Origin: Heliocidaris erythrogramma
Taxonomy: Eukaryota; Echinodermata; Echinoidea; Camarodonta; Echinometridae
Direction of reading: 5' to 3'
DNA: 64,000 nt
NCBI GenBank assembly: GCA_025617745.1
Contig: CM046855.1
Coordinates: forward strand, 46,789,813-46,853,812
In this document: in pieces, positions 1-64,000 of the stretch
Layout of the letters: every line of letters starts with the position of its first letter
Numbering within the stretch: position 1 is the stretch's first letter
Translations under genes and position numbers: made by a program
The notes under the pieces: generated by a model
What the model saw: the letters and a program-made list of their open reading frames with translations, nothing else
Told to the model about the DNA's origin: nothing
The model's database searches: none

Positions 1-2207
1 GTAAAGTCTAGCTCTGAGAGCTCTTTCTTATCAGCTTTTAACAAAACACATTACCTGTGCAGATCTCGAGGAGATGTTAATGCATCACTTAAAATCAAAA
101 TTTATGTGTTTTGAAGAACGTCAATTATAGAATGCATAACAATAACTCTATCAGTTCTGCATGTTATACTTCATTTTACATTGATGTTGATCAAATTACA
201 CTTGATTTGTGATGGTGATTTTCTCATCCTTTCATCAATTAACCTTATCCTCCTCCTAAGATTTTCTGTCAGAATTTATTTTCAATTGTTACATCAATAA
301 ATGTAATTTTTATTAACCCTTTCAGGACGGGAATTATTTAAGGGCTATTGATCACATTTTGTTCTTAAAATTGGCAACGGTATTTTTCTTTTATTGCTAC
401 AAGGTTCTAATGAGGTGTAATGTCTTTGAAATCGATATACATGGTTCCAAACTGTCAAAAGTTTGAAAAATTGCCAATTTTGATAAAATACAGTCATTTT
501 GAACCTCTCAATTTGTTGCCAATTTAAAGCTTAATCTCTTTTTCAAAATTCCTGGCTTTAAACGCTGTATGGTCATGCAACAAAAACATGTACAGTGTGT
601 GCAGAAATTTTTGCACTCTTTTTACTCATGCATCTGGTATATATTTTGGAGCTCTGAATCAAAAGTTATTGAGCCAACACAAAATGTGGTCAATTGTCTC
701 GAAAGGGTTAAAACTAGCACATTGTGTAATGTGCCCACACTCTCATCTTTCCTCTGTCTTTTGGGAGATTTGTGGGCTTAATATTTTCATTGCAATGCAA
801 TAGGGGGAATAGCGCATTTGACAATATACAATACGTAGATTGTATATTTGATTACACTGAAATAAAATGATAAACTATGCTGGCATTTATTTTTATATAT
901 CAAATTCAATGAAGTCTGTACAATATGCAAAAACTGCATTTTGAAGCATAGAATTACAAGGATTTGTTAGATTCAAGGGATATGCTAGAATGCATGCACT
1001 TTCTCAAGATGTTCATCTATGCAATATTGGGAAATTGTGCAGAGTATAAAGTTTCCTTTTGTCAAATCTCATCCCAACTATTTAAATCCACGCCCTGAAG
1101 ATCGTTTGATGATCTTCCCCTCTTGATGTAATCATTTGCAAGGGATACTGTTACATCGGTGAAAGAAGATCTCGCGCTTCCAGTGATCGCTCAGTCGGTG
1201 TTTGGTTCATAATCCCTCTAAACGCTGTGGAGTCGAGCGCATGAATATCGTGTCCCCCTGTACTTTCGGCCCTGTTCAAATCAGCTACCTACCTATCCAT
1301 AAAATAAACGCAAATTTTGCTGCAGTTTTACGGGTAGGTGACCGATAGAGTCAGATATGAAGTGGTACCACCAAACGTGCCATTTTGCTTCCTGCTATTT
1401 TACAATTATTTTGTGGCACTATACCCTTCTGTTACCTCGTAAATATTACAGTTCTATTACTGATACCTGGCAGAGATAAAAAGTATTTGTAAGATATCCA
1501 TAACATTTATGCTCGTGCGGTGAAGCGTTGAGTCCTAGGACTTTGTTTCTTATTATCATTGCATGCTGGGTATTAAACCAATTTACAAGGCAGTTTACTC
1601 ACCAAGTGAAGTTGATACTGTATTATTTGCTGGTGCATTTATGTGTCGATATACTGCAATATCACAGTATCATTTAGGTAATGCTTTCCCAATGTGAACG
1701 GCAATATCCAATTAAAAATGTTTAATACCGATGCACATCAGCAATATTCACTGATATGAACAGGGCTTGAGATGCAAAGGCACACACTCTTGACATTACC
1801 GTATCCAGCCAAGCGGAGCTGTACCGCAATTCTCAACGTACTTTATGCCCATTTCCTTTATAGATCAAAGTGCTCTGAATTATCCCTACAAAGTAGATTG
1901 GAAAAAGGATTAAGAGAAGGAATCTTCAGTCGTTATCGACTGACTTCAAGATGCATGTCTGTGAAAGAATCGATTATTGTTCAAACCCCAAACTACAACT
2001 GCGCTGCTGCCCACATATGTATCGAACTTTTATTTGTACAGTACCCAAATGCATCAAAGCATAGAGCATGGGCTAAGCTGTGAAGTATAATGGAGGTGTT
2101 ATAATAAAAGGGAAAGGTCAAGGTATAAGTATCATGGGAGTGTATTATGGAATTGTGAACATGAATTGACTTAGAAATTTGTCTGATCCAATCTCAATCT
2201 ATTTTAC
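1..2207. other. Non-coding stretch, presumed SNAP-25 intron
   Basis: I see no exon, RNA gene or clear mobile element here. The short open frames have no recognisable family and no splice context. The stretch is AT-rich and unique-looking. It is presumed to belong to the intron before SNAP-25 exon 3, or to DNA upstream of it, because no N-terminal SNAP-25 exon is visible. Confidence 0.5.
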
Positions 2208-2691
2208 TTAAAGGGATTGATTAAATTTGTGAAAAATTGTGAAATCAGCTCAAATGCCAGTGAATTGTGTGCAATCCCCTAACTACATAATTAAGGATAT
2301 GTGAAAGTATGAGAGAAAATGGAACCCGTTTACTATCCTAAAAAATAGAAAATCGCAATCAATCGCTAGCGCAAGTTGCTCGGCTTCTTCGCTGCGCTGT
2401 AGTCACAAAACCCAAGCACCAGCGCTTGGTGATTTCAGAGCGGGTTTCCAGCCCGTACAGTATTTTGTGATAGAGCAAGGTATGCCAACCGTAAGAGTTC
2501 TTTAGAGTTCGGTGGTACTCTATCCCGACATCAATGTTCAATCATGAATATCTTGATACATAAACGACCGATCAGCTTATAAAACTCAGGCGATTCCTGT
2601 CTGACCTAAAGGTTTGCAATTATGGTTACAGCATTAGCTGAAACGGTGATTTTTTTTTTCAATCCTGGGCAAAGTTAATCAATCCCTTTAA
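2208..2691. mobile_element. TTAA-flanked MITE with 17-bp terminal inverted repeats
   Basis: The sequence TTAAAGGGATTGATTAA at 2208-2224 recurs as a perfect reverse complement at 2675-2691. The outermost bases are TTAA on both sides, as expected of the TTAA target duplication of piggyBac-type elements, with AGGGATTG as the element end. That end does not begin with the usual CC of piggyBac, so the superfamily is uncertain. The interior has no transposase, so the element would be non-autonomous. Confidence 0.6.
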
Positions 2692-4284
2692 TGCTTTGTC
2701 TGATCCAAACTTGATCAGAGCTATCAGCGCGATACAGTCATCAGATACATGTATACTAAAATCTCAGATATGGTCAGTAACACATGGGACGAAATAGCGG
2801 ACTTGCCTGAAACTAAAAATGAAATGTACTAGATGACTCACAAATCAACAATTTGCTTGATAATGTCTTTGTACAGAATTCTGTTTATTGGGAGAGGGGG
2901 GCAAGTTACTTCTAAGGGTATTGACTACCACCCCCACTCCCCTTTGCTACGCCTCTAGGGTACTGTTTGACTTCTTGATGCGGATGTTTCCAAAGATGTT
3001 TGCGCAAACCGCTTCCAGGGGCCCTCGGAGCATCCACTGGAAGACTCAAAGAGCACTTATAAGAAAGACAAGAGGCAATGCCCATGAGATGAAAAAAGAA
3101 GTCTTGCCTGCCAGAAGTGCATTGCCATGTAAACCGTACAGTTCTGCATGCAGGCACGTGCCTTTCTATTATCCCTATTACCAGGGCAGAGTATCCCCCA
3201 GCAAAAGAGAATGCAGTTTTTTATTTAGGCAACATAAATCTCAACATTGTCCAGAGTGACAGTGATTGATATGTCATTTTCTTGGAGTGTTTGCCAAATT
3301 AATCTTTTGACTAGTACCTCATATCTTGTAAATTTGGTGCAGTCGGTGATGAGGTAACGACTGCACCTTGATGGACAGACTGCCTTCAGAGCACACGTCT
3401 GGGAAGTTCAGTATCGAGGGTAGTTTTGCACGTAGCTTATTGTATATGCCAGGTAGATTTGAACAGGCCCCTGGGGACAAGCCAAGCCATGTGGCTAATG
3501 GGCATGTTATTACAAGATGGAGCTGATAATATAGAAGCTGTGGTTGCCATGGTAATCCGGAAGAAAGTTACCTGGGCGAGCTGAGGACAAGTTCATGCCT
3601 AGGCAGCGCAGTCAATGAATAGGATACCGAAGGCCAGACATTGAAGGGCAATTTCTATGCAAGCTTAAGATGTATAGCATTTATAATGCACATCCATTGC
3701 ATTGCATAGAGGCTACCTTGGAGCTGAAGCAAGCCTAAATCAGAGCTTCATTGACATTATAAACTCTTTTTTTTTTCCCCCAGTACTCAAGATAAGCATA
3801 ATAGTGCATAGCATGTACCACCCATCTTTGTATAGGCATAAGAACGACACAATAGACCATTTAAAATTCATATATTCTTCTACTCTGAAAACATAGTCCC
3901 AAGATAATACATGTACATTGAAGTATTTGAACTCATAAATTTCTAAATCATTCTTGGGCATTTCACAGTAGTTGTCAAGTCAGTAGGCCAAACCTTTTCC
4001 AGACTTTTTAAATTGCCTCGAGCAACTTTTTTAAGCAAATATTTTCTTGTACAGATATTCTTGGGGATGATGGGGGCACGGGCATGTTCACTAGTTGATA
4101 GTCAACACAGGCTACTTACTATGTAATATTTGCTTATCATTTGTGCTGGTTGTTATGTTGGCAACCCTATAACGATTTACAAAATCCGCAAAATTAAAAC
4201 CCTCATGAAATTATTGACTTATACAGTACCAGTAGGCATAAAATCGATACAAAGATACAACTCAAATAGAATACTCCAAACCAT
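2692..4284. other. Non-coding intronic stretch
   Basis: No gene is supported. A 10-bp perfect inverted repeat (GGTGCAGTCG / CGACTGCACC, 3336-3345 and 3358-3367) with a 12-nt loop is the only local structure noted. The open frame at 2888-3259 has no recognisable domain. Confidence 0.45.
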
Positions 4285-5028
4285 TAGGCCTGGGACGAAT
4301 ATCATTTTTTCTATTTGAATATACGAGCAAACAGGTATTCAAATAATTTGAATATTTCGAATACCTAGTTTCTTTTCATTATCGTACAACTCGAAATTCA
4401 AGCCACATTGCGCATGCACCGCTATCCACATACGTTTCGAGATGAAATAGGATCACAAAGACTATCAAAACATAAAACAAATAATATCACAGAGACAGCT
4501 ATAACACAGGATTATTGTAAAGTGACGATTGTTATTTTGCAACAATCTTTCATATTTGACGAATTACATTCATCTTACTCCATATCGGAGCTGAACTAGC
4601 TAGCAACAATACACAGGCGCAGAGCTCTGCACAGACAGTAGCGAGCTAGGCCGTGATTGTACCTGGTGACTACATGTATAAACTGAATGTGGCCGACCAG
4701 CTTGTGTGTTTCATGGTCGAAGTGACGCCATAACTCTTTTACTTTCGTGTTTTTTTTTTTAACTTTTCATGGCACATTTTTTACTTCTGTTGTATTATTT
4801 TAGCAAGTAAAATGCCTCTTTATGCATTTTATGTGCTTATCATCTGTTATGCAGTATTTTCTGATGTTATAAAGATCATTTTTGTCATGATGCTTTAGGT
4901 AATCGAATGTCCAAATCACTATTCGTCATTGGACGAATATTCGAATAGTGAGAAAAGTGGTATTCGATTACCGATCGGCGGTAACCTATTCGAATAATTT
5001 GAATATTCGAATATTATTCCCAGGCCGT
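4285..5028. mobile_element. hAT-like non-autonomous DNA transposon with 8-bp target duplication
   Basis: The left end TAGGCCTGGGACGAATATC and the right end (reverse complement ACGGCCTGGGAATAATATTC) form imperfect inverted repeats, followed inward by repeated TTCGAATA motifs. The 8-mer CAAACCAT lies immediately outside both ends (4277-4284 and 5029-5036). An 8-bp duplication and a TAGG-type terminus are typical of hAT elements. The 744-bp interior carries no transposase frame. Boundaries come directly from the duplication and are well supported; the superfamily is inferred. Confidence 0.75.
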
Positions 5029-5079
5029 CAAACCATGTGCATCTATCTGCTAGGGTTGAGGTGTTGCAACATAGGCTAC

Positions 5080-5237
5080 AGCCACAATTGCTCCAGGCTA
5101 TATCATCAAAGATACAGGATCAAGGTTGTAATTGGGTTTTTAGGTTAGGTTTAGTGTTTGATCAAGGGTTGAACGTAAAAATTTGGTTAGTATAGAACAT
5201 CGACAAAGGATCAATTGTCACAGACAGGAGCATGTGT
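5080..5237 (+). repeat. Dispersed repeat, copy 1 (second copy at 27308-27486)
   Basis: The order of motifs catcaa-gatacag, gttgtaattgggtttttagg, ttaggtttag, agtgtttg and caattgtc...gagc.tgtgtcgta is shared with 27308-27486 in the same orientation. Divergence is substantial. No coding capacity and no clear ends were found, so the element class is unknown. Confidence 0.55.
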
Positions 5238-5598
5238 CGTACAACCTATGTTGTTGATTGATGATCAGAATATGGTCCCTGCACCAGTAATTCCCATAAG
5301 AAGATCCATCACTGTAATTGTAAAGTGAGAGAGTGTCCATATTTTCTTAGTATCGTATCACCAAGAGAAATGCTCGGACAGTTCCATGTTGATTTTTCCA
5401 TGCCCTAATTCTCACCGTCTCATCCACTTCCATCTACTTCCATCTGTCTTCTTTCAAATTATCTGTATTCCCTTTTGCAAAGTGAACATGTTTTTTTTCT
5501 CTCTTTAGCTGTCACAATGGCTATTAAAATTCAATGCAAAGTTGAGCAAGTACAAATTGATACTACTTAAGCATACTTTGTGGATTTAAAACTAAGGT

Positions 5599-5740
5599 CT
5601 GGGGGCATTTCATAAAAGGATTTGTCAGATATTTTATCCAACAAATTTGCTCTCAGCCAATCAGATGCAAGGATTTCAGTAGCTTATAACAGTTGTCGGA
5701 TAAAATATCCGACAACTTCCTTTCATGAAACGCTCCCCTG
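5599..5740 (-). mobile_element. Palindromic MITE family A, copy 1
   Basis: Inverted termini GGGGGCATTTCAT / ATGAAACGCTCCCC enclose paired stems with the motif TTGTCGGATAAAATAT. The core reads GCTCTCAGCCAATCAGATGC, then AAGGATTTCAGTAGCTTATA. The same core, in one orientation or the other, occurs at 13696-13834, 13872-14009, 22527-22665 and 46839-46990. Strand is set by that core; this copy is opposite to the 13.7-kb copies. No protein is encoded. Confidence 0.75.
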
Positions 5741-8621
5741 TATTCTACTAGAATTAAAATCTGATGATGGGTTCATGCTCAGTCTATAGTGTTAATTTCA
5801 TCTAAGGAAGTTAGACCAAGGTCTAAGTTTTTCCCTTTGTAACACATGACATTGTCCTTGCATGGGGCTTAACTGAAGTAAGTCTTGTACAATGTACAAG
5901 CACAAGCTCAAAGCTATTAACATATTGTCAGAGGCTGGTAATAATTCTGTAGCTAAATGAACAATCCAAAATCATGTCAATGTGAAATCAATTTCTCATT
6001 TTCATTTTTTGACTTTATTTATTTCATTTATTCCTTTTTTTCAGAATCTAAGTGATTGTACAGAATAAAAAGCTTGACACTTGGCACTCCATAAATTGGC
6101 GGACTTGGTTAAAGTCAGGTTTAACTAGTCCACCTTTATGAATATGAGCCAGAGCACCGTAGTAATGAAACAAAAGCAGCATACTTGCTATCTGTCCATC
6201 CCTTCACTGGTTCCATTATGCCTGTATATCCGCTGTACCTGGAAGCCAGTATCGATTGACGAGGCTGACAATGATCCCTTAAGTCGCAGGGTTGCTGGGC
6301 CAGTCGGTTCCCAAACCGTCAACACAACAGATCAATGAACCCACCCGCCCTCATGCCCGTCCCAGGGTTTGCACCAGGTCTACCCCTGTTGTCGCAGCCT
6401 TCCCCTGTTTCAGTGACATTTAGGGGGAAGGCTTGCCTAAGAGGAATCCCTTTGCATTGTTTGATGTGCTGTATCACTTCGATGTATACATGGGCGGACC
6501 GAGGATTTCTTTGGGGAAAAAAAATGGCGATGACACAATTGTGAAAATCCCTGAGATGTTTACAGGCGCACTTTGAGCAAAGGCATGTTTAGGATTCTGG
6601 AAGAGGAGGGGGCACAAGTGTGAAAAAATTTCTAACAAGCAATAACAGCAACAACAAAATATCACATTTGTCAGTTGCAAATTTGCGCTCCAAATCTCTG
6701 ACAAGCCCAAAAAGGGGGGTCTTGGGGATTTAAAATGTAAAAGGGGGAGATTCAAGAAGAGCTACTGTATATTTCACTTAAGAGACAGAGAAAAATAGAG
6801 AGAAGAAGAAGAAGAAGAGACAAACAGACAGAGGAAAGAGAGAGGGGACATTAAAGGTCAAGTGCATGTTGGAGAGTTAAATACGGTAGTGAAATTTCTG
6901 TGAACATTTTGGAATTTTTGTATCACTAACAGCTAGCTACACACGGCCAGTATATCTTCTCTTTTTCCCCCGACATCGATCTTTAAGGATCAATAAATCC
7001 AGTTGGCTTCTCTTCAAAACCCTGTTTCCTTCTCTCTGCAAATTGATTTTAATGGCTGCAAAGAGCGATTCAAGCCTTGCGTTTGGACATTAAGTTTCGT
7101 ACCCTCCTTGTCCAAAGCATTAAGCAAATGTACCTCTGTGGAAGACGCAAAGTGCCATCCAACCTCAGTTTTGTGTATTCTAGGCCATGTGTTTATTCAT
7201 AAGCCTTCACTGTCCTCTCTTGCACTTTTTTTTGTGTCTGTTCCAGAAAGAAACAGATGGAAATCGGTCAGTGACTTTAAAAAAAAGAGGTTTTAAAAGA
7301 TATACAATATCGGATGAGATAGGCGATATTGATATTAGGATGTACATCTGCTACTAGTATATTGACTAGTTATGATTGCATTCTTCTTGTTTTAGCATAA
7401 TTCTTTTACCATAGTTATTTAAAGCCTGACAGGTTACCCAAGGCTTTACCCAGTGTAGCAGCAACTGATTATGCAGGGTGCATTGATTAACTGAGAGAGT
7501 GAGAGAGAGAGAGGGAGAGAGACTGATTAAGAGAGTAATGACTTTCATTCACAACTTGACTTTTATTATGTAGACAACTGCCAGGAAGCCATTTGAATAT
7601 CATTCATTATAATATACAGTATATTCCTCATTCAGGTATTCTGAGCGAAGGAATAATGCCTCAGTGGCAAGCACAATTTATCTTAGAACCAGGGGAAGTG
7701 TCGCAGGTCTTATAAGAAGTCAAAGAGCTTCAGGAATATACTTCAGCCCTTGTGTAAACTATTAATCCTTGATTACCTCATCCCTTGGATAGGATGTGAA
7801 GCCAAAGGTCTCTTGGCTGCTCACCTCCAAACATATCTTTCCATTCTTATCGCATCCCAGTTAAATTTAGACACCATTCAATCAAAACTATTCAAAATGA
7901 CATGTGTCATTAATAAAGCTGATTTTTCTCTGATGATCCTTTTCTCCGATGATCCTTTTCTCCAATGTCTTACATAAGACTTGCTTCAACCAGGGAAATG
8001 TCATATATTTGTCTGCCTTAAAATTAAACCTCTGTATAAAGTTTGCTCAAAACCAAGAAAATTTGTCTTTTGTATAAAAGGTTCTTTTATTACATATCTA
8101 TAATAGAAATGCTTTTCTAGAAGCAAATATTATGGTCTCTATAGACAGTTAGTCTTTCTACACAGGTTGCCCACTGAAGCAGATTTGACTGTGTTACCAG
8201 TAGATGTCTGCACATTATTCCTATTCCAAATATGTAACCAAAATGAGACAGCCCTGTCGTATTAGCCGTACTTTGCCCTCTTCCCCCATGATGTAATTCA
8301 ATACCGAGACACGATATTTGATTTGTATGCGCGAGGCCTGGTAATAATCAAGCGCCTTTGGAATACTTGCCATATTTTTTTATGCAAAAATTGGAATTGA
8401 GTTGAAAAGTACAGATCTCGTTGAGGAGATTTATGACCGTTAGTAAACTCGGAGTAGAAGGGAAGAGGTGAATGAAAACCAGGCTGCATGCATATATTCA
8501 TTTGCTCATGCTGTTTTACATCCTGTATCATCATATATACTCTGTTCAGTCAGGCCGGAGACAGTCAAGTGCCATGAAACTTCCATAGAAATGAAATTTG
8601 ACTGAAATACACTGAGAGTTA
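5741..8621. other. Non-coding intronic stretch
   Basis: No exon is supported. 6050-6150 shares the motif GGCACTCCATAAAT with 48440-48475 and may be a worn dispersed repeat. 6780-6850 is purine-rich (GAAGAAGAA, GAGAGA). A short GA tract lies at 7493-7522. Confidence 0.4.
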
Positions 8622-9005
8622 AGCCCGGCGCACACTATACGATCCGACTGCGACCCGATTTTCGAACAAATCGCAGTTTGCATTAAATGTGAAAGATTTA
8701 AAAAGTGAAATTATCTCATTTGAAGTTCGGAATGATGATACGAATACTAATATAGGAATTTTGGTAAACTGCAAATCGGCTTCAAATCTTAGTCGATCGC
8801 AAGATTGGTATGACGTCGCTACGATTTGGAATTGAATTCGATTTTATTCCTACACGGGGGCTTGCAGTAGCCCGGAATTTCAATTTTAGTATTCATACTA
8901 CTATTCGGAACTCTGATCACTAAGATTTTACAATTTGAAGGTTCACATCAAATGTTATAACAACTTCTCCCAAAATCGCATCGTAGTCAGATCGTGCGCC
9001 GGGCT
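8622..9005. mobile_element. Harbinger-like palindromic MITE with TTA target duplication
   Basis: AGCCCGGCGCAC at the left end and GTGCGCCGGGCT at the right end are exact reverse complements. TTA stands immediately outside both (8619-8621 and 9006-9008). A 3-bp TWA duplication is the signature of PIF/Harbinger transposons. The next bases also pair approximately (CTATACGATC against GATC), and the ~384-bp interior is weakly palindromic around 8800-8860. A related left end, AGCCCACCGCACACTATACG, occurs at 39308. No transposase is present. Confidence 0.7.
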
Positions 9006-10257
9006 TTACAGAGTGTGTGACAGTTTAAGTAACCTGTGTACAAAGACTGCTCAAGGGAGACAAGAAATATCTTTATAAGAAGGTTGTCTTTAATATGCAC
9101 ATATGTTACTTGGTGGAGCTTTCAAAATGAAAGGCTTCAAGGGAACCCCCCCCCCCCAAAAAAAAAAAAAATACAAAAAATATTATAAAAGGAATGCCCA
9201 ATCAACTTATAGGTTACATACTGTATGCAATTTCTTGTTATTGCAACACCTTTAAAAGGCGGCTTTAAATGAATCAACTTTTGAGAACAGGATCACGTGT
9301 GTAATAACTCTAGCAACATGTCCTTGCGTGTTGAGATGCAATTCTACATGTCTGATGTTGCGAGCTTTATAACTGCAGGCACAATCAGAAAGAGCTCTTA
9401 TCCCGTTACACTTCTGTAAGAGGGAGCTGGGCTTCAGAGAGTCGATTTGCCAATGGCGTGGGGGGGGGGGGGCAGCTGATTAAGTTCTTATTATGTGAGT
9501 TTCACCACTTGACATGTTCAAGACACGTAGCATTGCGATATTGCAGTTAATACCCAGAAGATCTCATCAGCTTATACAGAGAGTGATATGGGGCTACTTA
9601 CAAAGCTTTTTCTTCTAAAAGGCAATGTTAAATCGATATACCTCTTTCACCTCGCACATTACTCATACCAGCATAATGATACATTCATAACGTATGCCAA
9701 GAGACTCTGCAACCTATAATGCATTTTAGCCAATTTTCATTTTTAATCCAAATGTATTTCTTTATTTAAATCACATTTATTTCAATTTTCAATTACAGTA
9801 GGTATTTCAAATTACAATTTGCTAAAATGCATTAACAGTTACAGAGTAAAGTCTCTAACCTTTTATTATGACAAGCAAATGCATGATACTTTAAGATGTT
9901 TGGAACTCATTAAACTTAAATTAATACTGTACCTTGGTTATCAACATTACACAATATATCACATGGTATATATCACATGGTTACAAAGAGTCCATTTTCT
10001 CTTCAACTATTCAGTGATATACTGTGAAATTTGCTGTGAATGTCCCTGATAGTCAAATGTGTCTGATTCAGGTACTAAAATTATGTTTTAAGACTCCTGG
10101 TTTTGATTAAAACTCTCTTAAATAGCCGGAAAATTGTCTAACTGTCATGTCCGTTATGCTGGAATTGCTCATATATTACTTGATATTTACATGTATGTAT
10201 CTTTATATCTTTTGTGATAATCTCATACAGACAATAGATTGATGGCTGTTTTTTTTT

Positions 10258-10295
10258 TCTTTCTCTCTCTCTCTCTCTCTTGCTCTCTTTCTCTT

Positions 10296-10382
<87 letters not shown>

Positions 10383-10385
10383 TTC
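10258..10385 (+). repeat. (CT)n microsatellite abutting SNAP-25 exon 3
   Basis: About 125 nt of almost pure CT/TTTCT runs up to 11 nt before the exon 3 acceptor AG at 10395-10396. It doubles as an extreme polypyrimidine tract. The Leu/Ser-rich and Arg/Glu-rich open frames across it are translations of the repeat, not genes. Confidence 0.9.
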
Positions 10386-10396
10386 CTTTTATGCAG

Positions 10397-10438
10397 TCGC
10401 TGGAGAGCACCCGGCGTATGCTGCAAATGGCAGAAGAG
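10397..10438 (+). CDS. SNAP25: SNAP-25 coding exon 3 (42 nt)
   Basis: This exon encodes SLESTRRMLQMAEE, which differs from the well-known vertebrate SNAP-25 stretch only near its end (MAEE where vertebrates have LVEE). It is part of the first SNARE (Qb) helix of SNAP-25, a t-SNARE that pairs with syntaxin and synaptobrevin to drive membrane fusion at the presynaptic plasma membrane. The exon is phase 0 at both ends, with acceptor ATGCAG at 10391-10396 and donor GTAAGA from 10439. Its 42-nt length matches the corresponding vertebrate exon. The two preceding coding exons (N-terminus) were looked for in 1-10396 and not found, so they probably lie upstream of the window. The next exon is either 4a or 4b, both phase 0. 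Confidence 0.93.
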
Positions 10439-10721
10439 GTAAGATGCATGTTATAAACCATACAGTAAGATGAGCGTAACAAGCCCATTGCATACTGAGC
10501 CATCACAACTTTCTGCCTAGACCCTGTGGAAATTCAAATTGGTAAATAAAGATTAACTTTGAAGGGGTTAACCTGACATGCATGGGTTACCCTTACTAGA
10601 TAGTCTGCAGGTATCAGACATTGCCTTTATCATTGTTTTGATCTGTCTGGGGAAAAAATGGTTTATTGCAAGTGTACTGTATATTGTATTGTGCTAGGCA
10701 TGCATAATCATACTACTTTGA

Positions 10722-11030
10722 TAATAATGATAATTATAATAATAATAATAAACAGTTCTTGTATAGGGCATATCATTATGATATAATCTCCCTATACGCT
10801 TCCGAAAGGTTTGGATATTATCACCCTGGTTTTAGCACCGGCGACCGTAATCAGCGTACAATGCATTTCAAGGAATAAATCCTGCCAGGTACCCATTTAA
10901 CACCTGGGTGGAGAGTGGCAAGAAAGGATTAATGTCTTGCCAAAAGACACTATCGCCAGGCTGAGATTCGAACCCTCAACCCTTGGATTGACAGTCAAAT
11001 GAATGAACCACTATACCATGACACCTCCAC
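10722..11030 (-). repeat. tRNA-derived SINE-like repeat with (ATT)n tail
   Basis: Read on the minus strand it starts GTGGAGGTGTCATGGTATAG (a box A-like TGGTATAGTGGTTCA) and has the box B-like GGTTCGAATCT. It continues through a segment reading CCACCCAGGTGTTAAATGGG, and ends in an ATTATT-rich tail at 10722-10751. The ACCCATTTAACACCTGGGTG segment is shared with 46655-46690. The architecture (tRNA-like head, unrelated body, simple tail) is that of a SINE. The anticodon arm is not convincingly intact, so it is not called a tRNA. Confidence 0.65.
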
Positions 11031-11839
11031 TTTACAAAAAGAAAGAACAAAATTCAGTTAATACCCTGCAATTTTCTTGTTTTACTTGGGTAAACTGCCA
11101 TTAATCAGCTTGCAAAAGAGAACCTTCACATATTTTAAGGGATTCTTTTTTTCAGTTCTATAGAGGCCTACAGTTCTTTGCATTGCTATTAAACAAAAAC
11201 AGAGACAGCAAACAAGCCTATGTGCAAACAGTGGTGATACATTTGCCAAAGCCCAATCTGTCTTGCCCTTCACCACAATCAATGATTGACATTGGAGCTG
11301 AAGAACTGCTTGCTCACCAAACACTGCTGCGAAAATTGAAATGTCTGGGACTTGACAACTAACTGCATTTTAAATTGGACTTCCAGCAAGGCCCTGGAAA
11401 TGCACGGGGCTTGCATGCTAATGGCAACAAGCCGGAGATCGTTATTTGCTAAATGCTGTGAAATAGACCGCCTCCGGGTCGAGTAGAATGCGCTAAAAGA
11501 GAGCCGGGGATCACGGAATAAGGGGTCAGATGCCTCGTAAGACGAGACGCAGATCTAGAGAGATGTGGTCATTTTACTCTCTAGATTGAGTCCACGGGTT
11601 GGAGGGCTTCAATAAAGAGCGACTGATTCTGACCCGCGAGCCTGTAGCAGATGGAGACGCCACTTTACGTTTGTATTTCATTCGTACCTGGGACTTGAAT
11701 AACTCAAATTCAGTCGTAATCCCCACTTTCCATATTAAAGTTTTCCATGGGATTTCTAGGCAGACTGTGTTGGCCAGTATTGAATGGGTTCATCAGTTAC
11801 AAATTATATGTTCTTAATGTTTATTTTGATATGTGCAAG

Positions 11840-11942
11840 CATATATATATATATATATATATATTGCAATGAACTTTGATTTAAGTTACACAACCTTTAT
11901 TCTCTCATTTCCTTTCACATTGTATTTATATATATATATATA
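11840..11942. repeat. Two (AT)n tracts
   Basis: Alternating TA runs at 11842-11865 and 11928-11942 flank 60 nt of ordinary sequence. They directly precede the GAGAGCCAGAAG repeat at 11945. Confidence 0.7.
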
Positions 11943-11944
11943 AC

Positions 11945-12015
11945 TTGTTGAGAGCCAGAAGAGTGTTAACTTTGTGTTACGTAATAAGAGTTGATGCCTC
12001 TCTGGGTCAGAGCAG
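11945..12015. repeat. Small palindromic repeat (TTGAGAGCCAGAAG family), copy 1
   Basis: TTGAGAGCCAGAAGAGTGTT is followed about 20 nt later by an approximate reverse complement (AGAGTTGATGCCTCTCTGGGTC). The same motif pair occurs at 59361-59432. This looks like a small fold-back repeat; ends and class are uncertain. Confidence 0.45.
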
Positions 12016-13695
12016 ACTAACTAATGTTATCACCAGTTTGTTGCTTTTTCGATGTGATTGTGCTGCTGCAACAATGTGTCATCAAGGTATATGGTTGTGG
12101 AATTCGGTAGATGTGTTTTTGGATGGCTTTTCTGAGACCCTCTGGATGTTTGTGTTGTGTTGTATTGGTTTGTTTTTCGTGTGCATTCTGTATGTGTTGT
12201 GACGCTGTACTTCCTCTTTTCTTTTTCATCCTGCCCAACTATAAAAACCTGATTTTGCTCCAGAAACAAAACCAAACAAAATTAAACATACTTTCATAAT
12301 TTTTAAGGTAGTCCCCAGTTCTTTCTTCTCGCAAAAATTGAAAAATGTGCAGAACTTTAAAAAGGGATGGCCTTGGAATTCAATTGGAAAACAATTGCAT
12401 AGGAGCTGAGAAAGAAGAAAATGAAGGTGAGAATATCAGACTTTTCGGGACTACAAAACACTACCTTGTCCTATAGTTATATGCATGTTCATGATGGATT
12501 CACTAAATACCGTTTCCGTAAGCCTTCTGCTTGCTGCCTACATTCTGCTATTTCAAACTCATATTTCCTACATGATCGACAATTTAGAATGATATTTGGA
12601 TCATTTCCATTGAAATAAACTGTCTTTACCAGCTCTCAAACTCACCTTCAAAGCCCTAATTTAGCCACAGATGACAGATCTATCTCCACATTTGCATGAA
12701 TTTCATATATATATTTTACCCTCAAAATGAGGCAGGGGAGGATTTGAATTTATTAAAGAAATATACCTACTTTCTATATGTATGCAAGAACAGCCTTCAA
12801 TTCTGATAAGCTTTGAGGGATTTCCTACGCCCCCTCCATCCACCCCAACGTCTTTCCTTCTGATGCATCTTGTAGATCTAGCCACCCTGGGCAAGTGGGT
12901 GTGAATTTATTCGTATTCCATTTTTTTATTATTCTAACCTAGAAGAGTGCCATGCAGTCCGCATCAGGGTTGCAAGGCACCCACTCCTTATCAACATCAT
13001 AATCATATTTTCTCCTGGTTCTACATATTTTCCCTCTTTCTGTATATTTTTGTCCCTTTTCGATATAGATGATTACAATTTTTTAGGAGCCAGAAATGTC
13101 AGAAAAAGTCATTTTCCGACAAGTAGCAGGTTTATGATCCTCAATGAGCTGCATTTATTCATGTAGAAAAAAAAGAAGTTTAAAGGTGAAGCGTTAAGCA
13201 TATAGGGTGATTTCTCCCTTTAACTTCAAGTAAAACCTTGGGTGAATATGGTCAGGGATCAATCATTCAGTTTTGAGTATTCAAAGTCAATTTCAGTTTG
13301 TTAAGAATAGTATTATGTATTCAGCGTTTAATCAACTCTGGAATGACAGATGATAACAAAGAATTTATTTTTTTTAATCAATGTGAATTTTTTGACCTGA
13401 ATTATGTAAAAAAAAAAAGCCAAATTAAAGTAATGAATGGTAGAGCACACAAGAATTTATCTGTGTTTTATTCTTCTGCTATGCTAACATTAAATCAGTT
13501 TTAAATACATGCAAGGTTAATCATCGTTTTATTACTCTTCAGTTACATGTACCTATCTCAAATTGGACTTGAAAAGGAGGAGGAGGAGGGGGGCGGGGGG
13601 GGGGGTGGGTGCTCAAGTACCCCTACCATGAATAGATGTATAAAACCCTGTCTTCAGTAGATGTGAATGTAGTGTTTACATTTTGGATGTAGGTC

Positions 13696-13834
13696 AGGGC
13701 CCCGTTTCATAAAACTTGTCATCAATGAGAAGTTGCAATAACTGTTATAAGTTACTGAAATCCTTGCATCTGATTGGATGAGAGCAAATTTGTCAGTAAA
13801 AATCACTGACAAGACACTTGATGAAACGCCCCCC
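13696..13834 (+). mobile_element. Palindromic MITE family A, copy 2
   Basis: Termini CCCCGTTTCATAAAACTTG and CACTTGATGAAACGCCCCC enclose the family core (ACTGTTATAAGTTACTGAAA, then CTTGCATCTGATTGGATGAG) and the stem GTCAGTAAAAATCACTGAC. The next copy begins 37 bp downstream in the same orientation. Confidence 0.75.
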
Positions 13835-13871
13835 AAATATATCCATTCAGTACTAAGCCCAAGATAACTTC

Positions 13872-14009
13872 TGGGGAGCGTTTCATCAAATGTTTTGTCA
13901 GTGATTTTTACCGACAACTGTTATAAGCTACTGAAATTCTTGCATCTCATTGGCTGAGAGCAAATTTGTCAGTAAAAATTACTGACAAAACACTTGAAAT
14001 ACTCCCCTG
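13872..14009 (+). mobile_element. Palindromic MITE family A, copy 3
   Basis: Starts TGGGGAGCGTTTCATC and ends CACTTGAAATACTCCCCTG. The stem TTTTGTCAGTGATTTTTACC pairs with the right arm, and the core CTTGCATCTCATTGGCTGAG is shared. It lies beside copy 2 in the same orientation, so the two may have arisen by adjacent insertion or local duplication. Confidence 0.75.
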
Positions 14010-14374
14010 AAGATAACTTGTCCTTAGGTCTATGTAAATAGCTTATTTTACCAAAATCAAATCATATTCATTGGATTTAATGAATTTCAGTTAAAAACTA
14101 AAAAAAGCCTGAAAATGCTCACTGAGGGCAGCAACGTTATATGAGTGAACCAGTCACAAAAATTTCTTGAGCGAAAAGGGTGATCATTTAGAATTCCTGA
14201 AATTTCCATGTTGGGTTTCAAAAAAAGACAGTGTAAACACTTTGCTTTGATTACTGGACATAACTTGAATCCTTTAAAGAGATTATTCAGTCAGTAATAA
14301 TGAGGAAATAGAAATTCATCCTTTCTAAAAATAGCCTTTTTTTGCCCCACCCCATCAACCCTTCATCTGAGAAA

Positions 14375-14524
14375 TATTGTAAAAACCAGAAATTTTTGCG
14401 TGCATGAAACTTTTGCGAATATCGCGAGTGGTCGAGATTAGCGAAAGTTTCATGCCCGCGAAATAGGCTGTCGTTAACAATTCACAAAAGTTTTATGTCG
14501 CGAAAAATGTCTGATTTTACAGTA
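14375..14524. mobile_element. Palindromic MITE family B (CTGTAAAA ends), copy 1
   Basis: ATTGTAAAAACCAGAAATTT at the left faces ATTTTACAGTA at the right. Inside, TGCATGAAACTTTTGCGAAT pairs with GCGAAAGTTTCATGC. The family, recognised by CTGTAAAA termini and internal GCGAAA/TTTCGC stems, recurs at 47924-48104, 48658-48860, 50988-51165 and 63595-63685. TA at the outer edge would fit a Tc1/mariner-type target, but that is inferred. Confidence 0.6.
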
Positions 14525-15363
14525 CTTAGATTATACTATTCTAGTTTAGTACAGAACTTTTGATATGCATCAGATTGAATGTGAAGGCAAACATCACGTC
14601 CTAACCTGTCTGCATTCATGTCAAGTTTTCCTTCTCTCCTTATGACAACCCTCTCTACATCTCAATTTGTTTCTCTCTCTCTCTCTCTCCCTGACACAAG
14701 CCTTCTCTGTAAATCAAGCCCCCTGCACTCTCGCCAATCACCGTCGCAGGTCGGATAAATACTCCTTGATTCTCGGCGGATATCAATATTTCACACCGAC
14801 TGTAATGACACGAGACTAGTGTGAATAGACGTGTCAACATTAAAGTTGCACGAGGGAGCCCAGACGTCTTAATACAAGTCGGGAATTCTTGGGGCTCTGA
14901 AAGAGGGTCATGAAAACATGCATGTTTGGCTTGATTTTCATGATGAGAATTTTATTGTCATAGGTTTGGATTAAAGGCAGAGTATAATCAATGTGAGAGT
15001 CACACTAAGAAGAAAATACAGTATGACTCTTTTATGTATTTTGCATATGTTAGACAACTAAAAAAAAAAAAAAATTATTTAAATAATAATGATCCAAGAA
15101 TCACAGAAAGAAGAAAATTCAATTTGATGTTTAAAAAAATATATTTGGGTTATATTAGACAACTTCCAAAAAGCTGTTTTTTGTGATCCAAGTGTCACAT
15201 TTAATAGAAAATTCAGTGTGATCCTTTTTAATGTTTTGGGTAAGGGTATAATAGACAACTTTCAAACATCTCTTTTTTTCAATCCAATCTTAAACGTAGC
15301 AAATACAGCGTTACTCATTTTTATATTTTGGATGCATAAGACAAGTTTGAAAGTGCTGTTGTT

Positions 15364-15700
15364 TTATGCCTCCGCCCACAGAAGGTGGTGCCGGAGGCAT
15401 TATGTTTTCGGATTGTCCGTCCGTCCGTCCCGCTTTCTCATTCTCGCGATAACTAAAGAACCATATGACGTATGAACTTCAAACTTGGTGCTAGTATGTA
15501 TCACATAGGAAAAAATTCTGAATAGATTTTGGGATATGTAGGTCAAAGATCAAAGGTCACAGAGGCCAATTTCTGAAATTTCAGGTGTTAGCCTCATTCT
15601 CGCGAGAACTCAAGAACCAATTGAGGTATGAACTATACCTGTGTAGGTCAAAGGTCATAGAGGTCAATTCTGAAATTGCAGGTTGTAGCCTCGTCATCGT
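15364..15700 (+). repeat. Dispersed repeat with GCCTCCGCC...GGAGGCATTATG hairpin
   Basis: TATGCCTCCGCCCACAGAAG and GGTGCCGGAGGCATTATG form a short hairpin. They are followed by TCCGTCCGTCCGTCC and the text TCTCGCGATAACTAAAGAAC, CATATGACGTATGAACTTCA. TCTCGCGAGAACTCAAGAAC and GAGGTATGAACTATACCTGT at 15598-15645 repeat that unit about 160 nt on, with GTAGGTCAAAGGTCA-type motifs between. I recognise the style of a repeat common in marine invertebrate genomes but cannot name a family. Confidence 0.5.
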
Positions 15701-15968
15701 GATATCTCAAACCATTTTATTTAATATCTTTATTTGAATGCACTTGATCTGATTTATGGATAAACACCATAACATTCAAATTTGGAGCCATGAGGCTGAA
15801 ATGTATGTAATTTTAAAAAGGGTAAAATGTTGATTTAGATACTATAAACTATAAAGTTTCATTCAACAAATATATTGGGTATGTAAAAATATATTTGTAA
15901 TTAAATATCATAATTGATAGGATTGAAGTAAATTGAATATATCATAAAGAAATGTGAGAAAATTACAA

Positions 15969-16053
15969 TGCCCCGACCGGGATTCGAACCCGGGATTCGA
16001 ACCCGGAACCCTGGATTACATGACCAGTGCTCTACCAACTGAGCTATCCGGGC
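15969..16053 (-). tRNA. tRNA-Thr(TGT)-like pseudogene, left copy
   Basis: Reads on the minus strand from GCCCGGATAGCTCAGTTGG. It is 85 nt rather than 72 because the box B/T-arm segment GGGTTCGAATCCC is present twice. A doubled T arm cannot fold as a normal tRNA, and the anticodon loop has the same U33 defect as its partner. It is called a pseudogene or tRNA-derived repeat. Confidence 0.6.
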
Positions 16054-16208
16054 TCCCTTCGAAGCAAAGTAACAATCTCACATATAGAAGACCTGTCTCA
16101 TTGGTAGGCCATTATATAGCGTACGCATGGAATTGGTATGGATGTACCCCCTACGCTCGATGGAAAGAGAGGGGCTATATGTGTGATTGTTACTTTGCTT
16201 CGACGGGA

Positions 16209-16280
16209 GCCCGGATAGCTCAGTTGGTAGAGCACTGGTCATGTAATCCAGGGTTCCGGGTTCGAATCCCGGTCGGGGCA
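16209..16280 (+). tRNA. tRNA-Thr(TGT)-like sequence, right copy
   Basis: The 72-nt sequence folds as a cloverleaf. Acceptor GCCCGGA/TCGGGGC has one G-G mismatch, D stem GCTC/GAGC pairs, anticodon stem CTGGT/TCCAG has a T-T at the loop end, and T stem CCGGG/CCCGG encloses TTCGAAT. Box A (TAGCTCAGTTGG) and box B (GGTTCGAATCC) are intact. The loop CATGTAA would put TGT (Thr) at the anticodon, but position 33 is A instead of the near-universal T. It therefore looks like a tRNA-derived repeat or a decaying gene. CCA is not encoded, as normal for a nuclear tRNA. Confidence 0.6.
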
Positions 16281-16410
16281 TTGTAATTTTCTCACATTTC
16301 TTTAAGATATATTAAAAATATATTTGTTATGTATTGAAACAGAGGCATAGTGATAACAAATTGCAAATATATTTGATAAAAGTATGATTTGCTTAAACGT
16401 TATCTATTGA

Positions 16411-16442
16411 CCCCCGCCCCCCCCCCCCCCCCCCCCCCCCCC
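16411..16442 (+). repeat. Poly-C tract (C5-G-C26)
   Basis: A run of 26 cytosines follows CCCCCG, making this the longest of several C or G homopolymers in the window. The complementary strand could form a G-quadruplex. Confidence 0.9.
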
Positions 16443-16855
16443 AACAAAAAAAAAGCAGAAAAGTGCTGCATTGAGTGTAGAAGCATTCGGTTTTATTAAA
16501 GAATCATTGTACATATATGATAATTCTCCCTGAATTTAAACTTAAAAGTTCTGCATAAAGTGTGCTACAGTCATATTTTAGAGTATTCTATGCAAAGTGT
16601 GTACTCCAAGTGAACTCATCATGGTTGTGTCATTGCCAAGATATCACCATCAACATAAAGATTCAATATTCCTATTTGCACATGAGTAGAAGTAACCATG
16701 GGTTTATTATATATTGAATACCCAGTAGCTCGACACACACCATCAATGTTTGCTTGCAGCATTCAAACACTAACCCTGGCCAAGGCAAATTTGAGAAGAT
16801 GTCCAAACACCATTCTCTCTTCACACATGATGCTGCTGCTTGTATTTCTCTCTTC

Positions 16856-17345
16856 TTCTATTTTTTTTTCTCTCTCTCTCTCTCTTCACACTCTTTGTTT
16901 GTCTGTCTCTGTCTCTGTATCTCCCTCACTTTTATCTCCCTGTGTCTCTGTCTCTCTCTCTGCCTCTGCCTCTCTTTATACTTTATATTTCTAGTACTAG
17001 TTTTCTTTCTCTGGTTCTCTGGTTCTCTGCAAATTATCTCTCTCTTGCTCTCTCTGTTTCTCTGTCTCTCTGTCTTTATCACTTATTTTTTTCCAGTTTC
17101 TTCCCCCGCCTCTCTTTGTGTCTTTCTCCCTGTTTCTCTTATCTGATTCTCTCTCTCTCTCTCTCTCTCTCTCTGTAGCTCTGCTCCATTCTCCCTCTTT
17201 ATCTCTCTTCCTCTATCTTCTTCCCATCTGTCACCCCTCTCTCTCTCTCTCTCTCTCTCTGCCCTTCACTCTCTCTCTCTTTCTCTCTCTCTCTTTTGCT
17301 CTTTACCCCTTCCTCTACCCCTCTTTCTCTTTATCATTCTCTGCA
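16856..17345 (+). repeat. Degenerate CT/CTCTGT microsatellite region
   Basis: About 490 nt of pyrimidine-rich sequence with blocks of CTCTCT, CTGTCTCT and CCTCTT. Several overlapping Leu/Ser/Phe-rich frames (and Arg/Glu-rich frames on the other strand) are repeat translations and are not genes. Confidence 0.85.
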
Positions 17346-17659
17346 TGTATTTGTCTCTCTGCGCCTCCTCAATCTTGATGTTTCTTTGGATTGGCTTGCT
17401 CCCAGTGCTGTTTGAAAAAGATGTATAGCCAGCTTGAGGCAAGAAATATAAATAACAAAAATTACCCATAGGCATTCTCCACAAAAATATTTATAGCTCC
17501 CCCCCCCCCCTTCCGCTGTAGTAACTAGGCCATTTCCATCATACTTTATTGTTCCTATGTCACTATTTATGTCTTTGTATGTCATCCTTATTTTTATTTC
17601 ATCCATGTTTTTATTCTGATTATTTTCATCCTACTCAAATAAAAGATTGAATTGCAATC

Positions 17660-17662
17660 TTG

Positions 17663-17693
<31 letters not shown>
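17660..17693 (+). repeat. (GT)n microsatellite
   Basis: A clean run of about 16 GT units directly follows TTGAATTGCAATCTTGTT. The preceding AAATAAAAGATTGAATTGCA resembles the 3' end of a LINE, but this is weak. Confidence 0.85.
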
Positions 17694-17697
<4 letters not shown>

Positions 17698-18210
17698 TTG
17701 ATTTGTTGTTTGTGTTTTTTCTAGATATTGAAAATCAAAATATAAACATATTTTTCTCTTTTTTGCCAGAAATGGAATTAGTTTTGCCAATTTAATTCCT
17801 AAATACTATTCATATATCGTGTTATAAGAAAGAAATATTACCACCAAAATCACTTTTATACCTGAAGCATTATTTGCTTAAAGATATACTTGATACTTAA
17901 CTGTATAAACAGAATGTTATATGTTCATGATAATCCGTGTTTTAGTGAGATATCTTCTACAATGAAATATATAATGCAATTCAAGAGATTCAAATTTGTT
18001 ATAAAGGGAAGAGGAGATATTCAAGGACAATATATTTATACTTTATGTTGTGCCATTTTAAATTGAGTTCAAGGTATTCAGCACATCCAAATATAAATAT
18101 TTTTGTCTTTTGTCATGCTTTCTTTCGCTGTCCGTGATGATTTCAAGTGTGGATTGCCGTGCATCCTCTTTTCTTTTCTTTTCTTTTTTATCCCTTGAAG
18201 CCATTCAGTG

Positions 18211-18262
18211 TGTTTTATGTATATTTATGTATGTATGTGTGTATGTATATGTGTATATGTGA
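18211..18262 (+). promoter_or_regulatory. UG/UAUG-rich intronic tract 80 nt before exon 4a
   Basis: A TGTATGTATGTGTGTATG-type tract ends about 80 nt upstream of the exon 4a acceptor. UG-rich intronic sequences are known binding sites for CELF-type splicing factors. Any role in exon 4a/4b choice is inferred from position only. Confidence 0.3.
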
Positions 18263-18343
18263 CTTGGTCGCTCAGTCCCATAGCTGTGTTTCTGTGCTGT
18301 GCGGTGGTATTATTCTTCGTGTGACATCTTATTTCCACCTTAG

Positions 18344-18392
18344 AGTCAAGATATGGGCATCAAGACATTAGTAATGCTGGATGAACAAGGAG
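18344..18392 (+). CDS. SNAP25: SNAP-25 alternative coding exon 4a (49 nt)
   Basis: Encodes SQDMGIKTLVMLDEQG plus the first base of the next codon. It corresponds to residues ~39-55 of vertebrate SNAP-25 and carries the glutamine (DEQG) that forms the ionic zero layer of the first SNARE helix. Acceptor is CCTTAG (18338-18343) and donor is the strong GTAAGA from 18393. Phase is 0 in, 1 out. Exon 4b, 1.6 kb downstream, encodes the same segment with four changes (K to Q, E to D, A to M, L to M when 4b is read against 4a). The exons have equal length and phase, so either joins exon 3 to exon 5 in frame. Use of both puts a TGA in frame inside 4b. Compared with the vertebrate sequence (SKDAGIRTLVM), 4a keeps the final M but has the divergent QDM. 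Confidence 0.9.
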
Positions 18393-19854
18393 GTAAGAGA
18401 AACGGGGCCCAAGGGCTCAACTTCGTTGGATGCAGTTTGCTTTCAAAAATTTCTCACAGTGTTATTATCCATTTATATTTATTTCACCAGGGTTTTTTTT
18501 TTTCTCTCCCTCTCTCATTCCAGTTTGCATGATATGGTGAAATGTATTGTTTCACATTTCAGTCAATTTTTTAACAATGTATTTCACGATGGGGGAAAGT
18601 AAATGTTATGGTTTGAAGTAGGTGACTTGATTTGCACTGTACCTGTTTTAATAGGAAAAGTATTCGTTTGGGTAAACCACAAGCTGGTGATGAATTTCAC
18701 CAGAAAAGGAGCTCCATGTCTTAAAATTTGTTCAATAACCAATCTTTTACAGTGCTTTGGTAGGTCACCTCCTTGCATTTCAACCCACATTTACATTTTA
18801 CTGGAGATCGGGTTGGTGGAGTTTTTGCATTGCAAACAACACTTAGCTAGTCCTTTTCCCAGTAAACCAACAAATTTGCTTCTGCGATTATTAGAAGAAT
18901 CGCTCACGCCTAATGATGTTCCACAATTTTCTTGATCAAAAACGGGGAAAGTGAAGGCTGATGCATAGTATAATCCTCCTTCCCTTTCAATCATTTTATG
19001 GTTTTATTGGTTAAAGATTTCACACGTGCTTGTGCTTTTTATTTGTAGAGTTGAGTTCCTCACAACACTAATAATAATGTCATCTTGTATGGAAATAAGA
19101 CAGTTGTTTGATAATGTTTCTAGGAAGAGGACTTTCTATATTGTTGAGCAGTGTTGAAGGCTGATCCATCATAAAAAAATCCTTAATGCATGCTAAATGG
19201 GTGTGCGGAAAACTACTCTACAGGCCAGAGTTTTAACAGATTACAACTTCACTGCAAAGCAACAGCAACTGTCGTACAAAAAGAAAATCAATGAAAATAG
19301 GTGATTATCGTCACTAGATCAATTGATGCTGATGTCAGTTTTGAGAGAAAAGGGTATGTGAAAAAGGGAAAGTTTTAAGATTTTCCACACAGAGTGTTGC
19401 CAATTTGTGGTTAAACCCATTGAAAATTCATATGCAATGGTACACCAGCTTCATGTACGTGATGTTGTGGTGCAATGTGAGGAGTTGCAGTCTGTGCTGG
19501 ATAGAATGCAAGTTTATGTGCGTAGAAACACATGTATCCAATGAAACTCCAATGAATAATATAGCAATGCCCATCTAAAACAACCATTAACAGCTTGATG
19601 AACAGAATTAACTGTGTGATATTGCCACAAACAATTGTGAAATTATATCATATGCTCCATATAGATATTAATATATATCCCAATATTAATAGATATGTTA
19701 CGATATGCTGTGTTTTAAACCACTTAATCTTGACACTTTCCATTTTTCCTCTTGCCTGTAGCTAGCTCAACCATGGTAACGGGGCCTGTATCTATATCAA
19801 TCATATTTCATTCCATTTTTTTATTCTTCTTTCTTCCTCTCTCTTTGAACCCTC

Positions 19855-19937
19855 CTTCTCTCTCTCTCTCTCTGTCTCTCTCTCTCTCTGTCTCTCTTTG
19901 TCTCTCTGTCTCTCTGTCTCTCTGTCTCTCTCTCTTC
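19855..19937 (+). repeat. CT/CTGT tract upstream of exon 4b
   Basis: About 80 nt of CTCTCT and CTGTCTCT ends 52 nt before the exon 4b acceptor. It could bind polypyrimidine-tract proteins. Leu/Ser-rich and Arg/Glu-rich frames here are not genes. Confidence 0.8.
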
Positions 19938-19989
19938 CAATATTTCGGTTCATTCTGTTTTTTACTTGATTGCTACCGACACCGATTAG

Positions 19990-20038
19990 AGCAAAGAAGC
20001 GGGTATCAAGACTTTGGTGCTCCTGGATGAACAAGGAG
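19990..20038 (+). CDS. SNAP25: SNAP-25 alternative coding exon 4b (49 nt)
   Basis: Encodes SKEAGIKTLVLLDEQG plus one base, the second version of the exon that carries the zero-layer glutamine of the first SNARE helix. It is closer than 4a to the vertebrate sequence at its start (SK-AGI). Acceptor is GATTAG (19984-19989); the donor GTGATA from 20039 is weaker than that of 4a. Phases (0 in, 1 out) equal those of 4a. The CT tract upstream and a very C-rich 100 nt just after the donor are candidate splicing signals. Splicing 4a to 4b would read into a TGA at 20028-20030. Skipping both would read into a TGA at 29627-29629 in exon 5. This makes the pair functionally mutually exclusive. Confidence 0.9.
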
Positions 20039-20060
20039 GTGATAAAATAGTGGCCGTGCT

Positions 20061-20159
20061 TGCCCACCCACCCCCTTTCCCCCACCGCACCCCTTGCCAC
20101 ACCCTACAATAACCTTGTACCCCAACCTGCATCCCATCCTTACCCCCTACCCCACTCCA
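20061..20159 (+). promoter_or_regulatory. C-rich intronic tract just after exon 4b
   Basis: From 23 nt past the 4b donor, about 100 nt consist largely of CCCC, CCACCC and TACCCC on the + strand. C-rich RNA of this kind is the known ligand of PCBP/hnRNP K proteins. Influence on 4b use is inferred from position next to a weak donor. The complementary G-rich strand could also form quadruplexes. Confidence 0.35.
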
Positions 20160-20163
20160 ACAT

Positions 20164-22526
20164 GTAATTTTGATGGCTTAGTTAACAATAACCACGAGTT
20201 GATTGAAGTGATATGCAGACTGTGTAGTTCCCTGTATGTGTTGAAGTTGAAATCAAGTTTCCAGCTTGAATACCCATTTCTCATATCGAGATTTTATCAT
20301 TTGTTTAAAGATGATTTGAAATATTTCAATTTGCAGTTTGGACAAGAGGGTTAAAGTAGTCATGAATTCTATAACTATCTGTCTCCTTCGAAGTGAATTC
20401 AAAAATTCAAAGCACATTGCAGAGATGAAATTTACGTTTTAAAACAAGAGTTATCTTATTTTGCAGATATTTGTTCAAAATTTGTTAAATGCCCATTCCA
20501 AAATCATAGAAAGTTATTGAATTTTAAAGGAATGTGTAGCAGGTCATCCACTTTTTTTAATATTTGAAATTGAAAAGAATTTGTTGATGTCAAGGTTTTG
20601 GATGAATTGTGAGAGATAATAATAATCAAACTAAAATAATTCCACATTGATGCATGTGCTTTTTGGAGGAAGACAATATCAATTGAGTTTAAATTGTTTT
20701 GTTAGTTTTGCATTCAACCATATGTGAAAAACTGATATAAAATAAAAGTTATAGAGCAAAAAATTCAATGGGTCTTCAGGCTTGGACACATATGGCTTAG
20801 ATTAATAGCAGTGTGTCTTGTGTGATTGTAATAATGTAGTTGTAGTAGTAAAAACGCTCTCACTGCCAAAATTATCAAGAAATAACACTTTGCTATCTTT
20901 AATTTCTTCTTCAAAATTTGCTAAACGAATGTTTGACAGTGATTTTTGCTCTTTTGTAATACATAGAATTCTGTAAAAATTTCACCAAAAAGTGACACTG
21001 TACCTCTAGTGTTTTAGAAAATTCAATTTTTTTTCATATTTCATTGTAGTCACTAAAATTAGTAGGTATTTCCTTGTCCTTGGTCGCTTTAGCTAATCCC
21101 ACTGAATAACACTAACAATTCTCCTTATGAAATATTAGTTTTAGATAAAGATCACCATGTGTCTGAAAGATAAATTTGAGTACTGCTCATGCGATTACAT
21201 TGTGAAATAAACTGTCTAAAAGCAATTTGGAAGGTGGATTATGTAATAAATAAGAAATGGAGTTTTGGAATCATCGAACTGATAATGAATTGACTCAATC
21301 TTCCTGAAAGTCACTGCACGTAGAAACAAGTATATGGGACTACACACACATGTAGCTTGGAAGTTTGCTCCCAAGCTTTTAGCTACATTATCTCTCGTCA
21401 TATCACGATAATGTGGGGGTTTGAAGTGCAATCCTTTTCAGGGCATATTTCTCGCTTGATCCTCTTCGATAATGACATTAAATAATGAGAAAGCTTACAA
21501 ATTATTTTTCACCTCGATGAAAACTCAACCTATTCTCTTTATAGATGTAACCAATTACCAACCAAATTTGAATGATTCCAGCAAACTCACCGATGGCCCT
21601 TTTGATAAGAAGCCTATTAAAGCTCATGTAATTGGAATATCCTGCATGTAAGAAACTGATTTTTGACTAATGAGACAAATTAAATGGATGGAGTCGAGGA
21701 CAACATAACAAAAGCGATATACATGTACACAGGATAAGAGCAAGCAAAAATAAATATGCATGTGTAGTCTCTAGATCTATTTCTTTTTGTTAGATTTTTA
21801 AAGTCAGACTAGCCTACATTGTTCAGTTCTCCAGAATGGCTACCTGTAATAGTTTGTTTTAATTTATGTGCATAGAGATCCTTAAGTTGCATTCTAAACT
21901 CCCATATCAAATTTGTTGTATTTATTCTCATTTGCTTATATTTGAAAAAGAAAGGAAAAAAGACTTGATCATTATTTTAACCAAAAGTTAATCCATACAT
22001 CAACACCTTTTCCCTTTGTTTGTTTGTTTTTTTTTATTTTTTGTTTTACTTCCAATGACATGTAGTTAATTTCGTTTTTAAATGAACTTTGCTAGCAGCA
22101 TACATTGCCCCATCAACTTATTCATGTTTATTCCTCATTCAATTCAGAACAATATAGTGATTTTTATTTTATTTTTGGGGGCATGTTAATGTGTATTTAT
22201 TGTTGAATAGTTAATACATTGTATTGTTTGTAACATAATATCCATGTATGCTCTATGTAGACAATAAATATATACGTAAATCCTTCCTTACTCATTATTC
22301 CACTTGCATACTAGTTTGTCATTATCTCCTGATGTAATCATTTTATTGTTTATCCTCTAAAGATAGACGCATTCTTAAACACAGGAATCATTTTAATATA
22401 CGACCCATTTAGATATGTGTAGTCTCCTAGTGTTGATATAAACCCTCAATGTTTAATCAACTATTATATCTAGTTGGTTAGTTTCACTTGATATTTTTGT
22501 TGTATATGGTGCCCACTATGAGATCA
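20164..22526. other. Non-coding SNAP-25 intron 4b-5, first part
   Basis: AT-rich with no exon, RNA gene or clear element. A TGCATG (Rbfox-type motif) occurs at 20651-20656, about 615 nt after exon 4b, and another at 19187-19192 after exon 4a; single copies of a 6-mer are weak evidence. Confidence 0.45.
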
Positions 22527-22665
22527 GGGGGGCGTTTCATCAAGTGTCTTGTCAGTGATTTTTACCGACTAATTTGCTCTCAGCCAATCAGATGCAAGGA
22601 TTTCAGTAGCTTATAACAGTTGTCGGTAAAAATCACTGACAAAACACTTGATGAAATGCTCCCCT
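22527..22665 (-). mobile_element. Palindromic MITE family A, copy 4
   Basis: Termini GGGGGGCGTTTCATCAAGTG and CACTTGATGAAATGCTCCCC are nearly perfect inverted repeats. The stem TTGTCAGTGATTTTTACCG pairs with CGGTAAAAATCACTGAC. The core GCTCTCAGCCAATCAGATGC has the same orientation as copy 1 and is opposite to copies 2, 3 and 5. Confidence 0.8.
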
Positions 22666-23879
22666 GTACACTGTTTAAATCATATAACACACTGGATATG
22701 ACCAGTTTCACTCTGTATAGTGCTTTGATATATGTATAAAACAGTCCTATACTTAGTTACTCAGGAACTTGGTTACTTAGTAATTAGTAACTTAGTTACT
22801 TTGTAATCCAATCCATCCATTTTGTAATGGGATGTTCGTGTTGTATATAGTTGAGATCTATGTACTCTTTAACATATAACTCAATCTATAAACCCCATCT
22901 ATATAACCAATTGTTCTATATGTAGTTCTGTAGTATATTTTTAAATGTTTGCCTTATTTCCCTTTTGTTGTAAACTTGTACAGGTTTGTCACATGATACT
23001 ATTTTCTTTAAATTAATTCTTCAGGATATGCCATTGAACGTATACCTTGATATAACTCAATCCATAGTAAAAACAAATTATGGAAATTTAATGTGTGTGG
23101 GTATTTTTTGTAACAAAATACAAAACTTAAAAATACCTATTTCAGAGTACTAACTATATGTCACATTTCTCCTGGTAAGATTGATAATGGAGCATAGACT
23201 TTTGATGTGTAGACATTAATTATTATTATGTTATAGGAAGATTAGAAAAGGAGATAGTCCTTTTCAGGACTGCAAACCAACAAACACTTTTCCTTTGCTA
23301 TATTGTGTCAAGAAATCCACTCTCTCACTAGTTTAACCACTCTCTGTAATAATTTTTCCACTTGAAATTTCTCTGTCATGGGCAATGAATATGTGCGTAT
23401 TAGGGGTGCGATTGGGATTATCGATTTCAAGGTTATGCTGTCAGATGCTTCATGTATGCGCACATGCTATCCCCCGTCCTTTACGATACCATCTCTCCAA
23501 GTCCCATTCATCCAAAAACAAGTGCATCCTTGAATCAAGATACGCTCACAGCTCCTCATGGAATTACACAGAAATTATTAGGGGGAGACGAGGGAGCGTG
23601 TAAAAGACAGTTTATCCGATTATACCATGGGGAAGGTTTAAAAAGAAAGAATGATTGCTTCAAATATTCTATGCTGTTTACAAATAGGATAGGAATTTGG
23701 GGAATTGTATTATTTACCTGTTGAAAGCGAAAGAAGAATACGATAATAGATTCCGGGTATATAGTCTTTATAAAGTTTTACAAGGACAGTTTAAAAAAGT
23801 ACCTGGTGTATGCGATTGTTAGGCCAATGATCATTTATCTATTTGAAAACAATTTATATGGCTGTTTGAATTCTGAAGG

Positions 23880-24185
23880 AAAAAAATGACAATATATGAC
23901 AATAAACATGATAACGCAATAACAACAACGACAGTGATGGTAATGATAATGGTAAGGATATTGATTGTGATAATAATGATACTATTAATAATAATGATAT
24001 AATGAATGATGATAACAATATCAATGATGTTGACAATAATAACAATTATAATAAGAATGGCAATATTTGATAATGACATTAGAAGTAGTGATAATTATGA
24101 TTGTGATAATGATAATTATGATAATAATAACTATAATGATGATAATAATCATGATAAGGATAAGGAAAATGATGGTAATTATGAT
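23880..24185 (+). repeat. ATG/AAT-rich degenerate trinucleotide region (GATAATAAT)
   Basis: Around 300 nt of GATAAT, AATAAT and GATGAT units with interruptions. Open frames rich in Ile or Asp/Asn on both strands are artefacts of this composition. Confidence 0.8.
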
Positions 24186-24279
24186 AACCTGTCTTCAGCT
24201 GCACCATGTGTATATGCATTCTGAAGATTTCTTCATACCAAACACCTTTTATCATATACACCGTTGTCACATCCTTTGT

Positions 24280-24410
24280 TGAACCCACAGGCATAGACAC
24301 GCATAATTATCCATTGTTAGTGAGGGGGATGATCTATTCATCATCCCCCCCCCCCCACCCCCACTAACAATAGAAAGCGTGTTCGTATCTACGCCACTGG
24401 TTGAACCCTA
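24280..24410. mobile_element. Small fold-back MITE with poly-C in one arm
   Basis: The left arm (TTGAACCCACAGGCATAGAC, then ATTGTTAGTGAGGGGGATGA) pairs with the right arm (ATCATCC, a C run, CACTAACAAT, GTATCTACGCCACTGGTTGAA) around a 6-nt loop near 24334. Pairing is imperfect in the outer half and strong in the inner half. No coding capacity. Confidence 0.6.
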
Positions 24411-25055
24411 CCAATTTTCATCTGGAAATACAAGAAAAGTTAATAGAAACTTAAAGTTATCTCCTTTTTAAACAGTGGGACATAACTTCCCTGAAGATCC
24501 ACAATGGATATCCATTACAGTGACTTGTTGTTCCTCTGTATGTGTAGCATAATAGGCAATGCAAGTCTATGAAAGTGAATGAATGGATGATTATTTGGAA
24601 GTCCTTTCATGAATTTCACCAATTTTCTTTGAAAATACAAGAAAAGAAGACAAGAATGTAAGTTCTCTTTTTAAAGTCAGACCAAACTTCCCTGAAGATT
24701 CTTCACACTGGATAGACAATGCAGTGACTTCCTTTTTCCTCCGTCTGTGTAGCGTAGTGGGAAATGCAACACTGGAAATAGAAGTGGTGAATAGATGATT
24801 ATGCATTTCAGGCTATATTTGATAGTTCTTCTTAAACTTTACACATTTTCTTGGCAAAATACAAGAAATGGTGACAGAAACTGAGAATGTTATCTCTTCT
24901 TAGGAAAAGTCTGACAAAACTTCCATGAAGCTTTCTTACTGTAAACAGTATTCCCATAGTAGTGACTTCCCTTTTCCTCCATATGTGTAGTGTAATAGGA
25001 AATGCAACACCCCTGGAAAGTGATGAATGGATGATTATGCATTTCAGGCTCGAAG
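24411..25055 (+). repeat. Three tandem ~200-240-bp imperfect repeats
   Basis: Units start near 24411, 24605 and 24828 and share motifs in the same order: CACCAATTTTC, AAATACAAGAAA, ACTTCC.TGAAG, AGTGACTT followed by TTCCTC, TGTGTAG, GGAAATGCAA, and GAATGGATGATTAT. Two minus-strand open frames (24591-24806 and 24832-25059) are similar only because they lie in matching positions of two units. No protein family is recognised. Confidence 0.7.
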
Positions 25056-27105
25056 GCATAACCTAACATGGCTGTAAGGACAGGCTGTCATTCGAAAGAA
25101 ACAGGGTCTCATTGAAGTGGGATAATATTTCTGACAAACATTACTCTGAATTCATGCTAGAAGGCTCCCATCATTTGCAATGCCACATTGAGAAATAGAT
25201 GTGTTCTTAATAAATACATTATTTATCAGTACAGTTTGTTTGATAGCTGATGATCATTTTTCTGGTTATATGTGTTAACCTTAATGGTGAGGATGATAAT
25301 AATAATGATTTTTAAAATCAAATATTTAGGGTTTCAACAAATTTTAAAAAGTGCAATATAAGCCTCATGCCAAACTCTTCGTATACATTCAATTCGATTC
25401 AAATGTATTACTTTGCAATAAAAAGTACAAGCAATCTGAAAAACCACAACGACATTACATTCATAGTGCATTAAAAGTTTTTAAAAGGACAATAGAAACA
25501 CAAGTAAACAGGGATTAAAATATTTGCATAATTATATTGCAAAAGTGGGTTGCAGCCAGAAAGGAAATGTCCTTGTATACATGTAAATAATAGTTTATAA
25601 ATATCACTAAAGCTAATATGCTATTTTACACTGATTAGATAATGTCACTCAAGTTATCAAAATAAGCTATTCAGGATCTTATTGTATAATCATATTATCC
25701 TGCACAGCTAAACTCCACTGCTATATAAATGATAGTGCATCAATAAATTTCCCCGTTATTCCTATTTCAAAATTTTATTTCTTAGTGTGCACCCAATGTC
25801 AACAACAGATCATTTTAAATGTCACATTATATAAAAGATAAATATGAAAATGGAATGTTTTTTATTCTAATTAATCCTAAGTAAGCCTGCGTAACAACAA
25901 ACATTATCTGAAGCCACATGAATCATCTGCAAGTCTTGAAATTCTGCATAGACAGACAGTTTTAATGTAAAAGTACTTAGGTTCCAATTCTGTGATTTAT
26001 TGAAGTTTTAGAATTTCGGCTTCAATAATAAAATATAATCCTTTCCCTTTATTGAGATGGTGCTTGTGGTTGACCATCCTGTATTCAGAATATCAAGTAA
26101 CTTATATAAGCTTAAAGAGGCTGGATACAAACTTTGATGAGCAATTATGGGATGCTAACATTTATAATTTGTTCACCTCATTGTGCAGAAATGTAAGGGG
26201 GCCATAAGTAGGCCATAGCAGATACAAGTATTAGACATCTTTTTTGAAGGGTTTTTCCTTTGTGAAGGGCTTTCCAGTATGAATTAAAGGTAAGCCTGTA
26301 TTCGGTTTTACATCAAGTACATGTAAAACAAAAGAAGCAGAGAAATACTTGATTTCATGTTGTATTACACTCCTACTTATACAAGACTTTACTCTAACAG
26401 GCACCCAATATACAGGGGCTCTTAAATTCTAACTCTGCCCCCCCCCCCCTCAAAAAAAATTTTAAATAAAAAAATGTTAACAAAATGTTAACAAAATAAA
26501 AATTTTATTTATTGGATAAGCAGTTTTCAGCAGCTTGTTTTCCAAAATAAAATCAAAATAAAATGTTGATATAGACTCTTAAAATTTAATTTCCGATCCT
26601 CCTGTGAAAAATAAAGTTAGTGTGAAGGTATGCCTGCTGATAGTATTCAGAAATTCTATGCAATAAATTAGTGTTTTAGATAATCTAGGTATGAAGGGGA
26701 GGGGCACACACCTGTAGTTTAGTTATCCATTGATAGGGAATAGTTTTCCTCGTTATAGGTGTACTATCAGTCATAATTACCTATATAAGGCATTTTAGCG
26801 GCGCATTAAAAACGCATATTTTTGTCCGCTTGATTTGCGCGGAACGCTGAATTCCCCATAGGCTTCAGTGCTAAACTTGCCGTGCAATATTATGCCGTAT
26901 TTTGTCTGGTCTCTTGGCGTGCGCGCAAATAATGCAACGCATACACACATACGCACATGACGTCATAAAGAAGTTAAGTTAAACTTGTGTGATCACAATG
27001 AACTATGATGAGGGGCTCTGTTAACTGAATGTGGTTGGTTAAAATGATTTTTATTAAGTTTAAATCATTTTCCTGTAGGGTAAAGATAATAATGATTATA
27101 TTGGA
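25056..27105. other. Non-coding SNAP-25 intron 4b-5, middle part
   Basis: No exon or clear element. Holds a poly-C tract (26442-26451) followed by an A-rich stretch with repeated ATGTTAACAAA, AATAAAAATTT units. A small GC-richer patch lies at 26800-26960 with CGCATA/GCGCG motifs. Confidence 0.4.
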
Positions 27106-27228
27106 TGGCTTTATTTCATGGAATACCAGAAATATTCCACTCGTTAGGGCCAATATTGCACTCATCTTCGATTCGTGCAATATTGGCCCTAACTCGTGGA
27201 ATATTCTCTGGTATCCCATTGAGAGCCA
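27106..27228. repeat. Imperfect palindrome with ~56-bp arms and 13-nt loop
   Basis: TTAGGGCCAATATTGCAC (ending 27161) and GTGCAATATTGGCCCTAA (from 27175) are perfect complements. Pairing continues outward with few mismatches through TGGAATATT/AATATTCCA, GGTATCCC and GGATGGCT/AGAGCCAT. Could extrude as a cruciform or fold as a stable RNA hairpin in the intron. It may be a MITE, but no target duplication was found. Confidence 0.75.
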
Positions 27229-27307
27229 TATTGTTACAGAGCTTTAAACATTCGATTTGCCCAAACCATCGGAGAATAAAATAATATCTGTGATATGTTG
27301 ATCTGAC

Positions 27308-27486
27308 ATTTGCTCAGGGTTTTATTTCATCAAGGATACAGAGTTAGGGTTAGGGTTGCAACTAGTTTTTAGGTTAGGTTTAGGGTTAGTGGTAGATGTA
27401 GTGTTTGGTTGAGGGTTTTACTAAGGAATTTGATTAGAGTAGGAAAATGTCTGCAGACCAATTGTCCCTGGAGCTTGTGTCGTATT
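27308..27486 (+). repeat. Dispersed repeat, copy 2, with telomere-like GGTTAGGGTTAGGG
   Basis: Same motif order as 5080-5237. This copy contains GAGTTAGGGTTAGGGTTG and TTAGGTTAGGTTTAGGGTTA. The telomere-like text is explained by drift in this repeat rather than by telomere insertion. It runs directly into the LINE-like segment at 27488. Confidence 0.55.
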
Positions 27487-27487
27487 T

Positions 27488-27600
27488 ATTCATTTATTTA
27501 TTTGTCTTCTTTTATTTTATACTGCAGGGTTGACCTTCTTCAGTTATGCAAAACTGCTTTCCAAAGGCACCCTGCAGTTTAACAAATCATTCTAAATGAC
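27488..27600 (-). mobile_element. Possible LINE 3' end, antisense
   Basis: Read on the minus strand, a hairpin ACTGCAGGGT...ACCCTGCAGT is followed by an A-rich tail (AATAAATAAATGAATAA). A 3' hairpin followed by a short A-rich tandem tail is typical of some LINE 3' ends. No coding sequence remains, so this is tentative. Confidence 0.35.
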
Positions 27601-29578
27601 AATACAAAATACATAACACTTGTTCTTTTTCGGGGTGCTTTTATAGTTTAATATAAGAGTCCCCTCAACCGGTTAGCTCCATATAAGAGGCCCTTGAAAA
27701 CTGCTATCCTATGGCAGCATCAGCAGGAGAAAATAGGATCAAATTAAGATTGGAGGTGTAATAACTTCACTGTTGAGCTTTAAATAGTAACCATCTATAT
27801 TACGTACAGACTTAAGGGAAAATAAATGCTATTCAATGTAGAGATGACAAGCTTTCTACTTGGTTTTATTCATTTTTTTCTCCCATTTTCTACTTTTGTA
27901 CATATTTGTTATAAGATTGTGTGTTTGAGTTCATATTTTGATTGAGGAAATCTGCTAATTTGACTATTTTTTCAGACAGAATTTACTGTTTTATTAAGAG
28001 TATGCCTGCACCCAGTTAATACTATTAACCTACAAAATTAATGCATGTGTCTGCTGCCATCCTGTCAATTCCTTCTTTGTATCATCTCATACCTGATTTT
28101 CCAATAACACTTTTTTATATTATGAAAGATTACATATATTTCAAGTTCAGATTGTTTAATTTTCTTTTTGTGTTTTCATTGATTTCTGATACTTCACCAT
28201 TTTTTTCATCAAAAAAATAATAGTTCATATAGTCATAGATATAAAATAGTGCATGATTTAGATTAGATTTCGAATTTTATTTCATTTCATTTTCATTTTC
28301 AAAATAACAATTGTGCAGTTAACAATGTAAAAATAATTGACAACAAAACTCACTACAGAAACATGTTCAATCATTGCAAGCAAAATAAAGAGCATGAACA
28401 TTTGAGTTGTAGATATAGAATAGTTCACTGCATTCCATTATTAAATTCATTCTCATTTCATTCTGCATGTCTGCCTGGCATGATGAAATGATGTATACTT
28501 TTGATGCAATGCTTTAATGTTTATATATGATTAATTTATATATTGTAGTAAGAGCAAATTAATGGAAGAAAAATGTTTAAAAATTAGTATATAAATTATG
28601 TTTCTCCATGATATCTTTTTTACATATTTGGAAATCAACCCCTTTCTGTGTCACTAGGATAGCGAACAAATCTCCTATATGAAACAGAAAATTTTAGATC
28701 TTAATCTTTCCTTATATGATTTAAGGTGCCTTAAATGTCTTCACAGTCAGGACAAAACAAATAGCTATTTTCCTTCAAACATATAGCAAGCCTTTAATAT
28801 TATTTGGCAGGATTTGCCACCCAGGGCTCGGAAGGAGTTATATCTGTAGTTCTTAAGTAACCTGTTATGTGTGTGTATGTTAAACCAAATTATTTTGCAT
28901 TACTGTAGAGCTGGTTATTTGATTCAGTAGTTCCTCTGTAGCTGCTAATTGGATTCTCCAATTTTGAGAATTGAAAAGAAACTTTAAATGTTGAAGGTTT
29001 GATAGCGTATGCTATTGTCCTAGTGTTAGATAAGATTAGAATTCCTTATGCTCAGCAGCAAGTATGCATGTTACATAGTGCACTTTAGAAATTAGCAACA
29101 TGCTATAATTTTTAGTTTTGGGAATAAATTAATTTCCTCCAAATTTCATCAAAGAAGCATGAAACCCTGATCATTACTCACAAAATGAAATGTGGGACAA
29201 CCAACTTGATATTACAACCAATGTCTGCCTTAGTATTAGCATTTCATGTCTTACAGGTTGTACATGCTGTACCTGTCTGTATCAGGATGGCCTGTGTTTA
29301 TTCATTTTCTAGGAAATTATCCTTCCTCTGTGTATTAGTAAACTCAAAATGCCATCCATGGTATCAGATTTCTGTCTAGGTGAAGTCTATTTTTATCCCA
29401 GAGAAAGATAAATTGAAGCTAATTTTTGCCCCCCCCCCTAGAATAATAGTACCGGTAATAATGGAAGATTAGTGGCAGTGAAAGTACAGCTATTGCATCA
29501 GGACCAGCTGATCTCATCTTTGTGGACTGGATAAATGTTTAACCCTCTCTCTCTACCATTCTTTCCAACCTCTAATAG
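27601..29578. other. Non-coding SNAP-25 intron 4b-5, last part
   Basis: AT-rich, with no exon or recognisable repeat. A pyrimidine tract CCCTCTCTCTCTACCATTCT lies just before exon 5. Confidence 0.45.
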
Positions 29579-29696
29579 AGCAACTTGATCGGATTGAAGA
29601 GGGTATGGATCAGATTAACACAGACATGAGAGAAGCAGAGAAGAATCTCACTGGTCTGGAGAAATGCTGTGGAATCTGTGTCTGCCCGTGGAAGAA
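29579..29696 (+). CDS. SNAP25: SNAP-25 coding exon 5 (118 nt)
   Basis: Completes the first SNARE helix ([20 protein letters not shown]) and encodes the cysteine cluster [11 protein letters not shown] at the start of the linker. These cysteines are the known palmitoylation sites that hold SNAP-25 on the plasma membrane. There are four here, but spaced CC-x2-C-x-C instead of the vertebrate C-x2-C-x-C-x-C, with tryptophan in place of the last cysteine. Acceptor is AATAG (ending 29578), donor GTAAGT-like GTAAG from 29697, phase 1 in and 2 out. Length equals vertebrate exon 5, which is duplicated in vertebrates (SNAP-25a/b). Here I found only one copy. It can follow 4a or 4b. Confidence 0.95.
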
Positions 29697-29852
29697 GTAA
29701 GTTCTTTTTTTTAAAAACCATCTAAGCCTCGTTCTTATTCACTACAGGAAATCGCTGAGGCAAAAATAAGTGTAACATGCTTCATACTTTGGATCTCTTT
29801 ACCCAGAGAAAAGTGATTATGCATAGGACCTTTGTTGCACTTAGCTGCTTGA

Positions 29853-30098
29853 GTTGTTGTGGTCTAGTGGATGAGTCTTAGGAATGTGAACCACAAGGTA
29901 CGGGGTTTGAATCCCTGGTGCAGCACTAGTGTCCTTTGGAGAGACAATCTACATTTGCCACACTCGACCCAGGTGAGGTATATTAATTCCTTAAGATGCT
30001 TAAACGCTGTAATGGCAGCCGGGAAAGACGGCGTAATAATACTGGAGTGCCTGGAGTGGCAATATACAAGAACCCACTATTATCATTATTATTACCTT
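29853..30098 (+). repeat. tRNA-derived SINE-like repeat, + strand
   Basis: Box A-like GTGGTCTAGTGGATGAG at the head and box B-like GGGTTTGAATCCC about 55 nt later. These are followed by an unrelated body with AGATGCTTAAACGCTGTAAT and an ATTATCATTATTATTACC tail. It begins 156 nt after exon 5 in the sense direction. Open frames across it are not genes. Confidence 0.6.
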
Positions 30099-30297
30099 TT
30101 TTTTCCACCCCTGCTTCCCACTCAATGACACGTATTGAAAAAAAAAATAATTCCCGCATCATGTATGAACAAGTCTTTAGGGTACGCCTAATGGCTTGAC
30201 ACACTTGATGAGGAATGCTCTATGGGATTTGAGCTGTTATCCTTTTCTCACTCAAATATGTTAATACTTAACCTCATATGATTGGTAGGGCTTAGGA

Positions 30298-30310
30298 GGG
30301 GGGGGGGGGG
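30298..30310 (+). repeat. Poly-G tract
   Basis: About 13 guanines between GTAGGGCTTAG and GCTTAGCCCTAC. The two flanks are near reverse complements, so the G run would sit in a loop. Confidence 0.7.
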
Positions 30311-31369
30311 CTTAGCCCTACAAATATTTACAAGCTAAACTTAACCCAGTTTGTTTCACACTTGATGGTACCGAAGTAGACCAGCGCCATCAATAGTACA
30401 GGATTATTGGGCACTCGAAAAAATAGGAGAGTGTCTGTTTCAGGAAGAAAATGTAGCCATTCATCGTCCAAACGCATTGATCAATGCTGAAAGTCTTGAG
30501 TGGGATCTGCCAGCCACGGCATGGCAGGGGTCAAATATCTTACACAAGCTCAGCCAGCCTCTCCTCCCCTTATCCCCCTTTTTTAAAAGGTATTTCCAAT
30601 TATCCTATCAAGCACAGACACTACATGTACATTAACTCAATAATGAGGAAGAATATTGTGGAATAGAGACACGCAGAAACTTCTTGTCTTGCACTCATCC
30701 AAGTAAACCCACTGAATGATCAGAAAGCCAAAGTCAGATTTTATAAATGGAAACAAACAACTTTATATCGAGCAATAGCATAACTGTGTTCTCTCATATT
30801 TTGAAGGTAAGATGGAGACAAACTGATCTAGACATTGACATTGGAAGAGAGATTGTTACAAAGAAGACCCAGTCAAGCTCATCAAATGAAAAGCCCCCAA
30901 ACATAACATCCTTGTCTCATTTTGCAAAACATCCTCCCCCTTATCTGCATCAGTCACATTGGGTGTGTTTCCATTAGCCTGTGCAAGCTCATGCCAGAAA
31001 TGTAGACTGATCAGCGCTTCTCAAGAAAAAAGGACACAGTCTCTAAGACTTTTTAAAGAATTCAACAATTTCAGTACCCTATTATATTGCCTATAAAAAT
31101 CATGTTCACTTTATGTAGTACATGTATGTTTAATGTAGGCACATTTCAAAAGGGGATAGGCAAGGCTATCAAAATTGTCCAGAGTTGATTTCTCGAAAGT
31201 CTATGTGATCGTGTTGAAAGTTACTTGTCTCCATTACCATGACTTGAGCAGGTCTCCTTTCACACAAGAATTGGCTCAAGCTTCTGAGCATGCCATAGTC
31301 TTGAATACGTCTTCACCACGACATTATAGCCCGCTAATTCAACTTTGCTTGGGGTAATATTTCAAGCTA

Positions 31370-31465
31370 ATATCCAGAGCTCAAGGGTGAAATACCATGC
31401 TATTTGCCTTTTCACTGCAGATTAGCTTGAGCTATATAGTTGTGATCAAATCAGGGGACAATTTT
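31370..31465 (+). repeat. Dispersed repeat, copy 1 (partner at 58598-58690)
   Basis: Shares the ordered motifs TAATATCC, AAGGGTGAAATA, TGCTATT, TTCACT, AAATTAGCT-like and GATCAAATCAGGGGAC with 58598-58690. Unknown class, no coding capacity. Confidence 0.5.
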
Positions 31466-31832
31466 TAAAACTTGAGCTAACGGCGGTAGGCCTGTCCAGA
31501 GTTCAGGGTGGAGGAAGAGACACTGACATGATCTTAACCTCCGATGCACTTTAGCAGACAAGGCCGCGCCTCTACACAAACTCTCTGATTCAATGAAGAG
31601 TTCAGGCTGTCATATTGCCTCGCCAAAGCCGCAGATTTGTGCACCCACATTATTGTCCTCTTCTTCTCCTGCAGATAAATGTAAAGAGGGACACCCATCT
31701 TGTACTGTTGTTCATCGCTGTGCGATGTGATAAAGCTATAGTGACATATTGTGCTCTTAGCCTAAATTGGCTTGATATTGGCTTTATGATCAAGGGAAAC
31801 GGATAGAGCGAAAAGCTACTACCCATCCAGAC

Positions 31833-31849
31833 ACCCCCCCCCCCCCCCC
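31833..31849 (+). repeat. Poly-C tract
   Basis: A run of about 17 cytosines, preceded by CAGACA. Confidence 0.85.
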
Positions 31850-32161
31850 TTGCTACCTGACATATGAATACGTGGAGGCAGTTTTCCCCACTCTCATTTG
31901 CATTTTGATTGAATTTTGTTTATGAATATGGGTAGTATTGGCATTCTGTACTCTGAGCATTAGAAGTGAAAGATGTTTCTCTTTTAGATTCCTTTCTGTG
32001 CAGTAGGTGGAGGGGCAAGAGCCGGCTTGATTGCTAATACGAATTTATATCCAAAGATAACTATATTAGTTACTGTATTAGTTTATTCAGCACATTGAAA
32101 TAATCATAATTGTATTTGGAGCTCTGTGGATACATGATTCAATTATGAGTCTCATGTATAC

Positions 32162-32252
32162 ATTTCTCTCTCTCTCGCTCTCGCTCTCTCTCTCCCTCTC
32201 CCTCTCACTCTCTCTCTCTCCCTCTCACTCTCTCTCTCCCTCTCACTCTCTT
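32162..32252 (+). repeat. CT/CCCTCT microsatellite
   Basis: Around 90 nt of CTCTCT, CGCTCT and CCCTCTCACTCTC units, ending 98 nt before the DIRS element. Confidence 0.85.
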
Positions 32253-32349
32253 TTGCTTATTTGTCAAAGCACTAGATGAAGAAACAAAGTTTTAACTGAT
32301 ACTGCATTCGTACTTGGTCAGTATTTAAAATCATGTATAGAAATATTAC

Positions 32350-32528
32350 AATTTACTGCAATAAATCATATATACGTACCTATTATGCCTGTAGTCTTGA
32401 CTACGGGACCCCTTCGAGAATTTAACACACATGAGTCACAATATTGTGCGCACCCCCCCGTAATCCTATTGTCCCCTTCGCCACTCACGCGCGTCAACAC
32501 GCTACGGCCATCTTCCTCTTTCTTGCTC
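32350..32528 (+). repeat. DIRS left inverted terminal repeat
   Basis: From about 32379 (TACCTATTATGCCTGTAGTC) to about 32528 (GGCCATCTTCCTCTTT) this is almost perfectly complementary to the right end. The outermost ~29 bases (AATTTACTGCAATAAATC...) are unique to the left end and recur, inverted, in the internal complementary region. Confidence 0.9.
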
Positions 32529-32943
32529 GCCCCCGACGAGATAGGACGTATAGTCACAGCGCTCCTGAAATCAGGTCGTATAGTATCTTTTAGGTGCGCT
32601 TTTTCGCACATTTAAAGCACTTTTAGGTACCTATATTCGCTTAGATTATAGTACTTTGTGTTTTAGTAGTCACTCTTGCCGATTGCAAGGGATTTTTGTT
32701 TCCCTTTCTTGGCATTTATTTTTCTCTTTCACGGTCAGCCCCACGTAGATATTTCTGTGTGTTTGCGGGTGTTTCCGTTTGTCACCGAGCCTTTGGGTTC
32801 GGTGTTTGTTCTTACGTTTTTTTGGCTGTGAAAATTCTTTTGTGCGTATCTCCCAAATAAAATTTACCCTTATTTTACTGCATTCAGTTGAAGTATTTCT
32901 TATTTTGAAAAGTATACTTTATTGTCTGTTTTATTGCAGTGGT

Positions 32944-35160
32944 ATGGACTCGGAAGAAGAAGCAGCTAGGTCAAGGAGGCCTGCTTCTTCCGAAGAGTCG
33001 TCTAGCAAGACGACTCGGCCTTCCAGAACTCTCCCGAGTACTTCGGTACATGGGGGAGGGAGGAGGGCTAAGGGTAAGTTGCCTAGTGGTGTTTCCTTGC
33101 AGAGTTTGCCAGTCTCGTAGCTTGCGGCTTCGGGACGGGTGGCGTTAACTGAGTCGGGATTGTCAACTCCGAAGCCCGTGGTTTCGGGGTGGGTGGCGTC
33201 AGATTCTAGTGGTTTGGATATCTAACGATTCCAATCCCCCGGTCGCTGAGACCAGAGGGGGGAGGCGGTTGTTTCCCGTACGGTAGCGTTCACTCGCTCT
33301 GATCCGTTAGGGGAGACGCGCCCCACTACTGCAGGGCAACCCACGGGCTTAGTCCATGTTGGTCTGGGTTCTCAAACCCTAGCCCCCGGCAAACGCCATA
33401 TGGGGGAACGAGTACTTCCTGGGCTGTCTACATTGCCAGCTAATGGGAATGCTCGAGCTAACAATTATGGACGCTCTTCGGAGCAACAGGTGTTTTCACC
33501 TGAGTGCGTGACTACTAGTGCTCCCCTATTGCCGCTTTCTAGCGGTCCAATAGCGGGTTCACACGCCTTTAGTAGTCATCGGGCACATACCGAGTCATCT
33601 CGGTCTGCCCACGCACTGGGAGCTTTTAGCTCCCAACCCATGGCTACTGCATCTTCTTGCTTAGCCAATATGGGTGATTTGGGCGATTCTCTAGGCTTAC
33701 GCCATGAGCGCTCCAATCCCTTTATGGGAAGTGAACGTCCCTCCGCGGAGGGATCGGTTCGTGTTTCCGAAGCGGCTTCGGAGATCCGAACGAATCCGAT
33801 TAAGCGTTCTAAGAAAAGGGTTTCGGCTACGACTCTTGTCGAGCCAGCCAAGAAAAAGGCCAAGAAGAAGGCAAAAAGTGGCAAGGCTTTGCCGGCCTCT
33901 TGCCCGTCTGGCCTGGCTAACCCAGCTAGCTCCTCTCAAGCTGACTCAAGCCTTGGCGCCCGGCCCATGGCTGTTGCATCTTCTTGCTCAGCAGATATGG
34001 GTAATTGGTGCGCGTCTTTGGGTTCAATACCCTCAGCGCACTTCTCCCATAAAGGGAGGTGAGCGTCCCTCAGCGGAGGGTTCGGTTCGTGTTCCCGAAG
34101 GGCTTCGGGGATCCGAACGAAACCGAATAAACGCTCTGAAAAGCGGGTTTCGTCTTAGGCTCTTTTTGGGCCAATCAGAAGCCTAGGGAAGGGGCTAAAA
34201 GAGGCAAGGCTTTGCCTGCCTCTTGCCCATTGGGTTTAGCTAACCCTCCGGTCTCTCAAGCTGAGATGTTCGGTGTGAGATGGGCTTTGCCCAGACTCAG
34301 GGTTGGTCCCTTGTACCAGGCATCACATCCCCTGCTTTTGTCCCTCTTTTGGGTCGGACATCGAGACTAATTAGCCTTTTATGGTTTATTCTTCTTTGTC
34401 TGTGATGGGATCACATGCGCCTCCTATTCTCGCAGCCTCGGGGCTCCGTCGGGTGAGGAGGCTTATGGCGGTTCATGCGTGAATCCGACTGTTTCGGCCT
34501 TTGTTCGTGATCCTTTGTCTTGATCATTTCAGGCGGAACCAGTTTTGGAAGCGGCCTCTCAAGCTTCGGTTTCCGAATCGCTGGGGCAGGCAGAGCCTTA
34601 GTCGCTCTCCCTTTGTGGGGTAGAAGCGATTGCTTTGTTCTAAACTTTCCGACTTTCAGTCAGCCCGCGCGCAGGGTTCGACTTTGCTTGGGTTCAGGCA
34701 GCGGGATTCCTCCGAGGGTATTTCTCTTGCGGAGGATTTCAAGCTGGATTATGGACGCATTGAAGCGGCGCTTCTTTTAAGCGTCATGTTTGGTTTGCAG
34801 TGGTCATAGTTTTCCACTGCAGCTGCCTCGGTCATGTACCGTCGCAGAGTCTTGGTTCTTACGGCCCTTTGGGTTAAGGAGTCGGACATCGCACTGCTTC
34901 TCTCGGATGTTCCGTCTCGGGTCCTTTGCTTTTGGCGATGCGCGATAACAGGTCTCTGTCTTGTTTACATGCTCATCCTAAGTCGATGCGAGCCTCTGTC
35001 CGCGTCTTGGTTGGTGGCTGTCTTCGTTCCTTTCTCCCCGCTTGGGAGGCCATCTCCGGGGAAGCTTTTGTTCTCTTTGACGGACGAGACGGATTCTTCA
35101 TAGATCTGTCCGCTCCGCTCCCCGGAGGGGCTATAGGAACTCGGTCACCTCACAGGCCCT
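32944..35160 (+). pseudogene. DIRS gag-like ORF1 remnant
   Basis: An ATG at 32944 opens MDSEEEAARSRRP, an acidic/basic, Ser-rich start with a TAG stop at 33118-33120. Further Ser/Pro-rich and Lys-rich coding text continues in shifting frames (33400-34062, 33704-34186, 34926-35162). It includes a basic run (KKKAKKKAKSGK) near 33847-33890. No zinc knuckle was seen. DIRS gag proteins are poorly conserved, so the call rests on position upstream of the reverse transcriptase. A ~325-bp tandem duplication (33628-33953 and 33954-34264) has doubled part of it. Confidence 0.65.
33628..34264 (+). repeat. Tandem duplication inside DIRS gag region (~325-bp unit)
   Basis: Markers repeat in order: CATGGCT.TGCATCTTCTTG, GAACGTCCCTCCGCGGAGGG-like, TCGGTTCGTGTT.CCGAAG, GGCAAGGCTTTGCC.GCCTC, TTGCCC and TCTCAAGCTGA. 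The two units have diverged by many substitutions and indels, and the second has lost the Lys-rich frame. Confidence 0.8.
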
Positions 35161-35184
35161 AGCTCGTTCTCGTGCCTCATCAGA

Positions 35185-36881
35185 GATTGAATCTCTGTTG
35201 AATAAGTGGGCTATAGAAAGGGTAAGAGACTGGCTGTCTTTTTCCCTTTCTCCGACTTTTGTTATTCCCAAGCGCTCGGGAAAACTTCAGTACATTTTCG
35301 GATGGAGACTCTTGCCTCCATTCTCCTGTTGATCCAGAGGAAGGACTACGCGGTCTTGATAGTTTTCGAAGATGTGTATGTCCACTTTCCCATTCATCGT
35401 GCTTCGCGCGATCTTCTGGGGTTTTTCCTTCCTCTCAGAGACTTATCGCTTTCGCACTCTTCCCTTCGGGCTGCGCCCAGTCCCTCGGGTTCTTACTCAG
35501 GTTGTAGCCGTGCTGGCAGCCTCTCTGAGGCGACTCGGCCTTCGGCTATTTTTGCTACCTGGACGATTGGCTTCTCCTTGCGGAGTCGCGCGATCGTTTG
35601 TTGGACGAGACTCGTTTGCTCGTCTCTCTTACTCAAGACTTAGGTTTCCTAATAAATTGGGAAAAGTCAGAGTTAGTTCCCACTCGCAGCCCAGTTTTTC
35701 TGGGGGCGGTGTTAGACATACGGAATCAGTTGGCTCGGCCCAGTCGAGACAGGATTCTCACCATTGTCTCTGCGGCTCGCAAGCTCTTGCTGGCCAGAAG
35801 AGTCACGACCAGACAGTGGCTTCAGTTTCTAGGTTATCTAGCCAGTCTAGTCGATGTTCTAGAGGACTGCCGGCTCCTCATGAGACCCTTTCAGAGACAT
35901 CTCCTCAGGTTCTTCAAGCCGGGAAAAGACTCTCTTTTGGTCTGGATTCCAGTACCAGTAAGGATCAAGTCTCTTCTCTCTTGTTGGACGAGCGAGGTGT
36001 TTCTCGCGCAAGGCAGGTCCTTCACTGCCCCTCTCCCGTCGATATCGGTTTCGACGGACGCCTCTCGGTTGGGGTGGGGAGGACACTGCAACGGCAGCAC
36101 GGTTGCGGGGGATTGGTCTCATCTTGGGACTCTTCCTCATATCAATGTCCTGGAGTTTATGGCGGTTCTGTTGACCTTGCTCCATTTCAGAAGTCGACTT
36201 CTCAGTCGTTCGGTTCTGATTCTCACGGACAATGTTACTGTGGCGGCATATATCAATCGGCAGGGAGGCACTCGTTCGGTTGCCCTGAATGCCCTAGCAG
36301 CTCAGCTGTGGAGGTGGTGTCGTCGCATGGCAATCACACCCGTGGCCTCTTTCATCCCCGGTCGGGAAAACCTCTTTGCGGATTTTCTGTCTCGGGGCAG
36401 GTATCTTCCATCGGAATGGACGCTCCATCCGGAGGTCTTTTGCCGCATTCGCAGTCGCCTAGGTCCACTGGAAGTGGATCTATTTGCGTCGGTGCTAAAT
36501 CACCAGCTGCCGAAGTATTGCTCCCGTGTTCGCGATCAGGGAGCATGGGCTCTCGATGCTTTCTCCCTCAGCTGGGAGAACCTTCAGGGATTCGCCTTTC
36601 CTCCCTTCCAACTGATTCCGCGTGTCTTGCGGAAAATCAGGGAAGATCGGGCGAGGGTGCTTGTAATAGCTCCCTTTTGGCCCCGGAGGAATTGGTTTCC
36701 AGAACTTACGAGCCTCCTAAGGGCTCAACCGTTCGTTCTCCCGTTAAGGGCGGATCTGGTGTTGCAGCCCCTATCGGGGATTCTTCACCACAGTCCGGAG
36801 TCTCTTCATTTGACTGCTTGGCCCCTGTCAGGGAATCTGCAAGACAGTCGGGTCTCTCTGATAGAGCCGCGGACTTTTTAA
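35185..36881 (+). pseudogene. DIRS reverse transcriptase / RNase H, frameshifted
   Basis: Reverse transcriptase text begins near 35190 (SPTFVIPK motif around 35240-35270), changes frame near 35370-35400, and continues as ETYRFRTLPFGLRP. It changes frame again at a five-T run (35549-35553) just before the catalytic YLDD at 35556-35567. From there one frame is open to the stop at 36879-36881. RNase H follows with the expected acidic residues: D in TDAS (36057), E in LEF (36153), D in TDN (36228) and D in ADFLSR (36381). After it comes a DIRS-type tail (EVDLFAS, APFWPRRNWFP) that corresponds to the methyltransferase-like region of these elements. The enzyme would copy element RNA to DNA. Two frame changes and stops near 35330-35350 make it inactive. 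Confidence 0.9.
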
Positions 36882-37855
36882 TGTCCAGTCGTAGGGTTTC
36901 TACTAGGGAAATTTACAATTCCCGTCTCTCGGCCTTTTTCCTTTGGTGCAAAGAGAGAAATCAAACCCCTTCTAAGGCTCCTATTGGTTCAATTGCGGAT
37001 TTCTTAATCTCGTTATTTGGCAAAGGGAGATCTATCTCTACTATCCGAGGCTACCGTTCGGCGATCGGGGCCATTCATTCGGGTTTCTCAGATGGTTCGG
37101 GGATTTCCAATTCCCCGCTACTAAGTGGTTTGATTCGTTCGTTCTTTCTGAAACGACCTTTTTCTAAGTTAGTGCTGTCTTGGAGTCTGCCTAAGGTCCT
37201 GGAGGCCTTGGCGAAACCTCCTTTCGAACCGTTAGGTGAAGCTTCGCTTCATCATCTTACGGTTAAGACGCTCTTTTTGGTAGCTATTGCCTCTGTGCAG
37301 AGGCGCAGTACTCTTCATGCTCTCTGTCTTACTCCTGGTCATGTTCGCTGGGAGAGAAAAGGCGTTAGATTGATTCCTAGGGCTTCTTTTATTGCCAAGA
37401 ATCAGACAGCTGCCTCTGGCCCTGTTGAGATTTTCATTGTCCGCTTTCTGACTTTTCTTCGGTGCGTGAGGACAAAGTTTGGTGTCCTGTAAGGGCTCTC
37501 AAATGGTATATTGACTAAGTCTTATCGTAAGGATGATCAGTTGTTCCTGATCACTAGAGAGCCTTTTTCTCCTGCCTCTCTTGATTCCATCTCTAGGTGG
37601 ATCGTTGAAGCTATTAGGGCCGCTGGCACAGAGGCTCTTTTATCCGACAGTAAGCCTCGTGCTCATGATACTCGTAGTGTCAGCACTTCTTGGGCTCTGT
37701 TTCAAGGTGTGGCGCTTGTTGATATTTTGAAGGCTGCTTATTGGCGTTCGCCCAATTCCTTCATTTCTTGCTACCTTAGGGATGTTCCCGCAGGTGAGGC
37801 TATGTTTGCGTCAGCCACCTTGAAGGCCGCTGTGTCTTTGTTTTCTTCGCTGTAA
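36718..37855 (+). pseudogene. DIRS tyrosine recombinase, interrupted
   Basis: Overlaps the end of the reverse transcriptase/RNase H frame, as is usual in DIRS elements. An N-terminal SAM-like domain (STREIYNSRLSAFFLW, TIRGYRSAI) leads to the catalytic arginine in VQRRSTL. After the interruption come H-x-x-R (HDTR, 37664-37675) and the nucleophile tyrosine in CYLRD (37772-37774), ending at 37855. A TAA at 37490-37492 stops the frame. The neighbouring frame reads family-like text (VWCPVRALKWY) from about 37460 to 37510, after which the original frame resumes, so two opposite frame changes are likely. The enzyme would integrate the circular DNA copy. This copy is inactive. Confidence 0.9.
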
Positions 37856-37910
37856 TCCTATTCCCTTCTGCTTGAAACATGCCTCCCGGTCTTTGAGTTG
37901 GCGCTGGTCT

Positions 37911-38005
37911 GGCATAATAGGTAGGTATATATGATTTATTGCAGTAAATTTGTAAAATCAGCACTGATTTTCTTATTTACTATATAAATCTATATACCTA
38001 CCTAT
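37911..38005 (+). repeat. DIRS internal complementary region
   Basis: 37911-37951 is the reverse complement of the left outer end (32350-32391). About 37949-38005 is the reverse complement of the right outer end (38205-38258). The two parts meet at TTTGTAAAATC. This joined order mirrors the junction of a circularised element and is thought to template completion of the ends during DIRS replication. Confidence 0.9.
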
Positions 38006-38065
38006 GACCCTCCCTCCTTCCCCTCACCTTGCAAGCAACATGTTTCTACTTGGGATTGCTCGCAA

Positions 38066-38258
38066 AAGAGGAAGATGGCCGTAGCGTGTTGACGCGCGTG
38101 AGTGGCGAAGGGGACAATAGGATTACGGGGGGTGCGCACAATATTGTGACTCATGTGTGTTAAATTCTCGAAGGGGTCCCGTAGTCAAGACTACAGGCAT
38201 AATAGGTAGGTATATAGATTTATATAGTAAATAAGAAAATCAGTGCTGATTTTACAAA
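38066..38258 (+). repeat. DIRS right inverted terminal repeat
   Basis: GAGGAAGATGGCCGTAGCGT... through CAAGACTACAGGCATAATAG is the reverse complement of the left repeat. The outer ~50 bases (TATATAGTAAATAAGAAAAT, then CAGTGCTGATTTTACAAA) are specific to the right end and match the internal complementary region. Confidence 0.9.
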
Positions 38259-38679
38259 CTTGTAGTGTTGACCATTCTTTGATATTTTTTTATTTATCAC
38301 TTAGTACATGTAGAAATTTTAAAAAATTATAATTCAAACAAGGAAGGCTTTATCAGTTTGAAAGGGGAAAAAAATCCCAGCATTTTTCACCGCAGCTATT
38401 CTTACCTCTCTATTTCAAACCATACTACGAGCCTGAAATGAAATTTTTACAACATGATCACAAAGCATTTCGAAAAATCGAATCAAGAATGATTTTAATA
38501 CTCTTTTGTAATGCCTATGGAAATCCTGTTACATAATGTGTCATTGTAGCGTTTACACATTCCAAAATGTCTTTGGGATTATGTTACATATTTAATAAGA
38601 CATTCTTCAGATGGAGTAAAATTGTATTTCTTTGCTTTACTTGTATTGTAGAGAGAATAATTGAGTACTAAAAATTCTT

Positions 38680-38846
38680 GCTCTCTCTCTCTCTTTTTAT
38701 TTCTTTTTCTTTCTCGCTCTTTCTTTCTCTCTCTTTCTTTTTCTTTCTTTCTTTCTCTCTCTCTCTCTTTCTTTCTCTCTCTCTCTTTCTTTCACTCTCT
38801 CTCTTTCTTTCTTTCTCTCTATCTCTCTCTCTCTCTCCCTCTTTCT
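38680..38846 (+). repeat. CT/CTTT microsatellite
   Basis: About 165 nt of CTCTCT and TTTCTTTC. The open frame across it is Leu/Ser/Phe repeat text. Confidence 0.9.
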
Positions 38847-39307
38847 AACGCCTTCATATGTTATCATATCTTATCCTTCTGCCTCTATTTTTGCTGTGAA
38901 CTGCCCGACATTTGTCAAAGATTTTGATGGAGTGCACACTCACTGTCACGTTTTGAAAATGTTATTGGAATTCCCAGAATGGCGATCAAGTTTCCAAATG
39001 GATACATTTAATTCCCTTTTCATTGTTCAATCAAACTCCCTTTCAGAAAAGTCAGAAGACACTGAAAATGAAGATGTATTTGCCATCATTCTACTTACTC
39101 TTTCACTCATTTATATTTTGTTACAAGAATATGCACTTCTCTTGTCCATTTAATGCAAATCTCTGTTGTCAAAAGCCATAGGAATATGTACACGTATCTG
39201 TGGTACCCAATTTGTTTGTACATTTACATTTGTGTAATTAGTTAAATCATTGGAGAACAAAATGTTGGTATAATTAGCTGTCAAAATGCTGTCAAAATGC
39301 TGTCAAA

Positions 39308-39480
39308 AGCCCACCGCACACTATACGATCAGTCTGCGATCTGATTTCGGAAGCAAATGTCATAGCATGTGATATAAACATTTAAGCACATGAAATATTT
39401 TTGATTGAGTTTCTGAATAGTCAGACATAATCCGCTCTGTGACGTCAGAGCAGTCCTACGATTGTCCATGATATGAAACT
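39308..39480 (+). repeat. Partial Harbinger-like MITE related to 8622-9005
   Basis: AGCCCACCGCACACTATACG, ATCAGTCTGCGATCTGATTT matches the left end of the 8.6-kb element with a few changes. TGACGTC and CCTACGATTG appear in the expected interior order. No right end was found, so the copy is truncated or too diverged. Confidence 0.5.
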
Positions 39481-40527
39481 GATTTGCCCCATATTCCCTT
39501 ACAGGTCATTAATGTCCATATTCAACACTACTTCCATTTATTTCTAATCAATTATTTTAACGCCTTCGCCATTTGTAACATATAGAACCCTGCGTATACG
39601 CTGGACATGTAAACTATCCTCTTTTTCTTAGATTGCTCGTAGCCATATCTGAATTAATTTCAGAATCGAACAAGTACGTGTAGATAGTTAAAACGTAAGC
39701 ATGTTGGACAGTCCAATAGCCTGGAGGATTGAAAGAATGCGTGCAGGTGGACCTTGATAGATGTTATGGGTGAGTTAAAGTTATAGCAGAAAACAAAATC
39801 GAGAGGAGATGAAAGCAGAGAAAATTTGGGATATGGAATGAGAGAGAAAGATGGAGACAGGTTAAGAGAGAGAGAGAGGAAGAAAAGGAGGGAAGTAGAT
39901 CAAGAGAGAAGGGAAGAAGAGCAAGAGGCAAGAACAAATTGATAGCTATTATTCAACCCATTGAATTTGGTGATTTTGGTAAATGCAATTCGTGTAGGTG
40001 TTCCCGGCCAGTTTCATCATTTGGTTACTCAAATTCATTTTTCAGGCATTTCAGTTTGACATAAATGAATTCCGTAATTCAAATGAAGAATCTGAGCATA
40101 TCAAGCCCAAGATATCCAGGACACAAGCATCAATGGGTTTAAAAGGGAAATAAACAGACAGATATACACACTGTAAGAGCATTACATGTACCTATGAAGT
40201 ATTGTTTGTGACTTTGGTTGACATAAAATGCAAGTTATGCTTTGGTAAGAGTTGAGTTTCAGAGAAACTAACCATAACTGTACTATGTTAAAGACGCTGT
40301 ATATAGTGCTTTTAGAAGGTTCTTCATGTATTGTGACGTTAGAATAAGAATATTTTCTATGCGGAAATGCAGACCTGCATATCCAGTTGCATTAGTGGAA
40401 ACATTATCAATAGAAGTAGCATTGAGGCATGGGGTTCGTGGAAAGATGCAGGCTAGGGAGTTTCCACGAAGGTCTTCAGTCACGAACAGAAATGAAATGA
40501 CTGCGGGAAAGATGTAAAAGCAATAGC

Positions 40528-41020
40528 GCGAGAGAGAGAGATAAGTGAGAGAGAGAGAGAAAAGTGAGAGAGAGAGAAAAGTGAGACAGGGAGAAAAGTG
40601 AGAGAGAAGAGAGAGAGCAAGAAGGATGGGAAGAGAAGGAAATGAGAGTTACAGAGATTGGACAGTATTCAAGAAGACAGATTGAGGCAGGCACATCCAG
40701 AGTGAGAAAAGAGGAGAAGAGAAGAAGAAGAAGAAGAAGAAAGGGAGAAGGGGGAGGATGAGTGAAAGAATATAGATTAAAAGAAGAGAGAGAAGAAGTA
40801 GAAAAGGCAGTGAAAGAAGAAAGAGGGAAGAAGAAGAGGCATTGAAAGAAGATGATTGAAAGAATAGGGATTTGAAAGAAGAGAAAAGAAGAAACATGAA
40901 AGAAAAGAGAAGTAGAAGAAGAAGAGGCAGTGAAAGCAGGCAGTGACAAAGGAAGAGATTAAAAGAAGGGAGAAAAGAGAAGAAGAGATGGGGATGAAAG
41001 AAGATAGAGAGGAAAAGATA
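40528..41020 (+). repeat. Purine-rich (GA)n/(GAA)n region
   Basis: Nearly 500 nt of GAGAGA, AAAGTGAGAGAG, GAAGAAGAAG and GAAAGAAGA on the + strand. Long homopurine runs can form triplexes. The minus-strand Ser/Leu/Phe-rich frames (to 157 aa) are repeat translations, not proteins. Confidence 0.9.
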
Positions 41021-41194
41021 AGGTGATCTACCAGGAACAGTTCACAGATCGGCAAGAGAGACTTCTGACGTGTTTACGTAAAAAAGGCTCGCGGGGTCTC
41101 CGGGCAAGACAGCACTGATTATAAATAGACAGGGTTAAACGAGTTTATGCTTTTCTTTTATGCAGTTACGGTGCTGGAAAAGAACACTGTTTTG

Positions 41195-41245
41195 GGGTGT
41201 GTGTGAGTGTGTGTGTGCGTGTGTGTGCGTGTGTATGCTTGTGTG
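41195..41245 (+). repeat. (GT)n-rich tract
   Basis: GTGTGTGTGAGTGTGTGTGT with GC interruptions, ending GTGTGTAGAGAGAG. Confidence 0.85.
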
Positions 41246-43030
41246 TAGAGAGAGCATATTTGTCATACATGCACCAAAGCAGCATAACTGTATTCAGGCA
41301 GAGACATTATGTTTTCTCTCCACTCCGATCACCTACTTTATACAAAAATATTTGCGGAGGGCAATTTGTGCTTTTTTTTTATCCATTTCTTAATCAAATC
41401 AACATTTTGGGTTAGAAAGCATATTATCAATTAGGAGTGAAATGTGCATTATAGTTGACCATTAACACAATTCTGTTGAAACCTGAAGCAAGCAATTGTA
41501 TAATCATTCCATGTTTTCTTCCATGTCTTTGTAATTTTACTTTGATTTTAGAAGTAGTGTATTCTTAGAAATGGCATCTTATTCTTGCTATTCATATAGC
41601 AGTTGATGATCTAAAATTTAAAAAAAATGATAAAAGCTCAAATGCCATCTGAAAGTGACCCATTTTAATCACTTTATTCTGCAAGAGTATGTAATATAAT
41701 ACTATGTTTTTTCATGAATTCATATTTTAAATCTTTCATTTAAAGCAGTATATGAATTTTAGTGAATAAGCCAGTTCGTAATTACAATTTGCGCATGTGC
41801 AGATAAAGGTCATTTGTACCGAGTACAACTGACCTTCATACGCTGTCATTTTGTACGCACCTCGATGCGCGCACCAGTCATTCCAGGGTCATCTGTACCA
41901 TGTACTAATTATGAGCTGGCTTATTGGATAATGAAAATTTGACTGGCTCCAAGTGATCAATTTATTTGCATTTTCTTATTTACGAACATCTGCAGAACTA
42001 AATTGTTATTTCCTTGTTTTTTATTACCAGTTTTGTGTGTATTGTTTAAAGCAAGAATTTTTCTTTTCATGTTGCAAGGTTTGATATTTGATGGTGAATA
42101 ATAGCAAGATTGTAATAATCCTGAACAACCATGGCGTTAATAAATGGAATAATGAGCAAATAAAAGGTTATGGATAACGAGAAATACTGTTGTTACAACT
42201 TTGTCAACTCTTAAACCAGTTGATTAATAAATGAGCAAATATTTTTAGAAGTTGTTTACAGCCAAAAGATCATCAAAACATACTGTACTTCCTCATTACT
42301 ATAAAATTTGCAATTATTATATAATCTTGGCCTTTAAAGATTAAAAATAAAACAGAAGCTGTGAGGAATCAAACCTATACATGCATGCCCATCAAGGATA
42401 TCCTTCATAGCTTCTGGGAGTGTCAAGTTCTACATCCCGAGTTTCTCTCCTCGTTGAAGGATAACTCCCTGACTCCATCTGTAAGCAATAGGGGTGGATA
42501 TTGAATTAAAATGCCCCAAGGCAAGTGGCATTTTTAAGGACACATGGTTTACTGGTTGGTGATGTATGCACATATTCTCCATCTTCGGAGTACTTGCGGT
42601 CACTGCTTTGTTTACGTGGATAGACATTTGTTGGAGGAGCAGGGGGGACAGCGGCGCCTTATTAACCATGTAAATTCAAGCTGCGCACTTGTTGGACAAT
42701 TTGCATGCATTTTGTTCAGTTGTTTGTGTAATTGTGCCAGAACAATATCGATAGAATGATATCATATTCTGCCATTGTGGCTATTGTGTTTGGCAAACTG
42801 TAAAAGGTTCGGTTCATCTCCTAAATGCTTTTAAATGCTTTGACTTTGAGGAAGAGAAGTTCTGGAGGGAATGGGATAAGATTAAACACTGTTCAGTTGT
42901 AACATAGAAATAAAATATATGCATGCACTATCTTGGATTGGAAGATATCACAGCAATGATGTAGACAGAGTTTCCTCACTTTCCTGTTGCATATTCAGTG
43001 TATTTGATCCTGAGACGTTAGAATATACTC
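41246..43030. other. Non-coding SNAP-25 intron 5-6 stretch
   Basis: No exon, RNA gene or clear element recognised. AT-rich. Confidence 0.4.
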
Positions 43031-43043
43031 TGTTTTCATCTTG

Positions 43044-44715
43044 TACAGTTAACAACAAAATTATTCATACCCCTTGGAAAATTCTAGTTTTTTGCATTTT
43101 TCCTAAAAATGAATGGTTAACTGAATTTAATTGCACATCACATGAATACATTTAGTTATCATCTGCAAATGAATGCTGTTTCTGGTTTCACCTCATTTGC
43201 ATAACAATAGAAAAGGTGAATTATCCAAATTGGGTGATGTTCAAAATTATTCATACCCTTGGTGATCTATTGACTTTGTCAATCAGTATGAATCCAGTCC
43301 TTGTGATTAATGCTCGTAACACTTTCTTCACACTGTCACAATGCTTCTGGAGGTCTCTACTGAGATATCAGGCCAATACCTGGTCTCCAATGGCCCAATC
43401 TCCTTGAGGATGTTGTCCACACATGCCATCACCTGGTCTTCAGGGGATTCGATGGATTTAAAGCAGATTTTGTGTTTGCAGGTGGTGTAGTTTTAGACGT
43501 CATGAGGATAGGACTATGATATTGATATTTTCGTTAATATTCCTTACATTTTAATGACAATTCTGTATCTAAGTTGAAACAAAGCACTCTTCCTGGAGAG
43601 ACTTCCCTAGAGGCATTCACTGTTGCACTGTCAAGGGAAGGTATTTCCTGATACTTTTGTTCCATTATTATTAAGAATGTTTAGGGAGGCCATGGTAGTT
43701 GTCTAAAGGTTGGATGGTGCCAATTTTATCAGTTTATTCAGTTACACTGATTGACACATTTTTGATATGGACACCTGCAAGTGGGTACTCTAGTGAAGCT
43801 TAAAATACTGATCTTTATGTTCCAGTGCACTGTCAAAGTGGTAGCATTTTGTGCACTGCAGCTGATAACATGGAGGGCATATGGTATAAATTTGGTTTAC
43901 ATTCATTTTGATATCAAGGATTGTAGCTTTCATACCAAAGATACAAAGAATATACCATATGAAGATTGATATACAGTAACAGTCAATGTGGGATGTGTAT
44001 GGTACTCAAAGGTTACATACTGTTATTCATGGTGACCTGACGTTAGAGTCATGAAATGACTTTAATATCACCAACATGGCCTTCCTGAGCACTCTGATTA
44101 AGAATGGGGCCAATGAATAAAGGTGAACCCTCCCACAGGCAGTGCAAAAGGGAAGGGCTCTTCAGGAATGGTGCTTTGCTTAATAAGTAGATACAGAATT
44201 TTCATTAAAATGCATGGAATAAATGACCGAAAATTTCAATATCATAGTCCTGTCATCATGAAGTCGATAACTGCATCACCTGTAGGACACGAAATCTAAT
44301 GAACTCCCTGAAGGTCAGGTGAAGGCATGTGTGGACACATCCTCAAGGAGATTGAGCCATTGGAGAACAGGTACTGGCCTGATATCCCAGCAGAGACCCC
44401 TCCGGAAGCCTTGTGACGGTGTATTATAATAAAGTGAATTACAAGCATTAATCACAAGGATCGGATTCATACTGATTGACAAAGTCAATAAATCACCAAG
44501 GGTATGAATAATTTTGAACATCGCCCAGTTTGGATAACTCACCTTTTCTATTGTTATGCAAATGAGGTGAAGCCGGAAACGGCATTCATTTGCAGATGAT
44601 AACTAAATGTATTCAAGTGATGTGCAAGTAACTTCATTTAACCATTCATTTTTAGGAAAAATGCAAAAAACTAGAATTTTCCAAGGGGTATGAATAATTT
44701 TGTTTTCATCTTGTA
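43044..44715. mobile_element. Long fold-back Tc1/mariner-like element
   Basis: The left half from CAGTTAACAACAAAATTATT, CATACCCC is mirrored by the right half ending GGGGTATGAATAATTTTG. Pairing continues inward for roughly 650 bp per side (e.g. TGATATTGATATTTTCG at 43518 against its complement near 44240, and GGAGGCCATGG at 43684 against CATGGCCTTCC near 44074). AAAATTATTCATACCC occurs twice in each arm (43057-43072 and about 43243-43258 on the left), the IR/DR arrangement of Tc1-type ends. The central ~300 nt is not paired. No transposase with DDE motifs is present, and the similar open frames at 43216-43407 (+) and 44315-44542 (-) are the two arms read twice. TGTTTTCATCTTGTA occurs at both edges. 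Confidence 0.75.
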
Positions 44716-44975
44716 TTTAAAGTCTGTGCTTGCTTTCCAGAAGTATGCAGCTCTGGACAACCTTTACAGCTTGGACATATATCCAACATATGTGATTTAA
44801 TTCATAAATGCATTTTTATCTCTCTTGTTTTTTTTTTCTCTCCATTCTTTGTGGATTTTCCTTGACTTTGCTTTTTGAGGTATGCAAGCGTGTTTTCAAA
44901 AATTTAAAACCCTTTTTGTTTTTAGTTTCAGATTGATATGAAACAAAACTGATATGCAATTATGGTACAATATAT

Positions 44976-45010
44976 ATATATATATCGGGATGTGTATGTG
45001 TATACACACA
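44976..45010 (+). repeat. Short (AT)n and (CA)n tracts
   Basis: ATATATATATATAT at 44972-44985 and CACACACACA at 45005-45013. Ordinary microsatellites. Confidence 0.6.
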
Positions 45011-45739
45011 CACAGTATTTCTGTGCAGAAGTGTGATAAATGCTTATGCATATTATCAAAGCTAAATGATTGTATTTGAATATTACATTTGTTATTCAAA
45101 ACTGTATCGGAGAAAATAAAAATGCACTTTTACAGTGATAAAGATAAATAAAAAGATAAAAGATAGTAATAATAATAATAATAGCTGTTTCTTATATAGC
45201 GCCTTACCAGTTACAATGTAACAATGTTCAGACCAACACCTATTTCCACATTTATTTTTACCTTTACATTAATTGCTATTTCTGCTTTTATTTGTACCTT
45301 TATTTGATAATACAATTTCATTTAAGTTAAATGTTAATCTGCTGAAGATTGCAATAAAACCTCACCTAAAGAATACATCAACTGACACAGTTGATAAATA
45401 TGTTCTGCCATTCACAGTCTTACATGATCGACATTTAATCTCTGAGGTTGCAATAAGAAGGTGTTTTCCTAGATATTATCTGCGGTAGTACCATTTTTAG
45501 CATATGCAGAAAGCGATTCACCTGATCAAGTTTAAACATTGACACGTCGAGGTTCCTGGAATTAGTGGAAAAGCAACTATTGACGCTTCTATGGAGCGCA
45601 TAGAGTCAAGTCACATGCCCCCTGGGGGGCAAGCGGAACAAAGCTACGATTCTCGGAGTAACTCAATCCGCCGAGATATTTACCGAAACGCGATATAACT
45701 GCGATGATTCGCATTTCTGGTGAACATAATGGGATTCTA

Positions 45740-46310
45740 TCAAAATGCTTTGGTTGCGTGTTGAGTGTGTTTTTTATCGTGGCAGCAGAAAGACAATCAA
45801 AATCCAGCATAGGGATTATGAGAGTTCCGTAGTAATGTTTGTGCAAAAACATTTGGCAATCTGGTCCCATTTCTGCTATATTTTTGCACCTTCTACCTTT
45901 GAAATCAAAATACAACATTATACCGGTAATCATAATTGATACATGCAAGCCTTTTTGTACCATTTCTTCTGTCTTTTTTTTTTTCAGTTTCTAACTTTGA
46001 AATCAAGATTTAACATCTGAATTTAAGAAGTAAAATTTGTGTACAAATATTTGACTTATTATGATGAATATCACATTGATTGCAGAGACATATAACCTTT
46101 TATAGTAGTTACCATTCATATTGTCATTTGTTTCCCCTAGTTTCTAGTTTGGGAATTGAGATTCAACTTGTGAATTCTAAGACTTTCACAGTAACGTTTG
46201 TGTAAAAAAATATTTGTTTTGTTATGATGAACATCACATTTGCTGCGAAAGGAATAGAGGCATGGAACCTCTGGGTACCATTTCCACCATCTTTGTCAGT
46301 TTTTAGATGA
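45740..46310 (+). repeat. Three imperfect tandem units (~100-200 bp)
   Basis: Two motif pairs recur in step: GTAATGTTTGTGCAAAAACATTTGG (45833), GTAAAATTTGTGTACAAATATT (46033) and GTAACGTTTGTGTAAAAAAA (46192); and CTTTGAAATCAAAATACAAC (45896), CTTTGAAATCAAGATTTAAC (45994), TTTGGGAATTGAGATTCAAC (46147). Each is followed by a TACCATTTC-like motif. The 124-codon minus-strand frame 45589-45963 lies partly in the first unit and shows no known domain. Confidence 0.5.
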
Positions 46311-46624
46311 AATCGTTCAGTAAACGATCAATCTTCAAGCTTCCGCTGCTAAGACGAAGGTATATCTTAGGACTGATGAATATAATCATTTCTTTGTCAT
46401 AAAGGTCTTGGGTTAAACTTTCCATATATAGGTATGCTTGGTAGACTTCTCCTTTTTTTTTTAAGATGGCTGTTTCCCTCTTTGCCTACCTATCTTCATT
46501 CACAAGGAATTTGGCAAATGTTTTTTCTTCTTTTCTAATATTAAGTTTGATTAATATTTCAACAAAAATGGGGGTGTCAGATTTAATCTTTACACATTAA
46601 GCTTTACAGGCTTGTTCCCCCCCC

Positions 46625-46789
46625 CCCCCATGTTTTCTGAAATGAAGTACATGCATTTGTACGTGGTACCCATTAAAAAACCTGGGTGGAGAGAAGCAAT
46701 GTCGATAAAATGTCTTGCCTTGCCAGGGATCAAACCCATAACCTTTGTTTTTTCAGTCGGGTATTTAAACCACTCGACAACGACACCTG
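46625..46789 (-). repeat. tRNA-derived SINE-like fragment
   Basis: On the minus strand: AGGTGTCGTTGTCGAGTGGT (box A region), GGGTTTGATCCC (box B), then the body CCACCCAGG...TGGGTACCA. It shares the body with the 10.7-kb SINE-like repeat. A poly-C tract (46617-46629) adjoins its 3' side. Confidence 0.6.
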
Positions 46790-46838
46790 TATAAAAATGA
46801 TTATATACTGTATATGGCAATATTTATTTATCCCTCCT

Positions 46839-46990
46839 GGACCCCATTTCATAAAACTTGTTTAATATCAATAACAAGTTGCAATAACTGTTATAAGCTA
46901 TTGAAATTCTTGCATCTGATTGGCTGAGAGCAAATTTATCTTAGAAATGTGGCAGTTATTACTGATAACAAGTTTTATGAAACGGGCCCC
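46839..46990 (+). mobile_element. Palindromic MITE family A, copy 5
   Basis: GGACCCCATTTCATAAAACTTG and CAAGTTTTATGAAACGGGCC are inverted termini. The core ACTGTTATAAGCTATTGAAA, then CTTGCATCTGATTGGCTGAG is the family core. It ends 46 bp before SNAP-25 exon 6, close to the expected branch point. Confidence 0.8.
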
Positions 46991-47036
46991 AGATCTTATT
47001 CCTTGACTTCTTTTTTCTGCCATTGTTTCTCTGCAG

Positions 47037-47174
47037 ATTGGGTAACTTTGAGAAGGGAGATGACTACAAGAAGACATGGAAGGGGAATGACGATGGCAAG
47101 GTCAACTCTCACCAGCCAATGAGGGTGGAGGATGACCGTGATGGGATGGCAGGCAACCAAACCATGATTACAAG
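47037..47174 (+). CDS. SNAP25: SNAP-25 coding exon 6 (138 nt)
   Basis: Encodes the linker between the two SNARE helices, from LGNFEKGDDYKKTWKG through QPMRVEDDRDGMAGNQTMIT, and splits an arginine codon with exon 7. The segment QP-RV-D-R is a recognisable SNAP-25 linker motif. The rest is more variable, as usual. Acceptor is CTGCAG (47031-47036) after a good pyrimidine tract. Donor is AAG|GTCAGT at 47175, weaker than the other constitutive donors. Phase 2 in, 2 out. The reading frame stays open past the donor into a LINE-derived sequence, up to a stop at 47344-47346. Confidence 0.93.
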
Positions 47175-47189
47175 GTCAGTAATGAAAAA

Positions 47190-47830
47190 AACAAAGAACA
47201 TGATAAAATTCAGCTTTTCAAGAACTAGAATTATATTCATTGGTACGAAGTGCTGGAACAGCATTCCATGTGAACTTAAATCATGTCCTTCATTATCAGT
47301 ATTCAAACAAAAATTTAAGTCTTATAAATTGCAAAAAGATGTTTAACACAATTTACATTAGCATGCTATAGATGTTCAACCTCCCTTCTTCTATCTACAT
47401 GACATCAACCTCAGTTCTCATCTTGCTCCTAGTTCTCTCTTTCTCTCTTTCTCTCTCTCTCTCCCTCCCTCTCTCTCTCTCCCTCCCTCCCTCCCTCCCT
47501 CACTCTCTCCCTCCCTCCCTCCCTCCCTCACTCTCCCTCCCTCACTCTCCCTCATTCTTTCCCTTTCCCCCATCTTTTTTCTTTTTAATATGTTATTATT
47601 TACTTTCTATATCTTTGTATTACTTTGGGATTACCCTCGATAAGCCTCTTTGGCTTTTGGTAATCCCTCCATATTCGATTATTTTAAATGTTGTTGTTTT
47701 TTCATTATTGTGAATCGTCACAAAATGTATTTTTACCATGCTTGTAATTTGTTCTCGTTTGTATTTTATCATGTTGTTTTTATCCTTTGAATTTGAATAT
47801 GGAAATAAATGAAATGAAATGAAATGAAAT
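47190..47830 (+). mobile_element. 5'-truncated LINE fragment (ORF2 end and 3' tail)
   Basis: 47195-47330 encodes FSFSRTRIIFIGTKCWNSIP, ELKSCPSLSVFKQKFK, the pattern typical of the C-terminus of non-LTR retrotransposon ORF2 (W-N-S-I/L-P...SL..FK..L/F K). A 3' UTR follows, with a hairpin GGATTACC...GGTAATCC at 47629-47668 and a (GAAAT)n tail at 47805-47830. A CT/CCCT microsatellite (47430-47570) interrupts it. The rest of the LINE is missing, as in most 5'-truncated insertions. It starts only about 15-20 nt after the exon 6 donor. Confidence 0.75.
47430..47570 (+). repeat. CT/CCCT microsatellite
   Basis: CTCTCT followed by repeated CCCTCCCTCC and CACTCTCC. The Leu/Ser/Pro-rich open frame here is repeat text. 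Confidence 0.9.
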
Positions 47831-47923
47831 GACAGACTTTCGAAAGGTCATCCTAAGGCAGCATGTATATTTTAGCCTTGTGGGCATCATCACCTTTCAA
47901 AATATGCGAACAGCACAAAGACG

Positions 47924-48104
47924 TACTGTAAAAGTGGAAATTTTCTCGCGATTAATTTTTCGCGCTCGTCCAAGTAAGATGAATTTCATATGTATACGGG
48001 CAAAAGAATACATAACAAAAACATTTTTTTATTTTCGCGCACATATCACGCTGCGCAAAATGCGCGAAAGTTTCCACGCCGCAAAATATTCCACATTTAC
48101 AGTA
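47924..48104. mobile_element. Palindromic MITE family B, copy 2
   Basis: TACTGTAAAAGTGGAAATTT...AATATTCCACATTTACAGTA are inverted termini. Internal TTTCTCGCG and CGCGAAAG stems match the family. Confidence 0.65.
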
Positions 48105-48657
48105 CTATATAATCCAAACATGATTTCTAAAGGCAGTACAATTGGGTATTGAAATTGCTCTGAAATTGATTTCTTGAAAGTCCTTGCAGTCGTGTTAGAG
48201 GCTCGTATTCTTGAGAGCGGCCCAAGTTGAACCTGGTTTTACTTGGTACACTGTTTAATGGAAGGCCAAGTCTCAGCCCCTAAGTTCTGTATAAAATTAC
48301 TGTAAATGTGCAACAAAATAAAAAATTAAAAATTAATTTAGCCATGGAAGGGAAATTAGGGACAAGGGACAAGTTTTTGTATTTTCATTTAGTTACAGAA
48401 TTATGGGTGATTTGTACAGGATGAAAAAGTTGACATTTATTGGCACTCCATAAATCGGTAGACTAAATCTACGCCCTTAGGCAGGGTTTAAACCTGGCCT
48501 AACCTTCAACGGTTTTTGAGAATACTTGCTAAAGATGTTTTTATCATAGGAGATATTTCATAGAATGCTTTCTTTTATACTTATTTTCTACTACACTGTG
48601 GACAGTTGGGACGTTACCTGATTAGCTGCCACTCTGTTTTACGGTTTATACTTTGTA

Positions 48658-48860
48658 TACTGTAAAAATGGAAATTTTCACACTTTTAAATTTTAGCGCT
48701 CGGCCAAGTAAAATGAATTTCACGTTTTTAATTTTGTGGCTGTGTTTGGCTCATGTGCAATAGATCATATAACCTTAGCGGTATTCGCGTGTTTTGATTT
48801 TGGCACCAATTTCATGCCACGCGAAATATGTGAAAATTCGCTCACCACAAAATATTGTTT
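48658..48860. mobile_element. Palindromic MITE family B, copy 3 (diverged)
   Basis: TACTGTAAAAATGGAAATTTTC, then TAGCGCTCGGCCAAGTAAAA, ATGAATTTCACG parallels copy 2 (GCGCTCGTCCAAGTAAGATG). The right end is worn and has no clear terminal repeat. Confidence 0.55.
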
Positions 48861-50987
48861 ATGTGATTTGTTACATATATGAGGCGATATTAAAAACACC
48901 TGAAATTCATTTGCTGCCACAGTGGAAAGTGTGAAATGACTTGATGCAACATTGTAGATATTTTTGCACCTCCTGATTCTGCCATTGATTTTTACGTAAT
49001 AATTCAATTCTCGTTTGAAATATGTCCCTTTTTAATGCTTATCTGTTGACCATGGAAGATTTATGTTAAGAACTTAGTATTGTTTTATTTCTCCCCCCCC
49101 CCCCCAATATTCTTTCTATATTCATGAGCTAGTCAATTCTAAAAAGAGTTATGCATTTTGCTTTGATTTGGTGGCTCCTTTTGTTACTTACGAAAACAGT
49201 GGTTTACCTGGAATATTCATGATGTTCCGTTAATATTGACTTTGCGCCACTCTATGTTGTTTCAAGGGAGGGGGGAATAGGACCGCTTTCATGTAACATG
49301 AGCTACAAGGCTGCAGGCCCTTTTTGTTATAAAGCATATGGTTGGTAGTGTTTGATCAAAACAAATAGTGGAGGGTGGCGGTCTTTGTACTTTTCTTTCT
49401 ACGAATTCAATATGTAAAGATACTGAATTCATTATATTTAAGTCAAACTTTAATAAAATTTCGTATTTTTTCAGTCATGAAAATATTTTGAAGGAGATAG
49501 AGTAAGTTATTCCTCTATTAATTTTGTCATATCTAGTAAAAAAAAATAGCAAATATGAAGATCAAGCTTCCACAAAATATATGGTAATTCTGTCATTCTT
49601 ACAGAGAAATATGAGCAAGTTCTAACACGGTGCTCAAACAATAATCTGACCAAAACTTTGCTTCTTCTTTTTTCTTATTATGGAAATATCCAACCAGTTT
49701 GCATTTTCATTAGTGTGTCGCCACATTAAAAAATACATGTGCCGGATATTTGAATAAAGTCATTAATTGTAGATTGTATAAAGTAAGGAACATGAATAGT
49801 AGAGGATTGTTTCCTAGATGACTACCAGTCAAGTGTCATACCTTTACCAAGGCAGGTGTTAGCATGGGATATATGTGTCTTAGTTGATATCCGGCAAATG
49901 ATCCTTTCGTTCTGGATCAGGAAATATCAAAGGTTATGTACCCTTCAACTTCTAGGATACATTTCAAGTGCTTCTTTCTATGGAGTCAGTGTAATACAAA
50001 CTAGTGAAGTAGCACACCGATGCACATTTTACAGCTATTTTCATAGCATATACTGACTGTCCTCACTTCCACACGGTGCTCTGACCTATGCTTCAGCAAC
50101 AATAGCTCTGAGCTTATTTTTTTCAAAGATATAGAGTTGAGTTTTTCAAATTTTTCTCAGATTATTGATTTGTTTTATCTGGAGTAAAAAGTAAAAGTGA
50201 ATTATATGTATAAACAAACATACGGTAATATATTTCTTGTCAAAAATGGGGGGGGGAGATGATATCTTTGATTAAAGTGACAAAAGCTGGCAATTTGTGT
50301 ACATATTCTAGGGCCGGCAGAGGGCAACTTTGCAACTTCGTGAATAAACAAAATGGGAGATGTGCTCTGCAGGTAAATCACAGAGTTGCCAATTTGTGTT
50401 TCATAAAATCACTTTAATGATATTGTGATATGATTAAAAACTTTACCTTTAAAAAGTAATTTCAGAGTTGGAAAATCTAGACAGGTGTTATCAAACCTAA
50501 GGCAGTTGTGATGAATGGACTCATTTATTTTCCATGGGGAAAGAAATACCAAAGGTTGCCAGTCTGACAGCAACCATACTGACATACAGAGTCCATTTGA
50601 AACATGTGATAGTATTTGATAATTTCTTTTCATAGAAAGTTTCAGAGATAAAATCTGATTAAGACATAGATTTGACACACATACAATAAATCCCATTCCC
50701 ACATGCTCTAAAGCCTCTTTTTAAAAACTCTGTAGCATAATGAAATAGGTACATTTGTAGCATTGTGCGCATCAGAAAAATTTATTTTCTATATTGTAAA
50801 ACAAAGATTAGTAAATATACATAAGTCTCTTTTTACACAGTTGTTACCTTCACAGAAGCCAAGAGGTTGTTTTTTATAATTAATCTTCATATTGCTACTT
50901 CTATGTCTATTCCATTATTTCTTTTTATAGCATTTCCCGTGTACTAACGTTTCTGTGTATTTGTATTTTATGCATTTACATGTACAT
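48861..50987. other. Non-coding SNAP-25 intron 6-7 stretch
   Basis: No exon or clear element. Poly-C at about 49094-49105 and poly-G at 50248-50255. Confidence 0.4.
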
Positions 50988-51165
50988 CCTGTGAAACCAG
51001 AAATTTGTGCACGCATGAAACTTTCACAGATTTCACGAGTGGTCAAGATTCGTGAAAATCTGAATGATATGAATCTCAAATGGCGCATGTTATTTTTGCA
51101 ATTGGCAAAAAAATTTTAGCCAGGAACACAGCCGTCACTAACAATTTGCAAAAGTTTCTTGTTTT
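50988..51165. mobile_element. Palindromic MITE family B, copy 4 (partial)
   Basis: CTGTGAAACCAGAAATTTGT and GCATGAAACTTTCACAGATT, TCACGAGTGGTCAAGATTCG match copy 1 closely. The right part is diverged (GCAAAAGTTTC), and no terminal CAGTA is seen. It ends about 80 nt before exon 7. Confidence 0.55.
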
Positions 51166-51242
51166 AATGAAATTTTGAAGTAATCCCCACTTGAACTTGC
51201 CATATCCCTGTATCTGTCTTAATCTCTATTGCTCATCTGTAG

Positions 51243-51387
51243 AATAACGAATGATGCCCGCGAGGATGAGATGGATGAAAACCTGACCCAGGTGAGCGGC
51301 ATCGTGGGTAATCTGCGTCACATGGCCATCGACATGCAGAGCGAGATTGGAGCTCAGAACCAACAGGTTGAACGAATCACTAGCAAG
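51243..51387 (+). CDS. SNAP25: SNAP-25 coding exon 7 (145 nt)
   Basis: Encodes most of the second SNARE (Qc) helix: [40 protein letters not shown] and QVERITSK. The glutamine in GAQNQQ occupies the position of the zero-layer glutamine of this helix. Acceptor is CTGTAG (51237-51242), donor AAG|GTAAGA at 51388, phase 2 in and 0 out. The 145-nt length equals the vertebrate exon. Because it ends in phase 0 after ITSK, it can join either 8p (starting GDSN) or 8d (starting ARLN) without changing frame. Confidence 0.96.
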
Positions 51388-54300
51388 GTAAGAAACACAC
51401 CCAGGACTAACTATTCCTTCATCCTCATATATGTCATGCCTTCTACATCATACTTAAGGGCGATTCTGTGCATTATGTCCCACACACCAGATGTCTTTTA
51501 ACCATTTATTTAATTAAAGAATAAAACTCTTGATATGCTCATTGTGTAATGGTAGTGATACTGAATAAACCCTTTATAGTCAATGATCATATCAAAGAGG
51601 TTTTCATTTCTTTGATCTAATAATGGATACAAGTCATGTCGTGTGGGACACATTGCAGGAAGCACACATAATAATTTGGGTTGCCATTTGCAAAATCTGT
51701 AAGTTCTTGGTTGGATCACTGCATGCGAGCCAGTAAAAAATAAGGCACCACATATCTGCAAAGATTAGCATATTAAGATCCATATCAAATTTGTTCTGTT
51801 ATTTTAAAATGCATTCAAAGCTATAAATGCAAAAGCCAAAAAGCCTATTTTCCATTTGATTTATCAACATTGCTGTTTTTGATTTACATGGATCATTAAA
51901 CCTATATAGCTTAATTTTGTTTGCCTTGATTATATGCAGGCACTGCAAAAAAAGGTTGATTTAAAAAAAAAGAAAACGGCTTGTATAAATCCATTTTCTG
52001 GTACTTTGTTGTCTCAAATCTGCTCTTAAAATTTGATACAGTGAAGCTCATATAATTTTGCCTTGTGTGTCATTATTTTGACATTAATATATTTAGGAGT
52101 TCATATTGCATTAGCATCATTGAATATATTGTTTTATCTGTTTAAAGCCAGTAGGGTGGGAACTCTTTGTTGCAGGGTACTAGTAATACATCTTTGGCTC
52201 TCAACAGTTGATTTTTAATCATTGTTTTATTCAGTTGATTGTGAAAATTGTTTCATGATCAAACATTCTCTCATAATACAGTCTAAGTCTTTTGTGTTTT
52301 CAGCTGTTCCCATGTGTTTATACTAATGGGATGGTTGTCTTTAATCACTAATTCATGCACCTCCATCTGTCGTATCACATGCATTTTAATTCATCTTCAT
52401 ACTTGAAGCAATATTTGAAGTATTTTACTACCCATTTTGATATTGTTTGAAAATGAAACATGTGTATGCACTTTATGTTTTCACCAATTGTTTCAGGCAG
52501 ATCTATGCAAAAATGGTTTGTCTTTTAGATTGTATTGGTAAAAGCAAAACAAAAAGTAATAATAATAGTCCATTTCACTTTAGTAGAGTTTTTATTTCTT
52601 TGGACTTCAATCTTGTGGCATGTTTATCAAGGAACATCATCATATCCAAAAACTTGACTATTACGACTATAGCAGTAAATGTTTCAGTAAATGTTTCAGT
52701 AAATAGTGAAATCAGTATCATTAAGCCTACGATTTGCGATTTGCTACAAAATTTAATTTCGAAACAGCAACTTACTGCAAAAGTGTCTTAGGTAAAAAAG
52801 GGGGAAAACGTTACGAGATTGATTTTTGCTACATTTTAACGTAATAACATGATTTCCACCTTCTGTGGAATAGACTTAGTATCTTGTGTTATTCCGTACA
52901 GAAATTTACAGGTATTAAAAAGCGTCCACTTGGAAGTGTATTAACTTTTATTACCCACTGGTATTGAAAAAGATCTAATTTTTAAACTCTGAAATAATGA
53001 CAAAACTGATTAAATAGGCATAATTCCAATTTTGGTATCTTGTTCATGCACTGATGCATTGCCTTTGAACTGCACATGACACAAGCACATAAAGTTGTAT
53101 CATGATCTACATCACCCTTTTGCTAAGATCACTGCTTTTTGTATGTTATTAAAACCGTATACTCTTTAAAGGGTTCTGTACCAGTTTAGAGTTGTATTAG
53201 CTGGTTATATCAGCTACTCCAGTTTTACTGATGCCTTTCATTTTTATACTTACATGTATGATGAAGTTCCATGAAACTTGTTCTTTATGATAATTTTCAA
53301 AGTTTGATGAATGTTTTTGGCCATTTTCAGAGCATATTTTGAAATTTGTAGCTTAAGAAGGAAGCACCATATTAATTCAAAGTTTAGATATATCTTCAAA
53401 AGTATAACTAGAAATGATATCCGGCGTAGACGTCCGGCATTATAAATTTCTTGCATTTACAAATTGATAGACATGATGTCGAGTAATGATGTCATAGTAA
53501 TACTGTAAAGCATTCAATTTGAATATTGACATTTACCAGGAATATCATTTTTTTAGGTATTTCTTTTTGTGATCAACATGGATATTATGTCTTTTGTTTT
53601 TAAATTTCTTTCCTATTTCATATGTTAATGGGGTGGAGTTGATAGCCAGAGTCTAATGATATGTTATTGCAAATACTTGAATTGTTTAGATGTAATATGC
53701 TTAAAATCTGATAGAGAATTCAAGTTTTTCATGAGTTATTCAGATTGAGAAGAAAATGTTAAAATACAGCAGTCGTTACAAAAGATCTTGTACATTTTTC
53801 TCTTCATTCTGTTACATAAATGATATTTTGCACTGTAATTTGGCATTGAAACTAGAATCGTAAAAGAAATTATGTAATACTGCTATTATTAGATCTTTCC
53901 ACCCACTCAGTAGTGAGGGAAAAAAAAGAAAATAATTTGCCAGTTTCTTTTTGCGTGTGTGATGGATTTTCTGATATCCCACACAAACAACCCAGATACA
54001 TTGATCATGGGTCCTTCAAATATCATCGTTGTTTTCCCATATGGATTATTCTAGTTTAAAGTTCTCTTATTCTTGGCTCCTCCTAAGAAATGGGATGAGA
54101 GAGAGCCATGATGAAGGGTTTTTGAATATTTACACCCACGTTCTTGTGCTTGTCATCAGGTATTTTGAAATGACATCATATCTATTTTATGAAGTTATGT
54201 CATGGTTGAAACCAGGAGAAAATATGGTTGGCTTGCCATTTGGTAATATTTCAGAAATCATACTTATTTCTCTTCTATCATATCATGTTTGAAACCAGGA

Positions 54301-54824
54301 GAGAAGAATTTGGGGGCCTTTTATGATGATTCCAAAGATGTAGTTATTTGATTGTTTTGTTTTTCATAACTCTGTGAGGGATTAAGACTGTTCATTCATC
54401 ATAGATCATGAAAGGCAACTCCACCCCACCCCTCTAGGGGTGCATGTGTTACATAACAGCACCTTTTTGTAGATCTAAAAATCATCACTCATTATCTTGT
54501 TCAGGTATTAATTTCAACGACCTTTACACCCTTTTTGCATCATGGAATCATAGCTTTTTGAATGATCAATGCTTTTTTAAACTTACACTTTATCATTCAT
54601 TGGGTTTTTTTTCTTTCTTTCATAATTTTAACTCATTCATTCTTTTTTTTTCCTTCCATTTGTTTTTGTACCTCTATTTTCTCCCACACCCTACGCTGCA
54701 CACACTCACACTCACGCTGCTGCCATTGGTTTGCTCCTTCATGTCATCTTTCATTCTTTGAACCTTCTGTAACCCATCCTCATCTGTTTTTCCATCATAT
54801 TTTCTATTGTTGTTAAACCATCAG
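51388..54824. other. SNAP-25 intron 7-8p
   Basis: No further exon found. Contains three short tandem copies of AGTAAATGTTTC near 52675-52710. From 54590 to 54820 the sequence is CU-rich with CACACTCACACTCACG, providing a long pyrimidine-rich approach to exon 8p. A TGCATG lies at 54441-54446. Confidence 0.45.
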
Positions 54825-54887
54825 GGTGATTCTAACGTGGAACGCTTGGCTGTAGCTAACAGCCGTGCTAGCAAGCTTCTCAAATAG
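54825..54887 (+). CDS. SNAP25: SNAP-25 proximal terminal exon 8p
   Basis: Encodes the last 20 residues of one SNAP-25 form, GDSNVERLAVANSRASKLLK, ending TAG at 54885-54887. Acceptor is ACCATCAG (ending 54824), phase 0. It aligns with the vertebrate C-terminal exon: GDSN matches the ADSN start, and AN-RA matches its middle. The heptad hydrophobics of the SNARE helix are kept (V, L, A, A, L). It lacks the TRID motif present in 8d. It is two residues shorter than 8d and ends in lysine. No transcript evidence is available here. Support comes from phase, acceptor and alignment, which are unlikely to coincide by chance. Confidence 0.85.
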   Translation, partial: GDSNVERLAVANSRASKLLK

Positions 54888-55859
54888 AGCCCTACATGGA
54901 TTACTATGAGTGGGAACAGCGTTGCACACAACACCCTAATGATGAATCCAAGACGAATAGAAGATTACCGTCAATTTTAGCCGTTCTTACCTTATGATTT
55001 TAAATGAGTTATTCGTTAATTTCATGCCCGTAATGAGAGAAAACCAGTGGCAGTGATCTTTCTTTTAAAAAATACAATATTCCAGATTCGCTATTTAGTA
55101 AAAGCAAACTCTTTTCCTTTCTTTTCCTTTTTTGTTGGAGGGCTATAACAATGCTCTTTGCACATCATTTTCTAGCACATCCTGACAATAGATGATATAC
55201 GCTGAAAAATGTTATTAGACTGTCATAATACTAACTAATTGGGTCGTTCAAAAGCATTTCATATAACTTGATTTGTCATGTAGTGGCTGTAATTTTTTCT
55301 GTAAATTCATAAACCAGAAAAGTTCATTCTTATTCAAACCCAGGTTTACATAATTAAACTCTGACAAAAGATCTGTTGGTAAGATAAGGATTGGTCTCAC
55401 ATATGTCAAATACATGTAGCTGTTTCAACACTTCATGATATAGAAAAAGAAAGAAGAAATCCACAAAAACATTCAGCCCAATCATGTGCAATATTCAAAC
55501 AGCATTACAAAACAGCTTATTACAGGTACAGGCATTTATTGATTGTGAATAGCAAAATATTTTTTATCTTGTTATTGCTATCAAGAAATTATAATGTTTC
55601 TAAATATCAAAAAGGGATCATTGCAATCACCCACTGGGTATTATTTTTTATAGCAGATTTTTAAGGCATATTAGCAGGGTTTTTGAGTAATTTTTCCATC
55701 CCATAGTTCTGTTCGGATACACCTCCTAAAGTCATTAATCAACCCACCATGGTATTGGTTTAAAAGACAGTGCCATTATCCTTTTGATAACACTAAACAT
55801 TTATAAGAAACCTAATTCATCGACATAAAAAGTAACAGAACAAACAACCCAGCAATAAA
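54888..55859 (+). other. Putative 3' UTR of the 8p transcript
   Basis: Runs from the 8p stop to the first AATAAA. It is AT-rich with no other feature. An earlier ATTAAA lies at 55353-55358. Confidence 0.4.
55854..55859 (+). terminator. Candidate poly(A) signal for 8p transcripts
   Basis: AATAAA, 967 nt after the 8p stop, followed within 25 nt by TTTATTACTTCTATCATTAT, a U-rich downstream region. Confidence 0.4.
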
Positions 55860-58597
55860 TATCCTTTATTACTTCTATCATTATTATTTTCCTCCATTAT
55901 ACACATCTCTCTGTTTCCCTATCCATGTTCTAACTCTATAACCCTGCTTTTGAGATCTCAGTTTATTAATACTTCAATATCTTAGCATATCTACACTTCT
56001 GCATGTTAAAAAACAATGTATAGATTGCTGTGTGAAACTCTTCTATGACTATAACCATACTTGTTACTTTATAGTTTAGGATAAGTTTAGTCCATGTACT
56101 TGTGTCTTTTCAGTTTGCTTTCAAATATGAATTGAATTAACAAATCTAGTCAATATTTGTCCCCTCTGAGGTATCTAAACTCTATGCAATTTATACTTCT
56201 TGATGTTAAATGGATTTCTAGACGAAAGTGGTGGTAATATCGAAATTTGCTCCTCGTTTCGGTCTTCTTATGGTCACCCGAATTCAATATTGTGGCAAAC
56301 ATGAAGTGTCGTTTTGAGAAAAAGTGGTTACGTGTATGGAAAATCATCGTCTAATTTGTGACTAAAATCAACTGTGAAAATGTCTATTTTTTGGTGTTTC
56401 CTATTGTAATATATGATACAGGAAAAGTATGTTTCTTGCCATTTTGAACCCCTTGACTTAAAAAAGACTTCTATCGAGACATGATCGGATGAAACCCATG
56501 GGAAATGTTGGATATAAATTAAACTAATCATCAGTCAGTTAAAGCACCTGTCGATAGCTTGGGAGAAGAATTGGTACTTTGTACCGGCCAATTTCTCAAG
56601 GCACGTATATCCACCATTGACAGTGAAAGACTATCTTTATTAGGTGTTAAACTCTATCCCTACCATAGCCTGTATCCAAATGTCTGTGAAAATACCAAAT
56701 TTATCCTTACAATTATGGTACCCCGGTACACAAATTTAAACCAACGTACATGTACATAAATTGTAACTATAGCTTGAATTATCTGGTCTGTATGGTCTTA
56801 TATGCCAGTCTTTCACTCAAAAATTTACTTTCTTCAATTGCCAAAAATTAAATCTGTTCCTGCACACATATATATATATATACATGTATATATACCAAAA
56901 TAGCATCCATTTTATCATCCATCCATTTGTCCATCATTTGTCATACAATTAGCCATTATAAAGGCAAAACTCGTGATCATTAATTGAATTGATTGCATCG
57001 AAATATGAGATATTCTAAACATTTTGTCCAAGTCCCGTCTGTAAATAAACATACCATTGTTTACCACAAAGTTGTAATGAAATTTTCAATAATAACTTTA
57101 TTTGCATGGTCCTTTAATGTTAGTTATCAGCTAGAATTGCCTGTAACAAACTATCAATACCAGCATATTCTGTCCCTCTCTAGTTCAGTATGTAGTACAG
57201 ATTCATGTAGAACTACATTTTAAAGTCTATTTTCCAACTCCGTGACATTTTCCCTATAAATTACCACGCTTCCCTGCCATTCATTAAATATCTAATCCCA
57301 TCCTCCTTCATGGTATGAACACTCACTTGCATCTATCCATTCATGTACAGATTTCTGTTTATCATAGATGTAATATCTATCCACTCGTTCATTCATTATT
57401 CATACCAATTTAGAACAACCTACTTCCTTTTGCGCCCTATATCAAATTTCTCACCCTCTGTTTATTGCCCCCAGCTCCAATGACATACTCCATCACCTCA
57501 TCGCTGCATCTTTCCTTATATATTCTTTCCGAGGTCTATACTATAACTCATTTTGCTCTTTTTGCCCCTCCTTCAAGTTTTTCCCCATTTGAGGTATAAT
57601 TTTCCTCATCCTTTGTCTGTGTTTAGAATGGTAAGGTATCTATTTTGGGGAAATTTTATAATTTGGGAATGGATGCTGTTCAAGAGACTTATAAACCTCG
57701 ATGGTCCAGCAGAATTGGGAATAAAAGGATATAGGGATCCACCCCCACATTGATCTCGAGGATGCGGTGGGAGGGAACAAGCATTCAAAATAATCTCACA
57801 AGGTCGGAGGAGATGGTTTCATATGTAAATTCATGTCGTTCGTATTGTCAAGAAATATCTGACAGAAATGGGTATTAATTTTTGGGAAACAAATTTATTT
57901 GACAGAAGATATTTATTTTAAAATTGTTGAGGTGTAGGTGTAGGGGAAAGCAAATTGAATTATTAAGAAAAATCCTTTGAAAATCTGTGCTTGACTTCAT
58001 AATTGGTTTTAAAAATATCTTTGTTCTGGTGTACATTGATCGGATTGACTTCATTTTATTCATACTAGTTGTCCTAGTGCATATTAGACTGATTATTGGT
58101 TATTGTAGGATAAAAGCATGTATGTTAGCACTAGCATCCAGGAGGATATAGTGACTCTGTATTATACAAAACCAGTTAAAGTGCCCTGCCTCGCATCAGA
58201 AACGAAGAATATAAATCAAGTTGCATCGCCATAAGCCTGAGCCAGCTCAGGTTTGGGATATTATGCTTCTCAAGAAAATTCAGAGCTTAAAGTTCCCCTT
58301 TATTTCTCCACTAGCCTAAGTCGAGCAAAAAGCCCTCTCGCTCGAGGAAATAGCTCGAGCATATCATAGTCGGAGTGCTCCTTTAATGGTGAATTAGCCC
58401 ACTAATTGTGAAAAGAGTGCATGGGCTATTTGCAAACAAGCCCTAAATAGCTTGGGACAATAACTCTAATGCCCTTATCCCAATAAATTTCATAAATCTT
58501 TCTCACACTGCTCGCAGTCTAAAGTTCAGGTTTGTGATAGGCTGCATATAGCCCTTAGAAGATGACTAGAAGCAGTGATGAGGAAGAAGAAACTAAT
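55860..58597. other. Non-coding stretch between alternative last exons
   Basis: No exon or named repeat. An (AT)n tract lies at 56869-56893. 58180-58400 contains several short CTCGAG/GCTCGAG-like motifs of unknown meaning. Confidence 0.4.
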
Positions 58598-58690
58598 ATC
58601 CCAAGTGCAAGGGTGAAATAACCTGCTATTACCTTCACTACAAATTAGCTCCAGCTAGTTGCGGTCAGACTAATTTCCCAGGGTCAGGAT
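58598..58690 (+). repeat. Dispersed repeat, copy 2 (partner at 31370-31465)
   Basis: TAATATCCCAAGTGCAAGGG, TGAAATAACCTGCTATT, AAATTAGCTCCAGCTAG and GGTCAGACTAATTTCCCAGG correspond in order to the 31.4-kb copy. Confidence 0.5.
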
Positions 58691-59360
58691 TAGCGGGCCA
58701 CTTTGGAAACTCAGGGTAATGGAGACAGACCCTCGGTTTCCTTCTACCCTCCCAAAATGTGTGACTATGTTCTGTCATGCTAACCACGCTTCACATGTAT
58801 GGTACACTCCCACCTGCCAGGTGGTCACTCAATCCCACACATCCACAGGGCAGATTATCGGTAAACACCGCCCTCTCTCTTCCACTCTCCGCCTATCCCC
58901 TCTCCATCTGTCCCCTCTGCATGATCGCCAGCACATGTCTGATATCTGTCTTTTCCTCCTTGCTAAACCAGCACTTCTGCTCAAGCACCAATCGCATTGA
59001 CCTGCACTGAAAACCAGAAGCATACTTCCCAACCATTGAATCTGCTTCGGAGGAATGATTCCCATTTTTGGACCTTCCCATGAGTGTTATCAACTCTATA
59101 GATTCCACTCTTTTTCTTAAAACCTGTGTGAAATAGCATGCAAAATACATCATATTCCTCATTTTCCTTGAGGTATTCCTGCTTTCTTCTTATCAGGATG
59201 CTTGGAAGGTATGAAGAAGGGCATTAACTCATATATTTGTACATCCTTGGAGCTATCAATGCCACTGTGTCTCTGGGCAGACAGTAAATGAATACATGTA
59301 CATGTATGCTGTAGCGTGCATGCTGCTATACCTCTGAGTATTATCATACATACATACATC

Positions 59361-59432
59361 GTCTGTTGAGAGCCAGAAGGGCATTGATTATGTGTACAAA
59401 GATATGAGTTAACACCCTTCTGGCACTCATGA
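59361..59432. repeat. Small palindromic repeat (TTGAGAGCCAGAAG family), copy 2
   Basis: GTCTGTTGAGAGCCAGAAGG, GC on the left faces CACCCTTCTGGCACTCATGA, ACAGAC on the right as an imperfect inverted repeat with a ~26-nt loop. Related to 11945-12015. Confidence 0.6.
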
Positions 59433-60279
59433 ACAGACAACACAATAAAGAATGCACATACATGTTCTTTCCGATCTAAAATCTTTCTGCGATGCTTGGA
59501 TGACGCGGTGTAAAAAGCATTTGTCGTCTTATTTGTCTCACCGAGTCTGTCCCTGGGCTCTGTTCGTCTAATCTAAATGTGCATTATATTACCTGATACT
59601 ACCCTTGAGTATATAGAACTCCTTGCATTTATTTCTTTTCACATGAAAGAGCACTGTCCTGCATCAATGTCATGAACATTTTTTTTTTGTTATGAACATT
59701 ATCATCGGCTGAGATGTAATATACAGGCACTATTAGAGTATGCATGGACTTCTTGTTTGCACCTTTCATTTTTTAGCTTGTTATCTCTCTCCCTTTCTTT
59801 TTATATTAATTTTCAAGTATATCATAATTTTGTTTTTATTGCTTGTGTGTTCTTGTTGCCTTACATGCATGCTAAGGTCACATGTCTCTGTTATACTCAG
59901 CATAATACTAACCACCAGATTAAGAAAATGCAAATTGCGATTCTCGCAAGAAGCCATTGCTTTGTGTATGCATTCCAGTTCAGAAATTGATGCTGCAATG
60001 TGCGATGTTGTGTGTATATATATACATATGTATACATATATCAATGATGTTCAAACTAACCTTTCTCCTTCTTTCAAGAGACCAATGCGCCATGTTTGTG
60101 TTGAAATGTGTTGAAATTATGTGTTCTATCCATTATTTAAAAAGTTCATGTTTGTTTGCCTAACTGATACTCATGTACCATGCAATATTTACTCATTTGT
60201 TAACCCCCCATATGCTGCTGAATTACTTGTCATGTTTTACCGACCGAGATTGTGTCGTCCGACCAAATAATGTCATGTT

Positions 60280-60447
60280 CTGTCTTTTTCCCCCCTCTTC
60301 TCTCCCCCACCCCCTTTCCTCTACCTCACCCCCTCACATATAACCCACCCTCACTTGCCTCCATCACACTAATCATGATGGCTGCTCACACCCCCTCCCC
60401 CTTTGACCTCTGACCTGTCATGTGACTTCTTTCCCCCCTGTCTGCAG
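60280..60447 (+). promoter_or_regulatory. Long C/U-rich tract before exon 8d
   Basis: About 160 nt dominated by TTTTTCCCCCCTCTTCTC, CCCCCACCCCCTTTCC, ACCTCACCCC, and finally TTCTTTCCCCCCTGTCTGCAG. It is far longer than a standard polypyrimidine tract. Such tracts bind PTB or PCBP proteins. A role in choosing 8d over 8p is inferred from position. Confidence 0.4.
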
Positions 60448-60516
60448 GCACGCCTAAATGATACCCGCATTGATATCGCCAACAAGCGTGCTACGACAAT
60501 TCTCCAGAAGAATTGA
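60448..60516 (+). CDS. SNAP25: SNAP-25 distal terminal exon 8d
   Basis: Encodes 22 residues beginning ARLNDTRIDIANKRAT and ending TILQKN, then TGA at 60514-60516. Acceptor is GTCTGCAG (ending 60447), phase 0. Its length equals that of the vertebrate last exon, and TRID-AN-RAT is the conserved core, so this is the canonical C-terminus. It forms the membrane-proximal end of the second SNARE helix, the part that zips last during fusion. It competes with exon 8p, 5.6 kb upstream, for the exon 7 donor. Confidence 0.93.
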   Translation, partial: ARLNDTRIDIANKRATTILQKN

Positions 60517-62027
60517 AACGTTTCGCAATGCACTGTCTCTTTAACATGGTCGATCATGCCCCCATTCCCACTATACAAAGTCTTTACCAGTAATACCTGT
60601 ATGTGACATTGAACTTCATCATCAGTCATTTCACTCTGTCTACGAATATCCAATTAAAAGTTATAGAACTCATCAAAGACATAGTACATGTAGGATTACC
60701 ACTTTATCATGGCAATATGATATGAGACATATCACAAATTTATTAAACATTTTTGTTATCGAAATGTTAGGTGGGCAAGGCCTTACCCGGCACCTGTATT
60801 CATTTTTATTGTTTTACCTTTTGTTGTCATAATGTGCAATATTCACAATGTATCGTGGGTTGTGTGTCATAAAGATGACAATGAGTTGATCGATATTTTC
60901 TTTTGCGAAATACTCAAGCAATATGACCTTTCTTTATTTCATAGTAAGATGATATTGATTCAGAATTAGGATGCATGGAAGCTATTAAAGTTAAAAAATT
61001 ATCAATCCAGTCATGAAATAGTGATATTGTGAGGAACATGGACAAAATGAACTTCTCAAAGAGGGTATTTTACTATTACATCAATAATATTGACCATTTA
61101 GGGTCAGTATTAGGGGTCAAAATCACATGTTAGGATTTCAAATCTTGTTTTTGTGAAAGAAAAATGAAAGAGAAAAACTACAACTTTATTCGTTTGGCCA
61201 GTGAGTTGTTCCTGAATCTCATTTCTGGTGTTGTTTGTGTAGCAAGAGTGCCGTTGATGAAAAAAAATGTTTCAAATATAATAGCATTTTAGAATAGCAT
61301 CTTCACATGCTTCTATCATACATTCTGAACTGTAGAACCCTGAGCTTTAGAATAACATGCCATTTTCCGTGTGTAGTTAGCTCAGGAAAGAATTAATAAT
61401 ATGAATTCAACATGCAAAACTGCATCAATTCTTTTGCCTAGAAACATATAAGTGATATTCCTGAGTCATTTGTTTGTATATAGATATATTCTGTGTCTCC
61501 TATAATAACTATATATATGCATATAATATATACTGTGTGTTTGCTTTATATTCATAGTGCTAAGAGATATATCATATATATTCATGTGCAAAGTTATGTT
61601 ACTAGGTATTTTCAGAAGTGCTAGGACATGGTTCTCATCATAATCGAAAGAATTTGAGAACTTTTTTTTTTTTAGTGTGTGTGTAAGGAATCCTTTTAGG
61701 ATTTAGATTAGGATTTCAGAGTAATTTATTAATATCAACTGACATGAGAGTTCCTTTTTCTAAGGGTTGGACAGGCTGACAAAATGGCTAGAATATTACT
61801 TATATATAGATGGTCAACATGTACATGTAACAATAGTGTAATATTCTTTTATTTCATTTTTATTGCATTCCACTACATGTAATGAATTTTGTCCTCATTC
61901 TTTTTTTTTCTACACGGAATTATATTTTTCACAGGGATTTTAAATAGTTTTCGGTTTAAAACGTTGTTTGTATTTTAACAGGAGTTAGAGATTGGTACAA
62001 AGTGAGGGTTGTTTTTTGTGAGTATAT

Positions 62028-62061
62028 GCATGGATATACTACTCGAGTAGTATATCCATGC
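62028..62061. repeat. Perfect 34-bp palindrome
   Basis: GCATGGATATACTACTC is followed without a gap by its exact reverse complement, centred on CTCGAG (XhoI-like) at 62042-62047. In RNA it would form a 15-17-bp hairpin with a minimal loop inside the putative 3' UTR. Confidence 0.95.
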
Positions 62062-62570
62062 TACATGTCACTGTTTTTCATGATAGAATATTAAATGGAT
62101 GTAAAACATTCAATTTTTCGACTAGTAGCCAAATTCTTGCACTTCGTACACGTATGTAAACATTGATAGTTATAGGGCTAGAATTAAAGACTGTACATAT
62201 AAATCTAACCCTTTTTAGTATGTTTCGGACAGAAAGAATTTTGTTTGAATGTTTTGTACATAAAATGAATGAACTAAATTTCTTTCATTAATGTTATGAA
62301 ATGTAATGATTTACATGTACTTATATAATTTTGAAGTTTTATTTGCAATTTTATCATTTTTTTCAGCATCCTGTGTCAAACTGTGTGTATAACAACATAA
62401 TTAATGAGTAGTACCAAGTGTCGTTTAAGGTATACATATAGATGTTGTAGTATATTTTCACTGTACTTTTTTCCCTGTCCAAATAATACTGTTTAGCATT
62501 TTCTTTGTACTGTGCTAAATCTTGAAGGTAACAAAATGACATGCAAAGAATTCAAAACAACGTAAAAGCA

Positions 62571-62582
62571 AATAAAAATAAA
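62571..62582 (+). terminator. Candidate poly(A) signals for 8d transcripts
   Basis: Two adjacent AATAAA hexamers (62571-62576 and 62577-62582), followed by TTTTGCTGTTTTAAGTTT about 20 nt on. Confidence 0.5.
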
Positions 62583-62729
62583 CGGTTCATGATACCAAAC
62601 ATTTTGCTGTTTTAAGTTTACTTCTGTATGAAATGTAATATTTAAGATAAAGGGTGGAGATCGATATTTGTAGTATTTCAGGAAGGGAATACTTGATCTT
62701 CATTTATAACTTCATTTGCACTTAATAAT

Positions 62730-63057
62730 GAGCTTTCGATTTGCGACGGGGGAAATCTAATACGGTAACTCGAGACGAAAATCGATCTGCGCATGCGCGA
62801 AATCCCGAATCTCTCCGTACCGCAGAATTTGATGACGGTCATCGAGCAAAATAGCGTTCGCCCTAAAATAGTACAGAGAACGGTAAATTTTCTGTGCGAT
62901 GCATGTAAACAACTGACGTCGCACACGTTCTCCTGTAGTCGTCGCGTGAACGGAAACGAAATGGCTTCAGAACAGGACGGGAGCTTGGGTGCGAGAACGA
63001 TCACAATCTGTCAAATCCCCCGTACTGTGCGTCTCCCCCGTCGCAAATCGAAAGCTC
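62730..63057. mobile_element. MITE-like element with perfect 23-bp terminal inverted repeats
   Basis: GAGCTTTCGATTTGCGACGG plus GGG at 62730-62752 is matched exactly in reverse complement at 63035-63057. The 328-bp unit is clearly richer in G+C and CpG (ACGTCGC, GCGCATGCGCG) than its surroundings, pointing to a recent foreign insertion. No target duplication was certain and no protein is encoded; open frames on both strands (about 94-108 codons) span it but resemble nothing known. Confidence 0.8.
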
Positions 63058-63594
63058 GCTTACATCTAACTTTATAACTTTAAGACTATACACCCGTCAG
63101 CTCAGAATCATAGAAAATACAACTTTGTACATTATCTGTGCAGAGTTTTTATTTCTTTTCTTTTCAAAGCTTCTGGCTGGTTATGAAAATGCATTGGTAT
63201 TGCGGCATCAGAATATAAAAAATTTTGTTTTTTTCTGACGGTGTTCAATACAGATACAATTTCCATACAGTTTGGGAAGATAATTAAGTGCCAATGTGTT
63301 GGTCACTTGTATATTTGTGCAAATAAGGGTTTTCTTGTTGTCTCTTAGTACTTAGAAAGCAAATCGTCTCAGTGTAGGCAGAAATTTTCAGAAGCGGTCA
63401 TAGATTGATGTTAAGAAAAGGGCAATTGTAGGGTTGCCCGATCTGAATCAACCTGGCTAAATTTGGTAAGATAATGACAGTGCTTCTCCAGCTGGTTAAG
63501 AGGACATCTTTGATTAGGATAGTACAACCAGAAACTATCGCAGCAAGAAACGTTTGCAAAAGGCAAAGATTCATTGTCGTGTCAGTTGCGATTC

Positions 63595-63685
63595 ATTTAT
63601 TTTGCGGCTTGAAACTTTCACGAATGTGAACAACTCGTGAAATTTGCGAAAGTCCATGCGCACAAAAATTTCTGGTTTTAAAGTA
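63595..63685 (-). mobile_element. Palindromic MITE family B, copy 5 (partial)
   Basis: On the minus strand: TACTTTAAAACCAGAAATTT, TTGTGCGCATGGACTTTCGC, AAATTTCACGAGTTG. This matches the left half of copies 1 and 4. Confidence 0.55.
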
Positions 63686-63764
63686 TCTCTATTATTGTGA
63701 GCATTGTGTGAAGTGTCATCATCTCTTTTAGTTTTCTCAAGAAGACAACGATAAAACAAGGGTG

Positions 63765-64000
63765 GAGTAAGTAGATACAAAGAAATAGGTCTATAAAATG
63801 TGATTTGAATCTGTCGGATGTAGAACTTGAACCCATTTCCAAAAGAGAAATGTTTTAGTCCTCTTCAAAGCCTCTTCCTCAACAAGACAAAAATAATACA
63901 CCAAAGTGGAAAAACCCGATGCACAAAAATGGGTCAATTTGATTTGAATCTGTCGGGTGCAGAACTTCTCCTCTCCGAGAGAGAGAAATGTTTTAGCCCT
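63765..64000 (+). repeat. Two direct repeat units at the window end
   Basis: TGATTTGAATCTGTCGG.TG.AGAACTT and AGAGAAATGTTTTAG.CCT occur at 63799-63862 and again at 63939-64000, about 140 nt apart. The second unit is cut by the window edge, so the array may continue. Confidence 0.7.

Follow-up and report, generated by a model that had tools for sequence, protein, structure and literature searches.

Three candidate alternative last exons for the end of the Qc helix in a single sea urchin SNAP-25 gene

Zippering of the SNAP-25 helix finishes with its last layers, and it is there that fusion is tuned by mutation, by phosphorylation and by the binding of partners. Syntaxins and VAMP-1 have alternative C-terminal exons that mainly alter the membrane anchor; the gene organization proposed here resembles theirs in having alternative last exons in a SNARE gene, but differs in that the SNAP-25 C-terminus is anchorless and forms layers +3 to +8. 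To our knowledge, vertebrates do not diversify SNAP-25 at its C-terminal end. The sea urchin has long been used for the study of calcium-triggered cortical-granule exocytosis.

Several exon choices in exocytosis genes offer a comparison. Vertebrate SNAP-25a and SNAP-25b result from exons 5a and 5b, which are reported to be mutually exclusive and developmentally regulated, are internal, span the boundary between the first SNARE motif and the linker, and are said to originate in bony fish (PMC2581893). The sea urchin gene would share with this system a single SNAP-25 gene, a duplicated exon and a choice that alters part of a SNARE helix, but its choice would concern the last exon, the end of the second SNARE motif and three copies; the main text of PMC2581893 mentions neither ‘exon 8’ nor ‘sea urchin’ nor ‘invertebrate’. 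In Drosophila complexin, splicing of exon 7 (Cpx7A/Cpx7B) alters the last approximately 20 residues, and the PKA site S126 is found in 7B only (PMC10312600). Here too an alternative end would change a phosphorylation site in a single-copy exocytosis gene, but complexin is a regulator with two dissimilar ends, whereas the sea urchin copies are mutually homologous and lie inside a SNARE helix. Drosophila tomosyn, with mutually exclusive exons 13A and 13B, is likewise a SNARE-motif protein subject to exon choice, but the loop that its exon 13 specifies belongs to the WD40 scaffold, outside the SNARE motif (PMC8612732). In searches of open-licence papers, nothing contradicts the remark in the original prediction for this DNA that, to its author's knowledge, a C-terminal exon choice in SNAP-25 had not been described.

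The stretch of Heliocidaris erythrogramma DNA analysed here (64 kb, the window) contains part of the SNAP-25 gene, the sole SNAP-25/23-like locus detected in genome searches (table 1). It is also the sole match to PF00835 in the genome, which falls in exon 6, and the peptide obtained by joining exons 5, 6, 7 and 8t scores 75.1 bits against this family (cut-off 25). Exon 5 encodes the cysteine-rich palmitoylation stretch of the linker, CCGICVC. Exon 2 lies 63 kb upstream, being absent from the window and from the 10 kb upstream of it. Exon 4b is a duplicate of 4a with splice sites that are weak by matrix (acceptor 50.6 percentile, donor 1.9). The product of exon 7 is 71% identical to the vertebrate protein by tblastn, and the exon 7 donor ranks above 99.94% of the GT sites in the window by a simple matrix.

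Table 1. Features of the SNAP-25 locus in window coordinates. Acceptor percentiles, here and in the text, are ranks among all AGs of 134 kb; a slash marks the splice junction.
Feature	Position	Strand	Product or motif	Detection and signals
Exon 3	10397..10438	+	SLESTRRMLQMAEE	tblastn; acceptor 99.3 percentile; donor gaagag/GTAAGA
Exon 4a	18344..18392	+	SQDMGIKTLVMLDEQG + 1 base	tblastn; acceptor 96.7 percentile; donor score 6.48
Exon 4b	19990..20038	+	SKEAGIKTLVLLDEQG + 1 base	tblastn
Exon 5	29579..29696	+	protein starts EQLDRIEEG	tblastn; acceptor and donor scored
Exon 6	47037..47174	+	linker; PF00835 region	tblastn; acceptor and donor scored
Exon 7	51243..51387	+	second SNARE motif to K184, ITNDARED...QVERITSK	tblastn; acceptor 97.0 percentile; donor 7.27, AGCAAG/gtaaga at 51387, phase 0
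Candidate last exon 8p, coding and stop	54825..54887	+	GDSNVERLAVANSRASKLLK, stop	acceptor ...aaaccatcag/GGTGAT at 54825; 20 codons; TAG 54885-54887
Candidate poly(A) signals, 8p	55353..55859	+	ATTAAA 55353, AATAAA 55854	466 and 967 bases past stop; weak
Candidate last exon 8d, coding and stop	60448..60516	+	ARLNDTRIDIANKRATTILQKN, stop	acceptor ...cctgtctgcag/GCACGC at 60448; 22 codons; TGA ends 60516
Candidate poly(A) signals, 8d	60653..60747	+	ATTAAA 60653 and 60742	137 and 226 bases past stop; weak
Candidate last exon 8t	66893-66961 (L006:2893-2961)	+	AESNEQRITSADKRAKNILRKQ, stop	2.9 kb past window end

Downstream of this donor, three acceptors of equal phase, each followed by a stop, open the segments 8p, 8d and 8t. 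The original prediction had counted two last exons and, with 4a/4b, four possible proteins; the third copy, 8t, lies outside the window and corrects the count, so that up to six proteins (4a/4b with 8p, 8d or 8t) could be formed. The copy 8t scores 96 against last-exon segments, has a good acceptor and, like 8p and 8d, is in phase 0. The acceptors of 8p and 8d had both been called good, which holds for 8d (99.7 percentile, the strongest of the three) but is too generous for 8p, whose acceptor is only fair (92.1 percentile) and the weakest. When joined to exon 7, each of the copies aligns with rat SNAP-25 along 67 residues, the best E values being 5.9e-24 (8p), 1.6e-24 (8d) and 2.7e-23 (8t), and 8p was found by a genome-wide protein search (E 0.0058). 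Poly(A) hexamers of the kind listed in table 1 are common by chance.

The resemblance of the copies to SNAP-25 last exons was evaluated by scoring AG-led frames for similarity to the last-exon segments of rat and squid, in the window and in 60 simulated 64-kb sequences. Among the 3,543 plus-strand and 3,979 minus-strand frames of the window, 8d scored 105 and 8p 90, the next best frame reaching 28 on the plus strand and 32 on the minus strand, while the top score over all simulated sequences was 41. In 214 kb there are exactly three strong last-exon matches, all on the gene strand and past exon 7, each directly after an AG, in phase 0 and with 20-22 codons to the stop. The view that 8p and 8d are phase-0 exons homologous to the canonical last exon is thus borne out by scores well above the simulated maximum. 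It is very improbable that chance resemblance, or the remnants of an adjacent second SNAP-25 gene, would account for these segments: sequences as short as 20-22 codons can in principle match by chance, but nothing else favours such an origin, the scores of 90-105 exceed anything simulated, and 134 kb hold no further SNAP-25 exon copies except 4b, with none between the last exons, while exon 7 and the PF00835 exon have one match each genome-wide. A chance match was ruled out by the frame scan together with the simulated windows, and a tandem gene duplication or neighbouring pseudogene by 4b being the only extra exon copy in the 134 kb. The genome was also searched for processed copies, which could have demonstrated a spliced junction; none was found for 8p or 8d, each region matching itself alone, and the exon 7 + 8p peptide returned exon 7, 8p and one weak match on C9 (E 7.98), an outcome that speaks neither for nor against the use of these exons. 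A scan of a prokaryote collection gave 165 pattern stretches and no relative, as expected, and Pfam assigned none of three short C-terminal peptides to a family, the SNARE model being below cut-off on this segment.

The three copies share 27-31 of 57 bases and 7-10 of 19 residues, and no similarity is found among them in the flanks (300 bases each side). Identical residues are encoded by the same codon at only 1/7 positions in 8p and 8t, which, together with the unrelated flanks, indicates that the copies are old; 8p and 8d use the same codon at 5/7 comparable positions, a pair that does not look saturated. Conservation is concentrated at the positions that we take to be SNARE layers +3 to +8, where the residues are A/G, N, I/L, A, A and I/L: all six are conserved or conservatively replaced, as compared with 5/13 of the other positions (Fisher p 0.017). 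When one copy was allowed to drift randomly by as many base changes as observed, none of 20,000 runs reached the observed similarity to rat in any of the six ordered pairs, and frame and layers survived in only 0.2-0.5%. Since layers +3 to +8 have been kept despite the limited base identity and the unrelated flanks, all three copies look to be under selection. The sequence itself, the chance controls and the constraint simulations back the proposal that 8p and 8d replace the end of the Qc helix.

Two further explanations accept the homology and dispute the use. According to one, 8t alone, perhaps with 8d, is used, and 8p, or 8p and 8d, are unspliced relics of old exon duplications. It finds some support in the 3′ signals, as a cluster of AATAAA repeats, the only convincing poly(A) signal among the three, begins 156 bases past the 8t stop, while the hexamers of 8p are remote and its acceptor is the weakest, and also in the divergence of 8d from the family at residues 186-187. 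However, old copies free of selection would be expected to lose frame and layers, which the drift simulations make hard to reconcile with the similarity retained, and the best acceptor among the last exons belongs to 8d, so that the relic origin appears unlikely. The other explanation, that 8p and 8d are internal, strictly mutually exclusive exons with a donor after the stop, joined to a common 3′ UTR near 8t, would fit the weak poly(A) signals past both (for 8d, the nearest AATAAA is 2,055 bases past the stop and the closer hexamers are ATTAAA only). Yet within 1.2 kb of the 8p stop the sole donor-like site scoring above 3 is at 55378 (3.79), where the background is 0.92/kb; for 8p, this model was set aside for such little donor support. 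In addition, a junction far behind a stop makes a transcript a likely target of NMD, as the transcripts of this model would be, and we consider it distinctly improbable. What the sequence favours, with good confidence, is a single SNAP-25 gene in which 8p, 8d and 8t probably serve as three alternative last exons on the one exon 7 donor, swapping the end of the Qc helix.

With this arrangement of alternative last exons, each would supply the final 20-22 residues (Qc layers +3 to +8) with its own stop and its own 3′ UTR, and the choice among them would preserve a working SNARE core while altering its surface. Residue 187, the PKC site of mammals, is Ser in 8p and 8t and Leu in 8d. Residues 186 and 193, which we assume to belong to the acidic patch contacted by synaptotagmin, also vary: position 186 is D in 8p, E in 8t and R in 8d, an acidic to Arg reversal, and position 193 is A in 8p, T in 8t and D, acidic, in 8d only. 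Past layer +8, the tail is LK, LQKN or LRKQ among the last exons. Different C-terminal zippering and different PKC and synaptotagmin coupling in different cells would be a likely effect. We infer that all three last exons may be used, with a tissue pattern and a biochemical difference among their products, and that an actual choice among them might alter fusion-pore opening or regulator binding. It is also quite possible, though somewhat less likely than not, that the one SNAP-25/23-like gene detected carries a combinatorial SNAP-25 code, formed by 4a/4b in the first SNARE helix and 8p/8d/8t at the Qc end, in which the last exon would switch PKC control at Ser187 and the 186/193 patch on or off. 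Splicing would then take on a task for which vertebrates have separate SNAP-25 and SNAP-23 genes.

Three natural swaps of the final segment, which keep the core layers and vary the surface, would amount to a set of variants tested by evolution. If the proposed use is correct, the role of the SNAP-25 C-terminal surface becomes directly testable in the sea urchin, and single-gene invertebrates would diversify SNAP-25 at its C-terminal end, unlike vertebrates as far as we know. As a minor observation, chosen after the data had been seen and excluded from the evidence, the RBFOX-like motif TGCATG occurs seven times between 8p and 8d, i.e. 1.26/kb as compared with 0.59/kb before exon 7 (Poisson p 0.05).

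The gene carries three candidate last exons behind exon 7, the exon with the common donor. When the AG-led frames of the window (3,543 on the plus and 3,979 on the minus strand) were scored against the rat and squid SNAP-25 segments, both taken from PDB entries, 8d reached 105 and 8p 90, while the next best frames scored 28 on the plus and 32 on the minus strand, and the top score among 60 simulated windows was 41. Homology so far above the simulated maximum, together with AG acceptors and phase 0, indicates that 8p and 8d are both real, as the original prediction had it. The scan, repeated on DNA outside the window, returned a third copy, 8t, with a score of 96 on the same scale, which was also recovered by the genome-wide search (E 3.8e-6). 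Thus, the predicted pair exists but is part of a trio that is split by the window edge, its third member lying outside; given this exon, the maximum number of proteins obtained in combination with the duplicated exon 4 (4a/4b) is six instead of the four proposed. The 214 kb scanned, which extend 90 kb upstream and 60 kb downstream of the window, yielded no fourth copy. The exons are spaced by 3,437 (exon 7-8p), 5,560 (8p-8d) and 6,376 bases (8d-8t), and a simple frequency matrix places their acceptors at percentiles 92.1 (8p), 99.7 (8d) and 98.7 (8t) among all AGs of 134 kb.

Exons of the SNAP-25 gene (window coordinates)
Exon	Position	Remarks
2	63 kb upstream of window	ends MEDQNDMNMRSELEEIQMQSNMMTDE; score 86, next best 21
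3	10397-10438	
4a	18344-18392	SQDMGIKTLVMLDEQG
4b	19990-20038	SKEAGIKTLVLLDEQG
5	29579-29696	
6	47037-47174	
7	51243-51387	donor 51387, phase 0
8p	54825-54887	AG acceptor, exon 7 frame (phase 0), stop after 20 codons
8d	60448-60516	AG acceptor, exon 7 frame (phase 0), stop after 22 codons
8t	66893-66961 (2893-2961 of the downstream DNA, L006)	tctctccatctag/GCGGAG..., peptide AESNEQRITSADKRAKNILRKQ, then TAA

When exon 7 is joined to the three ends in turn, the alignments with rat SNAP-25 span 67 residues and have best E values of 5.9e-24 (8p), 1.6e-24 (8d) and 2.7e-23 (8t). Over 19 residues, the copies share 7 (8p/8d), 7 (8p/8t) and 10 (8d/8t) identities with each other, 10 (8p), 12 (8d) and 9 (8t) with rat, and 9, 11 and 11, respectively, with squid; the most similar ends are that of fly SNAP-25 for 8p (12/19), rat for 8d (12) and squid for 8t (11), 19 residues being too few to name the ancestral end. 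Residues 188, 191, 195, 198, 199 and 203 (rat numbering) are common to all three. The core layers of the SNARE helix, which we take to lie at 185 (+3), 188 (+4), 192 (+5), 195 (+6), 199 (+7) and 202 (+8), are G/N/L/A/A/L for 8p and A/N/I/A/A/I for both 8d and 8t, so that conserved or conservatively replaced residues occupy 6/6 layer positions versus 5/13 of the others (Fisher p 0.017).

At the DNA level, 30, 27 and 31 of 57 bases are identical between copies, with 2-7 of 19 at third positions, and no two copies resemble each other in the 300 bases that flank them on each side. Identical residues use the same codon in 5/7 cases for 8p/8d, the sole result that does not look saturated, in 1/7 for 8p/8t and in 4/10 for 8d/8t. 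In a crude drift simulation, which introduced into any copy as many random base changes as were observed and ignored repeated hits, the observed similarity to rat was reached in none of 20,000 trials for each of the six ordered pairs, and an open frame with all layers kept arose in 0.2-0.5% of trials; in a separate 8d-to-8p simulation of 40,000 trials, the fraction was 0.0. Because of the low DNA sharing, the unrelated flanks and these simulations, the three copies look old and retained as coding sequence, and very probably they are real, constrained alternative C-terminal exons.

As to how the ends would be selected, the strong exon 7 donor would meet three acceptors in turn, of which that of 8p is the weakest, that of 8d the strongest and that of 8t good; recognition of 8p and use of a poly(A) site behind it would give the short form, and otherwise 8d or 8t would be joined. 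The predicted poly(A) signals of 8t are convincing (ATTAAA at +152; AATAAA at +156, +160, +164, +168 and +221 from the stop). It is plausible that 8p and 8d have 3' ends of their own, because hexamers lie downstream of each, at +466 (ATTAAA) and +967 (AATAAA) for 8p, and at +137 and +226 (ATTAAA) for 8d, where the first AATAAA comes no earlier than +2,055. Alternatively, 8p might be joined to a 3' UTR further downstream, but this reading finds little donor support, one donor-like site (score 3.79) being present in 1.2 kb against a background of 0.92 per kb. Use of 8p, 8d and 8t as alternative last exons is the likely arrangement. Seven plus-strand TGCATG sites (RBFOX-type) occur between 8p and 8d (54888-60447), a density roughly double that ahead of exon 7 (post hoc p 0.05). 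Short repeats resembling hairpins, noted by eye around the last exons (59360-59430, L006:3815-3885 and L006:4720-4785; gagccagaagggt/cattg...aac(g/a)cccttctggc), look like small interspersed inverted-repeat elements.

Since the layer residues are kept, all three forms should be able to zip. By homology, their surfaces are predicted to differ at sites important in mammals. According to a review (PMC9623538), which cautions that binding modes are assay-dependent, the acidic patch of D186 and D193 is implicated in the calcium-dependent binding of synaptotagmin-1 and in displacing a complexin fragment. Residues 186/193 are D/A (8p), R/D (8d) and E/T (8t); position 201, K in the mammalian protein, has K, T and N, respectively, and the tails beyond layer +8 are LK, LQKN and LRKQ. 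A functional difference between the ends is what we infer.

According to PMC2581893, vertebrate SNAP-25a/b arise by choice of the internal exon 5, whose duplication is dated to early bony fish and is reportedly absent from Torpedo and Drosophila. Drosophila tomosyn has an exon 13A/13B choice in its scaffold (PMC8612732), and the sea-urchin case resembles in its mode that of Drosophila complexin, where the choice of last exon 7A/7B alters a phosphorylation site along with the final ~20 residues (PMC10312600); unlike in complexin, the sea-urchin swap would sit inside the SNARE helix of SNAP-25. Searches of the open-licence PubMed Central literature turned up no paper describing a last-exon choice in SNAP-25 or splice variants of the sea-urchin gene, in line with the earlier statement that such a choice is not known to have been described; automated genome annotations may already show such isoforms. 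The trio is surprising in place and number, is of a general kind already known, and is directly testable.

The gene itself is, by sequence, SNAP-25: the joined exons 5-7 and 8t peptide match PF00835 at 75.1 bits (cut-off 25), and both this family and exon 7 have a single locus in the genome (1.064 Gb, 26 contigs), as searched exon by exon with the best candidates alone scored, a procedure that a very diverged second gene could escape. The window spans G000:C3:46789813-46853812 of this genome, and the animal is taken to be a sea urchin: the protein of a COX1 gene on contig C24 agrees with a sea-urchin COX1 at 501 of 517 positions, and TGA coincides with Trp (13 codons), ATA with Ile (10) and AGA with Ser (3), which is the echinoderm mitochondrial code, AAA being split evenly between Lys and Asn (2 each). 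A weak match (E 7.98; G000:C9:28870268-28870426, minus strand), in which an open-frame stretch of 53 residues is 26% identical to SNAP-25 in its second SNARE motif and no Pfam family exceeds its cut-off, is possibly a more distant SNAP protein, e.g. SNAP-29. Exons 4a and 4b are identical at 12/16 residues by eye, and the splice signals of 4b are weak by the simple matrix (acceptor percentile 50.6, donor 1.9); this exon precedes the one that is duplicated in vertebrates. The intron before 4a holds two tRNA genes in opposite orientation, 15969-16053 (-) and 16209-16280 (+) (Rfam RF00005).
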